NCBI RefSeq assembly: GCF_018389385.1
Contig: NZ_CP062698.1
Location: forward strand, 3,103,501-3,167,500
Direction of reading: 5' to 3'
Source: Anthocerotibacter panamensis C109
GTDB lineage: Bacteria; Cyanobacteriota; Cyanobacteriia; Gloeobacterales; Anthocerotibacteraceae
Length of the DNA: 64,000 bases
The notes under the pieces are model-generated. The model saw only the letters and a program-made list of their open reading frames with translations, was not told the DNA's origin and searched no databases. The translations under genes and the position numbers were made by a program. Positions 1 through 64,000 of this stretch are shown one piece after another (position 1 is the stretch's first letter; every line of letters begins with the position of its first letter).

Positions 1-1
1 C

Positions 2-175
2 GCTAAAAACCCCTGCGCCGCCAAGAATCCTTGTGCTGCCAAAAACCCCTGCGCCGCTAAAAACCCCTGCGCCGCTAAAAACCCCTGCGCCGCCAAGAAT
101 CCTTGTGCTGCCAAAAACCCCTGCGCCGCTAAAAACCCCTGCGCCGCTAAAAACCCTTGCGCGGCTAAAGCCAAA
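2..175 (+). repeat. Nested tandem repeat: 18-bp unit inside a 72-bp unit
   Basis: Nine 18-bp units, each encoding NPCAAK, run from about base 8 to 169. Units 1-4 and 5-8 match in order at the DNA level. The variant unit aatccttgtgctgccaaa appears at the second place of each 72-bp block, and the ninth unit is a diverged copy. The pattern implies growth by unequal exchange of a four-unit block after an earlier 18-bp expansion. Confidence 0.85.
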
Positions 176-181
176 CCCTAA
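2..181 (+). CDS. C-terminal part of a Cys-rich NPCAAK tandem-repeat protein (5' end outside window)
   Basis: The reading frame from base 2 is open from the window edge to a TAA at 179-181 and gives 59 residues. They consist of nine back-to-back copies of the hexapeptide NPCAAK followed by a short AKP tail. Each copy holds one cysteine and one lysine, so the tail is basic and thiol-rich. The 18-bp DNA units follow a higher-order pattern in which units 1-4 are repeated as units 5-8 (72-bp period). Low-complexity Cys/Lys/Pro proteins of this kind occur in other bacteria without a firmly known role; metal binding or a cell-envelope role would be guesses. The start and any signal peptide lie outside the window. 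A terminator-like hairpin follows. Confidence 0.75.
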   Translation, partial: AKNPCAAKNPCAAKNPCAAKNPCAAKNPCAAKNPCAAKNPCAAKNPCAAKNPCAAKAKP

Positions 182-202
182 CTCTTTCATAGTCTTAAAC
201 TG

Positions 203-252
203 AAGGCGCAGTTGGAACTACTTTACAAACCCAACCGCGCTTTTATTTTTGG
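203..252 (+). terminator. Rho-independent terminator after the repeat protein
   Basis: The arm gcgcagttgg (206-215) pairs with ccaaccgcgc (231-240) with one mismatch, and flanking A/T pairs extend the stem. A T-rich run ttttattttt follows at 241-250. The position 20 bases after the repeat-protein stop fits a terminator. Confidence 0.7.
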
Positions 253-361
253 TTTCTAGAGGTCTTGCACTTTTTTAAGCTATCTGCCAAAGTTACGACA
301 GTGTGAGCAAAGCTTGGTTTGACAATCCACTATCCGCCTCGCTTCGTACGTAGAGTAAGCT

Positions 362-1051
362 TTGGAGAAAAGTGACGTGAAATCTTGGATCAAGCCTCTC
401 ACCTTAGTCCTACTCTTTGTGGGAGTGTTGCTGGCCTACTACTTCACTCCTGTTAGCCAACTGCTTAACAAAGAAGCAATCTCTAATTTCCTTGAACAAT
501 TCGGTGTGTGGGCTCCGTTAGGGTACTTATTTCTCAAAACTATTTTCACGGCAATCGGTGTTCCGGCTACGATCTTGACGTTGATTAGCGGAGCGGTCTT
601 TGGGGTCGCCCAAGGCTCAGTCTACTCTATTACCGGAGCAACTATCGGGTCTGTGGGTGCCTTTTTGATCGCTCGTTATCTGGCCCGTGACTGGGCACAA
701 TCCAAATTTGCAGCGGGCGGAAAATTGACTGAACTCGATAAAGGGCTCAAGGATAATGCCCTCTGGTTCGTGCTCTCCACAAGGATTACGCCGCTTTTTC
801 CTTTTAATGTCGTCAATACTCTTTTCGGGCTGACCAGTGTCTCTTTGCGCAACTATACTTTAGGAACATTTTTTGGAATTATTCCAGGAACTATCGTCTA
901 TGTTTGGCTGGGCTCCAGTGGGCAGGAAGCTCTCTCTGGTGGCAGCAAGTGGGGCGTACTTGGTGCTTTTGCAGCGCTGGGTATCCTCTCTTTGCTACCG
1001 GTTTTACTTGGCGCATTAAATAAAAACAAACAGACTAGTAGAAAAGCTTAG
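362..1051 (+). CDS. TVP38/TMEM64 (VTT, DedA-like) family membrane protein
   Basis: A 229-residue polytopic membrane protein. A hydrophobic helix lies at about residues 11-28, followed by the VTT/SNARE-associated core with the glycine-rich segment around GVPATILTLISGAVFG, the conserved FLIARYLAR stretch, and the RITPLFPFNVVN segment typical of TVP38-type proteins. Relatives are envelope or thylakoid membrane proteins related to DedA flippases; the substrate here is unknown. The frame opens with TTG at 362, and a GTG at 377 is an alternative; no strong ribosome site decides between them. The gene stands alone, convergent with psbA. Confidence 0.8.
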   Translation: MEKSDVKSWIKPLTLVLLFVGVLLAYYFTPVSQLLNKEAISNFLEQFGVWAPLGYLFLKTIFTAIGVPATILTLISGAVFGVAQGSVYSITGATIGSVGAFLIARYLARDWAQSKFAAGGKLTELDKGLKDNALWFVLSTRITPLFPFNVVNTLFGLTSVSLRNYTLGTFFGIIPGTIVYVWLGSSGQEALSGGSKWGVLGAFAALGILSLLPVLLGALNKNKQTSRKA

Positions 1052-1180
1052 CAGACTAGCGATGGTTAATTTATGGGTAAGGATGTGCACCAAAATGACC
1101 CACAGGGGAGATGAACAAGGTTTAGGTGTGTATTATCTTCTGGCAAAGGCTGTATTTCAAACTAGAATTTACAAATATGC

Positions 1181-1210
1181 AGAAAAAGCCCCCTTGCGGG
1201 AGCCTTTTCT
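1181..1210 (-). terminator. psbA terminator
   Basis: Reading the minus strand, AGAAAAGGCTCCC and GGGGGCTTTTTCT pair across a GCAA loop. The GC core is flanked by A/T runs on both sides, so it can work in both directions. It sits about 30 bases after the psbA stop and also faces the end of the VTT gene. Confidence 0.85.
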
Positions 1211-1236
1211 GCTGTACGTTTTAGACGTTTCGGGGA

Positions 1237-2298
1237 TTAACCAGCGACTTTGATGGCTTTGCCAGAAGCAAGATCCAGAGGGAAGTTGTGGGCATTGCGC
1301 TCATGCATCACTTCCATCCCCAGGTTCGCACGGTTCACAATGTCCGCCCAGGTGTACACTACCCGACCCTGCGCATCCACAATCGAGCTGTTGAAGTTGA
1401 ACCCGTTCAGGTTCACGCTCATCGTGCAGATCCCCAAAGCTGTGCACCAAATCCCGATGACAGGCCATGCCGCCAGGAAAAAGTGCAGCTTACGCGAGTT
1501 GTTGAAGCTCGCATATTGGAAAATCAGACGACCGAAGTACCCATGCGCCGCCACGATGTTGTAGGTCTCTTCTTCTTGTCCGAACGTGTAACCGTTGTTG
1601 GCTGACTCTTCATAGGTCGTCTCACGCACCAGCGAAGAGGTCACCAACGAACCATGCATCGCAGAGAACAGCGAGCCACCGAACACCGCCGCTACACCCA
1701 ACATGTGGAAGGGGTGGTTGAGGATGTTGTGCTCTGCTTGGAACACGAACATGAAGTTGAAGGTCCCGGAAATCCCGAGGGGCATCCCATCCGAGAAAGA
1801 ACCCTGACCAATCGGGTAGATGAAAAACACCGAGGTTGCCGCTGCAAGCGGGGCACTATACGCAATGCAGATCCACGGACGCAGACCCAACCGGTAGGAC
1901 AGTTCCCACTGCCTGCCCATGTAGCAGAAGATGCCAATCAGGAAGTGGAAAACGATCAACTGGTAGGGGCCGCCGTTGTAGAGCCACTCATCCATGGAAG
2001 AAGCTTCCCAGATGGGGTAGAAGTGCAGGCCGATGGCGTTGGACGAAGGAATCACGTTGCCGGTGATCAGGTTGTTGCCATACAACAGGGAGCCGGAGAT
2101 AGGCTCGCGGATGCCGTCCATGTCCACAGGAGGAGCAGCGACGAAGGCGATGACGTAGGCAGTAATGGCGGTCAGCAGGGTGGGGATCATCAGCACTCCG
2201 AACCAACCCACATAGATACGGTTGTTGGTGGAGGTGACCCAGTCACAAAACTGGCCCCAGAGACCCTGAGAGGAACGACGCTCTAAAGTAGAGGTCAT
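1237..2298 (-). CDS. psbA: Photosystem II reaction-centre protein D1
   Basis: D1 binds the Mn4Ca cluster, P680, pheophytin and QB in the thylakoid or plasma membrane. Starting at the ATG at 2298 gives 353 residues, and the numbering matches D1 exactly: Tyr161 (TyrZ), Asp170, Glu189, His190, His198, His215, Ser264, His272, His332, Glu333, Asp342, and Ala344 at the processing site. All manganese ligands are present, so this is not a chlorophyll f synthase or rogue D1. Residue 130 is Gln, the low-light-form state. Lys270 (usually Ser), Cys285 and a nine-residue C-terminal extension that differs from usual ones are notable. An in-frame TTG at 2310 would add only four residues. The gene is monocistronic with its own terminator. 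Confidence 0.97.
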
Positions 2299-2583
2299 GG
2301 TTTTTCCCAAGTTGGGTTTACGCCCTTGATGTTACGGCAAATTTTATTTGGACTCGGGTTAGGACAAAAAAATTTACAAATATTTTGACTTCAGTACCAG
2401 AAGCGAGGTTTGGCGGGAGGTTATATGCCTTGCGCTCAGGTCTCTCTCTTAACGCCCTGTCTCAAAACAGGAGTTCACTCCAGTTTTCGCTAGATAACTT
2501 CGCTATTCCCCAAGGCCTTGCCCTGAAGCACATCCCGCCCCAACCCATGTGATAGTATGTAACCCACTATCGAAGCCCAGGGT

Positions 2584-3288
2584 ATGCAGACACTTCCCCT
2601 TGAGCAGCAAATTACCTTCAAAGGGTCCGCCGAAGGACTGCGCCTATTGCTGCCGCCCGTCACGCCGTGGGAGGAAGTGATGCAACAGTTGCAGCAACGC
2701 CTTGATGCTGGGGAACGCCTGTGGAGCGGGGGAGTTCGGGTCACGTTGGAGTGTCAGGACCGACTGGTGGACGCGCCCCAATTGGAGCAAATCGCCCAAC
2801 TCCTGGCAACCCAACAGCTCACCTTGCTCAAAGTCATCACCACCCGCCGTCAAACTGCTGTTGCTGCCGCTGTCGCTGGATTGAGCGTGGACCAGGAAGC
2901 AGCCAAGGAGTCCCCTAAAAGCGCCTGGTTCGAACCGCTCTACTTGCAACAAACGGTGCGCTCCGGCGTCAAAGTCAGCCATCCCGGAACCGTAATTGTT
3001 GTAGGTGATGTCAATCCTGGAGCTGAAATTCTCGCCCATGGGGATATCCTGGTGTGGGGGAAGTTGCGCGGCTTGGCTCATGCTGGAGTGGCTGGGAATG
3101 AACGGGCGCTGATCTTTTCGCTGCATCTGGCTCCCACGCAGCTACGGATCGCGGAGTATCTTGCTCGTGCCCCTGAAGGCCCCTCCCCCGACCTGCCCGA
3201 GGTCGCCTATGTCCGCGAAGAAAGTATTCACATTGCCCTGGCAGTAGATCTCAGGGCAGCTCAAGGTCAACGGAGAAAAAGTCTATGA
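2584..3288 (+). CDS. minC: Septum-site determining protein MinC
   Basis: MinC is the FtsZ-antagonist of the Min system, recruited to the membrane by MinD. The 234-residue product has an N-terminal domain (about 1-105) joined by a short linker to the C-terminal beta-helix MinC_C domain (about 118-225). The latter is visible as QQTVRSGVKVSHPGTVIVVGDVNPGAEI, with the GDILVWGKLRGLAHAG segment that binds MinD (quoted in pieces). The gene overlaps minD by four bases (ATGA), so the two are translationally coupled. Order minC-minD-minE is the usual cyanobacterial one. Confidence 0.95.
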   Translation: MQTLPLEQQITFKGSAEGLRLLLPPVTPWEEVMQQLQQRLDAGERLWSGGVRVTLECQDRLVDAPQLEQIAQLLATQQLTLLKVITTRRQTAVAAAVAGLSVDQEAAKESPKSAWFEPLYLQQTVRSGVKVSHPGTVIVVGDVNPGAEILAHGDILVWGKLRGLAHAGVAGNERALIFSLHLAPTQLRIAEYLARAPEGPSPDLPEVAYVREESIHIALAVDLRAAQGQRRKSL

Positions 3289-4097
3289 GTGAGTCGGGTA
3301 AGGTTTTGGTCATCACCTCTGGCAAAGGGGGCGTCGGCAAAACTACCACCACTGCCAATCTCGGTATGGCGCTCGCCGCCCAAGGTCACTCGGTTGCTTT
3401 AGTGGACGCGGATTTTGGTCTGCGTAACCTAGACCTGCTATTGGGGTTGGAGAATCGCATTGTCTACAACATCTTGGACGTCCTCAGCGGGGACTGCCGT
3501 CTGGAACAAGCTCTAGTCCGCGATAAACGCCAGAATAGGCTTGCTTTGCTCCCTGCTGCGCAGACCCGCGATAAAAACGCGATTACCCCCGACCAGACGC
3601 GGGAGATCACCGCCCAACTAGCAGAGAATTTCCAATATGTCTTGGTCGATTGTCCGGCGGGGATCGAGCAGGGCTTCCGCAATGCTATCAGTGGCGCTCA
3701 TCGGGCTGTTGTCGTCACCACCCCGGAAGTCTCGGCGGTCCGGGACGCCGACCGGGTAATTGGTCTGTTGGAGGCAGCGGGGCTCAAGGAGACAGAACTC
3801 ATCATCAATCGCCTGCGCCCACAGATGGTCAAGGAAAACAACATGATGTCTGTAGAGGACGTGCTGGAGATCCTCGCCATCAAACTCCTAGGGGTGGTGC
3901 CCGAAGATGAGAAAGTCATCGTGACTACCAACCGTGGCGAGCCCATTGTTCTGGGTGAAACCCTCTCGCCCGCTGGACAGGCGTATGTAAATATTGCCCG
4001 CAGAATTCAAGGTGTATCTGTACCCCTGATGGATCTAGAAGGCCCCGCGCCCAATTTTCTAGAACGCCTGCGTAACCTCTTTGGGAGGAAAAATTAG
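3285..4097 (+). CDS. minD: Septum-site determining ATPase MinD
   Basis: MinD is a membrane-cycling ParA/MinD-type ATPase that positions MinC. The 270-residue protein has the deviant Walker A KGGVGKTTTT at residues 14-23, the switch I region DADFGLRNLDLLLG, and the DCPAGIEQGF Walker B-like segment. The C-terminal region holds the expected amphipathic membrane-targeting helix, seen as NFLERLRNLFGRKN. It starts inside the last codons of minC and ends five bases before minE. The sequence is close to family consensus throughout. Confidence 0.97.
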   Translation: MSESGKVLVITSGKGGVGKTTTTANLGMALAAQGHSVALVDADFGLRNLDLLLGLENRIVYNILDVLSGDCRLEQALVRDKRQNRLALLPAAQTRDKNAITPDQTREITAQLAENFQYVLVDCPAGIEQGFRNAISGAHRAVVVTTPEVSAVRDADRVIGLLEAAGLKETELIINRLRPQMVKENNMMSVEDVLEILAIKLLGVVPEDEKVIVTTNRGEPIVLGETLSPAGQAYVNIARRIQGVSVPLMDLEGPAPNFLERLRNLFGRKN

Positions 4098-4102
4098 TCC
4101 TG

Positions 4103-4381
4103 ATGATTATGGAATTGCTCGATAAAATTTTTAATCGTGAGGGTAAGACCAGTAGTCGTACTCAGGCTAAGGACCGGCTCAAAGTGGTCCTTGCCTACGA
4201 CCGCACGGACATTTCCCCGCAGACTATGGCTAAGATGCGCGAAGAGATCCTGGAAGTCGTAGGCCGCTATTTTGAGCTGGAATCAGAATCCCTCGAAGTC
4301 CAACTTGACCGCGATGGCACTTCCACCGCCTTGATCGCCAACGTCCCCATTCGCCGGGTCAAGACCAGCGACAGCGATTAA
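4103..4381 (+). CDS. minE: Cell division topological specificity factor MinE
   Basis: MinE stimulates the MinD ATPase and produces Min oscillation. The product is 92 residues. An N-terminal membrane/anti-MinCD segment (MELLDKIF with basic residues after it) is followed by the helix-strand switch DRLKVVLAYDRTDISPQ, and then the topological-specificity domain with IEEI-like residues MREEILEVVGRYFELE. An ATG at 4109 could also be used and would remove only two residues. It is the third gene of the min operon and converges with alr, 31 bases away. Confidence 0.95.
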   Translation: MIMELLDKIFNREGKTSSRTQAKDRLKVVLAYDRTDISPQTMAKMREEILEVVGRYFELESESLEVQLDRDGTSTALIANVPIRRVKTSDSD

Positions 4382-4412
4382 TTCATCTATGAAAAGCAGC
4401 GGGGAGATTGGC

Positions 4413-5540
4413 TCAATACGCAGAAGAAGCCGAAGCCGTCACCAAGCGGGGTAGTCGGTGTTTGAAACCGCAGAGGATCTCAAAGGAAATAGTGTTGAGC
4501 AAATCAGCCCAGGTTTCTACACACAGCACCTCTTCGCCCTCTTGGCCCAGAAACGTAACAACATCCCCTTCGCAGACGCCTGAAATCCCTGTCACGTCAA
4601 TAACACACTGGTCCATTGTGATAGCCCCGACCTGCGGTACCCGTTGACCATGGATGAGGACGTCGATTTTACCGGAGAGATTGCGCGGTAGACCGTCTGC
4701 ATAGCCGATGGCGACCGTCGCTAAGGTCGATTCGCGCTCGGTAATAAAGATATGACCGTAGCTCACGCCGGTATTTGCCGGAACCCGATGGACCTGTGTG
4801 ATGCGGGCTTTAACTGCCAGTACGGGCTGTAGGGGGAGGTGGTTGAGGTTGGGCCGGGGGCTCAAGCCGTAGAGGGCAATCCCAACGCGGACAAGATCGT
4901 AGTGCAGGCTGGGGCAGAGCAAGGTCCCCGCCGAATTGGACAGGTGAATCAGCGGAGGCAGAATGCCTTGAGCCTGAGCCTGGATGCGCACCGCTTCAAA
5001 ACGCTCCACCTGCTGAGCAATCCCACCCACAAAAGAAGTGGTCGCGAGATGGGAATAGAGCCCCAAAACCTGGATCTGCGGGAGGTGGTGGACCAAACGC
5101 AGAAATTCCAGGGCATCTTCCCAGCGGGTTCCAAGTCGGGTCATGCCCGTATCAATTTTGAGGTGGACTGTCAGTGGCTGGGTGAGCGTCTGGGCGTAGG
5201 TCAGGGCCTGACGGGGCGTACAGATCGTAGGCTGAAGCTGCCAATGGGCCACCGCCTCGACCTCTTCAGGCGTGTTCGTCGCCCCCATCAACAAAATCGG
5301 ACAGGTCAACCCCGCCCGACGCAGTTCAGCCCCCTCCTCAATCGTGGCGACCCCCAACCACTTCACCCCATGAGCCAAGGCCGTCTCACTCACAGCCACC
5401 GCCCCGTGGCCGTAGGCATCTGCTTTGACCACCGCCATCAGCGCTACTTGCGGGCCAATCCACGCTTGGAGGCATTGAATATTGTGCGCTAGAGCCTGAG
5501 TGTTCACGTCAACCCAGGCGCGGTGGTCCTTTGGCAACAT
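4413..5540 (-). CDS. alr: Alanine racemase
   Basis: Alr makes D-alanine for peptidoglycan using PLP. The chosen ATG at 5540 gives 375 residues and is preceded by a GAGG ribosome site; the longer frame to 5612 has a Cys-rich, non-family extension. The PLP lysine is in VVKADAYGHGA (about residue 33-43), and the catalytic tyrosine of the other face is in GVSYGHIF. The C-terminal beta domain carries GAITMDQCVID. It is convergent with minE and stands as a single transcription unit. Confidence 0.95.
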   Translation of the reverse strand: MLPKDHRAWVDVNTQALAHNIQCLQAWIGPQVALMAVVKADAYGHGAVAVSETALAHGVKWLGVATIEEGAELRRAGLTCPILLMGATNTPEEVEAVAHWQLQPTICTPRQALTYAQTLTQPLTVHLKIDTGMTRLGTRWEDALEFLRLVHHLPQIQVLGLYSHLATTSFVGGIAQQVERFEAVRIQAQAQGILPPLIHLSNSAGTLLCPSLHYDLVRVGIALYGLSPRPNLNHLPLQPVLAVKARITQVHRVPANTGVSYGHIFITERESTLATVAIGYADGLPRNLSGKIDVLIHGQRVPQVGAITMDQCVIDVTGISGVCEGDVVTFLGQEGEEVLCVETWADLLNTISFEILCGFKHRLPRLVTASASSAY

Positions 5541-5638
5541 GTCCCTCGATTCCTTTAGGTCATAGGTGAATATACCATCCTCCCAACAAAAAGCTCCCCT
5601 ATCGCAGTGCACATCAGGGGTTGCGGGTGGCTCTGAGC

Positions 5639-5951
5639 GTTGACATCCTCCCGGCTATGCCTCCAGGCGGGCTATGGGGTTCCCTAGATTGCTCTAGAGC
5701 GTTTCTGCTTCCTAGGGAGTACCCTCAGCAGACTTCTTGACCGAGTGCCTAAGAACACGCCGTTAGCGGCGTGGCTTAAGCTGCAAAGAAAGCAAATTCA
5801 ATGGTCTTTCTCTTTCCACAGTATGTCGCACGAAGCTGAGCATGGTGGTTGGCGAGGTGCCAATAGTGGCTTTCGTGGCGTTTGCGCATGGCCAGCCGGA
5901 GTATATCAAAAAGCCGCCCTAGAAGGGCGGGGCTTTAGACCCAATTCTTAG
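5639..5951. mobile_element. Decayed IS200/IS605-like remnant or short palindromic repeat element
   Basis: This 0.3-kb patch between alr and the hydrolase gene starts with gttgacatcctcccggc and ends with gggcggggctttagaccca. Both resemble the ends of cyanobacterial IS200/IS605 elements. It contains a perfect 7-bp stem CACGCCG/CGGCGTG with loop ttag at 756-773, and an imperfect GC hairpin around 5911-5937 (aagccgccct/agggcggggctt). No transposase frame survives. A 68-residue open frame inside it has no protein-like features. The assignment rests on remembered end motifs and palindromes, not on a database match. Confidence 0.5.
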
Positions 5952-6030
5952 GTAAAAGCCAGGTTTCTAAACAATACGCAGGCGGAGGGTATGGTAATAC
6001 AAATAGAGCGGGATACAAGGTAGGGCGGCA

Positions 6031-7059
6031 GTGCGCTTTTTGTGGCGGTTTTTCTCCAGCATCGATGTGACCCAACTACTCCTGATGCTGGCGCTGGCCT
6101 TGATCGGGTTGGGCACCCTCGCTTGGTTTAACGAGCGCAAGCGCCGGGGAGTATCCGCCGATGAACCTTCTTTTACCTACACGCTGGGGCCATATACGCC
6201 CGCTGTCGTCGATAACTTTGTCCTCAAAGATCCCCAACGCAACCGGGATATCCCGCTCAAGATCTACTATCCCAGAGCAGATGGGCCCTTCCCGGTTATT
6301 TTTTTCTCCCATGGCACAGGCGGGTCCAAAGATGCCTTCTCGCACCTGAGCCGCTTTTGGGCCAGCCACGGCTACGTCGCCATCCATCCTAGCCACCCCG
6401 GGAGCGACAAAGAAACTGCCCAAGCGGAGGGAGTATTGGCCCTGATGGAGACCAACAAAAATCCCCAACAATGGGTTGACCGCGCCCAAGACATCGTTTT
6501 TTTGCTGGATTCGTTAGCACAGTTGGAGCACAGGGTCCCGCAGCTACGCGGACGCCTTGACCCCGAACGCGTGGGGATGGCGGGACACTCCTTCGGAGCC
6601 TTCACTACCCTTTTGCTGGGCGGGGCGAAGGCGCGGACCCCGAGGGGGCGCACCGTGGCGACCCCCGACGCGCGCATCCGTGCCTGTCTAGCTATCTCGC
6701 CTCAGGGGATGGGGAAGTTTGGCCTCTACGAGCATTCCTGGGACCAAATTAAGCTCCCAGTACTGACGGTGAGCGGGACGCGCGAACGGGGTGCCTCCTG
6801 GCGACAGGAACCCTTTGAACATATGCCCCCCGGCGATAAGTTCCATTTGGTGATCGAGGGAGCAACCCACAGTTCCTACAACGATTACAAAGCAAAGCGA
6901 GCGAGGGGAATAGATGGACGGGCGGTGATGTACCGCACCCACCTGACACTGCACCGGGCCAGTCTAGCTTTCTGGGACCGCTACCTCAAAGGCGAGAACG
7001 GGACTGAACTCCAAACTTTTATCCAGAAAACCACCCAAATTACCATCACAGTGAAGTGA
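6031..7059 (+). CDS. Membrane-anchored alpha/beta hydrolase (PAF-acetylhydrolase/chlorophyllase-like)
   Basis: A 342-residue protein starting with GTG after an AAGG ribosome site. An N-terminal membrane helix (about residues 13-33, VTQLLLMLALALIGLGTLAW) precedes a hydrolase domain. The oxyanion-hole motif is HGTGGS (about residue 95) and the nucleophile elbow is GHSFG (about residue 190). A late histidine in EGATHSSYND probably completes the triad. The layout resembles platelet-activating-factor acetylhydrolase and dienelactone-hydrolase-like esterases. The helix suggests it acts at or outside the plasma membrane. The substrate is unknown. Confidence 0.82.
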   Translation: MRFLWRFFSSIDVTQLLLMLALALIGLGTLAWFNERKRRGVSADEPSFTYTLGPYTPAVVDNFVLKDPQRNRDIPLKIYYPRADGPFPVIFFSHGTGGSKDAFSHLSRFWASHGYVAIHPSHPGSDKETAQAEGVLALMETNKNPQQWVDRAQDIVFLLDSLAQLEHRVPQLRGRLDPERVGMAGHSFGAFTTLLLGGAKARTPRGRTVATPDARIRACLAISPQGMGKFGLYEHSWDQIKLPVLTVSGTRERGASWRQEPFEHMPPGDKFHLVIEGATHSSYNDYKAKRARGIDGRAVMYRTHLTLHRASLAFWDRYLKGENGTELQTFIQKTTQITITVK

Positions 7060-7130
7060 CGCGTCATCTAGCTAGCATTGCTTTGGGGCTTGCCTAAGTA
7101 AACTGAGGAAAGAAGACAGGAGTCTGGGTC

Positions 7131-7655
7131 ATGACGATGCGCATCTATACATTAGGGGAACCAGTCCTCCAACAGCAGGCAGACCCGGTAGAAAACATCC
7201 ACGCTCCTAGCGTGCAAAACCTGATTGACGAGCTTATCGCCACCTTGCGCGAAGCTAACGGGGTGGGCATTGCCGCGCCCCAAGTCGGTGTCAGCCTCCA
7301 GGTCTTGATCTTGGCCTCACGCCCCAATTTGCGCTACCCGCACGCCCCAACCATGGAGCCGATTGCCATCATCAACCCGCGTATCTTGGATCAGGCTCCG
7401 GCAACCGTCTGGGATTGGGAGGGTTGTCTGAGTGTGCCTGACTGTCGGGGGTTGGTGCTACGCTCCGAATGGATAACCGTCGCCTACACCAACCGAGCTG
7501 GATCGATTGAGGTCGCCACCTTCCGGGATTTTGTCGCCCGGATCTTTCAGCATGAGTACGACCATCTCACCGGCAAAGTTTTCCTAGACTACCAGCCCAA
7601 ACAAGTGCTCAACGAAGTGCAATATCAGGCTCAGATCATCGGACTTCCCGCTTGA
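7131..7655 (+). CDS. def: Peptide deformylase
   Basis: Def removes the N-formyl group from new proteins. The 174-residue protein has all three signatures: GVGIAAPQVG (motif 1), EGCLSVPDC with the metal-ligand Cys (motif 2), and QHEYDHLTG with the HExxH metal site (motif 3). The ATG at 7131 follows a CAGGAG-type ribosome site at a spacing of ten; the next ATG (7137) is possible. It lies 71 bases after the hydrolase gene on the same strand. Confidence 0.97.
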   Translation: MTMRIYTLGEPVLQQQADPVENIHAPSVQNLIDELIATLREANGVGIAAPQVGVSLQVLILASRPNLRYPHAPTMEPIAIINPRILDQAPATVWDWEGCLSVPDCRGLVLRSEWITVAYTNRAGSIEVATFRDFVARIFQHEYDHLTGKVFLDYQPKQVLNEVQYQAQIIGLPA

Positions 7656-7789
7656 GTCTGGACCTAGGCGCTTGTGTCATAAGTATACAAAAAGTGAAAT
7701 ATGTCAATTGTTGATTCTCTCATCTATACGACTTTATGCGATTAAGGGTAAACTCTGCCTATCTTTCCTATTCCTTCCTGGCAGAGGTT

Positions 7790-8974
7790 ATGGTCAGCAA
7801 ATCCCTCCAATGGACCCTCCAGACCCTGACAGCAGGGCTATGGTTGAGTATTTTCAGTGGTGCTCCAGCTCAAGCTGTGGGCGTTTCTTTCACCCAAGTC
7901 GCCAGTACGAGTAGTTCCTTTTCCAGTCTTGGGAGTAACGCGTCGATCAATAACGCGGGGACCATAGTTTTCCAGGGTTCGCTCAGCAGTGGAGGTAACG
8001 GTATTTTCACGGGGGACGGGGGCACGCTCACCACCATTGCGACCACAGGGAGTAGCTTCTCCAGTTTCGGGAACACCGCTTCGATCAATAGTGCGGGCAC
8101 GGTGGCTTTTTCCGCCAATAGCGCAACGGGACAAGGTGTCTTCACCGGAGGCGGAGGAGCCCTCACCCCTATCGCCGACAACAGTGGTACCTTCCTATTC
8201 TTCAACACCAGCCCTGCCATCAACGACTCAGGAACAGTGGCTTTTGGCGCACTCTTTGGTATCGCTAACACCGGAATTTTCGCCGGGAATGGGGGAGTAC
8301 TCACGACGATTGCGACCGACAGTGGCCCCTTCGCAGGATTTAGCAACACCGTCGCAATTAACAATTCAGGCACAGTAGCCTTCCGCGCACTGCTCGACGC
8401 CGGGGTCAATGGCGAAGGAATTTTTAGCGTGAACGGGGGAGCTACCACGACCATCGTCGATAACCTCAATGGCGCGTTCTCGAGCTTTGGTAACCCTTCT
8501 CTGAGCAGTGTGGGCTCGACCTCCTTTCTGGCTACGACTAGCACAGGCGCGGGCGTGTACAGCGTGAGTGGGGGGGCTCTGGTTACGATTGCAGACAATT
8601 TTAGTGCCAACACGCCTTTTCAAGGATTTGTCGGAGGGAATGGAACGGCGATCAATAGTTTGGGTACAGTAGCCTTTCGCGCCAATCTCAGAGGCGGTGG
8701 CGGCGGTATCTTTGTCGGCTCTGACCCCCTGACGGACTCGGTGATCCGCATTGGCGATGCCCTATTTGGCTCGACTGTGACCAACCTCCAACTGGGCTCA
8801 CAAAGTCTGAATGACAACAATCAGCTCACCTTCCTCGCAACCCTGGCGGATGGTCGTCAGGTCTTAACCCGCGCGGATATTCCGAATACACAAACCGTAC
8901 CTGAGCCAGCCTCGCTTGTGGGGATGGCGGCGCTAGGGCTGTGGGGTACTTTCGCTGCGCGTAAGAAGAAGTAG
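7790..8974 (+). CDS. Secreted PEP-CTERM repeat protein (DUF7453-like beta repeats)
   Basis: From ATG 7790 (AGAGG just upstream) the protein has 394 residues: an N-terminal signal peptide ending near GAPAQA, then about six repeats of some 45-60 residues. Each repeat contains a variant of AINNSGTVAF, followed by GIF-G-GG, LTTIA and FSSFG-like elements. The C-terminus is a textbook PEP-CTERM sorting tail: VPEPAS, a hydrophobic stretch and RKKK. Such proteins are processed by an exosortase and exported to the surface or matrix. The frame extends upstream to 7736, but that part lacks a signal. The next gene is HpsJ-like, a family linked to cyanobacterial exosortase export. Confidence 0.85.
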   Translation: MVSKSLQWTLQTLTAGLWLSIFSGAPAQAVGVSFTQVASTSSSFSSLGSNASINNAGTIVFQGSLSSGGNGIFTGDGGTLTTIATTGSSFSSFGNTASINSAGTVAFSANSATGQGVFTGGGGALTPIADNSGTFLFFNTSPAINDSGTVAFGALFGIANTGIFAGNGGVLTTIATDSGPFAGFSNTVAINNSGTVAFRALLDAGVNGEGIFSVNGGATTTIVDNLNGAFSSFGNPSLSSVGSTSFLATTSTGAGVYSVSGGALVTIADNFSANTPFQGFVGGNGTAINSLGTVAFRANLRGGGGGIFVGSDPLTDSVIRIGDALFGSTVTNLQLGSQSLNDNNQLTFLATLADGRQVLTRADIPNTQTVPEPASLVGMAALGLWGTFAARKKK

Positions 8975-8995
8975 CCCTGCTCATGGGGTCTGCGA

Positions 8996-9706
8996 ATGAA
9001 ACCACTTTTTATCGACAACGCTTCTTGGCTGCGCCTGTGCTGCCGTTGGGTGGGTTCTGGCATCCTCCTGCTCGCCCTGATGGACCTGATTGCGCTGTTT
9101 ACGCCGCCACACTTCACGGACCCGGTCTGGGAACTACAACTGGTAGGTCAACTGGTCGAGCGGGCTCCGGCTCCTCTGTTGGGGCTGGTGCTGGTTTTTT
9201 TTGCAGAAGCGACGGGCAGAGTCAAGGCCAGCCTCACCGTCCTGTCTGGTCTATGTATCCTGGCGGGTGTCCTGTTTTTGGCCCTAGTCTCCCTGGGGAC
9301 GAGTGCCACCGGGCGTATCAACAGCCAGAACGACCAGCAGGTTGCCGCTCAGTATCTCCAGCAGGTGACGCAGATCCAGCAGCGCAAAAACATCCTCAAC
9401 CAAGCCACAGCCAAAAATCTGGATGAGGCTTTTGCAGTCCTCAACCAGCGGCAGAGTACAGGCGGGGCCAAAAACGCCCGAGACCTCAAAGAGCGCATGT
9501 TCTCACAACTGACCCAGGCTGAACAAACCCTCCGTACCCAGGCGCAAGCCACGCGGCGGGGGCTCAAATTTGAACTGCTGAAGAATGCCTTGAAGTGGAA
9601 TCTCAGCGCGGTGATAGCGGGTTTTGTGTATTTGGCTCTCGGCTGGTTTGGCTTTTGGCGCAACCGGATGGCCTGGAACTGGAGCCCCAGTCCGTTCGAG
9701 CGGTAG
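8996..9706 (+). CDS. HpsJ-like membrane protein (exosortase/polysaccharide-export associated)
   Basis: The 236-residue product has three or four membrane helices: WVGSGILLLALMDLIALF near the start, a second around APAPLLGLVLVFF, a third around LTVLSGLCILAGVLFLAL, and one near the C-terminus (VIAGFVYLALGWFGFW). A central coiled-coil-like, Gln-rich region (about 105-195) lies between the last two. The early stretch PPHFTDPVWELQLVGQLVER is close to my memory of HpsJ proteins, which take part in hormogonium polysaccharide secretion and occur with cyanoexosortases. It begins 22 bases after the PEP-CTERM gene, so the two probably form an operon. Exact role unproven. Confidence 0.7.
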   Translation: MKPLFIDNASWLRLCCRWVGSGILLLALMDLIALFTPPHFTDPVWELQLVGQLVERAPAPLLGLVLVFFAEATGRVKASLTVLSGLCILAGVLFLALVSLGTSATGRINSQNDQQVAAQYLQQVTQIQQRKNILNQATAKNLDEAFAVLNQRQSTGGAKNARDLKERMFSQLTQAEQTLRTQAQATRRGLKFELLKNALKWNLSAVIAGFVYLALGWFGFWRNRMAWNWSPSPFER

Positions 9707-9822
9707 CAAGTGCGCTTCGCAGACTATTTTGGATGCATCCGATCCCTGATTCCTATCTTCCATTAAGATGTGTATAGATTTCTTAATCTTTTTAGGATTT
9801 TGTCCTCTCGTTGGGGCATGAG

Positions 9823-10539
9823 ATGCTTCAGGTCACTGACCTCACGGTTCGCTACGGTCCCACGACCGCCCTCGAAAACATCACCCTGGACCTGCCCAGC
9901 CATCGTGTCGTCGGCATTATTGGCCCCAACGGGGCGGGCAAGAGTACCCTCATCAAGGCGATGCTGGGGCTGGTCCCCGTCGTGCAGGGGCAGGTCCTCC
10001 TCAGCGGGAAGCCGCTCGTCCCGCAGCGCAAGCGCGTGGCCTATGTACCGCAGCGCTCGGCTATCGATTGGGATTTCCCGGCGACTGTAACCGATGTCGT
10101 GGCGATGGGGCTCACTCCCTACCTGAACTGGTCTGCCAATTTTGGAGAGGAACAACGCGCTCTAGTCAGCGAAGCTCTGGGACGGGTACGTATGGAATCC
10201 TTCAGCAAACAGCGCATCGGGGAGTTGTCGGGAGGACAGCAGCAACGGGTTTTTCTGGCCCGTGCTCTGGTACAACAGGAAGTAGCTGTCTATATGTTCG
10301 ACGAACCCTTTATCGGCGTTGACCAGACTACCGAACAGGTGATCCTGGATGTCTTTGACCAATTGCGTGCTGAAGGGAAACTCGTCTTGGTCGTCAATCA
10401 CGACCTCGGACAGGTAGTCAAACGCTACGACGACATTCTTATGCTCAGGACGGATTTGGTCTGCTATGGACCGCGCGAGCAAGTCTTTAACGCAGAAAAC
10501 CTCAACCGGGCCTACGCAGGTCAGGTTGCGCTGGTCTAG
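9823..10539 (+). CDS. Metal-type ABC transporter ATP-binding protein (Mn/Zn family)
   Basis: ATPase of a MntA/ZnuC/SitB-type importer. It has Walker A GPNGAGKST, Q-loop VPQRSAIDWDFP (a segment typical of manganese/zinc/iron chelate importers), signature LSGGQQQR, Walker B VYMFDEPF and H-loop VNHDLG. ATG 9823 is chosen because it starts just before the conserved LQVTDLTVRYG; a TTG at 9811 would add four residues. The permease gene starts 11 bases downstream. The substrate-binding protein normally encoded in such operons is absent on both sides. Confidence 0.92.
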   Translation: MLQVTDLTVRYGPTTALENITLDLPSHRVVGIIGPNGAGKSTLIKAMLGLVPVVQGQVLLSGKPLVPQRKRVAYVPQRSAIDWDFPATVTDVVAMGLTPYLNWSANFGEEQRALVSEALGRVRMESFSKQRIGELSGGQQQRVFLARALVQQEVAVYMFDEPFIGVDQTTEQVILDVFDQLRAEGKLVLVVNHDLGQVVKRYDDILMLRTDLVCYGPREQVFNAENLNRAYAGQVALV

Positions 10540-10550
10540 AAGAGGTGGAC

Positions 10551-11519
10551 ATGGTTGATTTCTGGCAAGTTTTGCTCAAGGGCTGGGAATTCCTGACGTT
10601 TCCCTTCACCTTTGATTTTATTATCCGGGCCTTTTTCTCCGCCCTGATTGTCGGGACGCTCTGCGCGGTCACCGGCTCCTTCTTGATTGTCCGCCGCCTC
10701 TCTCTGTTGGGGTTGGTGGTCTCCAACTCAGTCATTCCGGGCGTGGCAATTGCCTTTTTGCTCTCTGTGAATATCTTTGCAGGCGGCTTTGTCTCGGGGG
10801 TCCTCGCTACTTTGGCGCTGAGCTGGTTACAGCTTAAGACCCGTATTAAAGAAGACGCCGCCATGGGCATTGTCATGGCGGTATTTTTCTCCCTGGGGAT
10901 CATCCTCATAACCGAGATTCAAAAAGAGAAAAAGGTAGACCTTAACGAATTTCTCTACGGCAATATCCTGGGCATTACTTATCCTGACCTCTTCACCAGC
11001 TTGGGGATCGGCATTGTTGCTCTGGTCGTCGTCTATGCCCTATTCAGGCAATTGTTGCTGTTGAGCTTTGATCCCCAGTGGACAGAAGCAGTAGGCTTGC
11101 CCGCGAACCGGCTACACTACACGCTGATGGGGCTCATCTCGCTCACGGTGGTCGCTTCGATGCAGTCGGTGGGGGTCGTCCTCACCATTGCCCTGATGAT
11201 CATCCCCGGAGCGACAGCCTATCTCATCACCAAGCGTTTCCCGACGATGATTAAAGTTGCTGTGGGATTGGGCATAGTCTCCAGCGTCCTCGGGCTCTAC
11301 ATCAGTTTCTACCAGGACATTCCTTCAGGTCCAGCGATTGTTCTGGTAAGCGCCGTGTTGCTGGTGCTGACTATTTTCCTGGGACCGTTGGTGCGCCGCT
11401 TGCCTTGGGGTGCACTCTATCAGAAGATCTACGGCGTGGTCGTGCTTAAAGACAGCAGCGAGACCGTCCCGGCGGTAGAAGCAACTACAAAACGAGAGCG
11501 CGAAATCTCGGGCCGTTAA
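10551..11519 (+). CDS. Metal-type ABC transporter permease (MntB/ZnuB family)
   Basis: The 322-residue membrane protein belongs to the ABC-3 permease family, with eight or nine hydrophobic helices. The motif region GAFLIV-like (GSFLIVRRLSLLGLVVSNSV) lies early, and the late segment VGVVLTIALMIIPGATAYL is the family's EAA-like and metal-path region. An AGAGG ribosome site sits at 10541-10545, so ATG 10551 is chosen over the GTG at 10545. It partners the ATPase just upstream; substrate is Mn or Zn by family, not decided by sequence. The last 30 residues are hydrophilic. Confidence 0.92.
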   Translation: MVDFWQVLLKGWEFLTFPFTFDFIIRAFFSALIVGTLCAVTGSFLIVRRLSLLGLVVSNSVIPGVAIAFLLSVNIFAGGFVSGVLATLALSWLQLKTRIKEDAAMGIVMAVFFSLGIILITEIQKEKKVDLNEFLYGNILGITYPDLFTSLGIGIVALVVVYALFRQLLLLSFDPQWTEAVGLPANRLHYTLMGLISLTVVASMQSVGVVLTIALMIIPGATAYLITKRFPTMIKVAVGLGIVSSVLGLYISFYQDIPSGPAIVLVSAVLLVLTIFLGPLVRRLPWGALYQKIYGVVVLKDSSETVPAVEATTKREREISGR

Positions 11520-12001
11520 ATGCGGGCTTGCTGAGCCCCTTCCAAACGCTCTAAGGCGGGTAGAAGTTGGGTCAGGGGGTCTTCTGCTACCTGGAAATAG
11601 CTGACGTGATCCGTGGCGGGCTGAGGCTTAAAGCTAGCGAGGATCAGGTGGGTACAACTGCGGCTGAGCATCAGGTTGAGCCCGCCATCGTCCCCGGTGC
11701 CACGAAAGTCGGTCCTGAGGCCCAGAATTGGAATATCCCGAGCAAAAGCAAACCCCATCTCGAAGCAACTCCCGGAGTCCGCATCCGCTCCATCCAGGAT
11801 GACAAGCACTAAACTAGCTGCCTCCAGCCCACAGATACATGTGGCGAAAATATCCCGAGGGTCGCTCAGACCGGCGCATTCCTCCTGGGGCAGAAAAACA
11901 TGGTATTCTTCGTCGCGCAGCACCGCAGCCAGATTTTTATTAAACGCAGTCTCTGCCTGGGTGAAAAGAGGAGCAGCGAGGTAGATCCAAGGAGTACTCA
12001 T
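11516..12001 (-). CDS. Nucleoside 2-deoxyribosyltransferase family protein
   Basis: A 161-residue cytosolic protein of the Nuc_deoxyrib_tr family. These enzymes transfer or hydrolyse 2-deoxyribose on nucleosides or nucleotides. It starts with the family's IYLAAPLF segment. The catalytic glutamate lies in SGSCFEMGFAFA, preceded by the substrate-binding ILDGADADSG loop. It overlaps the rnhA stop by four bases (ATGA), so it is translated by coupling to rnhA. Its 3' end overlaps the ABC permease stop by a few bases on the opposite strand. Confidence 0.82.
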   Translation of the reverse strand: MSTPWIYLAAPLFTQAETAFNKNLAAVLRDEEYHVFLPQEECAGLSDPRDIFATCICGLEAASLVLVILDGADADSGSCFEMGFAFARDIPILGLRTDFRGTGDDGGLNLMLSRSCTHLILASFKPQPATDHVSYFQVAEDPLTQLLPALERLEGAQQARI

Positions 12002-12480
12002 GCTTTGTACTGTAGGTCAGGAGGCAGATTTTTTTGGTGGGCAGCAGCGACTGCTAGCCGGTCGCAGCGTTCATTCTCAGGGTGGCCGTTGTGACCCCGG
12101 ACCCATACGAAGGTTACCTGACGCTGCTGGCAGAGGTCCAACAATTGCTCCCACAAGTCGGGATTAATGGCTGGTTTTTTGTCGCTTTTGATCCAGTTAT
12201 TCGCCTGCCATTTTTTGGCCCAACCCTTGGTGATGCCGTTGACCACGTACTGAGAATCGGAGTAGACGATAATTTTGGCTGTGGTTTCCACTTGCTGGAG
12301 GCCCTTGATCACAGCCAAGAGTTCCATGCGGTTGTTGGTGGTCCGGTCAAAACCCCCGGAGTATTCTCGCTCTCCAGATGCGTCTTTGACGATAGTGCCC
12401 CAGCCACCGGGACCGGGATTCCCTACGCAGGCTCCATCGGTATAGATGCGAATAACGGGTTTAAGCGTGGTGGTCATCAT
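11998..12480 (-). CDS. rnhA: Ribonuclease HI
   Basis: RNase HI degrades RNA in RNA-DNA hybrids. Starting at the ATG at 12480 (or 12477), the product has 160 residues, the usual length. Catalytic residues are visible: first Asp in YTDGACVGNPGPGG, Glu in NNRMELLAVI, Asp in YSDSQYVV, and the late His/Asp in RGHNGHPENERCD. The basic protrusion is KKWQANNWIKSDKK. The frame stays open upstream to 12918, but that extension runs antisense through the glutaredoxin gene and is not conserved-looking. It is coupled to the downstream deoxyribosyltransferase. Confidence 0.95.
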   Translation of the reverse strand: MMTTTLKPVIRIYTDGACVGNPGPGGWGTIVKDASGEREYSGGFDRTTNNRMELLAVIKGLQQVETTAKIIVYSDSQYVVNGITKGWAKKWQANNWIKSDKKPAINPDLWEQLLDLCQQRQVTFVWVRGHNGHPENERCDRLAVAAAHQKNLPPDLQYKA

Positions 12481-12624
12481 AGCGTGTATTTTACCGGAAG
12501 CAGCGTGCACTTGAGGACCGCAACTTCTGGACTGCCCCCCTAGTGGCGCAGCATGTGCACCCGCAGTGGGAGGACAGAGCAGCGATATTATGGAAGAGTA
12601 GCAAACACCTTGGGAATAAACACC

Positions 12625-12882
12625 ATGGCGCACGTTGAAATCTATACTTGGCAAACTTGTCCTTTCTGCATCCGCGCCAAAAGCTTGCTCAACCGCAAAG
12701 GCGTCCAGTTTACTGAGTTCCAGATTGACGGGGATGAGCGTGCCCGCGAGGCCATGGCCCAACGCAGTAAGGGCCGCCGTTCGGTACCCCAGATCTTTAT
12801 TGACGGGCAGCATGTGGGGGGGTGTGATGATATCCATGAGCTTGACCGGGTGGGTAAGCTCGACGTGCTGCTCGCTGGTTAA
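12625..12882 (+). CDS. grxC: Glutaredoxin 3
   Basis: An 85-residue glutaredoxin that reduces disulfides with glutathione. The active site is TCPFCIRAK (a CPFC variant of CPYC), followed by the cis-proline TVP-like motif SVPQIFIDG and the GGCDD glutathione-binding turn. The ATG at 12625 gives the family's standard start, HVEIYTWQ. The longer frame to 12553 is not family-like. It is divergent from rnhA. Confidence 0.95.
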   Translation: MAHVEIYTWQTCPFCIRAKSLLNRKGVQFTEFQIDGDERAREAMAQRSKGRRSVPQIFIDGQHVGGCDDIHELDRVGKLDVLLAG

Positions 12883-12929
12883 CCCGGAACTTTCCTCCCA
12901 GACCTTCGTCCGCACCAATAATAGAGCGC

Positions 12930-13382
12930 GTGGGTGAAGGCACCAAGCGAGACCTGTTGGGCGAGGGCTTTGAGGAGCAATTCAATCGTGAATTCAGGCG
13001 GGCTTTCCCAGGCGAGGGCTTTTTCTCCATAGGTGAATCGCGCTCCGGGCGCGGACGCCTCGGCGTAGCAGTCATGCCACTCACCGACCAGCTAGCCCAG
13101 TATTTTGGGGTCAAACCAGACCAGGGTGTACTGGTTACCGAAGTGCGGGAGAATAGCGCTGCTGCCCGAGCGGGCATCAAGGCGGGAGATATCCTGCTCA
13201 CGCTCAATGACGTGGCGATTGAAAACCCTCGTACTCTGGTGGATGCTCTAAAAGAAAAGGAAGGAGGACAGGTGTCGCTGCGCATCGTCCGTAACCGTCG
13301 CGAACAAACCCTCACCGCAACCTTGGAGAAGCTCATAGCCCCAACTCCGCGCCCACCCCGACCCAGTAGCCGCGCGCTCTGA
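12930..13382 (+). CDS. PDZ-domain protein without protease domain
   Basis: A 150-residue protein that starts with GTG at 12930. An N-terminal charged segment (about 1-40) precedes one PDZ domain (about 45-135), seen as GRLGVAVMPLTDQLAQYFG, GVLVTEV, ENSAAARAGIKAGDILLTLN and EGGQVSLRIVRN. It ends in a Pro/Arg tail. No signal peptide or catalytic triad is present. The PDZ is HtrA-like, so this may be a stand-alone peptide-binding adaptor or a relic of an HtrA-type gene. The start is uncertain because no clear ribosome site is seen. Confidence 0.75.
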   Translation: MGEGTKRDLLGEGFEEQFNREFRRAFPGEGFFSIGESRSGRGRLGVAVMPLTDQLAQYFGVKPDQGVLVTEVRENSAAARAGIKAGDILLTLNDVAIENPRTLVDALKEKEGGQVSLRIVRNRREQTLTATLEKLIAPTPRPPRPSSRAL

Positions 13383-13385
13383 AAC

Positions 13386-13598
13386 TCAAAGATCGGTGGG
13401 GCAACGGTAAAAAATGACCAATTCGCAGGCGGGGCAGTGGATATCAGCCCCGCTACATTCTTGGGGTGTCGGGAAGCGCGAGAGGCTTTTACCAGCGAAG
13501 GGATAGCAGACGATAGCATTGCGAAACTGAATCTTGGTGTTACAGCGGGGGCAGTTGCCGAGGTCGCGGTCGCGCAAGGTAGGGACAGTGATGATCAT
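13386..13598 (-). CDS. Small zinc-ribbon protein, unknown function
   Basis: A 70-residue frame with paired cysteines: CPRC near residue 16, a single Cys in QECSG, HCPAC near residue 54, and a final YRC. This spacing suits one zinc ribbon. The sequence starts MIITVPTLRDRDLG and is not low-complexity. It ends three bases from the stop of the convergent PDZ gene. I do not recognise the family. The cysteine pattern makes a real gene more likely than chance. Confidence 0.55.
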   Translation of the reverse strand: MIITVPTLRDRDLGNCPRCNTKIQFRNAIVCYPFAGKSLSRFPTPQECSGADIHCPACELVIFYRCPTDL

Positions 13599-13620
13599 AG
13601 TCTTATTCTAAAGGAGCATT

Positions 13621-13655
13621 GAAAAAGCCCTGGGTTTGATCCCCCAGGGCTCTTT
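13621..13655 (-). terminator. Terminator of the downstream amt gene
   Basis: On the minus strand AGAGCCCTGGG pairs with CCCAGGGCTTTTTC across a short loop, followed by a T run. It lies 15-50 bases past the amt stop. Confidence 0.85.
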
Positions 13656-13669
13656 AAGCAAGCTAAACG

Positions 13670-15259
13670 CTACTCTTGCTGCGGTTGTGGTCGCATGGTG
13701 CCCAAAGTAGGAGCAGCCGTACTGCCACCCATGGTCGGGGGGGCAAAAGATGCCTCAGGATCGGGATAGCCCCAGATCCCCATCTCCGGTACATCCAATC
13801 CAGCCAGTTCATCTTCCTGACTCACTCTGAGCCAACCAATAGCCTTCAGCACCGTAAAGAAGACAAAAGAAAAGCCAAAGGCAACCACGATGATGGCGGC
13901 GCACTCAGCTAGTTGGGCCAGCAGTTGGCCTACTCCAGAACCGTGCAGCAGACCCGTTACTGTACCCTTGACCCCGTTCCAACCGTCCCCATAGGTCCCA
14001 TCGGCGAAGATGCCCACACACACCAAGCCAAAGGCCCCATTACAAAAGTGGACCGCAATGGCCCCCACCGGGTCGTCAATCTTAAGCTTCCGCTCGATAA
14101 AAAGACCAATATCGCAAACCCAGCCTCCCGCGAGGATACCGATGATCATGGCATCAAAAGGCCCGACAAAGGCACAGGGCGCGGTGATGGCAACCAGACC
14201 AGCCAGAACCCCATTACAGGTGTAGCCAGGATCGGGCTTACCCTCAAAGATCCACATGCGGAACATCCCCGCCAGACCGCCGAAGGCTCCAGCAATCATC
14301 GTCGTGACGGCGACATTAGCGATGCGTAGGTCCGTCGCCGCCAGGGTCGAGCCAGGGTTAAACCCAAACCAACCAAAAAAGAGAATGATGACGCCCAAGA
14401 CCGCCAAGGGCAGGTTATGCCCAGGGATCGCATTGACAGAACCATCGCGGCCATACTTGCCGATACGTGGGCCAATTACGATGGCTCCAGCCAGAGCGAC
14501 TGCCCCGCCGACCATGTGTACAACCCCAGAGCCCGCGAAGTCCACAGCCCCGTGACCGAGTCCGGCATTGACGCCCAGATCAGCGAGCAGACCGCCGCCC
14601 CAAACCCAACATCCAATGACCGGATAGATGAACATGCTCACCCACAGCCCCATCAGCAAGAAGCCTTTCCAGGAGATGCGCTCAGCGGTGGAGCCGGTGG
14701 GGATCGTTGCAGCGGTGTCCATGAACACCAGTTGGAACAGGAATAAAGTCAAGACCGAGACATCGTAAAAATCGCCCTGGAGAAAAAATCCCTTGGTCCC
14801 CAAAACGTCCAACCCCCCAATCTGGAGCATCCCGTCCATAATCTTGCTGGTATCGCCCAAGGTCAGCGTCTCACCAAAGCCCCCAAACATAAAGGCAAAA
14901 CCGCAGATAAAGTAACCAGCCAGACCGACGCAGAAAACTCCCAAGTTCATCATCATGGTGTGGGCCGCATTTTTGGCGCGGCAGAAGCCCACTTCAACCA
15001 GTGCAAAACCCGCTTGCATAAAAAAGACCAGGAACCCCGTCATCAGGACCCAGGTCATATTCAATCCAACCTTCAGGTTGCCAACCGTATTGGCGACCGT
15101 GGTGAGATCAGGGGGCGATTTGCTCACCCGAGACCAATCCACCGCAGCACCAGTTGAGTCTCCGGCGGCATGGGCAGCGAAGCCCATCAAACTCAGCATT
15201 GCCACTGTCCCCAAGACAGCGAACAAAGGAATTTTTAACTTGCTTTTCAGCTCAACCAT
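13670..15259 (-). CDS. amt: Ammonium transporter (Amt family), complete copy
   Basis: Amt proteins move ammonium across the plasma membrane. From ATG 15259, which follows a GAGG site, the protein has 529 residues: a signal-like first helix ending at FAAHAA, then eleven helices. Family features include FFMQAGFALVEVGFCRAKNA, the twin-His pore region (VHMVGGAVALAGA and, later, VHFCNGAFG), and GHNLPLAVLG. The cytosolic C-terminal region LRVSQEDELAGLDVPEMG, which mediates trimer coupling and PII control, is present. A perfect NtcA-type promoter lies about 200 bases upstream. An ATG at 15274 is an alternative start. Confidence 0.95.
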   Translation of the reverse strand: MVELKSKLKIPLFAVLGTVAMLSLMGFAAHAAGDSTGAAVDWSRVSKSPPDLTTVANTVGNLKVGLNMTWVLMTGFLVFFMQAGFALVEVGFCRAKNAAHTMMMNLGVFCVGLAGYFICGFAFMFGGFGETLTLGDTSKIMDGMLQIGGLDVLGTKGFFLQGDFYDVSVLTLFLFQLVFMDTAATIPTGSTAERISWKGFLLMGLWVSMFIYPVIGCWVWGGGLLADLGVNAGLGHGAVDFAGSGVVHMVGGAVALAGAIVIGPRIGKYGRDGSVNAIPGHNLPLAVLGVIILFFGWFGFNPGSTLAATDLRIANVAVTTMIAGAFGGLAGMFRMWIFEGKPDPGYTCNGVLAGLVAITAPCAFVGPFDAMIIGILAGGWVCDIGLFIERKLKIDDPVGAIAVHFCNGAFGLVCVGIFADGTYGDGWNGVKGTVTGLLHGSGVGQLLAQLAECAAIIVVAFGFSFVFFTVLKAIGWLRVSQEDELAGLDVPEMGIWGYPDPEASFAPPTMGGSTAAPTLGTMRPQPQQE

Positions 15260-15460
15260 TGAATACACCCTCATCAGAAAGTACGTTGCCTGGGTCGAAA
15301 GTCATCCAGGATGAACGGATAAGAACGCTATAAATTGGCGCAAAAAAATCAGTTCCAATCCAACGAAGCGGGGATGGACAGAAACTTTCGGGCTGTGGGA
15401 GTTGGCCGCAATCGGGAAGCAGAGTAGATACTCTGACAAGTGGTCTTTTGAAGTCAAGTT

Positions 15461-15502
15461 ATACTATTCGGGCATGTCCGAGTGATTTGTAGCCAAAATT
15501 AC
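15461..15502 (-). promoter_or_regulatory. NtcA-activated promoter for the 13670-15259 amt gene
   Basis: GTAgccaaaatTAC at 15489-15502 is an exact GTA-N8-TAC NtcA box. On the minus strand it is followed, after exactly 22 bases, by TAGTAT at 15466-15461, which fits TAN3T. This is the canonical class II NtcA layout for nitrogen-starvation genes. The start site should fall near 15455, leaving a leader of roughly 195 bases. Confidence 0.88.
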
Positions 15503-15535
15503 AGAGAGATTAAATTAAAGATTGTGTTTAGAATT

Positions 15536-15654
15536 GATATAGTGAACATTAGGTGATTCGTAAAACCGCCCCCAGCCCCTCCCCCAAATTAACCTACGGC
15601 GCGCTTCGCTATGGGGCGGGGAGGCTTTCACAACTGAATCGAGTTCACTATATC
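15536..15654. repeat. MITE-like element with 12-bp perfect inverted ends
   Basis: GATATAGTGAAC at 15536-15547 and GTTCACTATATC at 15643-15654 are exact inverted copies, 119 bases end to end. Between them lies an imperfect GC-rich hairpin (agcccctccccc against ggggcggggaggct). There is no coding frame. This looks like a small non-autonomous transposable or palindromic repeat in the amt-amt gap. Confidence 0.6.
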
Positions 15655-15869
15655 CAACTTTATCATTTCTTGGTACATCGATAAGTACTCCAGGAAACTA
15701 TTTTTTAATAATAAATCTGCACCAAAAAAGGGCTCTGTCGATCCTTTTAGGCAAATTAGGCAAAGGGGGCTCCGGCTGTTTTAGATTTTGGTCAACTCAT
15801 TCAAAAAGCTCTCCCAGTAAGGATGTTAGGGTACAACCTAATCCAAACCCATTTTTCTCCATAAAGAGC

Positions 15870-15894
15870 CAAAAAAAAGCCCCATAAGGGGCAA
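15870..15894 (-). terminator. Terminator after the amber-interrupted amt
   Basis: On the minus strand GCCCCTTATGGGGC is followed by TTTTTTTT. It lies 25 bases beyond the downstream stop at 15919, not near the amber codon at 16144. The transcription unit is thus still organised around the full-length frame. Confidence 0.9.
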
Positions 15895-15918
15895 TGGATT
15901 GAAACCTGATTCAGAATG

Positions 15919-16143
15919 CTATTCCTGTGCAGGTGCAATCCGTGTACTCATAGAGGCGACTGCCGTATCTTGTCCGGCAGCGTCGTTAAACTCAGGATAG
16001 GCAAGGTTTCCGTGTTCACCAACGTCCAGTCCTTCTTCTTCCTCAGCCGCTGTCACGCGCAGGCCAATGGTGAATTTAATAATCAGGAAAATAATCAAGG
16101 ACACTCCAAAGGACCAGACAAAAGCCGCGCCGACGCCCTCAGC
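15919..16143 (-). pseudogene. C-terminal remainder of the amt gene, beyond an in-frame amber codon
   Basis: This 74-codon stretch continues in the same frame as the amt gene directly upstream after its TAG at 16144-16146. It encodes the last membrane helix (GAAFVWSFGVSLIIFLII) and the conserved cytosolic tail GLRVTAAEEEEGLDVGEHG. No frameshift or further stop is present before the natural TAG at 15919-15921. The amber very probably replaces a CAG glutamine codon. The remainder is either lost from the protein or reached by readthrough. An internal ATG (16104) exists but would make a one-helix peptide. Confidence 0.85.
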
Positions 16144-17487
16144 CTACACAATCAGCGCCGACCAATCGCTCGGACCATGGGAATTGGAGAAGATAGGGAA
16201 GCCCGCCATCAAAGTGCCAATGGCTCCACAGACCCCGTAGACCCCGTGCACCGAAACAGCTCCCACCGGATCATCAATCTTGAGTTTCTCGAAGATGATG
16301 GTAGCTGCGACCACATGGGCTCCGCAGACGATCCCAATGATGATCGAAGCGAGGGGCGTCACAGTCCAGCACCCTGCGGTAATACCTACCAGTCCAGCCA
16401 AAGCACTGTTAGCCGTAAAGGTCATGTCCGGCTTTTTAAATAAAATCCAGGCGGCAACCATGGCAGACAAAGTGCCCGCGCAGGCGGCAAGCGTTGTATT
16501 CATGGCAATCCAGCCGACATCGGGGATCGCTGAAGTGGTCGAACCAGCGTTGAACCCGTACCAGCCAAACCAGAGGATAAAGACCCCCAGCATTCCCATC
16601 GGCAGATTGTGCCCAGGGATCGCGTTGGGGGTACCATCGGCCTTAAACTTTCCAACCCGCAGTCCAATGACAATCGCCCCAGCCAGAGCAGCCCAGCCTC
16701 CTATCGAATGGACGACCGTAGAGCCTGCATAGTCGATAAAACCAGCTGTGCCCAACCAGCCATTGGTGCCACCATTCCAGCCGCCAAAAAGGCCATTCCA
16801 GGCCCAGGAGCCGAAGACCGGATAGACGACAATCGTGATCAGCGCTGAATAAAAGATGTAGCTGACAAACTTAGTCCGCTCAGCCATGGCCCCAGAAACG
16901 ATAGTAGCGGCAGTAGCTGCGAATACGGTCTGGAAAAACCAGAATGTGAAGGGCCATGTTGTGTCACTGTTCTCAATTCCAGAAGGGAGCGCTGCTCCTG
17001 CTCCATTCCATCCCATGGCAAACCAGTTGGTCCCGTACAAGCCACTGGGATTGGAGCCAAACATCAGACCAAAACCCACTGCCCAGAAGGCAATGGTTCC
17101 GATACAAAAATCCAGCAGGTTTTTCATGACGATGTTGGTGGCATTCTTCGCACGGGTGAAGCCACATTCAACCAGCGCAAAACCTGCTTGCATAAAAAAG
17201 ACCAGGGCAGCAGCAATAATGGTCCAAGTGTAATTAGCGTTGGTTTGGACCGTTGCCGTAGCTTCCGGGCTCCCCAGGTTGTAGCGCGTCCCGCCAGCCC
17301 CTTCAATAAAGTATGTTGAAGTAGGATTTTTGCCTTCTTCTTTAGTCACTTCGACCTTGACTTTGGTCTCCGTGACGGTCGCCTGTGCCTGGACCGGTCC
17401 ACTGCCTAGGGCAATAACCCAGCCGAAAGCGGCCAAAGCCAGACCGAACATCCGGTGTGGTTGGGAACTGCTGTGATGATTGAACAT
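16144..17487 (-). CDS. amt: Ammonium transporter (Amt family), truncated by an in-frame amber codon
   Basis: From ATG 17487, which has an ideal AGGAG site six bases upstream, the frame gives 447 residues. It includes a signal-like helix ending at GPVQAQA, a Thr/Lys-rich external segment, and ten helices with FFMQAGFALVECGFTRAKNA, VHSIGGWAALAGA, GHNLPMGMLG and VHGVYGVCGA. The stop is TAG just after SDWSALIV, before the eleventh helix and the PII-interacting tail, both encoded intact further on. Without them the transporter should be unstable or unregulated. The promoter is a perfect NtcA type. It could be a recent nonsense mutation, readthrough, or a sequencing error. Confidence 0.92.
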   Translation of the reverse strand: MFNHHSSSQPHRMFGLALAAFGWVIALGSGPVQAQATVTETKVKVEVTKEEGKNPTSTYFIEGAGGTRYNLGSPEATATVQTNANYTWTIIAAALVFFMQAGFALVECGFTRAKNATNIVMKNLLDFCIGTIAFWAVGFGLMFGSNPSGLYGTNWFAMGWNGAGAALPSGIENSDTTWPFTFWFFQTVFAATAATIVSGAMAERTKFVSYIFYSALITIVVYPVFGSWAWNGLFGGWNGGTNGWLGTAGFIDYAGSTVVHSIGGWAALAGAIVIGLRVGKFKADGTPNAIPGHNLPMGMLGVFILWFGWYGFNAGSTTSAIPDVGWIAMNTTLAACAGTLSAMVAAWILFKKPDMTFTANSALAGLVGITAGCWTVTPLASIIIGIVCGAHVVAATIIFEKLKIDDPVGAVSVHGVYGVCGAIGTLMAGFPIFSNSHGPSDWSALIV

Positions 17488-17702
17488 GAAAACTCCTGAG
17501 ATCGACAACTAACCTTGGGCTTGTCCTTCCTTCAATTGGCGAAAAAGACCTGTCAACGTTCAAGGTGCGAAAGTAAGCGTGCTGCGAGCCTATATTATTT
17601 GCACACAAACATTGCGGCCGTGCTCCACCTGAACCTCCTTGCTACAACATCTGGTATAGACCCGCCTTTTGATAAAGGCATGTTAGTTTTGCCAGCTACG
17701 GT

Positions 17703-17744
17703 ACGTTAGTGGATAACAATCCAATTATTTGTAACTTTAGGTAC
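17703..17744 (-). promoter_or_regulatory. NtcA-activated promoter for the upstream amt gene
   Basis: GTAactttaggTAC at 17731-17744 is an exact GTA-N8-TAC box. On the minus strand, 22 bases later, comes TAACGT (17708-17703), which fits TAN3T. The arrangement equals that of the other amt promoter, including spacing. The leader to ATG 17487 is about 205 bases. Confidence 0.88.
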
Positions 17745-17858
17745 AGTTTCCCAGGCAAAACCTGACTTCAGAGGTATACTACCCGATGCTAGCTAAAGCA
17801 ATTTTTTAAGGAAGTTTGCAGCTTGCAAGCCTTGACTACGAGGGCCGCTTTACTCCAG

Positions 17859-17899
17859 GATGTAGATCGGGCCAGAGGGGTGCCTCTTTGGGCTACATC
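17859..17899 (+). ncRNA. Stem-loop in the leader of the KimA-like gene
   Basis: GATGTAG (17859-17865) pairs exactly with CTACATC (17893-17899), and inside it CCAGAGG pairs with CCTCttTGG around a GGTG loop. The hairpin ends 24 bases before ATG 17924, where it could affect translation initiation. It does not match what I remember of the ydaO c-di-AMP riboswitch core. Whether it is regulatory is an inference. Confidence 0.4.
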
Positions 17900-17923
17900 T
17901 AGAGGCTACACTTACTCAAAGCG

Positions 17924-19783
17924 ATGTCTGCTGAGCACGGCATGTCTCTTTACGCTGAAGTCAAGCGGCTCATCATCGGTAAACCCTTGCCCACCAGTGC
18001 CTCCAATGAGGAGCGTCTGAGTAACCCGGCGGGTTTGGCTGTCCTCTCTTCCGATGCTCTTTCCTCCGTCGCCTATGCTACTGAGGAAATTTTACTGGTT
18101 CTGGTGATGGCCGGGAGTGGGGCCTTAAAAGTCTCGCTACCCATCGCTGCGGCTATCATCGCACTTTTGGCGGTCATCATCCTGTCCTACCGCCAGACGA
18201 TCAAAGCGTACCCTAAAGGCGGCGGGGCCTATATCGTAGCCCGTGAGAACTTAGGAATCTATCCGGGGCTGATCGCGGGTGCTTCGCTGATGATAGATTA
18301 CATTCTGACAGTGGCTGTCAGTATTACTGCGGGTACAGCCGCCTTGACCTCAGCGGTACCGCAACTCCTGCCCTACAAAGTAGAGCTATGTGTTTTATTC
18401 ATCCTGGTGCTGATGGTCGCTAACTTACGGGGACTGCGTGAATCGGGCAGGCTTTTTATGCTCCCGACTTATGCGTTCATCGTCAGTATTTTTATTTTGA
18501 TTGCGCTGGGTCTCTTTCAACAGGCTACAGGGGCGCTCCCACCGCCTCCAGAAGCGCCCCCGGCAGCAGAGTCCTTGACTTTATTTTTGGTGTTACGTGC
18601 TTTTGCTGCTGGATGTACTGCTCTGACAGGGGTCGAAGCAATTTCGGATGGCGTTCTGGCATTTCAAGAGCCCGAATGGAAAAATGCCCGCCGGACCCTA
18701 CTCTATATGGGCTTGATTCTGGGGTGCATGTTTATTGGGATCACCTATCTGGCTAATGTCTACCATGTGATTCCTGAGGAAGGGCAGACGACGGTTTCCC
18801 AGATTGGACGCATAATCCTGGGGGAGAGTCCTCTGTATTATTTTTTGCAGTTCGCCACGTTACTCGTCTTGATTCTGGCTGCCAACACCGCTTTTGCTGA
18901 CTTCCCACGCCTCTCATACTTTCTCGCTCGGGACGGATTTTTACCCCGACAATTGGCGCTCTTAGGCGACCGGCTGGTCTATTCCAATGGGGTTTTGGCG
19001 CTGACGGTGGCTGCTATTGCGCTGGTTTTGATTTTTGGTGGGCAGACCAATGCCTTGATCCCCCTCTATGCGGTGGGCGTTTTTACCTCCTTTACGCTTT
19101 CGCAGGCGGGCATGGTGCGCTACTGGCTGCGCGAACGGACTCCGAACTGGGTCTCTAGTGCCTTCATCAATGGCGTTGGGGCGATAGTGACCGGGGTGGT
19201 TTTGGGAATTATTTCGGTCACAAAGTTCCTGGGCGGTGCGTGGTTAGTGATCCTGACCGTTCCTTTGGTGGTCGCCCTATTCTTCTCCATCCGTCGCCAC
19301 TATCAGAGCGTAGCGCAGCAGTTGAGCATTCAGGGCATCGAACCCAAGGTCTACCCACCGCGACCCGAGGTGGACCGGATCACCCATCCGGTGATTGTGC
19401 TTGTCGGAGCCCTGCACCGAGGGACGATGGAAGCCCTGGATTATGCTCGGGCTATCGCTGATGAAGTTGTAGCGGTTCATGTGGACATTGGCACGACAAA
19501 TCGCACCAAACTCCAAGAGCAATGGGACCGGCTGGAATCCGATATCCCCCTGATTATCCTGGAATCTCCTTATCGTTCTGTCGTCGAGCCCGTGGTGGAT
19601 TTTGTCCATCAGATCGAGCAGCGCTATGAGAGCCCGCACACCACCGTTGTGCTACCGACCTTTGTCACGGCGCACTGGTGGGAAGGAATCCTTCACAACC
19701 AAACTACTCTGTTGATCAAGACGGCATTGCGGGCTAAAAAAGGGCCTGTAGTCACCAGTGTTCAATACTTCCTCCAAGGTTGA
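17924..19783 (+). CDS. kimA: KimA/YdaO-like potassium transporter (APC superfamily)
   Basis: A 619-residue protein. The first 460 residues form about twelve membrane helices and the last 150 or so a cytosolic USP-like domain. The sequence follows Bacillus KimA (YdaO) closely from memory: LIIGKPLP near the start, LAVLSSDALSSVAYATE, ILSYRQTIKAYPKGGGAYIV, LTGVEAISDG, and late ILHNQTTLLIKTALRAKK. KimA is a proton-coupled high-affinity potassium importer controlled by c-di-AMP. Start: ATG 17924, or ATG 17942, which matches the usual family N-terminus better. It is divergent from the amt gene and has a hairpin in its leader. Confidence 0.85.
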   Translation: MSAEHGMSLYAEVKRLIIGKPLPTSASNEERLSNPAGLAVLSSDALSSVAYATEEILLVLVMAGSGALKVSLPIAAAIIALLAVIILSYRQTIKAYPKGGGAYIVARENLGIYPGLIAGASLMIDYILTVAVSITAGTAALTSAVPQLLPYKVELCVLFILVLMVANLRGLRESGRLFMLPTYAFIVSIFILIALGLFQQATGALPPPPEAPPAAESLTLFLVLRAFAAGCTALTGVEAISDGVLAFQEPEWKNARRTLLYMGLILGCMFIGITYLANVYHVIPEEGQTTVSQIGRIILGESPLYYFLQFATLLVLILAANTAFADFPRLSYFLARDGFLPRQLALLGDRLVYSNGVLALTVAAIALVLIFGGQTNALIPLYAVGVFTSFTLSQAGMVRYWLRERTPNWVSSAFINGVGAIVTGVVLGIISVTKFLGGAWLVILTVPLVVALFFSIRRHYQSVAQQLSIQGIEPKVYPPRPEVDRITHPVIVLVGALHRGTMEALDYARAIADEVVAVHVDIGTTNRTKLQEQWDRLESDIPLIILESPYRSVVEPVVDFVHQIEQRYESPHTTVVLPTFVTAHWWEGILHNQTTLLIKTALRAKKGPVVTSVQYFLQG

Positions 19784-19854
19784 TTCTCGCCGGGAAAAAC
19801 CTGACAGGAAGATCCTGACGGTATGATCAAGAAGTAGAACTATTGGGGAAAATC

Positions 19855-20187
19855 ATGGCATCACCACCGCCGCGTAGCTTTTTTGAAGAATTCACTGTCG
19901 CTGGTAATCAACTGGTGGAAAAAGTAAAAGAACTTTTAGAAGAGGGCAACGTCCGCCGCGTCATCATCAAAGACCGTAACAGCGACAAGACCTTGCTGGA
20001 AGTTCCCTTGACTCTGGGGATGGCAGGGGCGGGTCTAACGCTCTTTGCAGCTCCGGTATTGGCTGGGATCGGGGCATTGGCAGCCGTGGTCACTCAAGTA
20101 CGGATCATTATTGAGCGCGACGGAAGTCCGACGACCTCCCCCAAAAAAGAAGACGGTCCAACGGTCATCGAGATTGACGATGAATAA
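19855..20187 (+). CDS. DUF4342 domain-containing small membrane protein
   Basis: The 110-residue product starts at ATG 19855 after GGGGA; the frame opens at 19843. Residues about 8-60 form an amphipathic, UBA-like region (FFEEFTVAGNQLVEKVKELLEEGNVRRV), followed by strand-rich KDRNSDKTLLEVPLTLG and a hydrophobic segment (AGAGLTLFAAPVLAGIGALAAVV). It ends in an acidic tail. This matches the DUF4342 family, whose function is unknown. It lies 71 bases after the KimA-like gene and converges with clpS, four bases away. Confidence 0.8.
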   Translation: MASPPPRSFFEEFTVAGNQLVEKVKELLEEGNVRRVIIKDRNSDKTLLEVPLTLGMAGAGLTLFAAPVLAGIGALAAVVTQVRIIIERDGSPTTSPKKEDGPTVIEIDDE

Positions 20188-20190
20188 GGC

Positions 20191-20514
20191 TTAGGCAGGC
20201 TCAGGGGGGGCCATAGTCAGCCCCTCATGCTTGAGTTGCTCGATGTAGAGTTCAGCCTGCTCTAGCACGCCGACCCAGACCGTTGCAGCCCCCTGTTCAT
20301 GGACTTGGTTGGTCAACTCCCATGCCCGCTCGTCGGTCATACCGGGAATGTACCGCATCAGGCAGCGGTGGACATGCTGGAAGGTATTGAAGTCGTCATT
20401 GAGGACAATTACTTTCCATTGGGGGGGCTGAACGGACTGTGACCGGGGTAGGGTCCCCGGCAATACCCCCGGAGCGGTAACTGCTTGGGGCACGGGTGCT
20501 GTCATGGCGACCAT
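20191..20514 (-). CDS. clpS: ATP-dependent Clp protease adaptor ClpS
   Basis: ClpS delivers N-degron substrates to ClpAP/ClpCP. From ATG 20514 the protein has 107 residues. A Pro-rich N-terminal tail (about 1-30) is followed by the ClpS core with KVIVLNDDFNTFQHV (the N-degron pocket region), CLMRYIPGM, and the helix AWELTNQVHEQG. The C-terminus GLTMAPPEPA resembles other cyanobacterial ClpS proteins. A TTG at 20526 is the edge of the open frame. Confidence 0.95.
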   Translation of the reverse strand: MVAMTAPVPQAVTAPGVLPGTLPRSQSVQPPQWKVIVLNDDFNTFQHVHRCLMRYIPGMTDERAWELTNQVHEQGAATVWVGVLEQAELYIEQLKHEGLTMAPPEPA

Positions 20515-20587
20515 GGGCAATACCAACGCTTAATCTATTGTAAACGTGATTCTCCGGCTATCTGGTACGGTTATAGCCCGGTTATAT

Positions 20588-22129
20588 TCAACCCGTCACC
20601 AGTTGCTGACGCAGGACCCGTTTGAGAATTTTGCCGACCCCTGAGCGGGGGAAGTCTTCTAAAATCTCGATATGCTTGGGGACTTTAAAAGTAGCAAGCT
20701 GGGTCCGGCAGTGTTGGATCAATTGGTCGATCAACTGGGCTTTGGCCTGCGCCGAGGGTTGTCGTTCGGTCAAGGTCACGTAGGCCCAGACGATTTCACC
20801 CTTGCCGGGATCGGGGGCTCCCACGACGGCACTTTCCTGGATACCAGGGTAGGCTTGGAGAATCGCCTCGACTTCCGGGGAGAAGACCTTTTCCCCTGCG
20901 ACATTGATCATGTCCTTGATGCGGTCTACCACAAAATAGTAGCCGTCCTGGTCACGGTAGGCTAAGTCGCCAGTCCTAAGCCAACCTGTCGCCGTGAAGG
21001 TTTTGGCGGTGGCTTCCGGTTGATTGAGGTAACCCAGGAAGACATGGGGGCCACGCACGACGAGTTCGCCAATCTGTCCTGTGCCGAGAAGTTCCTCTCC
21101 ATCGGGTTCGGCGATAGCCAATTCGTGGCCTTCGGGCATCGGCAGGCCAATCGAGCCCGGTTTCTGCACACCATCGGGCGGATTATAAGCCGCCAGAGGA
21201 GAGCACTCGGTCGCCCCGTAGCCCTGGAGGACTGTCACCCCAAACCGGCTACGGAAGGCCGCTTCAAGGTCGGGGCTCAGGGCCGCTCCGCCGCAGAGCA
21301 CCGCCCGGACCCCAGACCCAAGCCGGAACGGAGCGGGAAATTTGAGTAGCGTCCCAAGTAGGCTGGGCACAGCCAGAACCAAAGTCAGTGCAGGATCAGT
21401 TAACTGAAGGGCGAGTTGGCGTGGAGCAAACTTTGCCGCTAGGACAGCACTGGCTCCTGAGCGAACAGGGATGACGAGGGCGCAGGTGAAGGCAAAAGCA
21501 TGGAACATCGGCAGGATACAAAAAAAACGATCCTGTTCGGTCACCTGCATGACCTGGATCCCGGAGCGGCTATTGGCCTCTAGATTCCCGTGGCTGAGTA
21601 GGGCTCCTTTGGGTCGGCCTGTGGTGCCGGAGGTATAAAGGACCGCAGCAATATCCTGGGTGGTGACAGGAGCAATCGGGATCTGAGCGCAGATAGGGGT
21701 ATTGAGCAGATTTGCCCAAAGGTGGTCTGCGCCTTGGACAGGTTCTATGCTGATGACGGTAGTGAGACAGGGCAAGTGTTCTCGTTGTGACTGTACCTGT
21801 TCTAGAATGCTCCCCTGGATGATAGCGACCTGGGCTGCGCTGTCTTCTAGAATATATTTCAGCTCGGGGCCAGTCAGTTGGGGATTGACCAAGACAACCT
21901 GGGCTCCCAGCCGCCAGATGCCAAAAGTGGCTTGAGCATAGATGAGCCCGTTAGGGAGGAGCAGGGCTACGCGGCTCCCCGGACCTACACCCAATTCCCG
22001 CAGGCCCTGAGCGATATGCTGGCTCTGGGCTTCTAACTGTTGAAAGGTAAGCTTCACGTCGTCTTCCATGAAAGCAAGGTACTCAGGGTTGCGCAGGGCG
22101 CGTTCATTTAGATAAGTGCACAGATTCAT
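20588..22129 (-). CDS. Acyl-CoA synthetase / AMP-dependent ligase
   Basis: A class I adenylate-forming enzyme of 513 residues that activates a carboxylic acid with ATP and then transfers it to CoA or another thiol. Motifs are clear: the P-loop YTSGTTGRPKG (A3), GYGATECSP (A5), TGWLRTGDLAYRDQDGY (A7), DRIKDMINVAGEKV (A8), and the catalytic lysine in PRSGVGKILKRVL (A10). The overall form fits long-chain fatty acid:CoA ligases and related enzymes; substrate length cannot be told. It is monocistronic and lies between ppx and clpS on the same strand. Confidence 0.88.
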   Translation of the reverse strand: MNLCTYLNERALRNPEYLAFMEDDVKLTFQQLEAQSQHIAQGLRELGVGPGSRVALLLPNGLIYAQATFGIWRLGAQVVLVNPQLTGPELKYILEDSAAQVAIIQGSILEQVQSQREHLPCLTTVISIEPVQGADHLWANLLNTPICAQIPIAPVTTQDIAAVLYTSGTTGRPKGALLSHGNLEANSRSGIQVMQVTEQDRFFCILPMFHAFAFTCALVIPVRSGASAVLAAKFAPRQLALQLTDPALTLVLAVPSLLGTLLKFPAPFRLGSGVRAVLCGGAALSPDLEAAFRSRFGVTVLQGYGATECSPLAAYNPPDGVQKPGSIGLPMPEGHELAIAEPDGEELLGTGQIGELVVRGPHVFLGYLNQPEATAKTFTATGWLRTGDLAYRDQDGYYFVVDRIKDMINVAGEKVFSPEVEAILQAYPGIQESAVVGAPDPGKGEIVWAYVTLTERQPSAQAKAQLIDQLIQHCRTQLATFKVPKHIEILEDFPRSGVGKILKRVLRQQLVTG

Positions 22130-22210
22130 GGCGTAGGTCCGTTGTATGTCCTTAGTGTAGGGGGCGGTACGTTGGCTACCTTGGTGGTCTGGGACGGTTC
22201 TTGTACCTTG

Positions 22211-23845
22211 CTAGTAACGGGTCACCGGAACCGCACAGGTTATATGCAGATTTAGATTGAATTCGGCCTCAAAGATTTGCTTTTCGTCTTCCAGATTCCA
22301 GAGTTCCAGGGCACAGTCGTCTTCAGGTCTGACGGGTTTAAGTTGGAGCACCAGGGTGCGGCTATCTGGGCTGCGTTCTAGGGAGATCATCTGGATAGCT
22401 TGCTTGCGTCTACACTCAAGGGCTGTAGCCAGACGCAACAGGGAACTCAACTGACTGACCAACAGGCGTAGGTCTTTCGGGAGATTGGCCCAGTTTTCGT
22501 GGCGGCGCTTGGGGGGTGAGTTGCGGTGGTAGCGAGCTAAGTTGGCGAGGACCTCGACTTCCTCTTCGGTGTAGCCCAGCAATCCGCCGTTGCGGATCAA
22601 GTAGTAGGTATGCTTGTGGTGGGCAGCGTGATTTACGAAGTGGCCCACAGTGTGCAAAACAGCTGCAGCCCATAGCAAATGCCGGTCTGCTTCAGTCCAG
22701 CTATGGAGATCCAGCCGCTGGGTTTGGTCGAAGAGGCTGAGTGCAAAGCGGGCTACCTGACTCACATGCTCCCAGTCGGAGTGATACTGTTGGGCCATCG
22801 CCTGGACGCTACGTTCGCGGATCGAGGATTGGTAGCGTAGGTAAGAGGCAATGAGCCCCCGCTCCGCCATCCAGTCCACTACCAGCCCTTCGCGTAACGC
22901 CCGTTCACACACGGTCAATTGACTGGCTCCCAGCAGGTTCATCGTCTCCAGCAGAATGAGGCTCCCAGCCAGGATGACATCGGCGCGACGCTCAGGGATA
23001 CCCGGTAGTTTGCGCCGTTGGGCCATGCTCATCCCCTGCAACTGCTGGACTATTTCGCACAGGCGTTCCCGGCTAAAGGTATAGCCATGGAGTGTGGCGG
23101 GGGGAGCGGACCGCTTCATGCTGCCGGTCGTGGGATTAGAGAGGACTGCATCTAGGAGGGCCAAAGATTCGATGGTCCCGGAAGTACCCACCAAGCGGAC
23201 CCAGGAGCCATGTGCCTGTAGTTCGGCGATGACCGGCTCCAGCCGCAGACGGATATAGTGCTCCAGGCGGATGTAGTCAGACTTGGAGATAGGGTCACTT
23301 TGGATGAAGTCCTGTGTGAGACGCACCGCGCCCAACTTCACACTACTCAAAAAGCTCGGTTCCTCCCCATCGCCCAAAATCAGCTCGGTGGAACCACCGC
23401 CGATATCCACGATCACATGGGGCTGCCCCTCAAAAGGAAGGGCAGACAGCGCGCCCAAATAGATGCGGCGAGCCTCCTCCCGACCAGAGATAAGGTCCAC
23501 CACAAGCCCTACCTGACGGCGGATCTCCTCCAAAAACTGCGCGCCATTGCTCGCCTCGCGCACTGCACTGGTCGCCACGGCTACAATATCGTGCGCTCCA
23601 TAGCTCTCTGCCAGTTCCCGGAAACGCTTGAGGGCGACGATGGCCCGTTCCATAGCAACCGGAGTGAGGCAACTTGTGTGACGACAGGTTTCTCCCAGGC
23701 GTACCATTTCTTTGGCACGGGCTAGGACCGTGAAGTGGGGAGGGTCACTAAAGATGCGGACAATGACCATGTGGACGGAGTTAGTCCCGACATCGATAGC
23801 AGCCAGGACTGGTTTGGTGTCAGCAGGCATGGACGGGCTAAACAT
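22211..23845 (-). CDS. ppx: Exopolyphosphatase / pppGpp phosphohydrolase (Ppx/GppA)
   Basis: Ppx hydrolyses polyphosphate ends and relatives act on pppGpp. The 544-residue protein from ATG 23845 has the ASKHA-fold phosphate loops: AAIDVGTNSVHMVIV at the start, AVATSAVREASNG, and IVDIGGGSTEL. The C-terminal half (about 330-540) has an HD-like helical domain with LHTVGHFVNHAAHHKHTYYL and LARYHRNSPPKRRHE, as in the longer Ppx2-type proteins. Start is uncertain within 15 codons: the frame opens at 23893, and an ATG at 23830 is just before PADTKPVLAAID. Confidence 0.93.
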   Translation of the reverse strand: MFSPSMPADTKPVLAAIDVGTNSVHMVIVRIFSDPPHFTVLARAKEMVRLGETCRHTSCLTPVAMERAIVALKRFRELAESYGAHDIVAVATSAVREASNGAQFLEEIRRQVGLVVDLISGREEARRIYLGALSALPFEGQPHVIVDIGGGSTELILGDGEEPSFLSSVKLGAVRLTQDFIQSDPISKSDYIRLEHYIRLRLEPVIAELQAHGSWVRLVGTSGTIESLALLDAVLSNPTTGSMKRSAPPATLHGYTFSRERLCEIVQQLQGMSMAQRRKLPGIPERRADVILAGSLILLETMNLLGASQLTVCERALREGLVVDWMAERGLIASYLRYQSSIRERSVQAMAQQYHSDWEHVSQVARFALSLFDQTQRLDLHSWTEADRHLLWAAAVLHTVGHFVNHAAHHKHTYYLIRNGGLLGYTEEEVEVLANLARYHRNSPPKRRHENWANLPKDLRLLVSQLSSLLRLATALECRRKQAIQMISLERSPDSRTLVLQLKPVRPEDDCALELWNLEDEKQIFEAEFNLNLHITCAVPVTRY

Positions 23846-24749
23846 GCGGTAGCCACCGACTAGGGTCCACGCCTGGATCTTACCAGAGTGCAAGACCGGC
23901 TACGTCATGCGCTGCACGGGTATCCAACGGGGCATCCAACCCTCTGATCCAGGCTTGTCTGAGCCAAGTAAATTATGTGCATGGATCTGTAGCATTGTTC
24001 TGTACTTGGTGGCTGATTAGCCTTGCTAGGTTAACTTAATATTTCGCAAACATTTTTGCAGCTCAGAACCGCAATTAATAATTAATTTAGATTTTAATGC
24101 TTGGGGAATAATGCTTTTAAGTCTTTAGCTTGCTATTTATGGCATCAAATCGACAAGAAAAAATAGGGGTTATTTAAAAACTAGAATACTCCTTAAGAAA
24201 GTCTTTATAAGTTATAGCCTATTGTAGGCTCTGTTAACTTTTTACGACAGACCGTAATACGAGTATTTGACTGATATGCAAGCTCAAGAGCTTGGGTGTG
24301 GACTCGCAGAAAGTCTTATGGGGCAAGGGTTTTATTGAATCTAGTCCAGATTTTTGGATCCAAAATCGACCCCAAGATCCAATCCTTTGACAGGTAGCAA
24401 TAGAGTTGTACTTCCGCAACAAAAAGTAATTTAGAAGAGAAAATTGATTGTCGTCTATATTACCGATCTGTCAAAAAATCCATGCGATTATCTTGTTCAG
24501 TACTCCCCCCAAGCAGATTAAAGAGAAGTTATGGTTGGCTATGAAAGGACGAGCCTGCTTCTCAGATTTTATCTGGTGCTTATAGGTCCAAGCACCAGTT
24601 TGATGCTGCCGTTGAATAATTTCTCTTCTCCCGAATGAATAGACAATGTAGTGCTATTAGCTACTACGTTTGTCTTGCCTTCTCAGTTGTGTGACATAGA
24701 CCAGTTTTAGGCATGCCTGTGTGTGGTTAGCCAACAAGGAGTAGCTCCA
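23846..24749. other. Long AT-rich intergenic region with several palindromes
   Basis: No protein-like frame is found; a 62-codon minus-strand frame at 24234-24422 has no family features. The stretch is much richer in A/T than its surroundings. It has four perfect inverted repeats: AGCCTA-ttg-TAGGCT (24216-24230), CAAGCTC-aa-GAGCTTG (24279-24294), the 14-bp palindrome TTTTGGATCCAAAA (24352-24365), and CTGGTGCTT-N8-AAGCACCAG (24573-24598). The last lies about 150 bases before the peroxidase start and may be a leader hairpin. A small RNA gene is possible but not shown. Confidence 0.55.
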
Positions 24750-26792
24750 GTGTCAAAGAATTTGAGTGATACGAAGCAGAAATCGTTACAATCTCCGAAG
24801 CGGCTGAAACTTGCAGCCATTCTTCCTGTTTTGGGTCTTGCCGGACTAGGAGTATCGGCGCAGGTCGCTTTGACCTGTGTTCCTGGTGACGGCCAGGATG
24901 TACCGCTGGCTTCCTTGGGGTCTGTGTCCGTCCCGGCACCCGATCCGACCATGTACGCCAAATATGTCAAGAGCCAAACCGCCGCTATCGTTCTCGGTAA
25001 GGCTCTTTTCTGGGACATGCAGGTGGGTAGTGATGGCATTCAAGCCTGTGCCAGTTGCCACTTCACCGCGGGAATTGATATCCGCAGCTACAACACAAGC
25101 AATCCGGGTACCAACCAGCTAACCCAAGACCTTAAGAATCCCGACCCCAGCACCTTCTTTAAGGTGACCGCTGGGCCAAACGATGTACTCTCCATCTATG
25201 ACTTTCCCTTCCACGAACTGTCAGACCCCAATAACCGCCTTTCTACAGTGGTATTTGACTCAAACGACATCGTGGGTTCTCAGGGGGTCTTCAAGGCTGA
25301 GTTTAGAGGGATCACCCGCGGCAGTAACGTGGATCTGGGGACCGTCGTGGCTGACCCCATCTTTAATGTCGGTGGTATCAATGTCCGTCAGGTCACACCG
25401 CGCAACACCCCCAGCGTCATCAATGCGATTTTTAACTACCGCAGCTTCTGGGATGGTCGTGCCCAGAACGAGTTTAACGGGGTGAGTCCTTTCGGGAAAT
25501 TAGACCCCAGCGCTCGGGTCTATCAGAGTACGGGAACCAGCAGTGTGGCGGCAGTCCAGATCGCCATTCCCAATTCCAGTCTGGCCTCGGTGGCAGTCGG
25601 GCCTCCTTTGAACGAAGTCGAACTTTCCTACAATCACCGCATTTTCCCCCTGGTGGGTCGCAAACTCCTGGACTTGAAGCCCCTGGCGAAGCAAGTGATC
25701 GCCACGGATGACAGTGTTCTGGGTGCGCAGGTCGCCACCGGAGGAAAGGGGCTCACCCAGACCTACCGTGCCTTGATCCAGCAGGCGTTCCAGGATGCGT
25801 GGTGGAATTCGTCCGCTACGGTCACCAACGGCACGCCGACGGCTCCATTGCCGGCTGGTGCCACCCCGACTTCTGGGCAGTACACGCAGATGGAGCAAAA
25901 CTTCTCGCTCTTCTTTGGGTTGGCAATCAACGCCTATCTCTCCACCCTCGTCTCTGACCAGACCCCCTATGACCGGGCACTGCCAACTTTTGATGTGAAC
26001 GGCAAAGCCATTCTCCAGAATCCGGCTGCCCTGAGTACACAGGCGCAGCAGGGCTTTGCCCTCTTCGTGGACCGTGACCGCGCCGCTTGCCTCCAGTGTC
26101 ATGGGGGACCAGCGCTCAGCCATGCCACCGTGCCGATTGTGACCACCCAGTTTACGGACCGGATGATTGAGGGCGATGGCTTGGAGGGGATCTATGACAC
26201 CGGCTTCTTTAATACCGGAGTCCGGCCCACCTATGAAGATATCGGCCATGGCGGAACTACGCCCTCCGGTATACCGCTCTCCAACACCCGACAGGCTCAG
26301 CAAGGGGCCTTCTTTGACCCTACCCAGTGCGGTTCCTTGATCGTCCCTGCTGACCGAGCGGTGGTGGATGGTGCATTTAAAGCACCAGCGCTACGCAACA
26401 TCGAGTTGACGGCGCCTTATTTCCACAATGGGGGTACCGCGACGCTTGCAGGCGTGGTGGACTTCTACAACCGGGGCGGGGATTTCTTTGATCAGAACAT
26501 CAAAAACGTGGACGGAGATATCAAAACCGGCGGTCTGCGTCTCACTGCTACAGAAAAGAGTTCGTTGGTGGCTTTTCTCAAGTCGCTAACCGACGAGCGC
26601 GTGCGTTTTCACCGGGCACCCTTTGACCACCCCCAGCTCATTATCCCCGATGGTCAATCGGGCAATGCCACCACCGTCTACAACAACCCCAACTTCTCCG
26701 GCACAGCGTTAGATTATTTCGTGACCATCAACCCTGTAGGCCGCAACGGGTACACTACCCCTGCTCCTACCTTCCTCAACATCCAGCAGTAA
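24750..26792 (+). CDS. Exported di-haem cytochrome c peroxidase / MauG-family protein
   Basis: A 680-residue periplasmic oxidoreductase. GTG 24750 is chosen because an AAGGAG site lies eight bases upstream; the GTG at 24723 has none. A signal peptide ends near GLGVSA. Two c-type haem sites are visible: CASCH in the first domain (about residue 105) and CLQCH in the second (about residue 450). Family elements include LGKALFWDMQVGSDG, RNTPSVINAIFNYRSFWDGRA and FKAPALRNIELTAPYFHNGG. It is much longer than classical CcpA peroxidases, with an insert around 290-430. It sits just ahead of the ccs1-ccsA cytochrome c maturation genes. Confidence 0.88.
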   Translation: MSKNLSDTKQKSLQSPKRLKLAAILPVLGLAGLGVSAQVALTCVPGDGQDVPLASLGSVSVPAPDPTMYAKYVKSQTAAIVLGKALFWDMQVGSDGIQACASCHFTAGIDIRSYNTSNPGTNQLTQDLKNPDPSTFFKVTAGPNDVLSIYDFPFHELSDPNNRLSTVVFDSNDIVGSQGVFKAEFRGITRGSNVDLGTVVADPIFNVGGINVRQVTPRNTPSVINAIFNYRSFWDGRAQNEFNGVSPFGKLDPSARVYQSTGTSSVAAVQIAIPNSSLASVAVGPPLNEVELSYNHRIFPLVGRKLLDLKPLAKQVIATDDSVLGAQVATGGKGLTQTYRALIQQAFQDAWWNSSATVTNGTPTAPLPAGATPTSGQYTQMEQNFSLFFGLAINAYLSTLVSDQTPYDRALPTFDVNGKAILQNPAALSTQAQQGFALFVDRDRAACLQCHGGPALSHATVPIVTTQFTDRMIEGDGLEGIYDTGFFNTGVRPTYEDIGHGGTTPSGIPLSNTRQAQQGAFFDPTQCGSLIVPADRAVVDGAFKAPALRNIELTAPYFHNGGTATLAGVVDFYNRGGDFFDQNIKNVDGDIKTGGLRLTATEKSSLVAFLKSLTDERVRFHRAPFDHPQLIIPDGQSGNATTVYNNPNFSGTALDYFVTINPVGRNGYTTPAPTFLNIQQ

Positions 26793-26798
26793 ACCGTA

Positions 26799-26822
26799 AG
26801 CGGCCACGCACCTGTGGCCGCT
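26799..26822 (+). terminator. Hairpin between the peroxidase and ccs1
   Basis: AGCGGCCAC and GTGGCCGCT form a perfect 9-bp stem with a GCACCT loop, seven bases after the peroxidase stop. The following cctttgcccctt is only weakly T-rich, so it may be an attenuating or RNA-stabilising hairpin rather than a full terminator. Confidence 0.55.
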
Positions 26823-26854
26823 CCTTTGCCCCTTATTTATTAGGAAATAGTACC

Positions 26855-28261
26855 GTGAGCGCTGAACCGATTCCACCGACCAGCTTTTCGCTCTGGCAAC
26901 TGCTTAGGCACGAAATCCTCTCCTGGCTCGGTTCGCTTAAGCTTGCCATTGTCCTCTTCCTGGCAATCGCCGCAGCCAGTATCTCAGGCACGGTGATCAA
27001 CCAAAATCAGCCTGCTGAATTTTATCTCCAGAACTACCCTGCCACAGGTAAGGTCGTCCTAGGCTTTGTCACGGGACCCCTCATCCTGGCTACGGGCCTC
27101 AACGAGGTCTACCGCAGTTGGTGGTTTCTCACCTTATTGATGCTCCTCGCGGCCAACCTGCTCACCTGTACCTTCCTTAGACAAGTGCCGATGGTCAAGG
27201 CTTCGCGGCGCTGGAAGGTCTACACAGAACCCCGTCAGCTCTCAAAGTTTCGCCTGCACACTGTCCTCCCTTCGACGGACTCCGAGCTGTTGGTGCGTCA
27301 CCTCAAAGCCCTGCGCTATACCGTGCACCAGCAGGGCGATGCGCTCTATGCCACCAAGGGCACTTGGGGCCGGGTGGGGCCGGTGGTGGTCCATGTGAGC
27401 CTCCTGCTGATCCTGGGCGGGGCGGTGGTGGGAGCGGTGGCGGGCTACCGGGCTGACCGGATGATCCCGGCGGGACAGAGCTTTGGTCTACAACAGATCA
27501 CCCATGCGCGGCTGAGTCTGGCCCGTCCACCGGAATGGACCGTGCGCGTCAACCGCTTCTGGATCGACTATCGCAGCGATGGGTCCGTGAACCAGTTCTA
27601 CTCTGACCTCTCGATAGTGGACCCCCAGGGTAAAGAACGTGCCCGCAAAACTATTTCTGTCAATGACCCCCTTACTTATGAAGGCGTGACTTTTTATCAA
27701 GCCAGTTGGGCGGTGGCAGGGGCTGTGCTTCAGATCGACAACAGCCCGCCCTTGACACTCCCCTTCCAGTCTCTGGGGACAGTGGACCGAGAGCAGGCTT
27801 GGGGGCAGGCGCTGCCTTTCGCGAAAGGGGGCGACCTTGTGCTTCAGATCGCGACCAAAGGACTCCAGGGCAACGTCATGCTCCTACCTTTCAGCCGTCA
27901 GACTAAAGAGCCGCTGCGCGAGGGCATAACCCGCACCCGCGCTGGAGAGAAGGTCACGGTTCTGGGGCGGCGCGTGGCAGTCCAGAAATTGATTGGGGCC
28001 AGCGGTTTGCAGATCAAGTGCGATCCGGGGGTTCCACTGGTCTATACGGGGTTTGGGCTGTTGATGCTGGGATTGTTCTTGAGCTATTCCAGCCACGCTC
28101 AAGTCTGGGCTATCTGCCGCGGAGGTCAGACCCATCTGGCGGGGCGGACCAACCGCGCCCAGTTAAATTTTGAGCGTGAACTAGCAGGTCTGGTCATCCA
28201 ACTGACTCAGCCCACCCGCATGGTCGTCTCTATCCCATCACAAGCCGGGGTCACCCCATGA
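26855..28261 (+). CDS. ccs1: Cytochrome c biogenesis protein Ccs1 (ResB family)
   Basis: Ccs1 works with CcsA in System II haem attachment on the outer face of the membrane. The 468-residue product starts with GTG. It has early helices [21 protein letters not shown] and [17 protein letters not shown], a third at [22 protein letters not shown], a large extracytoplasmic domain (about 205-385), and a last helix [21 protein letters not shown]. The start of the ccsA gene overlaps its stop by four bases (ATGA). Confidence 0.93.
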
Positions 28262-29238
28262 ATACCGCTTCACTGGTCAACTTTCAGCAGCTACTCGACA
28301 ATACTTCCTTCGGGATCTTGCTGGTCGCCACGCTTCTCTATTGGGTCAGTGTGGCCTTCCGACGTCTTCCTCTGGTCCACGAGCTGGGTTCTGCCGCCGC
28401 TACCATCGCTGCCTTGACGACTGCGGGGCTGTTGGGGGCACGCTGGCTGGAGACCGGCCACTTCCCAATCAGTAACTTCTATGAATCGCTCTTCTTTTTG
28501 TGCTGGTGCGTCCTGGCGGTTCATCTGGCGGCGGAGCAATTCTCCCGTCAGCGCTTAGTCGGAGCCTTCACCATGCCCGTCGCTCTGGGGCTTGCAGCTT
28601 TTGCTTCCTTGGTTTTGCCCGAATCGATGCAGGAGGGGGGCGGGCTGGTCCCGGCCCTAAAATCGAACTGGCTGATGATGCATGTGAGCGTCATTGTGCT
28701 CAGTTACGCCGCTTTGATGGTGGGATCGCTGGTCGCTATCGCTTATCTGGTGGTGACTCGGGGCCAAGAAGCCCTAGAGTTGCGGGGCAGTTCGGTGGGG
28801 ACCGGCAGTTTCCAGCGGGCGGAGTCCTCAGGCATGGCGACCCTTGCTATCGCGCAACCGCTGAATTTTTTAGAGCAGGCACCGCTGCCAATCGCTGATG
28901 CTCCTGCCCTCAGGCGCTCCTCTTTGGCAGAAACCCTGGACAACGTGAGCTATCGCCTGATTGGTCTGGGGTTCCCGCTGTTGACCGTCGGGATCATTGC
29001 CGGGGCAGTCTGGGCCAACGAAGCCTGGGGTTCTTATTGGAGTTGGGACCCCAAGGAGACCTGGTCGCTCATCACTTGGTTTATCTACGCAGCCTATCTG
29101 CACGCCCGCCTCACCCAAAGCTGGCAGGGCAAACGGCCCGCTATCCTGGCGGCGGTTGGCTTTGTGGCGGTATGGGTCACCTATTTGGGGGTCAATTTCC
29201 TAGCTCAGGGCCTCCACAGCTACGGTTGGCTCTCCTGA
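28258..29238 (+). CDS. ccsA: Cytochrome c biogenesis protein CcsA
   Basis: CcsA handles haem and forms the System II synthetase with Ccs1. The 326-residue membrane protein has about eight helices and the WWD-type haem-handling motif [18 protein letters not shown] near residue 260. Histidines around it (HMHV-like [21 protein letters not shown]) are candidates for axial ligands. Translation is coupled to ccs1. A central soluble segment (about 165-225) is longer than in plastid CcsA but common in cyanobacteria. Confidence 0.94.
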
Positions 29239-29327
29239 TATTTTGGCAGGCTGTATTCGGTGACTTCACTGAACGGTGGTGCTGGAGGAGGCGTCTCAAA
29301 TGGGGTAAGCCTTTTGGACATAGCATC

Positions 29328-29705
29328 ATGCAGAAAGCTACCTCGTTCGTAACGATGGGTCTGGTAGGGATTTTGGGTATGGCGCTCCTGTTGCCGGGGG
29401 CTAGTCTGGCTCAGCTTCAGGACGGTGGGAGCGCACCCGGTCAGTTCAGTGGCGGCGAGCGGGGTCAAGACGGCGGGCGGGGTCGGGATGGTGGGCGGGG
29501 CGGTCAGTTTATGCGGACGCTCAAAGGGCTCAATCTCTCAAGCGACCAAAAAGCTCAAGTCCGTCAAATGATGGAAGCGTTCCGGGCAAGTGGTAAAGGT
29601 GACCCCTCAGCCCGCCAAAAATTACGCAGCGATATCGAGTCTATCCTCACTCCCGAGCAGCGCAATCAACTGCGTCAAAACCAGCAAGGGGGGCCTCTGC
29701 GCTAG
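29328..29705 (+). CDS. Spy/CpxP-like periplasmic protein with LTxxQ motif
   Basis: From ATG 29328 the product has 125 residues: a signal peptide (MQKATSFVTMGLVGILGMAL, cleaved near SLA), a Gly/Asp/Arg-rich linker with GRDGGRG, then a helical Spy-like domain (about 65-122) ending in ILTPEQRNQLRQNQQ. Spy and CpxP are ATP-independent periplasmic chaperones or sensors. The helical domain is closely similar to residues 25-85 of the serine hydrolase fusion at 31823. The frame opens far upstream inside ccsA, but that part is not coding. Confidence 0.75.
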   Translation: MQKATSFVTMGLVGILGMALLLPGASLAQLQDGGSAPGQFSGGERGQDGGRGRDGGRGGQFMRTLKGLNLSSDQKAQVRQMMEAFRASGKGDPSARQKLRSDIESILTPEQRNQLRQNQQGGPLR

Positions 29706-29763
29706 ACCTGAACCGCCCTTGTCTGCTGCTGAGAACAGGACGCCTTAGCTACCCTTGGTGAGC

Positions 29764-29805
29764 GAATATACTCCCAGAGAATATGGGTATAGTGTGGAGA
29801 TATTC
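29764..29805. promoter_or_regulatory. Candidate operator upstream of the XRE-TPR gene
   Basis: GAATATACTCC (29764-29774) and GGAGATATTC (29796-29805) form an imperfect inverted repeat, with a third GAATAT at 29779-29784 between them. It ends 20 bases before the regulator's ATG. HTH regulators of this type often bind such sites next to their own gene; binding here is inferred. Confidence 0.4.
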
Positions 29806-29825
29806 CAGGCATACAGGCACGACTC

Positions 29826-31226
29826 ATGGCGAAACTCAGGCTGGTGTGGGAAGACTGCTCTCCTTTGGGGCAGTACGTGTTTAATTTCATGACAGCACAA
29901 CAGCTCTCGCTCAATCAAGTGGCTGCCCGGTGCGGAATCTCGATCAAGGGACTCAAAAACAATATGTTGCCGGGAGCTAACCCGGAGTCCAAAACCCTGG
30001 AGCGCATAGCAAACGGGCTGGGTGTTCCTGTAAACATGCTGTACCAGATCTGGCTCCAGGGCCAGAAAGTTCCTCAGCTTCAGCTAGAGACCAAAGAAGC
30101 GAGCGCTCCAAAGCAAAGTGCCCAAGCCACCCTAAACGTAACAGACTCTGTGGTAGCCCCGTTCGATCTCCAGCTCAACCCCGATGAGGCTAAAATCCTC
30201 ATCCACGACCTGCTAGACCGGGGCAAAGCATTATTAGACCTGCATCAGTTCGAGCCTGCCCGCCTAGAACTCCTCCAAGCCTTCGAACTGGCTCAGGACA
30301 GGGATATGCTCTTGGAGCAGTGCAGGGCGCTGCACTATTTGGGGAACTGCGCGTACTATCTGTGCACCCACATAGATGGCCTGGATCACAGCTTTCAGTA
30401 TTACCAACGCATGCTGAAGCTGACCGAGGCGTTGGGGAGGAAAAACCTGAAACAGGCCCGCGAACAGAAGGCGGCTGCCTTGGCAAATTTAGGGAGTGTA
30501 TTTCTGCGTCAGGTCAACTTTGAAGCAGCCGTGGATGCCTACGACCGGGCTATTATCCTGGCGCAGGAAGATTTTCCGCTGTGCAAGTGGTTGGCTCTAT
30601 TTGGCAAAGGGGGGATCGCCCTGACGCGATGCCACTGGCAAACCGCGATAGAAGCCTATCAGCTTGCAAACACTACGCTCCAGGTGAGTACGGCTAAAGC
30701 CCTACCCCTATGGAACAACCTCGCCTATGCTCTGACCAAGAATGGTAACTATGACGAAGCTGAGGCATGGCTGTTGCGGGTATTGAGAATGGCAAGAAAA
30801 GATGACCTCGAAAACAGATCGATTGCCCTGTATAAATTGGGCTACAACGAGGAGTGCCGAGGCCGTGTCAAGGCTGCCTACCATTACTACCAGCAAGCCC
30901 TGGGCGTCAAGGAAGTTCCTGAAGCCAGAGTGGGGATGGCTTGGTTAACTGCACCCTCAGACCCCAAGTTGGGCCAGTACATGGCTCTGCATGGCCTATC
31001 TCTACTGCTGGAGCGGGCCGCCACTCCCCATTGGGACCTTACTGAGGAATGGATAAAACTGTTGAAACTTTTAGGGCAGGCCGCTCTAGAAGGCGCACAA
31101 TCCTGGATTGCCTTCATCAATCGAGTCTTCCCTATGCAGGAAACCTTCTGGGAACCTCAAGAACGCCGACTGCTTCTAGGTACTGTAGAAGAAGTTATCC
31201 GAACTAGGGATTCTGTGGTGCATTAG
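29826..31226 (+). CDS. XRE-type HTH regulator with C-terminal TPR domain
   Basis: A 466-residue cytosolic protein. An N-terminal Cro/C1-type HTH lies at about residues 15-75 (LSLNQVAARCGISIKGLKNN and KTLERIANGLGVPVNMLYQI). A Q/K-rich linker leads to a TPR array at about 115-400, seen in LANLGSVFLRQVNFEAAVDAYDRAIILA and WNNLAYALTKNGNYDEAEAWLLR (each quoted in part). The HTH-TPR layout is that of peptide-responsive regulators (RNPP group: PlcR, Rgg, PrgX), but TPR regulators with other ligands exist. The last 23 bases overlap the end of a convergent gene for a small secreted repeat protein. Confidence 0.8.
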   Translation: MAKLRLVWEDCSPLGQYVFNFMTAQQLSLNQVAARCGISIKGLKNNMLPGANPESKTLERIANGLGVPVNMLYQIWLQGQKVPQLQLETKEASAPKQSAQATLNVTDSVVAPFDLQLNPDEAKILIHDLLDRGKALLDLHQFEPARLELLQAFELAQDRDMLLEQCRALHYLGNCAYYLCTHIDGLDHSFQYYQRMLKLTEALGRKNLKQAREQKAAALANLGSVFLRQVNFEAAVDAYDRAIILAQEDFPLCKWLALFGKGGIALTRCHWQTAIEAYQLANTTLQVSTAKALPLWNNLAYALTKNGNYDEAEAWLLRVLRMARKDDLENRSIALYKLGYNEECRGRVKAAYHYYQQALGVKEVPEARVGMAWLTAPSDPKLGQYMALHGLSLLLERAATPHWDLTEEWIKLLKLLGQAALEGAQSWIAFINRVFPMQETFWEPQERRLLLGTVEEVIRTRDSVVH

Positions 31227-31590
31227 GCGGGAGTTGCTGTTTATTCGATACATTGGGCGGGAGTTGCTGTTTTGCAGGGCTCACTGGTGCATTGGGCGGG
31301 AGTTGCTGTTTATTCGTCTCATTAGCCGCGTAGGTGGCGCAGAAGGTATTCCAGGCACGCATGTAGCCGGTAAAGTCACCATCGATAAAGTCGCCATGGT
31401 CCACCCAGTAAGCACAGACTTCGGGGATTATAGACTGTGTGCAGGTGGCGTACTCTTCAGCATGGTCTAGAGCGTTCAGGTTCGGATTGGTACAAATCAA
31501 AGTAGCTGCGGTAGAAGGGGGGGTGAAATAGTCAGCCAACGCCACGGGAGTTATGGAGGTCAGGGCCAAGGTGAGAAGGAGGAATTTCAT
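31204..31590 (-). CDS. Small secreted Cys-containing protein with C-terminal KQQLPPN repeats
   Basis: A 128-residue protein with a clear signal peptide (residues 1-19, cleavage after ALA). The mature part has four cysteines (33, 50, 59, 84), enough for two disulfides, in a compact domain up to about residue 90. The tail then carries NKQQLPPNAP (93-102), KQQLPPN (107-113) and NKQQLPPNAP (116-125). At the DNA level the three copies are nearly identical. Repeated short peptides at the end of a small exported protein resemble multi-copy pheromone precursors; a structural Pro/Gln tail is the plain alternative. I do not recognise the family. Its end overlaps the XRE-TPR gene by 23 bases. Confidence 0.7.
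   Translation of the reverse strand: MKFLLLTLALTSITPVALADYFTPPSTAATLICTNPNLNALDHAEEYATCTQSIIPEVCAYWVDHGDFIDGDFTGYMRAWNTFCATYAANETNKQQLPPNAPVSPAKQQLPPNVSNKQQLPPNAPQNP
31216..31314. repeat. Three near-identical short direct repeats encoding (N)KQQLPPN(AP)
   Basis: Copies lie at 31216-31245, 31249-31272 and 31285-31314. On the plus strand they share ggcgggagttgctgttt. The first differs from the others at 31225 (A instead of G), and this base makes the TAG stop of the XRE-TPR gene. Spacers are 3 and 12 bases, so this is a coding repeat and not a CRISPR array. Confidence 0.85.
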
Positions 31591-31822
31591 GGATGTTCTC
31601 TAATAAGGTTACAAACTCTAAGTCATAGTCCTTAGAATAAAGTACGCGCTTCGGCGCTCGCCTCCGTAAATTCTCTCTCCTGCCTGAAAACGATTTGGTA
31701 CTATTTATATACGCAGGGCTCTTTCTGGTAAAAATTGTGCATCAGCAGGCCCCTATGCCGGGACCGAGCATAGATGTGGTGCTGTTACGGGCACAGTACA
31801 AACAAGGTGAGCATCCGACGTT

Positions 31823-33121
31823 ATGACTTCTTTCCCGCCCAACGTAGCTATAGGCCAGGATGTAGAAAATACGAGCTTCCGGGGGGGACAAATGCGGTTG
31901 CTCAAGACCCTGGACCTCAGCCCTGAGCAAGAGAGCCAGATCCGAGCACTGGTGGACGCCTACCGCGAGAACAACCGGGGGGACAGAGGAGCCCGCCAAA
32001 AACTGATCAGTGACGTGGATATGCTCCTGACGCCTGAGCAACGCCTACAGATGCGCCGCAACCAAGAAGACCCCCGTCCGACACGCTCTGAACCATCCCA
32101 TCCCTTTGCCCACGCGACCGCCACTGCTGAGGCGCAGGAGCGCTACGAATTAGCCGCGCACTATTCACAGGAGCAAGAAGGGCTATCGCTCTTGATTCTG
32201 CACCAGGGCAGGATTGTTTTCGAAGAATACGATTCCAGTGCGGAGGAAGCCTATGTTCTAGCCAGTGGTACCAAGAGCTTTTGGGGCGTGCTTGCCGCCG
32301 CCGCCGTCGCGGATGGCCTCCTGGACTGGGAGGAGCGGGTGGCTGAGACGCTTACAGAATGGCGCGATGACCCCCTCAAATCTCGCATCACCGTGCGCCA
32401 GGTTTTAAATTTCACCGATGGTTTGGACCCCGCTGACCAGGACCTAGACGGCCCTACGCTCAAAAACAAGTATCAGTATGCTGTGGACCTCCAGGCAGTG
32501 GCTGAACCGGGGACGACGTTCTGCTATGGTCCGAGCCACCTCTATGTCTTCGGGGAGCTGATGCGGCGCAAACTTGCCGCCGACCCCTTGGAGTACCTGG
32601 AGCAGCGGGTCTTCGCCCCCATCGATCTGCGGGTGTCAGACTGGCGACGCGATGGTGCAGGCAATCCGCTGATGCCCGCCGGGGCGAGCCTCACCGCCCG
32701 AGAGTGGGCCAAGTTTGGGGAGTTGGTGCGCCAAGGCGGTAGCTGGCAGGGCCGGACGGTCATTGCATCGGACGCTTTGCAGTCCTGTTTTGTCGGCAGT
32801 GCGGTCAATCCTGCCTATGGGTTGACCTTCTGGCTCAATGTGGCGGTACCCGAGGGAACTTTTAGTACAGAGGTGACAGAAGGTGAGGGGCGCAATCCCT
32901 GGCGGCGAGGAGGCAGCTCCGGCTCGATCTACCTGGGTGCCCCGGAGGACTTGGTGATGGCTGCGGGGGCGGGCAAGCAACGCTTGTACATCATGCCCTC
33001 GCTGGAGTTAGTCGTTGTCCGGCAAGGGAACCGAGCGAGCAAGTTTCGAGAAGAAGGGACCAAGTTCCGCGACGATGAATTTCTGGCCCTGCTGCTTAAG
33101 GGTGAGCCCCTCACCGGGTAA
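31823..33121 (+). CDS. Fusion of a Spy-like LTxxQ domain and a serine beta-lactamase-type hydrolase
   Basis: The 432-residue protein starts at ATG 31823; an in-frame stop at 31808 rules out a longer form, and AAGGTGAG is a likely ribosome site. Residues about 25-85 form a Spy-like helical domain (LKTLDLSPEQESQIRAL, MLLTPEQRLQMRRNQ). Residues about 115-425 are a class C-like hydrolase. Its SxxK nucleophile is in ASGTKSFWG, the YxN/S-like element is CYGPSHLYVFGELM, and the KTG-like strand is RRGGSSGS. No signal peptide is visible, which is odd for both domain types. It could be cytosolic or have lost its leader. Confidence 0.82.
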   Translation: MTSFPPNVAIGQDVENTSFRGGQMRLLKTLDLSPEQESQIRALVDAYRENNRGDRGARQKLISDVDMLLTPEQRLQMRRNQEDPRPTRSEPSHPFAHATATAEAQERYELAAHYSQEQEGLSLLILHQGRIVFEEYDSSAEEAYVLASGTKSFWGVLAAAAVADGLLDWEERVAETLTEWRDDPLKSRITVRQVLNFTDGLDPADQDLDGPTLKNKYQYAVDLQAVAEPGTTFCYGPSHLYVFGELMRRKLAADPLEYLEQRVFAPIDLRVSDWRRDGAGNPLMPAGASLTAREWAKFGELVRQGGSWQGRTVIASDALQSCFVGSAVNPAYGLTFWLNVAVPEGTFSTEVTEGEGRNPWRRGGSSGSIYLGAPEDLVMAAGAGKQRLYIMPSLELVVVRQGNRASKFREEGTKFRDDEFLALLLKGEPLTG

Positions 33122-33173
33122 GGGCACAGGGCCGAGACAGGGGTATCCTGGGGCAAAGCGAGTATCGGCACCT

Positions 33174-34361
33174 ATGATTCGTCTTGTCGGCCCAGCCCTA
33201 GATCGGTCTGTTGTAAAACAGCACAGCGTCCTTCCGTACCTGCTCCTCCTAGTGCTCATGCTCCTTGGCGGGCTACCCATAACTTCTGCGGGGGCTCAGC
33301 AGTCTCAGGATGTCCCGCCGGACCCGGTGACCCTGCCCCAAGTGACCGTGATTGGGACTGGGGGAACCATCGCCGGGGTCTCCACCCATAAGACCAGTTT
33401 CCAAGACTATCGAGCCAGCCAACTCACGATCCAGTTCCTGGTAGGGCAGTTACCGCGCCTGGAATATCTGGCCCGAGTCGATACTGTTCAGTTCGGCAAC
33501 AAGTCCTCTGGGGCCTACACCCTCCCCGAACTCTTCGACCTCTCGCTGGCAGTGGACCGAGCCTTGGCGACCGCAGACGGGGTGGTAGTGACCACGGGTA
33601 CGGACACGATGGAGGAGATTGCCTATTTCCTCGACCTGACGGTGCGCAGCCCCAAGCCCGTCGTGGTCACGGGGGCGATGCGACCCTGGACGGTGATTGG
33701 CACCGATGCCCCAGCCAATCTCTACAATGCCATCCGCCTTGCCGCCAGTGGCCGGACCCGCTCTTTCGGCACTGTCGTGATGCTCAACGATACGATCCAA
33801 CTTGCCCGAGAAGCTACCAAGACCAACAGCACCCGCCTCGACACGTTTCAGTCGCCGCAGTTGGGCCTTGTCGGCTATATCGACCAAGAGCGCATCCGTC
33901 TCTACCGCGCCCCAGCCCGCGCCCTACGTCAGAGCACTTGGCAGACACCCTTTGATCTGAGCCAGATCTCGCGTGAAAAGCTGCCCCGCGTCGAGATCGT
34001 CTACTCCTATCAAGATGCTGGAGGCGAGGCCATTGATGCCTTTGTGCAGGCCGGTGTCGCAGGAATGGTCACCGCTGGGACGGGCGGCGGCGGGATTTCA
34101 GAGGCACAGCAGCAGGCTCGTACCCGAGCGGTGGAGAAGGGCGTCATCTTTGTCGCTACTACCCGCACCGGCTCAGGGGGCAACTACAACGACGGGAAAA
34201 ACCTCCTGGCAGGCGACAACCTCAATCCCCAACACGCCCGTATCTTCTTGCTGTTGTCTCTCGCCTTTAGCCGGGAGGTCAAACAGATCCGCCAATGGTT
34301 CCAGGACTATGCCGCCCCGCAGGTAGAGCTTCCACCCCAGCTTGCAGGTTTGACGCCCTAG
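33174..34361 (+). CDS. Exported L-asparaginase (type II-like)
   Basis: From ATG 33174 the protein has 395 residues. A hydrophobic signal (LPYLLLLVLMLLGG, cleavage near AGA) points to the periplasm. Both catalytic threonine motifs are present: IGTGGTIAGV near residue 60 and VVVTTGTDTMEE near residue 135, with Lys and Asp of the second triad in VVTGAMRP and nearby. It deaminates asparagine and perhaps glutamine, releasing ammonium. The frame is open to 33015, overlapping the hydrolase gene, but that part is a different-frame shadow. It may share a transcript with the upstream gene. Confidence 0.92.
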   Translation: MIRLVGPALDRSVVKQHSVLPYLLLLVLMLLGGLPITSAGAQQSQDVPPDPVTLPQVTVIGTGGTIAGVSTHKTSFQDYRASQLTIQFLVGQLPRLEYLARVDTVQFGNKSSGAYTLPELFDLSLAVDRALATADGVVVTTGTDTMEEIAYFLDLTVRSPKPVVVTGAMRPWTVIGTDAPANLYNAIRLAASGRTRSFGTVVMLNDTIQLAREATKTNSTRLDTFQSPQLGLVGYIDQERIRLYRAPARALRQSTWQTPFDLSQISREKLPRVEIVYSYQDAGGEAIDAFVQAGVAGMVTAGTGGGGISEAQQQARTRAVEKGVIFVATTRTGSGGNYNDGKNLLAGDNLNPQHARIFLLLSLAFSREVKQIRQWFQDYAAPQVELPPQLAGLTP

Positions 34362-34448
34362 CCTCCTGAAGACCCGTGCGTAGGTTATCTTGTGAACTAT
34401 TAACTGTCTTGTGCGTCCTTCTTCCCTTACTAAAAAGGAGCTTTCACG

Positions 34449-34883
34449 ATGTTTGAGGAATTTAAAAAATTTATCGTGCGCGGCAATGTCCTGGATTTAG
34501 CCATTGGGGTCATTATCGGTGGTGCTTTTGGCAAAATTGTTGCTTCTCTAGTCGATGATATGATCATGCCACCAATCGGATTGGTGCTAGGTAAGACTGA
34601 CTTCAGCAGTCTATTTCTCAATCTATCGAGCACAGACTACAAGACGCTGGCTGAAGCTAAAGCAGCAGGTGCTCCCACGCTCAACTACGGCTTATTTATC
34701 AATACTATTATCAACTTTCTGATTGTAGCTCTGGCGATTTTCTTCTTCATTCGTACCATCAACCGCTTCCAGGCTCCAGCGCCTGCTGAACCCGTCACCA
34801 AAGAATGTCCCTACTGCCTGTCCAGTATCCCTATCAAAGCTACCCGTTGCCCCCACTGCACTTCCGATCTAAACGTTACGTAG
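34449..34883 (+). CDS. mscL: Large-conductance mechanosensitive channel MscL with C-terminal zinc ribbon
   Basis: MscL opens under membrane tension to release solutes in hypo-osmotic shock. The 144-residue protein has the N-terminal amphipathic helix [20 protein letters not shown], pore helix 1 with [12 protein letters not shown], and helix 2 [19 protein letters not shown]. The C-terminal helical bundle is replaced or extended by a zinc-ribbon-like tail with CPYC and CPHC pairs. An AAAGGAG ribosome site sits six bases before the ATG. Confidence 0.96.
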
Positions 34884-34957
34884 CAGTAGCTTCTAAAAAG
34901 TCCTTTGCAGCTTGTGTGCCCCTGCTAGAGTAACGAGTGTAGCTACGGGATAACATC

Positions 34958-35242
34958 ATGGTGCTCAGCGCTGAGAAAACGCCCTATAGCGTGTTGGTAG
35001 GCACTTATCGGTTCGCGCCCTTCGTCCCCATCGGCGTCACGGTCTCTGAGGAGAACGGCCATCTTTATGCTCAGGCGACGGGTTTTCCGAAAGGGCAACT
35101 CTCCCCCCAAACAGGGCTCACGTTTGCCTTTACAGCAGTGAATGCTCAGATTACCTTCGTCAGAGATGAGCATGGCAAGGTCACGCAGCTCCACCTCACC
35201 CGCGACGGCCAAAAGCTCCCCCCGGCGCGTAAGGTCTCCTAA
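34958..35242 (+). CDS. Stand-alone DUF3471-like domain protein
   Basis: A 94-residue protein made of one beta-rich domain, with YSVLVGTYRFAPFVPIGVTV, GHLYAQATGFPKGQL and ITFVRDEHGKVTQLHLTRDG. This is the pattern of DUF3471, usually found after serine beta-lactamase-type hydrolases as a lipocalin-like tail. Here it stands alone, 1.8 kb downstream of a serine hydrolase that lacks it. The dehydratase gene starts seven bases after its stop, suggesting one transcript. Confidence 0.65.
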   Translation: MVLSAEKTPYSVLVGTYRFAPFVPIGVTVSEENGHLYAQATGFPKGQLSPQTGLTFAFTAVNAQITFVRDEHGKVTQLHLTRDGQKLPPARKVS

Positions 35243-35249
35243 TAACCCG

Positions 35250-36212
35250 ATGGCGATCCCCATTACCCTCGCTGCGATCCAAAGCGCCCACAAACAGATC
35301 CGGGCTCACGTGCACTACACGCGGCTGCTCAGCAGTCGGGTTTTCGACGAAAAAGCCGGGTGTCACGTCCACTTTAAGGCTGAGCATGAGCAGAAGACCG
35401 GGAGTTTCAAAGTCCGGGGAGCCTTCAGTAAGATTGTGGGTCTGCCGCCGGAAGTCCGGGCTCGGGGGCTGCTCACCCATTCCTCGGGGAATCATGGGCA
35501 GGCGGTGGCCTATGTCGCGCAGGCTTTTGGGGTTCCGGCGGTGGTCGTGGTCCCTGAGAGCGCGGCGCAGATCAAGGTCGCGGCGATGAAAAGCTATGGA
35601 GCCGAAGTCCTCTTCTGTGGCGACTCCACCGATGCCCGCCTGGAGAAAGTAGCCCAAGTGCTGTCCACACGGGGCCTCACGCTCATCCCGCCCTACGATG
35701 ACTGGGATATTATCCAAGGACAGGGGACGGTCGGCGTGGAAATGCTCCTGCACGCCCCAGAAACGTCGGTCTTGGTCATTCCTGTGGGGGGTGGAGGTTT
35801 GTTGGCGGGGATTGCCCTTGCCGCCAAAGCGCTAAAGCCGGGGATAAAAATTTATGGCGTCGAAACGGAGACGGCAGGGGACGCTTATCAGTCGTTTTAT
35901 GCTGGGGAGCGGGTGAAGATTAGCGCCCCGGTCACGATTGCAGACGGTATCCGCACGCAAATGCTCGGGGAACGCAACTGGGAGGTGATCCGCACGCATG
36001 TAGATGGGATGCTCCTCGTCAGTGAAGCTGAAGTTCTGGAGACCCTGTATTTTCTTATCACCCGGCTTAAAGTCTGGGTCGAACCTACCGCCGCTGTCGC
36101 TGCTGCGGCCCTCTTCACACGCAAAGTTCCTGACGTAGCAGGCCAAGTTGCTACTACTATTCTCTGTGGCGGGAATGCAGATCTAGACCTGCTTGCCCGC
36201 CTTGTTCGGTAG
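35250..36212 (+). CDS. PLP-dependent threonine/serine dehydratase (or serine racemase-like)
   Basis: A fold-type II PLP enzyme of 320 residues from ATG 35250. The PLP lysine is in EQKTGSFKVRGA, the phosphate-binding loop is PVGGGGLLAG, and SSGNHGQAVAYVA is the substrate loop. It lacks an ACT-type regulatory domain, so it is the short, catabolic (TdcB) or serine-racemase-like form rather than IlvA. It would turn threonine or serine into a keto acid and ammonia. An Fe-S serine dehydratase gene follows 50 bases later. Confidence 0.88.
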   Translation: MAIPITLAAIQSAHKQIRAHVHYTRLLSSRVFDEKAGCHVHFKAEHEQKTGSFKVRGAFSKIVGLPPEVRARGLLTHSSGNHGQAVAYVAQAFGVPAVVVVPESAAQIKVAAMKSYGAEVLFCGDSTDARLEKVAQVLSTRGLTLIPPYDDWDIIQGQGTVGVEMLLHAPETSVLVIPVGGGGLLAGIALAAKALKPGIKIYGVETETAGDAYQSFYAGERVKISAPVTIADGIRTQMLGERNWEVIRTHVDGMLLVSEAEVLETLYFLITRLKVWVEPTAAVAAAALFTRKVPDVAGQVATTILCGGNADLDLLARLVR

Positions 36213-36262
36213 CGCAAGCATGCAGGGCCGCGTAAGATAGCGCCATAACAAGTCCGGCGACG

Positions 36263-37639
36263 ATGGAACCCACCCTGGGCATTACCACCTCAATCTTTGA
36301 CCTCTTTAAAGTCGGGCCGGGGCCATCAAGTTCCCACACTATCGGTCCGATGAAGGCGACATTAGATTTTTGGCATCGCCTGCACGACCTCCCGGAACCT
36401 CTTCTGGACCGGGCTTCTGCGGTTGAGATTCACCTTTTTGGGTCGCTCAGCGCCACGGGGAAAGGCCATGGCACCGACCGGGCCGTAGTCGCCGGACTCC
36501 TGGGTTGGACGCCTGAGACCTGTGACCCGAGTGCTTTTTCAGCCCTGCTCAAGCGCCCGGAGGACCGCTATAGCCTTCAGGTCCGGGGGCGGGTCATTCC
36601 TCTGAGTGCTGCGGATATCCATTTTGAGCGCGGGCAGCACCCTTTCCCTTTCAGCAACACCCTGATCCTGCGGTTGCTGGCACGAGACGGGGTGCTCTGG
36701 GAAGAGGAATATTATTCAATAGGCGGTGGCTTTATCCATCGCAAAGGCGAAGAATCTGTCTTGCTTTCGGGCGTCCTGCCTTACCCCTACACCACGATGA
36801 ACGAGCTAAAGCGGCTCCTGCACACCCATAATCGCACCCTCCCCGACGTGATCCTGGCTAATGAGATGGCCCTGACCGGGTGCTCGCGCAAGGAGATTTA
36901 TCAGCGTATCGATCGGATTTTCAGCTTTATGCACCGGGCTGTGCGCCGGGGGTTGCGGACGAAGGGGACGCTCCCTGGCTTCATCAAATTGGAGCGTAAA
37001 GCCCCATTGCTTTACCGCAAAGCGCAGGCTTGCGCCAATACCTCCGACAGCTTCCTGATTTTCCTCAATGCCTATTGTCTGGCAGCGTCCGAGGAGAATG
37101 CAGCAGGTCATGTAGTCGTGACCGCTCCGACTTCGGGCGCTTCGGGGGTCATTCCGGGGGTGAGCTATCTCTTAAAGGAGCACTACCACCACCCCAAGCA
37201 AAAATTGCGCGAGGGACTGATGGCGGCGGCAGCGGTGGGCTTTTTGGTCAAGCACAATGCGAGTATTTCAGGAGCGGAGATGGGCTGTATGGGGGAGGTA
37301 GGGACCGCAGCGGCGATGGCAGCGGCTATGCTCACCCACTGCGCCGGATACAGCATCAAGGCTGTCGAGGCGGCGGCGGAAATCGCCATCGAACATCACT
37401 TGGGCATGACCTGTGATCCCATCGGCGGCTATGTGCAGATCCCCTGCATCGAACGCAACGCCATGGGGGCGGTCAAAGCCTATAATGCCTACCTCCTCGC
37501 CTCCTCCGGGGACCAAATACTTCAAAAAATTTCTCTAGACCAAGTGATCCGAGTGATGCGGGCGACGGGTCAGGACATGTCCAAAAAATATAAAGAAACC
37601 TCGGAAGCAGGCTTAGCTTTGAGCAGTACAGAGTGTTGA
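36263..37639 (+). CDS. sdaA: L-serine ammonia-lyase, Fe-S type, single chain
   Basis: This enzyme deaminates L-serine to pyruvate with a 4Fe-4S cluster. The 458-residue protein has the N-terminal beta domain (SIFDLFKVGPGPSSSHTIGP) and the C-terminal alpha domain with VTAPTSGASGVIPGV, GAEMGCMGEVGTAAAMAAA and TCDPIGGYVQIPCIERNAMG, which hold the cluster cysteines. The length fits the E. coli SdaA type. Together with the upstream PLP enzyme this gives two unrelated routes for serine or threonine deamination in one locus. Confidence 0.95.
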   Translation: MEPTLGITTSIFDLFKVGPGPSSSHTIGPMKATLDFWHRLHDLPEPLLDRASAVEIHLFGSLSATGKGHGTDRAVVAGLLGWTPETCDPSAFSALLKRPEDRYSLQVRGRVIPLSAADIHFERGQHPFPFSNTLILRLLARDGVLWEEEYYSIGGGFIHRKGEESVLLSGVLPYPYTTMNELKRLLHTHNRTLPDVILANEMALTGCSRKEIYQRIDRIFSFMHRAVRRGLRTKGTLPGFIKLERKAPLLYRKAQACANTSDSFLIFLNAYCLAASEENAAGHVVVTAPTSGASGVIPGVSYLLKEHYHHPKQKLREGLMAAAAVGFLVKHNASISGAEMGCMGEVGTAAAMAAAMLTHCAGYSIKAVEAAAEIAIEHHLGMTCDPIGGYVQIPCIERNAMGAVKAYNAYLLASSGDQILQKISLDQVIRVMRATGQDMSKKYKETSEAGLALSSTEC

Positions 37640-37702
37640 AGTACACCCTGAAGGTGGGATAACTACTCCCAGACCATTCCCCCAAGGGCTGTAAGGTGCT
37701 TG

Positions 37703-37726
37703 TATAATCATGTGACACAACACATG
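37703..37726 (+). promoter_or_regulatory. -10 box followed by a perfect inverted repeat before the two-component genes
   Basis: TATAAT at 37703-37708 is immediately followed by CATGTG-N6-CACATG (37709-37726), a perfect 6-bp inverted repeat. It sits where transcription would start, 75 bases before the histidine kinase ATG. No good -35 box is seen 17 bases upstream, as expected of an activator-dependent promoter. Regulator identity is unknown; the adjacent response regulator is a candidate. Confidence 0.5.
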
Positions 37727-37800
37727 CACACCTTGGCTCAAAAGAACTCGCAATTAAACGCTCAAGGTCCGCTAATCTGTTAAAAGGTTGCTGTACCATC

Positions 37801-39573
37801 ATGAAGCGATTCGCTGCCCTGGTCGAACAAAGTTTTTACACAGCTATTCGCTGGTGCCTCAAGCATCAAGCACCCGCGCTATTGGTCATCCTCCTGGCAG
37901 TGGTGATCCCCATCGGGACGCTCAACGTTCTGGAATACCGCTCCATGGCGAAGTTTGAGAAGGATAGTACTGAGACTGTGCAGAACCAACTTCAGTACAT
38001 TTTGGGTCGCTTGGTTCTTGAGGTCCACGACAGTCTGCGTCAGGGCGGGGGGCTCTGGTTTCATTCGGTGGTAGACCGGGAACATGTAGAACTGCTGAAG
38101 GGTAACGCTGTTCTTCGGCAGAAGATTGTCAATACACTACAGGATGAACTCCACAAACAACTTAAGGATTTTAGTAAAGAGCTACTCGATCCCATGATAT
38201 TTGTCCTGGCTCCAAAATCTGGAGGCTCCTGGCAAGCGACCTTCCCCAAACGACCTCAGGACAAGAAATACAACGTAGCCGCCCTCAATTCCCGCGATTA
38301 TTTTATATCCCTAAAATCAGTGGAACAAGATGTAGGTTATCTCTTTTACTATGATGAGCCGAGTGCATCTTTGATCTTGCTCCATCCTATTTCTTCGCAA
38401 AAGCTTCACTCTTTTGAAGAGGAGGGGCCGCCCCGTCCGATTCAAGCCGTTATGGGTGTGATCTTTCCGAGAGAATTTTTATCTACAAAACAGAACTTTG
38501 AGAGCTTGACCCGACGGGGAAAAGTAAATCGTTTTTATACCACGCCGATGGATGATGTGATCGCTAATGCCAACTATAATTTCCGGGTCCGAGACGAGCG
38601 GGGCAATCTTATCTTCACAGACCTTGCAGCCGGTCAAGATTGGGAAAAGCTCTCGAAGCAGGGCAACTATATTACCTCTGACCTGACGATTACCCCGGAG
38701 CAGAAATTCCTCACTGGCTGGCAGTTCTCGGTCATGACCCGCAGCAATCTCCAACAGATCACCAATTTCAGTCTGGGACAGATGTATTGGGCGAGTGGTC
38801 TAGTGGCAATCGCCTTGGTACTGCTGTTGGTCATTACGCTCAGAGCAGGTCTGGTAGCAGTCAAAGTCTCGGATATGAAATCAGACATCGTCTCTGGGGT
38901 CTCCCATGACCTCAAGACCCCCCTCGCCGGGATCATTGCTTCCGCTCAACTCCTCGCTTCGGGGCGCGTCAGTGGCAAAGAAGAGACGCAGCAGTTCTCC
39001 GGTTATATCGTGACGGAGGCCCAACGGCTGACTGAAGTAGTCGAGAAAGTGCTGACCCTCGCCAAATTGGAGTCGCGCCAACTCAAAATGAAACCCGCTG
39101 CGATCACGGTCCCGGAACTGGTAGACCAAGCGATCCAATCCATCAGTCGCGCCTTCCCGGATGCCATGATCCTCAAGGGCGGGATTCCTCGGGGGGTGAT
39201 CTATGGCGACAGTCAGGCACTGACCACAGTGCTGGTCAACTTGATGGAGAATTCCATCCGCTACTCCAAAGACCGGGCATGGGTCAAGATCCAAGCGTTT
39301 TGGAGTCAGCATGGCGAGAAGCGGACCCTGCATGTGCAGGTCGAGGACCATGGCGTTGGTATCCCTGCTCACGAGCAACCCTTTATTTTTCAGAAGTTTT
39401 ACCGGGTGCGCAACGGTCTGGTGACCGATACGGACGGCACTGGGCTGGGTTTGGCTATTGCTTCACAGATCATCCGTGCCCATCATGGTCACATCCATGT
39501 CGAGAGTGAAGTGGGCGTTGGCAGCAAGTTTATCGTGAGGCTCCCCTATGAACGGCCCAATTTTGGTAGTTGA
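37801..39573 (+). CDS. Membrane sensor histidine kinase
   Basis: A 590-residue kinase. Helix 1 (about 24-45) and helix 2 (about 327-350) enclose a 280-residue sensor region outside the membrane. Then comes the dimerisation/phosphotransfer region with His369 in SGVSHDLKTPLAG. The ATP-binding domain shows the N-box LMENSIRYS, G1 DHGVGIP, F-box FQKFYR and G2 DGTGLGLAI. The sensor has no domain I recognise. The downstream response regulator overlaps it by 26 bases, so the two form a pair. Confidence 0.92.
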   Translation: MKRFAALVEQSFYTAIRWCLKHQAPALLVILLAVVIPIGTLNVLEYRSMAKFEKDSTETVQNQLQYILGRLVLEVHDSLRQGGGLWFHSVVDREHVELLKGNAVLRQKIVNTLQDELHKQLKDFSKELLDPMIFVLAPKSGGSWQATFPKRPQDKKYNVAALNSRDYFISLKSVEQDVGYLFYYDEPSASLILLHPISSQKLHSFEEEGPPRPIQAVMGVIFPREFLSTKQNFESLTRRGKVNRFYTTPMDDVIANANYNFRVRDERGNLIFTDLAAGQDWEKLSKQGNYITSDLTITPEQKFLTGWQFSVMTRSNLQQITNFSLGQMYWASGLVAIALVLLLVITLRAGLVAVKVSDMKSDIVSGVSHDLKTPLAGIIASAQLLASGRVSGKEETQQFSGYIVTEAQRLTEVVEKVLTLAKLESRQLKMKPAAITVPELVDQAIQSISRAFPDAMILKGGIPRGVIYGDSQALTTVLVNLMENSIRYSKDRAWVKIQAFWSQHGEKRTLHVQVEDHGVGIPAHEQPFIFQKFYRVRNGLVTDTDGTGLGLAIASQIIRAHHGHIHVESEVGVGSKFIVRLPYERPNFGS

Positions 39574-40231
39574 AGACGACGCCACCCTCGCCCAAGTCCT
39601 ACGCAAAACCCTGGAGTCCGAAGGCTTCACCGTCCTCTTAGCCCGCGATGGGCGAGCAGCGCTGGAGATGGGCCGTCAGCCCGACCTCCAGATGATCATC
39701 CTCGACTTGATGCTGCCGCGCATCGGCGGGCTGGAAGTCTGCCAACGCCTACGCCAGGAAAATATCACCACGCCCATCATCATGCTCACCGCCCGTGGGC
39801 TCGACACGGACAAAGTTTTTGGCCTCAGACTGGGTGCAGACGACTATCTGACCAAGCCCTTCAACATTGACGAACTACTTGCTCGCATCGAAGCGATCCG
39901 CCGCCGCTCGAGTCAATCGGAGAAAGCCCCCCGGCAGTTGTCGGTGGGTGATATTGAGATCGACTTTCAGCGCATGTCAGTCACCAAACAGGGCCGCAAC
40001 CTCGAACTCTCCTCCCGAGAATTTCAAGTCCTCGAATGTCTGGTCAAGTACGCAGGCCAAACCGTCGAGCGCGAAAAGATTTATCAGGAAGTCTGGGGCT
40101 ACGACACGGCTGTAACTAACCGCACCATCGACTTCCATATCGCCCGCCTGCGTCAGAAACTGGAGGACAACCCCCGCGAGCCCCGCTATATCCTGACCGT
40201 CCATCGCTCGGGCTATCGCTTCGTGGTTTAG
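39548..40231 (+). CDS. OmpR/PhoB-type response regulator
   Basis: A 227-residue DNA-binding regulator. The receiver domain (1-120) has acidic residues in VVEDDA, the phospho-acceptor Asp in IILDLMLPR, the Thr in MLTARG and the Lys in LTKPFNI. The winged-helix effector domain (about 130-225) has LSSREFQVLECLV and the recognition-helix region VTNRTIDFHIARLRQKLE. It is the cognate partner of the histidine kinase with which it overlaps. Confidence 0.95.
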   Translation: MNGPILVVEDDATLAQVLRKTLESEGFTVLLARDGRAALEMGRQPDLQMIILDLMLPRIGGLEVCQRLRQENITTPIIMLTARGLDTDKVFGLRLGADDYLTKPFNIDELLARIEAIRRRSSQSEKAPRQLSVGDIEIDFQRMSVTKQGRNLELSSREFQVLECLVKYAGQTVEREKIYQEVWGYDTAVTNRTIDFHIARLRQKLEDNPREPRYILTVHRSGYRFVV

Positions 40232-40292
40232 TCTCCAAGTTGTCGTAGGCTGCTGCGTGATATACTTGTACTTAAGTGTTTTTGACCTGCCC

Positions 40293-40484
40293 ATGCATAC
40301 AGTCAAGTTTGTTTGTTGGGAAGAAGATGGGGTATGGCTGGGGTATTTCCAAGACTACCCTGACTACTGGACTCAGGGAGAGACGCTGGAGAATCTTAAG
40401 GAATACCTCAAAGACCTGTATATTGACTTGAGTAGTGGGCAACTACCGGGTATTCGCAGGGTTGAAGAGTTGGTTGTCACATGA
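40293..40484 (+). CDS. hicB: HicB-like antitoxin
   Basis: A 63-residue protein with the partial RNase H-like HicB fold: VKFVCWEEDGVWLGYFQDYPDYWTQG, then TLENLKEYLKDLY. It lacks a clear DNA-binding C-terminus, as in the short HicB forms. Its stop overlaps the hicA start (ATGA). ATG 40293 is chosen; the open frame begins at 40257. HicB normally blocks the mRNA-cleaving HicA toxin. Confidence 0.85.
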   Translation: MHTVKFVCWEEDGVWLGYFQDYPDYWTQGETLENLKEYLKDLYIDLSSGQLPGIRRVEELVVT

Positions 40485-40665
40485 AGCGGGTTGATCTATT
40501 AAAGAAGATTGAGAGCTTTGGCTGTGTTCTTGTGTGCCATGGAGGGAAGCATGATTGGTATCAAAATCCTCTCACTAACATGTATCAACCTATCCCCGAC
40601 ATAAAGAGATAAAAGAAGGTTTGGCAAAACACATAATCAAAATGCTTAGCAACAACAGCCCATGA
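40481..40665 (+). pseudogene. hicA: hicA toxin gene with a frameshift in a C run
   Basis: The frame from ATG 40481 gives 43 residues with the HicA core, including the catalytic His in LVCHGGKHDWYQNP, and ends at TAA 40610-40612. Moving one base back at the CCCC run (40594-40597) restores the expected ending: RHKEIKEGLAKHIIKML up to TGA at 40663-40665. One base therefore seems to be missing. The toxin would lose its last strand and helix. It may be inactivated, phase-variable, or a sequencing error. Confidence 0.85.
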
Positions 40666-40694
40666 GTGAATAGAACACTAAAAGAGGAGACAGT

Positions 40695-40895
40695 ATGCGT
40701 TCTAGGCCTTCATGCCCGCAGCCGAATAAACTTGGCCCTAACCTTGCACTTGGACTTGGTATCGCCTCTGGCTTTGCGCTTTTGCTCGGTCTTGGTGTCG
40801 GCTCCAATATAATCTCCGGGGATGAATTCGTGCCTCTTGCATCCTTCGGACTTGCGATAACAGCATCTATCGCTGTGGCACTCACGGGCAAATAA
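40695..40895 (+). CDS. Small membrane protein, unknown function
   Basis: A 66-residue frame starting at ATG 40695 behind a strong ribosome site (AGAGGAG, six bases away). It has two hydrophobic segments: ALGLGIASGFALLLGLGVG (about 18-36) and PLASFGLAITASIAVAL (about 47-63), joined by a short polar loop. The first 14 residues include Cys and Pro. No family is recognised. The ribosome site and membrane pattern support a real gene. Confidence 0.6.
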   Translation: MRSRPSCPQPNKLGPNLALGLGIASGFALLLGLGVGSNIISGDEFVPLASFGLAITASIAVALTGK

Positions 40896-40993
40896 TTTGC
40901 TGGAGCGGTGGCGCGGTCCTGTGTGAGAGCAAATAAGAGGAGGGTAAGCAAGCGCTCACCCCCTCTCGGGAATAAATATCCCTGGACCTGTCG

Positions 40994-41638
40994 TTACGCG
41001 CCCAGACGAATATTTGTAAACTCAATCGCTGTATATTTCTTCTGGCCCATTTCCGTGCCGCTCACGATCTGTTTAGTCATGAGGTAGTGGCCGTCGAAGG
41101 GGGTGTAGAAGTCCTGGAAGCGGACCTGCCGGACTACTTGACCGTCTTTAGGATTGGTGAAGACCGCGTTGTAGTCGGTGGAGATATAGCCGTTACCTGT
41201 GTCGAGTTTTTCTAAATGGTTGATGGTGAAAGCGACCCGACCCATCACCCTGGAGACCATAACCACCTGCTGGTCGCGCACCTTGTAGTGAGAGCCCATG
41301 GCGTCGCCGCCAACCAGAATCGCCTGCGCCCCGGTGCTATCCGGTTCCCCATCAAAAGCAAAGGTGTGATTGCCGTGAGACTCTTCAAAATAGGAACGCT
41401 TGCGGTGGACTACCACATCCTTGAGTTGGTTACGCAGCCATTCCTGGGCTTTGGGGTCTTCCGTTTGGACTTCCACCTGCAACCCGGCAGTAATCGTCAC
41501 CTGCCCCGTGTGGGTTACCCCGTCCAACTCCAGCGTGAAGCCTGCACTATAGCCCGGAAACGAACTATCCCAGGTGTACCGATTTTCGTAGGCAGCCTTA
41601 AAAAGGTCACGGGCGTCAGTGGCTACAGTTTGCGTCAT
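40994..41638 (-). CDS. DUF3386 family protein
   Basis: A 214-residue soluble protein typical of cyanobacteria. It begins with DARDLFKAAYENRYTWD and has the regular beta-strand pattern GYSAGFTLELDGVTHTGQVTI, KAQEWLRNQLKDVVVHR and ISTDYNAVFTNPKDGQVVR. No catalytic motif or signal peptide is seen. Function unknown; recognised from memory as DUF3386. It is divergent from uppP with a 0.33-kb gap. Confidence 0.85.
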   Translation of the reverse strand: MTQTVATDARDLFKAAYENRYTWDSSFPGYSAGFTLELDGVTHTGQVTITAGLQVEVQTEDPKAQEWLRNQLKDVVVHRKRSYFEESHGNHTFAFDGEPDSTGAQAILVGGDAMGSHYKVRDQQVVMVSRVMGRVAFTINHLEKLDTGNGYISTDYNAVFTNPKDGQVVRQVRFQDFYTPFDGHYLMTKQIVSGTEMGQKKYTAIEFTNIRLGA

Positions 41639-41967
41639 GGCGGTTTTGTTTCTCTGGCTACAGTTGATCAGTGTATCAGAAGGACTAAGAGGGGAGCTAT
41701 AGCCGGGAGTGGGCGGTGAACCTGAGCGGATTCCCGATAGCGGAGGGGTTTTGAGAAGTTTCCGAACCGGCTAGGCTATGGTATCAAAAGTTGCGCTGCG
41801 GTCAATTGGACTATAGAGCAAGTCAAGATTGCGCAGGAACAGCGAACATCAGCCGCCCACGACAAGCCACACACGTTAGCTGCTCCCTTCAGGGCACTCA
41901 GCGGATAGATTTTAGGGCGAGAGTCTGCCAATATAGTCACGGCACAGGGGTCAACCGGAGCAGGGGC
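41639..41967. other. Gap between the DUF3386 gene and uppP
   Basis: The 329 bases hold the divergent promoters of two genes. The open frame that precedes uppP from 41791 has no family features and is not called. No clear promoter pair, repeat or hairpin stands out. Confidence 0.5.
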
Positions 41968-42828
41968 ATGAATGGATGGCAAGCAGCAGTACTCGGTCTG
42001 GTTCAAGGGATAACAGAATTTTTGCCTATTAGTAGCACAGCCCATTTAAAAGTGATCCCGGTCCTTTTGGGCTGGGGCGATCCGGGTGTAGCCTTTACCG
42101 CCATCATTCAACTAGGAAGCCTGGGAGCCGTGCTCACCTACTTCGCCCAAGACCTATGGACTATTGCCCGTGGGGCATGGCAGGGGCTACAGACGGGAGA
42201 CCGCAAACGCCTGGAGGTACGCCTCTTCTGGTCGCTGCTTATCGGGACACTGCCGATTGTTGCCGTAGGGCTCGCCCTCAAACCCTTCCTAGAGCGCGAC
42301 GACAATCCCCTACGCGGGATTCCGACCATTGCCATCGCCTCCATCGTCATGGCACTACTCCTTGGGGTGGCAGAGGTCTTGGGCAAGCGCAAGCGTCCGA
42401 TCGAGAAAGTGCGGGTCTTAGACGGCATCCTCATCGGCTGCGCCCAAACTCTGGCGCTCGTACCGGGCGTTTCCCGCTCCGGCTCCACGCTCACCACTGC
42501 CCTCTTTTTGGGGTTGCAACGGGCGGATGCGGCGCGGTTTTCCTTTTTACTGGGTATTCCAGCCATCTTTTTGAGCGGGTTACTCGAACTCAAAACCCTC
42601 TACGACTGCCAAAAACCCAACGCCGAAACTATCTGTAACAGTTTGGCTGCGACCAACTGGGGTGTCCTGGCTATCGGGGTTGTCTCCTCGGCGGTCTTTA
42701 GCTATCTCGCCATCGCCTGGTTGCTCCAATTTCTCAAGACCCGCTCCACGCTTGTCTTTATCGGCTATCGGCTCCTCTTTGGGGTGGGACTGCTGTGGCT
42801 GGTCGGTTCGGGGCTAATCCGCTCCTAG
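41968..42828 (+). CDS. uppP: Undecaprenyl-diphosphate phosphatase
   Basis: UppP (BacA) recycles the lipid carrier of peptidoglycan synthesis. ATG 41968 gives 286 residues. The two active-site regions are present: GITEFLPISSTAHL near the start and PGVSRSGSTLTTAL in the middle. There are about eight membrane helices. The family start NGWQAAVLGLVQG supports the chosen ATG. Confidence 0.96.
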   Translation: MNGWQAAVLGLVQGITEFLPISSTAHLKVIPVLLGWGDPGVAFTAIIQLGSLGAVLTYFAQDLWTIARGAWQGLQTGDRKRLEVRLFWSLLIGTLPIVAVGLALKPFLERDDNPLRGIPTIAIASIVMALLLGVAEVLGKRKRPIEKVRVLDGILIGCAQTLALVPGVSRSGSTLTTALFLGLQRADAARFSFLLGIPAIFLSGLLELKTLYDCQKPNAETICNSLAATNWGVLAIGVVSSAVFSYLAIAWLLQFLKTRSTLVFIGYRLLFGVGLLWLVGSGLIRS

Positions 42829-42932
42829 GGCATGCTCACTTATTTCCTATTGATTCGCTCTATTGTTATTTTGCCTACTACTGTATGTCAGGGCTTGCGG
42901 TAGAGATATATGATTCTCAACCGAGGCTCTTG

Positions 42933-44933
42933 ATGCGTTTTGTGAGGATAGGTTTACGGATCGTGCTTGGAGTGGGGATATGGGCAGGGTCTATGGGAGC
43001 CCGGATCGAAGCTCAGGCGGTCACACATCCGCTAGATGCCCTGAGTGCTAAAGAAATCACTGCGACTGTCGCAGTCCTTAAAGCCTCAGGCAAGGTTGAT
43101 AAAGAGAGTCGCTTCGCTGCCATCATGCTCAAGGAACCCGCCAAAGCGACGGTGTGGAAGTGGCAGCCGGGGCAGCCTTTGGCTGGTCGGCAGGCTTTTG
43201 TAGCGGTCAAGAAGGGTCCCAAAGCCTTTGAGGCCATCGTGGACCTCACCGCCCGCAAGGTCACAGACTGGAAAGAAATTGAAGGCGTCCAACCCGTGGT
43301 GGTCGAAGAGGAGTATGAGATGGCGAAGAAGCTCTTCAAAGCTGACCCCCGCCTCAAGGCAGCCCTCGCCAAGCGCGGCATCAAGGACCTAAAAAAAGAA
43401 GTCGAGTGCGGCGGGGTTGCTCCGGGCTATTTTGGTCCTGAAGTGACGGGTGACCGCAGGCTTCTAGCGATGCAGTGCACGCTCAATACAGAAGACAAAA
43501 ATGAATATGCCCACCCCATCTCTGGGATCAAGGCCACTGTAGACCTAAACGAGCGGAAGATCATCAGCTTTGAGGACACCGGCGTTGTCCCCATCCCCCA
43601 CAAAATCACAGGTTTTGGTAACCAAAAGATCATCTTGAAACAGGTTGGGAAGCTGGACAAAGCCCCCAAGCCCCTAAAAATCACCCAGCCTAAAGGAGCA
43701 TCCTACCGGCTCAGGGGGCAGTTGGTGGACTGGATGAACTGGCAGTTTCACTTTCGGATGGACCCTCGGGTGGGTCTGGTGGTCTCGACGGTGACCTACA
43801 ACGACCGGGGCAAGGTGCGCCGAGTGATGTACGAGGGTTCTCTGGGCGAGGTATTTGTCCCCTATGGCGACCCTAGTCTGGATACCTTTGACCGCACTTA
43901 TTTAGACGCGGGCGAGTTTTATCTGGGCCGACTGACTGCCCCGCTCCAAAAGGATTTGGATTGTCCGGCGAATGCCACCTACTTCGATGCCATCTTCGCC
44001 AAGCACAAGGGCACTATCGAGCGCCGCGTGCAGGCGGTTTGCCTCTACGAACAACGCGCCGGGGTGGAATGGCGACACTCCGAGTTCTCCGACAAGCCCA
44101 AAGAGCGCTGGACCGAGTCCCGTGCTCGCCGGGAGTTGGTCTTGCGCTCCACTTCGACTATCGGCAACTACGATTACACCTTTGATTGGATCTTCCTCCC
44201 CGATGGCGCGATCCGGGTGGTCGTCAGTGCCAATGGCACCGAGGAGACCAAAGCGGTCAAGAGCAAGACGCTAGCCGATGATATTGAGGGGAAAGACACG
44301 AGCCACGGCACGCTAGTGGCAGAGCATATCTCCGCCACGACGCACCAGCACATCTACGCCTACCGGCTCGACCTAGACATAGATGGCGACAACAACAGCT
44401 TCCTCGAAGCCACACCGACTGCTGTTCCCGTCAGCAACAGCCCCCGCAAGAGCGCGATGGTGATCGAGCAGAAGACGTTCAGCAACGAATTGGAGGCCAG
44501 ACGACCCTTTGCGCTCTTGCCGCTCTGGCATGTGGTCAATCCTAATGTGCACAATGCCAATGGCTACGAGGTGAGCTACGTCCTTCAGCGCGGGGAGAAT
44601 ACTACCCCCTTGCTCACCCCCGAGGACTGGCCGCGCAAAAGAGCGGGTTTCATCGACTATGCTCTCTGGGTGACGCCCTATCAGCCTAACGAAGTCTACC
44701 CGGCGGGCGATTACCCCAACCAAAGTAAGGGCGGGGACGGTCTACCAGCCTGGGTCCAAGCTGACCGACCCATCAAGAACACCGACATCGTGCTCTGGTA
44801 CACCTTTGGGATCACCCATGTAGTACGCCCCGAGGATTGGCCGACCCTGACTACGGAGAAAGCCTCCTTCGAGTTGCGGCCTTTCAATTTCTTTAACCGC
44901 ACCCCGACCTTGGGCCAGCCTAAGTACCCCTGA
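42933..44933 (+). CDS. Copper amine oxidase, exported
   Basis: A topaquinone enzyme that oxidises primary amines to aldehydes, releasing ammonia and peroxide. From ATG 42933 (GAGG upstream) it has 666 residues with a signal peptide ending near RIEAQA. N2/N3 domains (about 50-260) precede the catalytic beta-sandwich. The tyrosine that becomes topaquinone is in TIGNYDYTFDW, the base Asp is in YLDAGEF, and copper histidines lie in TTHQHIYAYRLDLDIDG and ITHVVRPEDWP. Longer starts at 42795 or 42885 add non-signal residues. Confidence 0.93.
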   Translation: MRFVRIGLRIVLGVGIWAGSMGARIEAQAVTHPLDALSAKEITATVAVLKASGKVDKESRFAAIMLKEPAKATVWKWQPGQPLAGRQAFVAVKKGPKAFEAIVDLTARKVTDWKEIEGVQPVVVEEEYEMAKKLFKADPRLKAALAKRGIKDLKKEVECGGVAPGYFGPEVTGDRRLLAMQCTLNTEDKNEYAHPISGIKATVDLNERKIISFEDTGVVPIPHKITGFGNQKIILKQVGKLDKAPKPLKITQPKGASYRLRGQLVDWMNWQFHFRMDPRVGLVVSTVTYNDRGKVRRVMYEGSLGEVFVPYGDPSLDTFDRTYLDAGEFYLGRLTAPLQKDLDCPANATYFDAIFAKHKGTIERRVQAVCLYEQRAGVEWRHSEFSDKPKERWTESRARRELVLRSTSTIGNYDYTFDWIFLPDGAIRVVVSANGTEETKAVKSKTLADDIEGKDTSHGTLVAEHISATTHQHIYAYRLDLDIDGDNNSFLEATPTAVPVSNSPRKSAMVIEQKTFSNELEARRPFALLPLWHVVNPNVHNANGYEVSYVLQRGENTTPLLTPEDWPRKRAGFIDYALWVTPYQPNEVYPAGDYPNQSKGGDGLPAWVQADRPIKNTDIVLWYTFGITHVVRPEDWPTLTTEKASFELRPFNFFNRTPTLGQPKYP

Positions 44934-44954
44934 TCCGCTCAAGCACTCCTAAAC

Positions 44955-44997
44955 CTGATCCCCCTTCGCTACTCAATCGGTGAGGGGGATTGGTTTT
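44955..44997 (+). terminator. Terminator of the amine oxidase gene
   Basis: ATCCCCCT (44958-44965) pairs with AGGGGGAT (44983-44990) across a 17-base loop. The run tggtttt follows. It lies about 25 bases after the stop codon. Confidence 0.75.
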
Positions 44998-45205
44998 GGC
45001 AGGGTATTTGGATGTTTTTGGGCAGGATTTATGGGGTTGGCGGTACGAGTGAAAGTCGAACCCACAACAAGGAGACTACCCATTATCTAATCTAAAATTT
45101 GTTCCTATGAAGCTATTTTCCTGCACTTAGGATTTGTCTCTGTCAAACCCATGACTACTCGGTTCATATGCTTTTGTCGAGCTTGGCTGAGTAAATAGGA
45201 AAGTT

Positions 45206-45466
45206 TTACTTTGATTTCAGAGGTTCCCTAAAATCAATACCTATTACTTTAAGAAATGAAACTCCAGGATTTATCTTGACAATATCTTTTGCTCGTTCAT
45301 ATAAAGTATTAATGATTTCATCAAAGGATAAAGCTTGATCCTTCGAGGGCTTCCATGATTTCTGTTGCCCAAGGTATGCAAGCAATAATATTCCATGAGA
45401 TGACCTAGAATCCGTCAATTTAAAGTTGAAGTGCGCCACCCAGGAGTTTACTGAGAAGAGGCTCAT
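45206..45466 (-). pseudogene. Unrecognised reading frame fused to an IS30-like end; possible 3' remnant of a restriction gene
   Basis: The 86-codon frame is on the same strand as the methylase and the broken frame upstream. Its first 15 or so codons come from the inverted end of the inserted element (VAHFNF is encoded by that end). The native part begins near TDSRSSHGILLLAYLG and ends REPLKSK. It has no ribosome site. I infer that it is what remains of the gene downstream of the insertion. Whether it was a nuclease cannot be told. Confidence 0.4.
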
Positions 45467-45788
45467 AGGGTAATCTGACGTTTACCAAGACGGAAAGAAC
45501 CCCATGAGCTGCACACAGCTTCGCGTAAATGAGCGGCATCAGCTCCATGCTCTGAGGAATTCTAAGGGATTATCTCTACGCGCCATTACCTTATTGATGG
45601 CGCGTAGTCATACTACCTTATCGCGCGAGTTACACCGCAATGCTCAAGACATAGGTACTTATCTTCCTGATACCGTGCATTTCAACATGAAAGGCGGGAG
45701 GCTTCTAAAACTCCCTTCCAGCAGATATCGGCAGCAGTTTTAGTGGAGGTATTCTTCGCACAGTCAGGTGCTGGTGCACTTCAACTTT
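45422..45788. mobile_element. Internally deleted IS30-like element
   Basis: The 13-bp ends AAAGTTGAAGTGC (45422-45434) and GCACTTCAACTTT (45776-45788) are exact inverted copies, with a few further matches inside. Between them, a plus-strand frame (45504-45743) starts like an IS30 transposase: an HTH with LRAITLLMARSHTTLSRELHRN followed by a YLPD motif. It then runs into a short unrelated tail. The rest of the transposase is gone, so the 367-bp element is non-autonomous. Confidence 0.75.
45504..45743 (+). pseudogene. IS30-family transposase, N-terminal fragment
   Basis: A 79-residue frame holds the IS30-type helix-turn-helix (ERHQLHALRNSKGLSLRAIT, then MARSHTTLSRELHRNAQ) and the first residues after it. 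The catalytic DDE domain is absent. The frame lies wholly inside the inverted ends of the element. Confidence 0.75.
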
Positions 45789-45991
45789 GAAAGATTATTT
45801 TTCCTAAAAATCTCAGGTAAATTAATATGATGGTCAAACTTTGTCATGAGTCTACTCTCTCTAATCTTGTTTATCGTTTCAGAAGTTATCTCATAGAAAC
45901 CTTTACTTAAAATCTGCTGCAAAATAGCATATTCCTTAAACAGATACTCCCAACTAATATGGTTTTTTGTTTCACTTCTTGATTTACTCAT
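45764..45991 (-). pseudogene. N-terminal fragment of a gene coupled to the Dam-type methylase, probably a type II restriction enzyme
   Basis: The first 68 or so residues (MSKSRSETKNHISWEYLFKE, then RLMTKFDHHINLPEIFRKNN) read as a native protein and remind me of the start of a type II restriction endonuclease family, though from memory only. After NNLS the frame enters the IS30-like end and stops within a few codons. It overlaps the methylase stop by eight bases, the usual coupling of a methylase-nuclease operon. Confidence 0.6.
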
Positions 45992-46847
45992 AGTTCGTTA
46001 TCAAAACCTCATCTACACTCCCTCGTTTTTCTGCATTGGAGTTGATGGCACGGATTGCACTAATCTTGTTTTTTTTGTATCTGGAGTCAGAATAAAGGTC
46101 AATAATAAAATCTGTATATGCATTGCTTACCATAACCTTACAGCCTATATCTGTCAGTCTGTCAGCGCACTTCTTTAGGCGAATTTGCTCTTCTCGATTG
46201 AATCCGTTGATATCGTAACCAGTAAATGATGATGTGTCTGAAACTGGATCATAAGGAGGATCAAAGTATACAAAATCTCCCTTTTTTGCTGAACTAACGG
46301 CTTCTTCAAAATCTATATCTAGCATTGATGTATTAGAACTTTTTAAGTAATCACTCACAGCTCTAAGTACTGCAATATCCAAAATATTAGGTTTCTTATA
46401 TCTTCCAAAAGGTACATTGAAGTGTCCTTGAGAATTAACTCTGAACAGTCCATTATAACAAGTCTTGTTGAGATATATAATTCTTGCTGCTCTTTCTACA
46501 GGAGGTTTATCTTTAAATTCGTTTGATCGATCCCACTCTCTTATACCGTAGTAGTAGTATTCGTGATTCTCCTCTTGATGCCGCTTCAAGGCTTCAATCA
46601 GTTCTTCTACCGAATTCTGAATTACTCGATAGCAGTTTATAAGCTCTTTATTGCGGTCATTGATCAAAGTATTTTTACGCTGTAGTTCTAAAAAAACAGC
46701 TCCTCCTCCAACAAAAGGTTCGAAATAGGTATTAAATTTGGAAGGTAAATGCTGTTTGATAGTGGGCATGAGTTGTCTCTTTCCTCCTGCCCATTTTAGG
46801 AAAGGTCTTACTAAGGCGTTGGGTTTTCTACTTTTCTCCACATGCAA
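45984..46847 (-). CDS. DNA adenine N6-methyltransferase, Dam/DpnM type
   Basis: A 287-residue D12-class methylase. The AdoMet-binding start is RPFLKWAGGKRQL, motif I is FEPFVGGGAVFLELQ, and the catalytic motif IV is VYFDPPYDP. The family usually methylates the adenine of GATC, but this is not provable here. The gene is clearly AT-rich relative to its surroundings, which suggests recent transfer. It starts a two-gene unit whose second gene is broken by an IS30-like element, so the methylase is likely now an orphan. Confidence 0.92.
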   Translation of the reverse strand: MHVEKSRKPNALVRPFLKWAGGKRQLMPTIKQHLPSKFNTYFEPFVGGGAVFLELQRKNTLINDRNKELINCYRVIQNSVEELIEALKRHQEENHEYYYYGIREWDRSNEFKDKPPVERAARIIYLNKTCYNGLFRVNSQGHFNVPFGRYKKPNILDIAVLRAVSDYLKSSNTSMLDIDFEEAVSSAKKGDFVYFDPPYDPVSDTSSFTGYDINGFNREEQIRLKKCADRLTDIGCKVMVSNAYTDFIIDLYSDSRYKKNKISAIRAINSNAEKRGSVDEVLITNYE

Positions 46848-46984
46848 CCCTTTAAAGCTTTCTCCAATTATTGTAGGGCCTGCGGTGGATGTAGAGCCTT
46901 CCGGCTGCCATGCTTCACGCCTAAGGGTGAGGCAGCGTGGTTCCCCAGAAACTAATCTGGCGGCACATCCTAGGAACTTTTGTC

Positions 46985-47623
46985 ATGATTCAAATCATCG
47001 CCTGCGAGCGTTCCTCTGGCCCAAATCCCCGTGCCCTACGTCGCTCAGACCTCATCCCGGCAGTGGTCTACGGTCATCGCGGAACCCAAGCGCAGTCTCT
47101 AGTCTTGAATAGGCTGGAGGCGGAGAAATTACTCAAGAAGGTGACGGTCAATAACACCCGCTTCCAGTTGCAGGTCGAGGATGGGTGGGGTGGAACGGTT
47201 GTCCTGCGCGAAGTACAGCGTGATTATGCGCGCAGCCAACTACAACATCTGAGTTTCTTCGCCATTGCCGGACACCGCCACGTCCATTTAGAGTTACCGC
47301 TCCTCTACCTAGGTGAGCCTGAGAACATGGGAACCCAAGGGGTTCTCGAGAAAGTTCTGACACGAATTCCTGTAATTGCTCGCTCTGACGCGATGCCTGA
47401 AGCTATTGAAGTGGACGTGAGCCACTTGGAGATGGGCGCTATTCTTACCCTATCTGACCTAATGCTGCCCTCCGGCGTTGAGGCGATAGGGAACCCGGAA
47501 CTGGTCGTCGCCCACGTTGTTCCCTCCTCTACCACCCTAGAACTGAACGCTCTCAGCACTCCCCTCCTTGAAGAAGAGGCTTCCGCAGTCCCCGCCATCC
47601 GCGAAAAAAGCAGTTTTGCCTAG
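46985..47623 (+). CDS. rplY: Ribosomal protein L25/TL5/CTC family
   Basis: This 5S rRNA-binding protein has 212 residues from ATG 46985. The L25 domain (1-95) shows the start QIIACERSSGPNPRALRRSD and the IPAVVYGHRG segment. The C-terminal CTC/TL5 domain (about 95-190) has HRHVHLELPLLYLGEPENMG and HLEMGAILTLSDL. The tail after 190 is Glu/Ala-rich. It overlaps the convergent M28 peptidase by four bases at the 3' ends. Confidence 0.92.
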   Translation: MIQIIACERSSGPNPRALRRSDLIPAVVYGHRGTQAQSLVLNRLEAEKLLKKVTVNNTRFQLQVEDGWGGTVVLREVQRDYARSQLQHLSFFAIAGHRHVHLELPLLYLGEPENMGTQGVLEKVLTRIPVIARSDAMPEAIEVDVSHLEMGAILTLSDLMLPSGVEAIGNPELVVAHVVPSSTTLELNALSTPLLEEEASAVPAIREKSSFA

Positions 47624-48834
47624 AGTGAAGCCTGCTCTGACTCCAGAAACTTACGCACGAGGGTCAGGGCTGTCTGCACTGTGCGTTCGAGTAATCCGGT
47701 GTCCACCTGAACATCTCCCGGCTGGTGATAGTTTGGTTCTTCGCCGCGATAGAAGAAGATGGCTGGGACTCCTGCGCGAATGAATGAGGCATGGTCACTG
47801 CGTTGGTTGTCTGGAAAAACGGTCAAAGCCGGGTCCACCCGACGGGCAAAAGCGGTCAAATGGTCTGTCCCACCAACCAGGAGTTTTTCGTTGACCCCGA
47901 CCATATCAAAGTTAAGCATCGCCCCCAACCCTTTCAGCAAGCCTGCCGGAGCCTGCTCCACAAAAGCCTGTGACCCTTCCAACCCATCTTCCTCCCCATC
48001 AAAAGCCAAAAACCAGCAGACGCGGGCGGTGGAAGTACCCGCGAGGCGGCGGGCTAGATTGAGGACGACAGCGGTCCCGGAGGCATTGTCATTGGCTCCC
48101 GGAGAACCGGGGACAGAGTCATAGTGCCCCCCCAGCAAGATTCGGGGGCGGTCTATACCCGGCAGGTGGGCAATCAGGTTTTGCCCTTTGATCACCTCTC
48201 GGCGCGTGCTGACCGCTAGGGTCGCAGTGGTAGGAGGGTTCTGTAGGAGTGGACGTCCCCGCACGCCCGAGAGGGCAAAGACGGGGATCTCCACAGGCTC
48301 ATTGAGCAAGCCCAATAATTCCCCCGCCTCCGAGTTGACAACAATGAGGCCCACGGCTCCCGCCTGAGCAGCATTATGGGCTTTTTCGGTGAAGTGGATC
48401 TCCCCGCGCCGGACCAGAGCTAGAGCGCCCTTGACCGAGACCCGAGCAAAGTCGGCGGGTCTGCCCGCATTGGGGACGAGGACCAACGGTGCTGTGATCT
48501 TGCCCCCTACCGAATTGGTCAGAGCTAGCCCATTGATGCGGGTGTCCTTGACCATGAGGCTGGAGCCCAAATCGTCAAACTTGGTATAGGTAAAAGGTTG
48601 AACGACAGCATCATATCCCGCTTGGCGGTACTGGTTGAGCAGATAATCCAGTGCCTGCCGCCCCTGCGGGGTCCCCGCCACCCGTGGGCCGAAGGTGACC
48701 AACCGCGATAGATCCGTGGCGGCTTGCTTAGATGCGGCAGTCTCGGCTCGGACCATCAGGGTCAAGGCCAAGACGAGCATCAGCCCCCAGCAGAAACGGG
48801 CCAAAGAAGACCGGTGATGCAGTAGTTTAGGCAT
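47620..48834 (-). CDS. Exported M28-family aminopeptidase with PA domain
   Basis: A 404-residue zinc peptidase. A signal peptide (ending near VRAETA) is followed by a PA domain (about 85-200) inserted before the catalytic part. Metal ligands are visible: His and Asp in GGHYDSVPGSPGANDNASG, Glu-Glu in FDGEEDGLEGS, Asp in NFDMVGV and His in YHQPGDV. It should trim amino acids from peptides in the periplasm. The J-protein gene lies just upstream on the same strand. Confidence 0.92.
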   Translation of the reverse strand: MPKLLHHRSSLARFCWGLMLVLALTLMVRAETAASKQAATDLSRLVTFGPRVAGTPQGRQALDYLLNQYRQAGYDAVVQPFTYTKFDDLGSSLMVKDTRINGLALTNSVGGKITAPLVLVPNAGRPADFARVSVKGALALVRRGEIHFTEKAHNAAQAGAVGLIVVNSEAGELLGLLNEPVEIPVFALSGVRGRPLLQNPPTTATLAVSTRREVIKGQNLIAHLPGIDRPRILLGGHYDSVPGSPGANDNASGTAVVLNLARRLAGTSTARVCWFLAFDGEEDGLEGSQAFVEQAPAGLLKGLGAMLNFDMVGVNEKLLVGGTDHLTAFARRVDPALTVFPDNQRSDHASFIRAGVPAIFFYRGEEPNYHQPGDVQVDTGLLERTVQTALTLVRKFLESEQASL

Positions 48835-48837
48835 GGC

Positions 48838-49422
48838 TCAGAGGTTAAGGCGAGCGAGGTCGCGCTTGACCTCAAAAACCAGATGGGCATTGTCCGGCTC
48901 CAAGTCCAGTGCCCGAGTGAGATAGACCTTGGCCTGACGGTAATCCCCCCGATAGATCAACGCATTACCTAGACGCTGACAGGCAAGGGCCAACTGATGT
49001 TGGATTGCTTTGTCCTGGGGGAACTGTTGGAGGAGGGCTTCAGCCTGTGTGATGGCGACGGTATACTGCCGGTTCTTGAGGGCCTGCTTCACCTGCTGGA
49101 GTCCCTGTTTCAGCTCCTGCTGGGCACCTGTAGGCCGCAGCGGGCTGGTCCTGAAGACAATGCCAGGACCTGGAGGTGCAGGTTCGGACATGGGCTTGGG
49201 GCGGCGCTCCTCTTGGAAGCGCTGGTCATAGGCGTAGCGCTGCTGGGGATCGCTCAGGGTTTGATAGGCTTCGTTGATCTCCTGAAACCGCCGCTGAGAA
49301 GCCGGACCCGCCACATCCGGGTGATATTTCCGGGCAAGGCGATGAAAGGCTTGTTTGATGGCTTCGGGACTGGCCGTAGGGGCTAATTCCAAGAGGCTGT
49401 AATAGTCCACGAAGGGTGTCAT
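48838..49422 (-). CDS. J-domain protein with TPR repeats
   Basis: A 194-residue DnaK co-chaperone. The J domain (about 4-66) contains the essential HPD in ARKYHPDVAG, plus the start VDYYSLLELAPTASPEAIKQ. A Pro-rich linker and two TPR motifs follow (ALKNRQYTVAITQAEALLQQ; ALIYRGDYRQAKVYLTRALD). There is no zinc-finger or substrate domain of DnaJ. It ends three bases before the M28 peptidase start, so the two are probably co-transcribed. Confidence 0.92.
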   Translation of the reverse strand: MTPFVDYYSLLELAPTASPEAIKQAFHRLARKYHPDVAGPASQRRFQEINEAYQTLSDPQQRYAYDQRFQEERRPKPMSEPAPPGPGIVFRTSPLRPTGAQQELKQGLQQVKQALKNRQYTVAITQAEALLQQFPQDKAIQHQLALACQRLGNALIYRGDYRQAKVYLTRALDLEPDNAHLVFEVKRDLARLNL

Positions 49423-49496
49423 AAGGTCCCCAACAACCATGTGGCTCCAGTTTAACAGCGATTAAACTGGAAGAAGAAAAAGTAGGAGTTGTCACC

Positions 49497-50033
49497 GTGA
49501 GTGAGCAAACAGGAGCAGAGGAAAGCAACAGCCCCCCCGAGGCTGTGGTCGTTGTCGAGCCCGGTCCCGTCACCAAGTTGCTTCTAGAAAAAGGCTTGGC
49601 GGTTGAGTTCGAGGGTTTTGACCAGCTCCAGATCGAAATCGTCAAAGTCCCACCCCAAGAGCTTCTGGCAGTGGGTCGCGTGCTCTTCGACCAAGGCTAC
49701 AACTACCTGCGCAACCAGTACGCCTACGACGCCGCTCCAGGCGGTGCTTTGGTCAGTGGCTACGACCTGACTCAGGTGACGGATGCTGCCTCCCATCCCC
49801 CCGAAGTGCGCCTCAAGGTCTACCTTGACCGCCAGAACCCAGTGGTACCCTCGGTCTATTGGATCTGGAAGGCAGCGGACTTTCAGGAGCGCGAGTCCTA
49901 CGACATGTACGGAATCCTCTACGAAGGGCACCCAAACCTCAAGCGCATTCTCATGCCCGAGGACTGGGTCGGCTGGCCGATGCGCAAGGACTACATCACC
50001 CCTGATTTCTACGAATTACAGGATGCCTATTGA
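49497..50033 (+). CDS. ndhJ: NAD(P)H-quinone oxidoreductase subunit J
   Basis: NdhJ is a hydrophilic-arm subunit of cyanobacterial NDH-1, equivalent to the 30-kDa complex I subunit. The 178-residue product starts with GTG after an AGGAG site. Family motifs are [40 protein letters not shown], the [20 protein letters not shown] stretch, and [14 protein letters not shown]. It is not next to ndhC/ndhK here, unlike in many cyanobacteria. Confidence 0.96.
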
Positions 50034-50107
50034 TAGCCTTGGTCTAACCCTCCAGCTACAATTGATCAATTAACCCGCAGTGCGGGGCTACTTTCTTTGA
50101 GGCTGGG

Positions 50108-51589
50108 ATGGAATTCACACTACACGACACTCCGCTGCTGGCATACCAGGGGGACGGTCTGGCCGTAGGGCTCTTTGAGGGCCAGACCAGCCTTGCAGGT
50201 GAACTGGCGCAACTGGATGACAAACTCTGCGGCCAGTTGACGGAGGTTATCGCCGAGGAAGGATTCAAGGGTAAAGCTGCGAGCAAAGTCACCCTCAGAA
50301 CCGCCCCCGGTTGGCCCATCAGGAAAGTAATCCTGGTCGGGCTGGGGCCAGTCGAAAAGTACACCCGCGACACAGCCCGTCAAGCTGCCGCTAATGCCGC
50401 ACGCGCCGCCCAAAGCCTCAAATGTAAAACGCTGGCTTTGAGCCTCCCCGTCGCTACAAATCCGGCAGTGATGCTCCAGGCCGCAGTAGAAGGGGCTGGC
50501 CTCGCTCTCCACACATTCGACCGCTTCAAATCCCAGTCAACATCTGACGAAGAAGGTCCCTCGAACGGGCTACAAACAGTCACGCTGTTAGGTTCTGCCT
50601 CAGCGCCCATTGTTCCTGCGGCCCAAGCCATTGTCAGCGGGACGCTCCTCGCCCGCGAACTGGTCTCCTCCCCAGCCAACTACGTCACCCCTGAGTGCCT
50701 CGCCACCGAGGCTCAGACCATCGCCCGCGACTTCGGGCTCACATGCAAGATTCTAGAACGCGAAGACTGCGCTGCCCTCGGTATGGGTGCTTTTCTGGGA
50801 GTTGCGCAGGGTTCAGATATGCCGCCTAAATTTATTCACCTTACCTATACCGGATCAGGGGAGATTACCCGTCGCCTCGCTATTGTCGGCAAGGGCCTAA
50901 CGTTTGATTCGGGCGGCCTCTCGATCAAGTCTGCTAAGGGCATGGAGTTGATGAAGTTTGACATGGGCGGGGCTGCTGCGACCCTGGGGGCTGCTCGTGC
51001 GCTCGGAGAACTCAAGCCTCCAGGAGTCCAGGTTCACTTTATCGTAGCGGCTACCGAGAACATGCCCTCAGGCAAAGCCATCCATCCCGGCGATATCTTG
51101 ACAGCTAGTAATGGTAAAACCATCGAAGTCGATAACACCGATGCCGAAGGCCGTCTCACGCTGGCTGATTCTCTTGTCTATGCCGAAGGTTTGGGTGTGG
51201 ACGCGATAGTGGACCTCGCCACGTTGACAGGAGCCTGTATGGTTGCACTGGGCAATGATGTAGCAGGCTTGTTCAGCGAAAACGCCGAGTTGACCGAGGC
51301 CATCCAAGCCGCCGCCCAGGCTGCTGGAGAAAAAGTCTGGCCGATGCCCATGGATGTGCCCTACTTCGAGTCGATGAAGTCCATTGTCGCGGACATGAAA
51401 AACATCGGAGGGCAGTACGGCGGGGCTATCACGGCTGCGCTGTTCCTCAAGCAGTTTGTAGCTAAGACGCCTTGGGTCCACCTCGACATCGCGGGTCCGG
51501 TCTGGTCCGACAAGCAAAAAGGCTACATCAATAAAGGGGGCACGGGTTTCGGCGTCCGTACATTAGTCGCGTGGGTGTTGGGCACCTGA
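50108..51589 (+). CDS. pepA: Leucyl aminopeptidase (M17)
   Basis: A 493-residue dinuclear zinc/manganese exopeptidase. The N-terminal domain (1-165) is variable. The catalytic domain has [32 protein letters not shown], and the signature [14 protein letters not shown] with metal ligands. The ATG at 50108 follows a GAGG-like site. A small hairpin (cccgcagtgcggg, 50074-50086) lies in the leader. Its 3' end overlaps the convergent fusion gene by 27 bases. Confidence 0.95.
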
Positions 51590-54367
51590 GGGGTCTGGGA
51601 GTAATTCGACCGTCCCTCGGGTGCCATCGAGGCGGACATATTGCCCGTCACGTAGAGCGCTCAGGGCATGTTCGACATTCATGACAGCAGGGATGCCGTA
51701 CTCTCGGGCGATGACGGCCCCGTGGGAGAGTTGGCCCCCCACTTCAGCGATGATGCCCCGAGCCTGGAGTAGGACAGCAGCCCAGGCAGCATCGGTAAAC
51801 GGGACAACCAGAATGGCCCCCTGGATGAGGGGGATTCCATTCAAAGCAGTAAGTACCTGTACTAGGCCCTCGACCTGCCCGCGGCTGGCAGGGATACCTT
51901 TGAGGATCTGACCAGAAGGGGTGTAGGGGGTAGGCACTCCCAAGACCTTCCCATAGACCACCGGAGGGGCTGCTAGGTCTCGTTGAGTAGCTAGGGCAGC
52001 TTTACGGTCAGCCACTTGCTTAAGAAGCGAGATAGCACAGTCGGAGCCGCACAGCTCCTCAATTTCGGCGTAGGTCAGATAAAAAATATCTCCAGGCTCC
52101 GCCAGAACGCCCGCCCGGAGCCACTGCTTTTCCAGGGCGAGGAAGGTCCAGCGCAGGCGGGCAATCAGTTCTCCATAGCGTCCAGCCACCCTGCCCTTGA
52201 GATCAGCCCGCCGCTGCACAAGCCCGGTGGTCCAGCGCTTGAAAAAGTTGGATGGAGCAGACTTAGCCGAAAGCCGGGGGGTTGTCCGTATCAGGGCGAA
52301 AAAGAGCTGGTGGACAGTCTCGGGGGCTTCTTGCCAGGTGATCGAAGCGATGTCTGTACTCGCCTCGCTCAAAAATCCGTAATCGACCACCACTTGCGCG
52401 ACTCCCGCCCAAATTTCACGACCCCGAGAAGAAGCTTGGAGCGCTTGTTGGAGGGTTGCGGAATCCGTGGGAAACGGTTGATCCAGGTGTGCTCGCGCCT
52501 GTTGGGCTAGATCTTTTAGACGGCTGATAGCCTGGATCTCAGGGGCAGCCTGGAAGTTTAGCCAGCCTTCGGGTGTTTTGAAGAGGGCTTGTCGGACCGC
52601 AAGGCCGAGGGGCGCAAGAATATTGAAGTAAGTAGCGCGGGTGAGCAGGCCGCGCAAGGCTTGGATGGTCGCCCAAAGTTCAGGCAGAGTCAGCCGGTCT
52701 AGGTCGCGTCTGTATATCTGCGTCAGGAGGGGGGCAAACCGTTCTTGTTCCTCTCGGTCAAAAGTTTTGATAAGCTGACGTTCTTTTTTCATCAGCCGCA
52801 GGAGCCCCGGTAGGTTTTTGAGGACCCGACTCAGGGGTGGGCGTCTGAACTTCTTCCCGCGCACCAGAAATTCTAAGCCCTCTTCGGGGAGTCCCATGCG
52901 TCGGAAAATCTCTCCCAAAAGGGTCGCATTGAAGTAGGCTCGCCCTTGGTGCAGCGTCGCTGTTTGGGTGAAGTCGAGCCCCTGCGTGTCCTCCAAAATA
53001 ACGCTGAAAAGCTCACCCCAGACTCCGCAGGTCATGGGCTGATTGATGGACCATGTGAGCGGGCGGACAAGGCCAGGGATGACTTCAGCCGCGATGGTGC
53101 GCGTCCAGATGGGGGTGAGGGTCGTGATAGGGCGGCTTTGGAGGATCCAAATTTGGCTGCCGTCCCAGGTCCACTCGATATCCTGGGGAGTATCTTGAAA
53201 GACTCCCTCAAGGTCCAGAGCCAGACCTACCAGCTTTTGGAGCACTGCTGCAGGGAGGTCACACGGTTGGGTAAGGGCGTCTTCTAAATGTTCCCGGTCC
53301 AGCAAAAGTTGTTGTGGGGTGTATTGCCCCGAGACCACCCGCTCAGCTCCACCGGGCAGGTACTCGATCACCAGATGGCGAGCATCCAAGGGCGAACGGG
53401 TGAACAGAACCCCAGAAACTTTACCCTGTATCTGACGTTGAATCAGAAGCGGCATTCCTGGAGCATGGCTGGAACCTGTCCGTGCCCGATACTGAAGAGC
53501 CTGTGGAGTCTGGTAGGAAGCGCGGCAACGTTCCAAGGCTGCGGTGAGTGCTTCACGGTCTTGAATATTGGGCAGGCTCAGGTATTGTCCAGCGGCGCTA
53601 GCGGACAGGCTATCCTCGCCTAGGGCAGAGGAACGGACGATGACCGGTTGGTTGCGCTCCAGCGGGAAGATGCGCGCGAAAGCCCGCAGGTCTTGGGTCG
53701 GGTCAAGTACCCAGCCCTCGGGAACCGGAAAGCCTTTTTGCTGGAGCAGACTGAGGTTAGCCGCTTTAGCACCCACAGTGTGCACCGCTAATTTCTGTCC
53801 CAGGCGTGGATAGGTATGAGCTTCCCAGTCATCCTTGAGCACCCAATCAATACCAATCAGGATGCCCACTAGCGTAACTGTCGCTGTCAGCAGAGCGCCA
53901 TCCCACACACCGGTCTGAACCAGCACCCAAAGCGGCAGACTCCCGATGCCCACCCGACGACTCAAGCGGGGGTTGCGCGTCCCTAAATAGAGAACCCCGC
54001 CCGTAGCGAGGACCCCGGTAATCAAGAGGGGCGGGAAGAGAGCAATCCCCCAAAGCACATTGGTGACTCCAGCCCCCCGCGTAGCCAGAAAGCGCCCCAG
54101 AACAAGAGCCACCAAGCTCCAGAAGGCCCAGGCGGGTTGCGTGGGAAAGAGTGCATCAGCGGCGAGGACAGCCATAATCCCACGCCCTGCCTCAGCGATG
54201 ACCGCCGGAATCCCCGCCCGTTTCCCGCCCTGCTGAAAGGCTGCTGTAACACCAACGTTCCCCGTGCCCAGGGACTTCAATGCTTTGCCCTCCACCGCCC
54301 GAAAGATCCAATCAGTCAGGGGCAGGGCTCCGAGAACCAGGGCAAAAACAATGAGCAGAACACCCAC
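51563..54367 (-). CDS. Fusion of a PlsY-like membrane domain and a PEP synthase-like phosphotransferase
   Basis: A 934-residue protein. Residues 1-175 form five or six helices resembling acyl-phosphate glycerol-3-phosphate acyltransferase PlsY: the start ALPLTDWI, then [19 protein letters not shown]. The later loop [14 protein letters not shown] has lost the usual His and GGKG. Residues about 190-420 are an ATP-grasp PEP/pyruvate-binding domain ([32 protein letters not shown]). A long middle region follows. Near 870-920 lies the mobile phosphohistidine domain with His in [19 protein letters not shown]. The acceptor is unknown. Confidence 0.85.
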
Positions 54368-54607
54368 AAGCCCTCCAGGCTTCTCTTTGCCTATTATCTA
54401 TCAAGCGTCCTTACCCTATAGCTTTGCTCAAGCTGAGCGCGAATGGGCACGGCTCCTCTCAACCAAGCAACACCCTTCGGTTGGGGATGCACGAGGATTT
54501 CAAAGGGTAACCATTGACTTTAGCTGAGTTCAGCAGATTTTGCAGCATATCAAACAGAATCGGTAGTTCGACCGCGATACTTGCCATGGCAGGATTGCTT
54601 CCAAGCC
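54368..54607. other. Gap between the PlsY-like fusion and the Uma2 gene
   Basis: No strong feature is visible. A 42-codon minus-strand frame at 54459-54587 (starting MASIAVELPILFDMLQNLL) has plausible codon texture but no recognised family or clear ribosome site, so it is only noted here. Confidence 0.35.
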
Positions 54608-55189
54608 TTACAGCTCAAATGTCATGCTTTCATAGAGATCTACCAAACGAATCTCAAAAGAAATCGAGGAGAGTGAAATAAAAGACGCTGCATCGTTATA
54701 TTCAGTAAAAATCCACTTATGGGGGTCAGTTTTGAAGTATTGCTCAACATGAATGCTGTATTGGTCAATCAAAAGGTATTCCTGGAATGTCGGAATGGTT
54801 CGATATGCTGAGAACTTTTCGTCTCTATCGTAGCTTTTGGTTGATTTGGAAAGTACTTCGGCAATCATCACGGGGTTGGTAATGGTGTCGGTTCGTCCCT
54901 GTTGCCGTTGGAGCGGGCGGGGCACAACCATAACATCCGGGTAGGTGTAAAGAGTATGATCAGGAATCCAAAGCCGTTGATCGGCAACAAAGATACTGTA
55001 CGGCTGCCCTTTTAAGCTGACTCTTAAGGCGGCATTGAGGATACTGGTAATTTCATTATGTTCGGGGGTGCCTCCTGTCATAGAGACAATTTCTCCATTG
55101 ATATATTCGTGTCGAGCGTCTGAATTCACCTCAAGATCGAGATACTCATCAGGTGTGTAGACTTTCTTTGCTTCAGCTTGCATGATCAT
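54608..55189 (-). CDS. Uma2 family (DUF820) PD-(D/E)XK nuclease-like protein
   Basis: A 193-residue member of the family that is hugely expanded in cyanobacteria. The fold is restriction-endonuclease-like: YTPDEYLDLEVNSDARHEYINGEIV, then PDVMVVPRP and PVMIAEVLSKSTKSYDRDEK, which give the acidic and lysine active-site residues. The biological role of the family is not settled. ATG 55189 or ATG 55183 may be the start. Confidence 0.88.
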   Translation of the reverse strand: MIMQAEAKKVYTPDEYLDLEVNSDARHEYINGEIVSMTGGTPEHNEITSILNAALRVSLKGQPYSIFVADQRLWIPDHTLYTYPDVMVVPRPLQRQQGRTDTITNPVMIAEVLSKSTKSYDRDEKFSAYRTIPTFQEYLLIDQYSIHVEQYFKTDPHKWIFTEYNDAASFISLSSISFEIRLVDLYESMTFEL

Positions 55190-55600
55190 CAGATAGCTAC
55201 CCCCAAGGCTTCAACGTGATGTCCATCATGGTCAGTAACTCCTCTTGACTCAAATCTGGGAAACGCTGCATCTATGCCCGCCTTCCAGGCGGCATAGGGT
55301 CTTCTCTACTAGTTCTAGCACCTGTTATAAAATTGTCCGCCTTCTCCGGGCTTGGGCTAATACGTCACGGGCACAGGAGCCAATTTCTGGCGCTACGGCG
55401 AGACACATCAAGCCCACTCCTAGGAACTGGTGAGCTACTTCTCGCAGTTCATTGAGGTAAAACCGTTGCACCCGTGAACGCTCTAACAATTCTCGGTACC
55501 AGCTAATTAGTTAAGTTTGTGTATTCTAGCGATTGTTGGGAGCAACCAGCGAAACCACGCTCTGCTTCCTCCCGCCTAACCGATTATTAAAAAGGACTGT
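55190..55600. other. Gap with a possible gene remnant and a hairpin
   Basis: On the minus strand a 61-codon frame (55510-55325) has protein-like texture (LISWYRELLERSRVQRFYLN, EVAHQFLGVGLMCLAVAPEI) but no start codon at its upstream end, where a stop lies. It may be the tail of a decayed gene. At 55272-55298 ctatgcccgcc and ggcggcatag form a hairpin similar to the palindrome at about 5655-5680. Nothing else stands out. Confidence 0.35.
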
Positions 55601-56098
55601 CTATGCCAGCCCGATTACATATTTACGCCACTCTTCGTTGAAGCCACTTTTAATATGTTTGCTCACCTCAAAATAGAGAGAACTATGGGGGCGCGAAGGT
55701 TTTTTGAGCAAAGGCATCTCCGCCTCGTGGGGGGTACGGTTGCCTTTTTTAATGTTGCAGCGCACACAGGCGGTGACGAAATTTTCCCAACTATCAGCTC
55801 CTTTGCGCGAGCGGGGGATCACATGGTCAATTGTCAGGTCTTCTTTAGAGGCGCAGTACTGACAGGTATGGGCATCGCGGTGGAGGATGTTGCGACGCGT
55901 CAAGGGGATTTCTTTGTAGGGGACTTGAACGTAGTGGCGCAGGCGAACAACCGTGGGTAAAGGAAAGTTGGGAGCCAGCATCCGTCCATTGTGTTCTACC
56001 TGCTCCGCTTTTCCTTTCAGGACTAGGACTGTGGCCCGCTGCCAACTGGTGATATTCAAGGGTTCGTAGGATGCGTTCAGGACCAGGACTTTAGCCAT
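55601..56098 (-). CDS. HNH endonuclease family protein
   Basis: A 165-residue protein widespread in cyanobacteria. Residues 1-60 start AKVLVLNASYEPLNITSWQR. The HNH motif follows: a zinc-type CQYC pair, then DLTIDHVIPRSRKGADSWEN, with the last part FVTACVRCNIKKGNRTP. It is likely a chromosomal housekeeping or DNA-metabolism nuclease rather than a mobile one. The role is unproven. Confidence 0.92.
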   Translation of the reverse strand: MAKVLVLNASYEPLNITSWQRATVLVLKGKAEQVEHNGRMLAPNFPLPTVVRLRHYVQVPYKEIPLTRRNILHRDAHTCQYCASKEDLTIDHVIPRSRKGADSWENFVTACVRCNIKKGNRTPHEAEMPLLKKPSRPHSSLYFEVSKHIKSGFNEEWRKYVIGLA

Positions 56099-56128
56099 GT
56101 GGTCGCATGGGTACTAATTGCCGATATG

Positions 56129-56527
56129 CTAACACAAAGTTCCGCCTGTGGTCCCTAACAAATCAGGCCGTAGCCCACGGGCTCCTCTGAGGTAGACCGG
56201 CTGCATCTGTGCCTGGAGTTTGGGGGTATTGACCTGAATGATGACGCGGATACAGCGCTTCAAACTGCCCTGTACACCGAGATGGGCGAGATCGAGGAAG
56301 GGGACGTGTTCCCAGCTAAGTTCTTCGCGGACCATCTGAGAGGGAAAGCAGCTATCGAGGTCGGGGGTGCAGGTAAACATGACCATCACCATATCTTCGG
56401 GGACCAATTGATTATGGGCCATCAGAGCACGGACTAGTTCGACCACTGCTTCTCGGACTGCCGCGCGCGAATTTTCATGGACTGTCGTTGCCCCCCGGAC
56501 GCCCCGGACCCGCCAAGCACCCTCCAT
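56129..56527 (-). CDS. aroH: Chorismate mutase, AroH type
   Basis: This enzyme converts chorismate to prephenate for Phe/Tyr synthesis. The 132-residue protein has the monofunctional trimeric AroH fold as in B. subtilis. The active-site arginine is in VRGVRGATTVHENS, and the substrate-binding arginine in SLKRCIRVIIQVNT. The Cys near CTPDLDSCFPS is also usual for the family. The gene sits between the HNH and HtrA genes on the same strand. Confidence 0.95.
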   Translation of the reverse strand: MEGAWRVRGVRGATTVHENSRAAVREAVVELVRALMAHNQLVPEDMVMVMFTCTPDLDSCFPSQMVREELSWEHVPFLDLAHLGVQGSLKRCIRVIIQVNTPKLQAQMQPVYLRGARGLRPDLLGTTGGTLC

Positions 56528-56633
56528 CGGTCACTACTCCCAAACAGGTAACACACAGTCCTATTACAGCGAACTGTGGTACTTTGCGAAATACCCTCCA
56601 GGAAATTTCTGGTCTTCTTTGGCAACAGTGAGG

Positions 56634-57788
56634 TCAGGTCCGGCGGTTGGTCAGGGCTTCGGTGAGGACGACCAGATTTTTGAGATTACCGTCCCGACTG
56701 ACTTTGAAGGCAAGCTGTTGACCGGGTTTGGTGCTATCGATGGCGCGGCGGACCTCTTCGACCTCTTTGACCGGACTGGACCCAATCTGAACCACCACAT
56801 CTCCAGGCTGTAGCCCAGCTTTAGCCGCAGGGGAATTCGGCAGTACCCCCTGGATCAAGACCCCCGAGTCAGCGCCCAACGCGATGCCCCGATCCGCCAA
56901 TGCCTGGGTCACGTCTGGGGTGAGGGTCACCATCTGGACGCCGACATAAGCGCGGGTCACGCTGCCCTTGGCAACGAGTTCCTGGGCCACCTGACGGGCT
57001 GTGTCGATAGGAATCGCAAACCCGATGCCCTGGGCTCCCTGAATAATGGCCGTATTGATGCCAATGACCTGTCCTTGGAGGTTGATGAGCGGTCCTCCCG
57101 AGTTGCCAGGGTTGATCGCCGCGTCCGTCTGAATGAAGTCCACCCGCTTTTCGGAGATCCCCAAGCGCGAACTAGGACGACGTAGCGCACTGACAATGCC
57201 GGCGGTGACCGTGTTCTCAAAGCCTAGAGGGTCTCCCAACGCGACCACAAACTGACCAGGGCGCAGCTTGGTGGAGTCGCCCAAGGCCACTGCGGGGAGG
57301 GGTTGGGGTACATCGATCTTCACGGCGGCTACATCGGTCACCGTGTCCGCCCCCAGCACCCGGCCTGGAAATTCCCGCCCATCGGCCAGTTTCACCACCA
57401 CTTGCTGGGCATTGGCGACCACATGGGCATTGGTGAGGATCGTGCCATTGGCATCAATGACGAAGCCGGAGCCCTCGCCCTGCCGGATCTCCTGCCGGGG
57501 TTGGACCCCAAAGAAATCCTGCATGAAGCGGCGATAGCGCGGGTCTCGGAAGGATTCATCCTGCACCACCGACCGGACTTGGATCGAGACCAAACTCGGC
57601 GTCACCTTCTCAGCGGCATCGGCGATGAAATCCATCCCATTCACCGTGCTAGGAGCACTGACCGTTGGTCGGGCTGGAGGGACTGTCGGTGCGGGAGCAG
57701 ACTGCGGCGCAGGGGCCTGTCCCACACACCCACTCAACCCCAATAGCAGCACCAGCAAAAGCGAACCAGACGGATAACGATTAGCCAT
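56634..57788 (-). CDS. HtrA/Deg-type serine protease, lipoprotein
   Basis: A 384-residue periplasmic protease. The leader has a lipobox (LGLSGC, Cys near residue 21), then a Pro/Ala-rich linker. The trypsin-like domain has His in TNAHVVANA, Asp in DTVTDVAAVKID and Ser in INPGNSGGPL. One PDZ domain (about 285-375) follows, with VLPNSPAAKAGLQPGDVVVQ. It resembles HhoA/HhoB/HtrA of other cyanobacteria, which deal with damaged envelope proteins. The cyclophilin gene begins upstream on the same strand, nine bases away. Confidence 0.94.
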   Translation of the reverse strand: MANRYPSGSLLLVLLLGLSGCVGQAPAPQSAPAPTVPPARPTVSAPSTVNGMDFIADAAEKVTPSLVSIQVRSVVQDESFRDPRYRRFMQDFFGVQPRQEIRQGEGSGFVIDANGTILTNAHVVANAQQVVVKLADGREFPGRVLGADTVTDVAAVKIDVPQPLPAVALGDSTKLRPGQFVVALGDPLGFENTVTAGIVSALRRPSSRLGISEKRVDFIQTDAAINPGNSGGPLINLQGQVIGINTAIIQGAQGIGFAIPIDTARQVAQELVAKGSVTRAYVGVQMVTLTPDVTQALADRGIALGADSGVLIQGVLPNSPAAKAGLQPGDVVVQIGSSPVKEVEEVRRAIDSTKPGQQLAFKVSRDGNLKNLVVLTEALTNRRT

Positions 57789-57797
57789 GGGCGGTTT

Positions 57798-58262
57798 TTA
57801 GACCTCAACAACACGTACTCGATTCATACGGTCACCCTGACGCAGGGCATTGACGACATCGAGTTGATCCTGGTCAATGACCTGACCAAAAACGGTGTGT
57901 ACGCCATCCAAATGCGGTTGCGGTGAATGGGTGATGAAGAACTGAGAGCCCCCAGTGTCCCGACCGGCATGGGCCATGCTCAAGGTCCCGGACTGATGGC
58001 GATGCGGATTGCCTGCCGTCTCGCACTTAATCTTATAACCAGGGCCTCCGGTACCGATGCGACGGTCTCCGGGCGCGAGGGTTTTACTCAAGGGATCGCC
58101 ACCCTGAACCATAAAGTTGGCGATGACGCGATGAAAGCTACACCCGTCGTAGAAACCTTCACTACTCAGTTTCTCAAAATTAGCAACGGTCTTAGGGGCA
58201 TCGGCGTCGAACAGTTCCACCTCGATAGTGCCTTTGTCCGTTTCAAAAATGGCTTTCTTCAT
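57798..58262 (-). CDS. Peptidyl-prolyl cis-trans isomerase, cyclophilin type
   Basis: A 154-residue PPIase without signal peptide, so cytosolic (PpiB-like). Active-site motifs are [49 protein letters not shown] and HTVFGQVI. The ATG at 58262 gives the family's start [17 protein letters not shown]. It is probably co-transcribed with the HtrA gene, linking two protein-quality factors. Confidence 0.95.
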
Positions 58263-58435
58263 GGGCGCTCAAACTCACTAAGGGATAGGGGTGCGGAGGG
58301 CTAAAAACCACCAGCTCCCCAGCCATTCTCCCATTATAAGCGCCCCAGACGGGAGCCCTCCCCGCCCAGAGGTCTTGTAGTCATCCTCAGGGGGCCATTA
58401 TGATGTGGGGGAAACGCTGGGATTCCAGAGGCCCC

Positions 58436-59161
58436 ATGATGCGTAAAGGTATTTACTTTCTCTTCGGCGAAAAAGCAGGCCGGACTTTAGTCGGCGGGTG
58501 GAACTGGCTGTGGGGCCAACCGGTCGAAGAAGGCGGTCAGGTCGCAGTCGCAGTGGCCGAAGAGTCCCTGCGCACGATGCAAGAATCAGTACAACAACTC
58601 ACGCAGGCCGTAGCCACCCAAGTGGCAGCCTACCAAAGAGCGCAGCAGAAATATCAAGCGAAGGTCAAAGAATATTCGACCTATGAGCAACAGGCCACCA
58701 CCGCACAGCGCAATGGCAACGAAGAAGCCGCCCGCCTTGCAGTGGGCAAGCTCTTGCAAGTCGAGAAACTCCTTCCTGTCCTAGAGGAGCAGGTCAAACA
58801 GGCCGAGCAATTCGTCACAGCAGCCAAAGAAAAGCTCAACCGTGAGCGCATGAAACTAGAGACCTACAAGACCGACCTCCAGAACATGAAAGACCTCAGC
58901 GAGATCAATGACGCGCTCAGCAAGATGGCCCGCGTCAACAACACCTACAGCATCGACTCCGCCCGCTCGCAGTTCGAGCAAGCCAAAAATGCCGTCGAGC
59001 GCAAAAACCTCAAAGTCAGCGCCTTCAACGAACTCTCGGATAACCCTGCGGAGCAGTTAGATGCGGATCTACAAAAAATGACCCTGGACGACGAGATTTC
59101 CCAGCGCCTTGCCTCCTTCAAACCCCCAGCCAAACTAAACCTACCCGAGCAAGAACGGTGA
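58436..59161 (+). CDS. PspA/IM30-like coiled-coil protein
   Basis: From ATG 58436 (AGAGG upstream) the protein has 241 residues; a start at 58400 would add 12. The first 25 residues (MRKGIYFLFGEKAGRTLVGG) could be a membrane-touching helix. Residues about 45-190 are a long helical hairpin of PspA type, with LTQAVATQVAAYQRAQQKYQ and AVGKLLQVEKLLPVLEEQVK. The remaining helices end at DDEISQRLASF. PspA/Vipp1 proteins are ESCRT-III-like and remodel or protect membranes. This copy is divergent from Vipp1. It overlaps the next gene by four bases (GTGA). Confidence 0.8.
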   Translation: MMRKGIYFLFGEKAGRTLVGGWNWLWGQPVEEGGQVAVAVAEESLRTMQESVQQLTQAVATQVAAYQRAQQKYQAKVKEYSTYEQQATTAQRNGNEEAARLAVGKLLQVEKLLPVLEEQVKQAEQFVTAAKEKLNRERMKLETYKTDLQNMKDLSEINDALSKMARVNNTYSIDSARSQFEQAKNAVERKNLKVSAFNELSDNPAEQLDADLQKMTLDDEISQRLASFKPPAKLNLPEQER

Positions 59162-60057
59162 CTCAGTCTAAAAGCGGCCCTCCACCTATTGTCTATATTT
59201 TGGCCCTACTTCTGTTGGGCGGCGGTGGCTACTACTGGTACACCAATCAAGGCAAACTCCCTTCCGTCTCGCTCCCTGGCAATTCCACTGCAAGCCCAGC
59301 CACGACTACCGCTCCTGCTATCCCCCTCCCGGATACCTTGCCCGCCGGGAGTAGCGTCCGCATCGATGGGTCTACGAGTCTGGCACGCTTCAACAAGCGC
59401 TTGGGAGAAGCCTTTGTCAAACAATATCCCGGAGTCAACTACTCCTGGAAAGCCAACGGTAGCGGCAAAGGCATCACTGCGCTCATGCAAGGGGAGGTGG
59501 ATGTGGCTGCTTCCTCTCGTCCCCTGAGCGGCGATGAGCAACTCAAGGGTCTGATTGCAGTCCCGGTCAAGAACGATTCCATCGCTATCCTCGTGGGCAA
59601 AGCCAATCCCTTCACCGGGGGGTTGACCACCGACCAACTGCGCGACATCTTCACCGGGAAAATCACCAATTGGTCCCAAGTAGGGGGGCCACCACTGCCG
59701 CTGCGGGTCGTCAACCGCAACCCTTCGAGCGGCACCTACCGGCTCTTTGCTGATGCCGTGCTGGGCGGAGCGGACTTTGGCACCGGCTCCCATTTCACAA
59801 CCATGTCCAAAGACGTGACGACCGAACTGCTCCAGCGCTTGGGCACCAACGGCATCGGCTACGCCAACTACAGCGAAATTGAAAGCCAGAAAACAATCCG
59901 TGCTTTGCCGCTGGACGGCCAGACCCCCGGAACCGATAGCTACGCGCTGGTGAGCACCCTCTATTACGTCTACAAGCCCGATGCCAGTGAGGCAGCTAAA
60001 GCCCTGGTAGCCTATGCCACCGGCCCCGCCGGAAAAGCCATCGCCGCCTCGAACTGA
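59158..60057 (+). CDS. Membrane-anchored PstS-like phosphate-binding domain protein
   Basis: A 299-residue protein, GTG start inside the end of the PspA-like gene. An N-terminal helix (IVYILALLLLGGGGYYW) anchors it, then a Thr/Pro-rich linker. Residues about 60-295 are a PBP-like domain of the PstS class: VRIDGSTSLARFNKRLGEAF, WKANGSGKGITALMQGEVDV, VVNRNPSSGTYRLFADAVLG. No phosphate ABC genes (pstCAB) are near. The coupling with a PspA-like protein suggests an envelope-sensing role rather than import. Confidence 0.85.
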   Translation: MTQSKSGPPPIVYILALLLLGGGGYYWYTNQGKLPSVSLPGNSTASPATTTAPAIPLPDTLPAGSSVRIDGSTSLARFNKRLGEAFVKQYPGVNYSWKANGSGKGITALMQGEVDVAASSRPLSGDEQLKGLIAVPVKNDSIAILVGKANPFTGGLTTDQLRDIFTGKITNWSQVGGPPLPLRVVNRNPSSGTYRLFADAVLGGADFGTGSHFTTMSKDVTTELLQRLGTNGIGYANYSEIESQKTIRALPLDGQTPGTDSYALVSTLYYVYKPDASEAAKALVAYATGPAGKAIAASN

Positions 60058-60066
60058 CCAACTTGC

Positions 60067-60768
60067 TCAACACGGTCGGGGCTCTTTACTTGAGTAGCGC
60101 TCCCATAGGTCAGGGCGGCGCTCCCGCGTCCGCTGTTCGCGCTCGTGCTGCCGCCACTGAGCGATGGCGCGGTGGTGCCCGGAGCGCAAAATTTCCGGGA
60201 CTCCCCAGCCTCGAAAATTTTGGGGGCGCGTGTAGTGGGGATATTCGAGGAGCCCCCCTTCAAAGCTTTCTTCCTGGAGCGAGGCTGCCTTACCCACCGT
60301 ACCTGGCAGCAGGCGCACAACCCCATCCACGATAGCAAGCGCTGGGATCTCGCCGCCTGTAAGCACGAAGTCGCCCAAAGAGATCTCGTGGGTGACCAGA
60401 TTTTGGCGGACGCGCTCATCGACCCCTTCGTAGTGACCACAGAGGATCACCAAATGTTCAAATCCCGCCAACGACTTGAGCAGGGCTTGGGTGAGGGGCT
60501 GACCTTGGGGAGTGGTCAGGATCACCGCCCGTGTGCCACACTCCGGCAAGTGCTCCACCGCTTGAAATAGGGGGTCGCACATCAGGACCATGCCCGCCCC
60601 GCCACCATAGGGTTCGTCGTCCACGCGGTGGTAGGGCGGAGGGGCAAAATCCCGAGGATTGGTCAGGTGAACTTGCGCGATCCCCCGGTTCAGCGCCCGC
60701 CCCAAAAGGCTGGTAGCGAGGGGATTGGCAAAAAATTCCGGGAAGAGGGTGACTAGATCAAACCTCAT
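60067..60768 (-). CDS. trmD: tRNA (guanine-N1)-methyltransferase TrmD
   Basis: TrmD makes m1G37 in tRNA to keep the reading frame. From ATG 60768 it has 233 residues. The SPOUT-fold knot motifs are present: YGGGAGMVLMCDPLF, LCGHYEGVDERV and EISLGDFVLTGGEIPAL. The C-terminal domain contains YTRPQNFRGWGVPEILRSGH. The start fits the family sequence RFDLVTLFPEFF. It overlaps the end of the upstream small gene by 11 bases. Confidence 0.96.
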   Translation of the reverse strand: MRFDLVTLFPEFFANPLATSLLGRALNRGIAQVHLTNPRDFAPPPYHRVDDEPYGGGAGMVLMCDPLFQAVEHLPECGTRAVILTTPQGQPLTQALLKSLAGFEHLVILCGHYEGVDERVRQNLVTHEISLGDFVLTGGEIPALAIVDGVVRLLPGTVGKAASLQEESFEGGLLEYPHYTRPQNFRGWGVPEILRSGHHRAIAQWRQHEREQRTRERRPDLWERYSSKEPRPC

Positions 60769-61111
60769 TGCGGTCCTGGCGCAACTGGTCACGGACCCGT
60801 CCTAGGTCACGGATCAACTGCTGCAACGCCTCAATGGGGTAGGTGTTATCGGGGGATGGGGGCGGTGCTGTCCCGCTCGGCTGGGAGGCGATAACTCCCT
60901 CAATAAAGCTGCGGGCATCGGTTACAGCCTTTTCCCCTTTGGATTCCAGCGCGCTCGTCAGGGTCCCCTGGGTAAACTCGTCTTGGAGGAGGAGGAACTT
61001 GTCGGGTATCCCGTTAGGGTCTTGCAGCAAGGCAACCATCTCCGTGGTTGCCCCTACCCCTACTTTGAGAGCCTGGGTAAAAAGCGCAGCAATGGCGTTT
61101 TCGTCTGACAT
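60758..61111 (-). CDS. Conserved-looking protein of unknown function upstream of trmD
   Basis: A 117-residue soluble protein from ATG 61111, with GGAG five bases upstream. Helical N-terminal part (SDENAIAALFTQALKVGVGA, FLLLQDEFTQGTL), a short Pro-rich linker (about 78-90) and a charged C-terminal helix (LIRDLGRVRDQLRQDR). No family recognised. The 11-base overlap with trmD suggests coupled translation. Confidence 0.65.
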   Translation of the reverse strand: MSDENAIAALFTQALKVGVGATTEMVALLQDPNGIPDKFLLLQDEFTQGTLTSALESKGEKAVTDARSFIEGVIASQPSGTAPPPSPDNTYPIEALQQLIRDLGRVRDQLRQDRNEV

Positions 61112-61228
61112 AGCATACTCCGGGAATACAAGCATCTTATCAACTCCCTCCGCCGCCACCAATCCCTGCCCCCGCACAAACGCGGTTGTGCCAAGATAAA
61201 CCTTGTAGAGGGAAGCGCAGAGGATTTT

Positions 61229-61888
61229 ATGAGCGGTGCATTGGCTTGGAGCTTTGGAGCGCTAGAATCCACCCACTATATTTGGACGGTACTCCGAGCC
61301 AACAGTCTCTGGATGGGCTGGAACTTGTTTTTAGCGGCAGTGCCCTTGGGCTTGAGCTTGGGTCTGTTCCGGTGGACGGGGGAGCGCTCCTGGGCATGGT
61401 GGTTGGGTCTGGGGACTTTCATCATCTTTTTACCCAATGCGCCCTATGTCTTGACCGACGTGATTCACCTGATCCAAGACATTCAGAGCCTGAGGTATTC
61501 CGAGTGGGTTATTACCCTGGTGCTCATCCCGCAGTATGTGTTATTTTTCTTGGCCGGTTTTTTAGCCTATATCCTGTCTTTGATCAATCTAGGGACTTAC
61601 TTAAATCGTTTGGGTCTGAACCGTCTTATCCTACCGTCAGAACTCCTCCTCCATGGGCTTTCGGCGGTGGGGGTCTATCTGGGCCGTTTCTTGCGCTTCA
61701 ACAGTTGGGACCTCATCACCCAACCCGACAGTGTATTTCTCAGCGTGACCGGTGAACTGCTAGCCCACAGACCTCTGGTCGTCATGATACTCACCTTTGC
61801 TATTGTTGCCGTGCTCTACACTTTGCTCAAAACCTTACTCAAAGGAACCCTGCTCACCCGTGACGCAAACCGTATCTTCTCGGGCTAG
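61229..61888 (+). CDS. DUF1361 family membrane protein
   Basis: A 219-residue protein with six or seven membrane helices. Family hallmarks are FIIFLPNAPYVLTDVIHL and the segment VYLGRFLRFNSWDLITQP. Function unknown. It is recognised from memory as DUF1361. It starts divergently from the trmD pair and converges with the ribulose kinase gene. Confidence 0.85.
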   Translation: MSGALAWSFGALESTHYIWTVLRANSLWMGWNLFLAAVPLGLSLGLFRWTGERSWAWWLGLGTFIIFLPNAPYVLTDVIHLIQDIQSLRYSEWVITLVLIPQYVLFFLAGFLAYILSLINLGTYLNRLGLNRLILPSELLLHGLSAVGVYLGRFLRFNSWDLITQPDSVFLSVTGELLAHRPLVVMILTFAIVAVLYTLLKTLLKGTLLTRDANRIFSG

Positions 61889-61908
61889 CAGTGTCCCCCG
61901 TCCCTTCT

Positions 61909-63210
61909 TTATAAGCGGCGGTCCTGCACTGGATTTTCTACACGATGCGCCGGTCCCCATAGTGCAAGTAGTGCCGCACCATAGGCCGCCTCTGTTTGGG
62001 CAGGCTGAGCCATAGGCACCCCCAGATGACGCGCTCGGATCTGCGTCCAGACCTGATTCACCGCCCCGCCCCCCGCCGTGTAGACCCGTTGGAGCGGGGT
62101 CGCTCCCAATTCCATCAAACGCTGATAGCCCTGAGCCTCAATACGGGCTAAACTCTCCAAAAGCCCGTGCAAAAAGGCCACCGGATCGCTGGGTTGTGGC
62201 TTCAAACGGGGTTGTAGAGCAGGATCGGCGACCGGGAAACGCTCTCCGGGGCGCAGCAGGGGATAGTAATCCAGCGGGCTCTCTTGGTCAGCAGCAATCT
62301 GGAGGCTCAAGGTCTCCAACTGCATCGCACTAAAAAAACGTTGCAGAACAGCCGCTCCGGCATTGGACGCGCCCCCCACCAGCCACAGGTCCCCAAGCCG
62401 ATGGCTATAGATACCGTAGCGAGCCTCGTCCACCCGCTTTTGGCTCAACAGTTTGAGGACCAACGTCGAACCCAGCGAGGTGACCGCCTCGCCCGGAAGG
62501 GTGACCCCACTGGCTAAAAAGGCAGCAATACTGTCGGTTGTCCCGGCACAGACTTGGCACTCAGGGTCAAAGTTAAATCTTTGGGCCATGGCAGGCTGGA
62601 TGTGGTTCACGGGAGTGCCGGGCAGAAGAATCCGGGGCAAGAGCGGGGTCAAGGCTTGAAAAGGGGGGGCGACCAGCCAATCCGGGTAGCGCCCATTCCC
62701 CACGTCATAGCCCAGCTTCAAACTGTTGTGCTCATCGCTGAAGCCCAAGCAGCCATGGAGCAAAAAAGCCAGCCAATCAGCCTGATGCAAAAAATAGCCA
62801 GACGGCGGGAGCGTCTGGGTAGCCCCCAGCCAGAGCAGCTTCGCCAGACTGGAGGTGGGACTTAGCACCACATGACCGGGTGGAGCATAGGGTCGTAGCC
62901 ACTCCACTTGGGCTACAGCACGGGCATCGTTATAGCGCAGGGGCGGATGGAGGGGGTGCCCGCTCGCATCACAGAGCAAGACCGTCGCCGAGGTGCCGTC
63001 AAGGGCGATGGACCGAATCTCCCGCCGTATCCCAACAGGAATCTGCCCGAGCAGGTCAAAAAGTACTTCTTGCCAGACCGCTGCCTCATTTTCTGGGCTT
63101 GTTGCCGTAAAAGTGCAGCGAGCCTCCGCCCGCACCTGCGTTGCTTCGTCGATCACCACAGCCCGTGCGCCGGAGGTGCCAAAATCGAGACCGAGATAGG
63201 CGTAGGTCAT
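61909..63210 (-). CDS. FGGY-family sugar kinase, D-ribulose kinase-like
   Basis: A 433-residue ATP-dependent kinase. The phosphate loop is YLGLDFGTSGARAV, the catalytic Asp is in AGTTDSIAAFLASG, the central loop is TSLGSTLVLKLL, and the adenosine motif is YTAGGGAVNQVW. It matches my memory of the cyanobacterial/plant kinases shown to phosphorylate D-ribulose (Synpcc7942_2462, Arabidopsis XK1). Start: ATG 63210 is preferred over 63216 to begin TYAYLGLDFG. Confidence 0.88.
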   Translation of the reverse strand: MTYAYLGLDFGTSGARAVVIDEATQVRAEARCTFTATSPENEAAVWQEVLFDLLGQIPVGIRREIRSIALDGTSATVLLCDASGHPLHPPLRYNDARAVAQVEWLRPYAPPGHVVLSPTSSLAKLLWLGATQTLPPSGYFLHQADWLAFLLHGCLGFSDEHNSLKLGYDVGNGRYPDWLVAPPFQALTPLLPRILLPGTPVNHIQPAMAQRFNFDPECQVCAGTTDSIAAFLASGVTLPGEAVTSLGSTLVLKLLSQKRVDEARYGIYSHRLGDLWLVGGASNAGAAVLQRFFSAMQLETLSLQIAADQESPLDYYPLLRPGERFPVADPALQPRLKPQPSDPVAFLHGLLESLARIEAQGYQRLMELGATPLQRVYTAGGGAVNQVWTQIRARHLGVPMAQPAQTEAAYGAALLALWGPAHRVENPVQDRRL

Positions 63211-63256
63211 GAGCATTTAATACACAGAGCCTGCTCCAACCCTACCGAGTTCACCG

Positions 63257-63877
63257 CTACTTGATCGTTAAACTTTGCCAGAAATACCAAGCGCAGACGC
63301 TGCGGTAGGGCTGCCACGGCAGGGCCAGTTGCTCCAGGGTCTTTTTGTCCGGGAGTTCCTCCAGCCGATATACTTTCTTGACCCCAGAGCGGACGCCCAG
63401 ATCGTCCACGGGCCAGACATCGAGACGCCCTAGCCGAAAGATGAGGAGCATCTGAACCGTCCAGCGCCCAACGCCCTTAACCTGGGTCAGAATGCGAATA
63501 ATTTCTTCATCATCCAGCGCAGACAGTTCTTTCAAGGTCGGCAGCCCTCCTTGCATCCACTGGGCCAAATCCTTTAAATAGCGCGTCTTTTGACCCGAGA
63601 CACCCGCTGTACGCATCTTTTCATCTGGGGTGGACAGGATCTCGGCTGCGCTCGGAAAGGGCTTGTCTGGATAGAGGGCGACGAAGCGGCTCAAGATCGT
63701 CGTCGCTGCCTTGCCGGAGAGTTGCTGGAACATAATCGCCCGTGCCAGGGCTTCCAGGAGGTCTCCATCTTCCTGCGCTACGGCAAGTTGGCAGGGGCCG
63801 ACCTGCTCGATGAGGGCTTCTAAGACTGGGTCAGCTTGTTGCAAATAGACCAGGGCTGGCATCATGGGCATCCACAT
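63257..63877 (-). CDS. DNA-3-methyladenine glycosylase, AlkA/HhH-GPD type
   Basis: A base-excision repair enzyme of 206 residues from ATG 63877; a TTG at 63934 is the frame's edge. The helix-hairpin-helix is LTQVKGVGRWTVQMLLIF. The catalytic Asp follows in LDVWPVDDLGVRSGV. The early segment AIMFQQLSGKAATTILSRF is also typical. It lacks the N-terminal TBP-like domain of E. coli AlkA, as in short bacterial forms. Confidence 0.92.
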   Translation of the reverse strand: MWMPMMPALVYLQQADPVLEALIEQVGPCQLAVAQEDGDLLEALARAIMFQQLSGKAATTILSRFVALYPDKPFPSAAEILSTPDEKMRTAGVSGQKTRYLKDLAQWMQGGLPTLKELSALDDEEIIRILTQVKGVGRWTVQMLLIFRLGRLDVWPVDDLGVRSGVKKVYRLEELPDKKTLEQLALPWQPYRSVCAWYFWQSLTIK

Positions 63878-63949
63878 TTTGAAGCGCTGAAGCCCATTAT
63901 GAAACAGCACCAGCCCGCTCTTGCTATGGCTCAAAGCCCTGCTGCTAAA

Positions 63950-63985
63950 ACGAACCGTCCAAGGAAATCTCCCCAGACGGTTCGT
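63950..63985 (-). terminator. Likely terminator of a minus-strand gene beyond the window
   Basis: ACGAACCGTC (63950-63959) and GACGGTTCGT (63976-63985) are a perfect 10-bp inverted repeat. On the minus strand the stem is followed by TTTTAG. It lies upstream of the glycosylase gene, so it would end a transcript coming from past 64000. Confidence 0.6.
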
Positions 63986-64000
63986 GTTTGGTAAGACCTA

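Follow-up and report, generated by a model that had tools for sequence, protein, structure and literature searches.

Seven convergent pairs of TPR regulators and small exported four-Cys proteins suggest a home-grown family of peptide-signalling circuits in Anthocerotibacter

Results

Gene layout at the locus

The window, the whole 64,000-nucleotide stretch of DNA analysed here, carries a gene for an HTH-TPR regulator and, on the opposite strand, a gene for a small exported protein, which are convergent and overlap tail-to-tail by 23 bp (Table 1). The first-pass annotation had described such a regulator beside a secreted protein with three KQQLPPN repeats, had noted that the two genes overlap and converge, and had ascribed a signal peptide and a four-Cys domain to the partner. 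Indeed, both open reading frames, the overlap and both features of the small protein were found. The promoter that it had placed at 29764-29825 gained no support from a consensus scan, which detected 0 sigma-70-like sites there, a result that neither proves nor excludes a promoter. Upstream of the small gene, the intergenic region likewise yielded no promoter consensus, and scanning for promoters and terminators was uninformative overall. LTXXQ (Spy/CpxP-like) genes lie on both sides of the pair (31823-33121 and 29328-29705), and one of the two also encodes a fused serine hydrolase domain of the beta-lactamase type; no close homologue of this LTXXQ/beta-lactamase gene was found in Candidatus Cyanaurora for an empty-site comparison of the window locus.

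Table 1 Features of the regulator/small-protein locus in the window
Feature	Position	Strand	Basis or remark
HTH-TPR regulator (proposed cytoplasmic peptide receptor)	29826..31226	+	466 aa; ORF, Pfam TPR families, paralogues
N-terminal XRE-type helix-turn-helix, residues 13-78	29862..30059	+	HTH_19 match, L019 similarity, model
TPR superhelix, residues 119-396 (proposed peptide-binding groove)	30180..31013	+	pLDDT, Foldseek
C-terminal helical region of regulator	31041..31202	+	W427, W442, R447 invariant
Small exported four-Cys protein (proposed peptide precursor)	31204..31590	-	128 aa; ORF, family copies
Sec-type signal peptide, residues 1-19 (ALA↓D)	31534..31590	-	sequence, by eye
Four-Cys domain, residues 33-84 (Cys 33, 50, 59, 84)	31339..31494	-	Cys spacing
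KQQLPPN repeat 1	31291..31311	-	sequence
KQQLPPN repeat 2	31252..31272	-	sequence
KQQLPPN repeat 3	31222..31242	-	sequence; end overlaps regulator stop codon (31224-31226)
Intergenic region between small gene and divergent LTXXQ/beta-lactamase gene	31591..31822		gene order; possible two-way promoter

The small protein and its repeats

The small protein begins with a Sec-type leader whose end was placed by eye, followed by four Cys in the mature part. Leaders with a plausible signal-peptidase site are also present in the other eight members of its family, so that the predicted export of the small proteins is well supported. The members are 95-128 aa long, seven of the nine exceeding 100 aa, and the Cys spacing (15/17-9-21/25) is conserved in all nine, while the four-Cys domain found no match in Pfam, NCBIfam or PHROG.

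The three KQQLPPN copies are exact and are spaced 13 and then 10 codons in reading order; when the mature small protein was shuffled 200,000 times, a 7-mer occurring even twice was seen in only 3 shuffles. At the DNA level, the cores of copies 1 and 2 do not differ, and that of copy 3 departs from them by one synonymous base, indicating that the multiplication is recent, and the repetition alone therefore says little about selection.

The regulator family and its predicted fold

Pfam searches of the window regulator returned TPR_12 (4e-11), TPR_2 (2e-9) and other TPR families, together with a weak match for the XRE-type HTH (HTH_19, E 0.014), which forms five helices with a pLDDT of about 80 in the predicted structure. 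A LexA/S24-like protein (L019:1030-1773) is 44% identical to this HTH, hinting that the DNA-binding part of the window regulator may have been acquired by domain shuffling.

Nine paralogues with a common TPR/C-terminal region are encoded in the same genome and one more in Candidatus Cyanaurora. W427, W442 and R447 (window numbering) are invariant across the 11 family members, and matches of the regulator profile outside the family end near position 360-390, ahead of the C-terminal helical region. The N-terminus is swapped or lost between copies. An XRE HTH is present in two of the regulators paired with small genes (p1 and p4; labels below) and, by alignment, also in those of p2 and p3 and in the unpaired L014; the p6 regulator (L016) is phage-repressor-like according to PHROG matches, the N-terminal domain of the p5 regulator (L013) was recognised in none of the domain searches, and the domain is absent from the p7 regulator (L015) and the Cyanaurora regulator. 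As the N-terminus varies and the TPR region is kept, the sensor-like part is the constant one.

AlphaFold2 prediction of the window regulator from its single sequence was unusable (pLDDT 46.8), whereas addition of the Cyanaurora relative, giving a two-sequence alignment, raised the mean pLDDT to 75.3, with values mostly of 80-95 in the TPR region. The best natural Foldseek matches of this model were the TPR domains of LGN/Pins (TM-score <=0.5 by query), a type of superhelix of the class that binds extended peptides; the predicted receptor would thus be an LGN/Pins-like TPR superhelix, and its modelled fold fits peptide binding. None of the 50 top-ranking folds in the list was an RRNPP/RRNPPA structure, and in profile searches RapF/RapJ scored 37-38 bits compared with about 79 bits for LGN. 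The fold and profile results together therefore give no kinship to RRNPP.

Seven convergent pairs in one genome

The genome that contains the window (4,187,797 bp, a single contig) encodes seven small proteins of the family, every one of them convergent with a regulator paralogue. This seven-fold convergent paralogy includes five pairs whose genes overlap and two with gaps of 79 and 129 bp. The pairs were labelled p1 (window), p2 (L002), p3 (L003), p4 (L004), p5 (L005/L013), p6 (L006/L016) and p7 (L007/L015); three further regulators (L014, L017 and L018) have no small partner. Identity between the TPR parts of the paralogues is mostly no more than 25-30%, which means that the pairing has persisted while the regulators diverged considerably.

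Pairs p2 and p3 arose by a recent 4.6-kb inverted duplication (83% identical) that carries an effector gene, the small gene, the regulator and a gene for a 176-aa protein. Between the two copies, the small proteins are 90% identical overall and 91% in the four-Cys domain, compared with 65% for the regulators, indicating that the four-Cys domain is itself constrained and is more than a carrier. Of the ten replacements, three affect the three codons that precede the conserved LPPPPGD, inside the overlap with the regulator gene, a cluster that is suggestive only. Across all seven pairs, the distances between small proteins correlated with those between regulators (Mantel r = 0.66, P = 0.003), whereas removal of p3 as the recent duplicate left r = 0.45 and P = 0.11. 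The co-variation of ligand and receptor by which the first-pass annotation proposed to check its idea is therefore not significant beyond one recent duplication.

Genes next to the pairs

Besides the window pair, the small gene has a divergent neighbour at p2-p5 and p7. At p2, p3 and p4 the order is the same, with a divergent effector gene, the small gene, the convergent regulator and the divergent gene for the 176-aa protein. The effector-like family has a common Pro-rich leader that occurs at about 16 places genome-wide (L050:7921-8769, L051:7071-8513 and others); the p2 and p3 effectors contain an ADP-ribosyltransferase domain, and an eCIS_core gene lies near p4. Two of the six independent pairs are situated ~0.6 kb from injection-system-type effector genes that are divergent from the small gene; for two of six within <=1.2 kb, a distance picked after seeing the data, random placement gives P = 0.0017. 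The 176-aa family has no database match, and each of its four copies in the genome (L051:10739-11269; G000:C1:3374016, 1140066 and 2300970) lies upstream of an HTH-TPR regulator gene of the family described here and points away from it. Pairs p1, p5, p6 and p7 lack both the effector and the 176-aa gene, yet have the same convergent pair order, and the other neighbours differ between most loci.

The only protease or importer genes linked to the pairs are a Dpp/Opp-type ATPase pair near p7, consisting of two oligopeptide-type ABC transporter ATPase genes at a distance of 3-4 kb (L055:3818-5909). The genome also encodes two SBP_bac_5 proteins (OppA class, oligopeptide-binding), which show no tie to the tail peptides.

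Distribution and the Cyanaurora relatives

A survey of 390 cyanobacterial genomes gave convincing matches of the small protein in the window genome and in Candidatus Cyanaurora alone, and outside its family the regulator profile gave generic TPR matches only. In the GTDB contig collection, a first scan with the small protein yielded nothing, and the regulator matched Cyanaurora itself and one ordinary TPR protein. Viral contigs, plasmids and phages contained no family member; Calothrix plasmids had similarity to the HTH only. The only relatives found therefore belong to the Gloeobacterales, namely the window genome and Candidatus Cyanaurora vandensis; Anthocerotibacter and Cyanaurora are grouped in the Anthocerotibacteraceae of this order (PMC13237429).

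Cyanaurora encodes a single regulator with no small gene beside it and two small genes (C92 and C209) on other contigs that lack a regulator, so that the small genes are all linked to a regulator in the window genome and none is in Cyanaurora. Conservation of the pair was the support that the first-pass annotation sought, and a repeat protein missing beside orthologous regulators was the observation that it held to speak against its proposal. The former comes out clearly in the window genome, 7/7 of whose small genes stand beside a regulator, and fails in Cyanaurora, a result that in part agrees with the latter.

Pro-rich tails of the small proteins

All nine small proteins end in a Pro-rich C-terminal tail (17-29% Pro, compared with 6-11% in the domain). 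A motif drawn by eye after seeing the sequences, [K/R/N]-x-x-x-P-P, is matched by KQQLPPN (x3, window), KGILPPPPGD, RVLLPPPPGD, RGFNPPPGE, NALLPPPPTK and KASNPPLPLQSKP, and also by the Cyanaurora tail KVSSPPPG, which occurs once in C92 and twice in C209. The p5 tail, GIIPIPNGIVPVPPSK, is no more than a loose fit to the motif and resembles a double copy that has degenerated. Tail duplication is thus seen in the window protein (x3), in Cyanaurora C209 (x2) and, in degenerate form, at p5.

As a DNA pattern, KVSSPPPG is present at three places in Cyanaurora, all in the two small genes, and is absent from the window genome. The two Cyanaurora proteins have 13 of 64 aligned domain residues in common (~20%) compared with 8/8 in the tail, and all six substitutions between the KVSSPPPG copies are synonymous (rough P about 5e-4; 24 bases in one draft genome). 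The Cyanaurora tail therefore shows a signature of purifying selection, and we regard these findings as the best evidence for a probable function of the tail unit itself. That the tails are a by-product of antisense overlap was rejected, because the window repeats are almost wholly outside the overlap and the Cyanaurora tails overlap no regulator.

Discussion

We propose that the window pair belongs to a sensor module that is specific to the Anthocerotibacteraceae, exists in seven parallel copies in this genome and works in an RRNPP-like way, a tentative reading that we place a little below an even chance and that we judge the most likely of those considered. In this module, the small precursor would be exported via Sec, its four-Cys domain would fold outside the cytoplasm, and the Pro-rich C-terminal unit, present in three KQQLPPN copies in the window protein, would be released. 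The tail peptide, for which KQQLPPN, KQQLPPNAP and NKQQLPPNAPQNP are candidate forms in the window, would then re-enter the cytoplasm and bind the groove of its cognate TPR regulator, altering the action of the N-terminal domain, which would be DNA binding in most copies and, in the one that lacks an HTH, presumably contact with another protein. Several points weigh against this reading: for cell-to-cell signalling the peptide must cross two membranes each way, the receptor and precursors are unlinked in Cyanaurora, the four-Cys domain is more than a carrier, no protease or importer other than the ATPase genes near p7 is linked to the pairs, and the congruence between the two families is not significant without the p2/p3 duplicate.

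Cytoplasmic TPR-receptor peptide signalling is described as a trait of Firmicutes (PMC10075063, PMC9765709), and the RRNPP/RRNPPA systems (Rap-Phr, NprR-NprX, PlcR-PapR, Rgg-SHP and AimR-AimP) are those of Firmicutes and their phages. The window pair resembles them in several respects: its 466-aa regulator agrees with the receptor criterion of 250-500 aa with tetratricopeptide repeats (PMC10075063), an HTH is present in most copies and absent from one, as in PlcR/NprR versus Rap, and a gene for a small exported protein with a candidate C-terminal peptide, sometimes repeated, is adjacent at all seven loci of the window genome, though not in Cyanaurora (PMC10075063, PMC11343458, PMC9765709). The tail duplication also parallels the repeated mature peptides of Phr precursors (PMC11343458, PMC9765709). 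In contrast, the precursors are 95-128 aa long with a conserved four-Cys domain, compared with validated propeptides of 21-50 aa and a detector limit of 10-100 aa (PMC10075063); the tail is Pro-rich, the genes are always convergent when linked, the TPR region of the window regulator shows no greater similarity to RRNPP than to TPR proteins in general, and the host is a Gram-negative cyanobacterium rather than a Firmicute or one of its plasmids or phages. The reading in the first-pass annotation is supported in part, but not the membership of the RNPP group that it suggested, and the pair is not classed as RRNPP, since propeptide length, receptor homology above that to other TPRs and a Firmicutes host are three defining features that it lacks. 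By fold and profile, the receptor is most similar to LGN/Pins and consensus TPRs and resembles the TPR domains that bind extended peptides, such as those of LGN/Pins, kinesin light chain and SycD/LcrH chaperones, although these have no HTH and no such pairing with a gene for an exported protein.

Two other explanations are serious rivals. The regulator might simply control the small gene, whose product would act in the envelope or in competition between bacteria and be anchored or extended by its Pro-rich tail; the regulator would then sense something else, and the repeats would have arisen by slippage in a flexible tail. The near-identity of the window repeats in DNA is what recent slippage would give, the genes are unlinked in Cyanaurora, and the placement of two of the six independent pairs near injection-system-type effectors (with the distance picked post hoc) would suit a competition protein. 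However, the convergent pairing is kept in all seven cases whereas other neighbours differ between most loci, and the KVSSPPPG copies have changed only synonymously, so we consider this explanation unlikely.

Alternatively, the regulator may bind the small protein itself, or its unexported precursor, via the Pro-rich tail and report export or abundance in the producing cell, with no pheromone involved. TPR grooves of SycD/LcrH-type chaperones bind Pro-rich segments of secreted proteins, and a regulator of this kind would resemble such TPR chaperones holding secreted proteins; the LcrH_SycD model matches of the window regulator are weak and reflect generic TPR similarity. The strong constraint on the four-Cys domain and the C-terminal, probably exposed position of the tail also agree with binding of the whole protein. 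This explanation, which we rate as quite unlikely, leaves the multiplication of the repeated tail unit unexplained, as well as the identical octapeptide in two diverged Cyanaurora proteins, unless both serve one receptor. Finally, a hitch-hiking duplication unit of an effector locus, in which the members of the pair are not directly connected in function, would account for the contents of the p2/p3 duplication and is very improbable, given that p1, p5, p6 and p7 keep the convergent pair without the effector or 176-aa gene.

Returning to the RRNPP-like module, its p2, p3 and p4 copies resemble polymorphic-toxin and extracellular contractile injection loci in lying beside effectors with a common leader, p4 also being near an eCIS_core gene. 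Effectors of this kind are missing beside the window pair and three more, which argues that the pair is not simply part of an injection system. A bolder form of the proposal, in which an RRNPP-like system originated independently in deep-branching Gram-negative cyanobacteria, with seven channels, four-Cys/Pro-rich-tail precursors and genes for injection-system effectors connected to two or more channels that are independent of each other, is doubtful at present. If true, it would mean that the logic of TPR-receptor peptide signalling evolves more than once and can work across a double membrane, here in a thylakoid-less cyanobacterium. Even if the peptide reading fails, the two genes stand for two lineage-specific protein families that multiply as a pair and seem not to have been described before. 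One of the regulators without a small partner, L014 (L014:1477-2838), is convergent with a gene at 2841-3458 whose product looks, by eye, like a VanX-like D-Ala-D-Ala dipeptidase.
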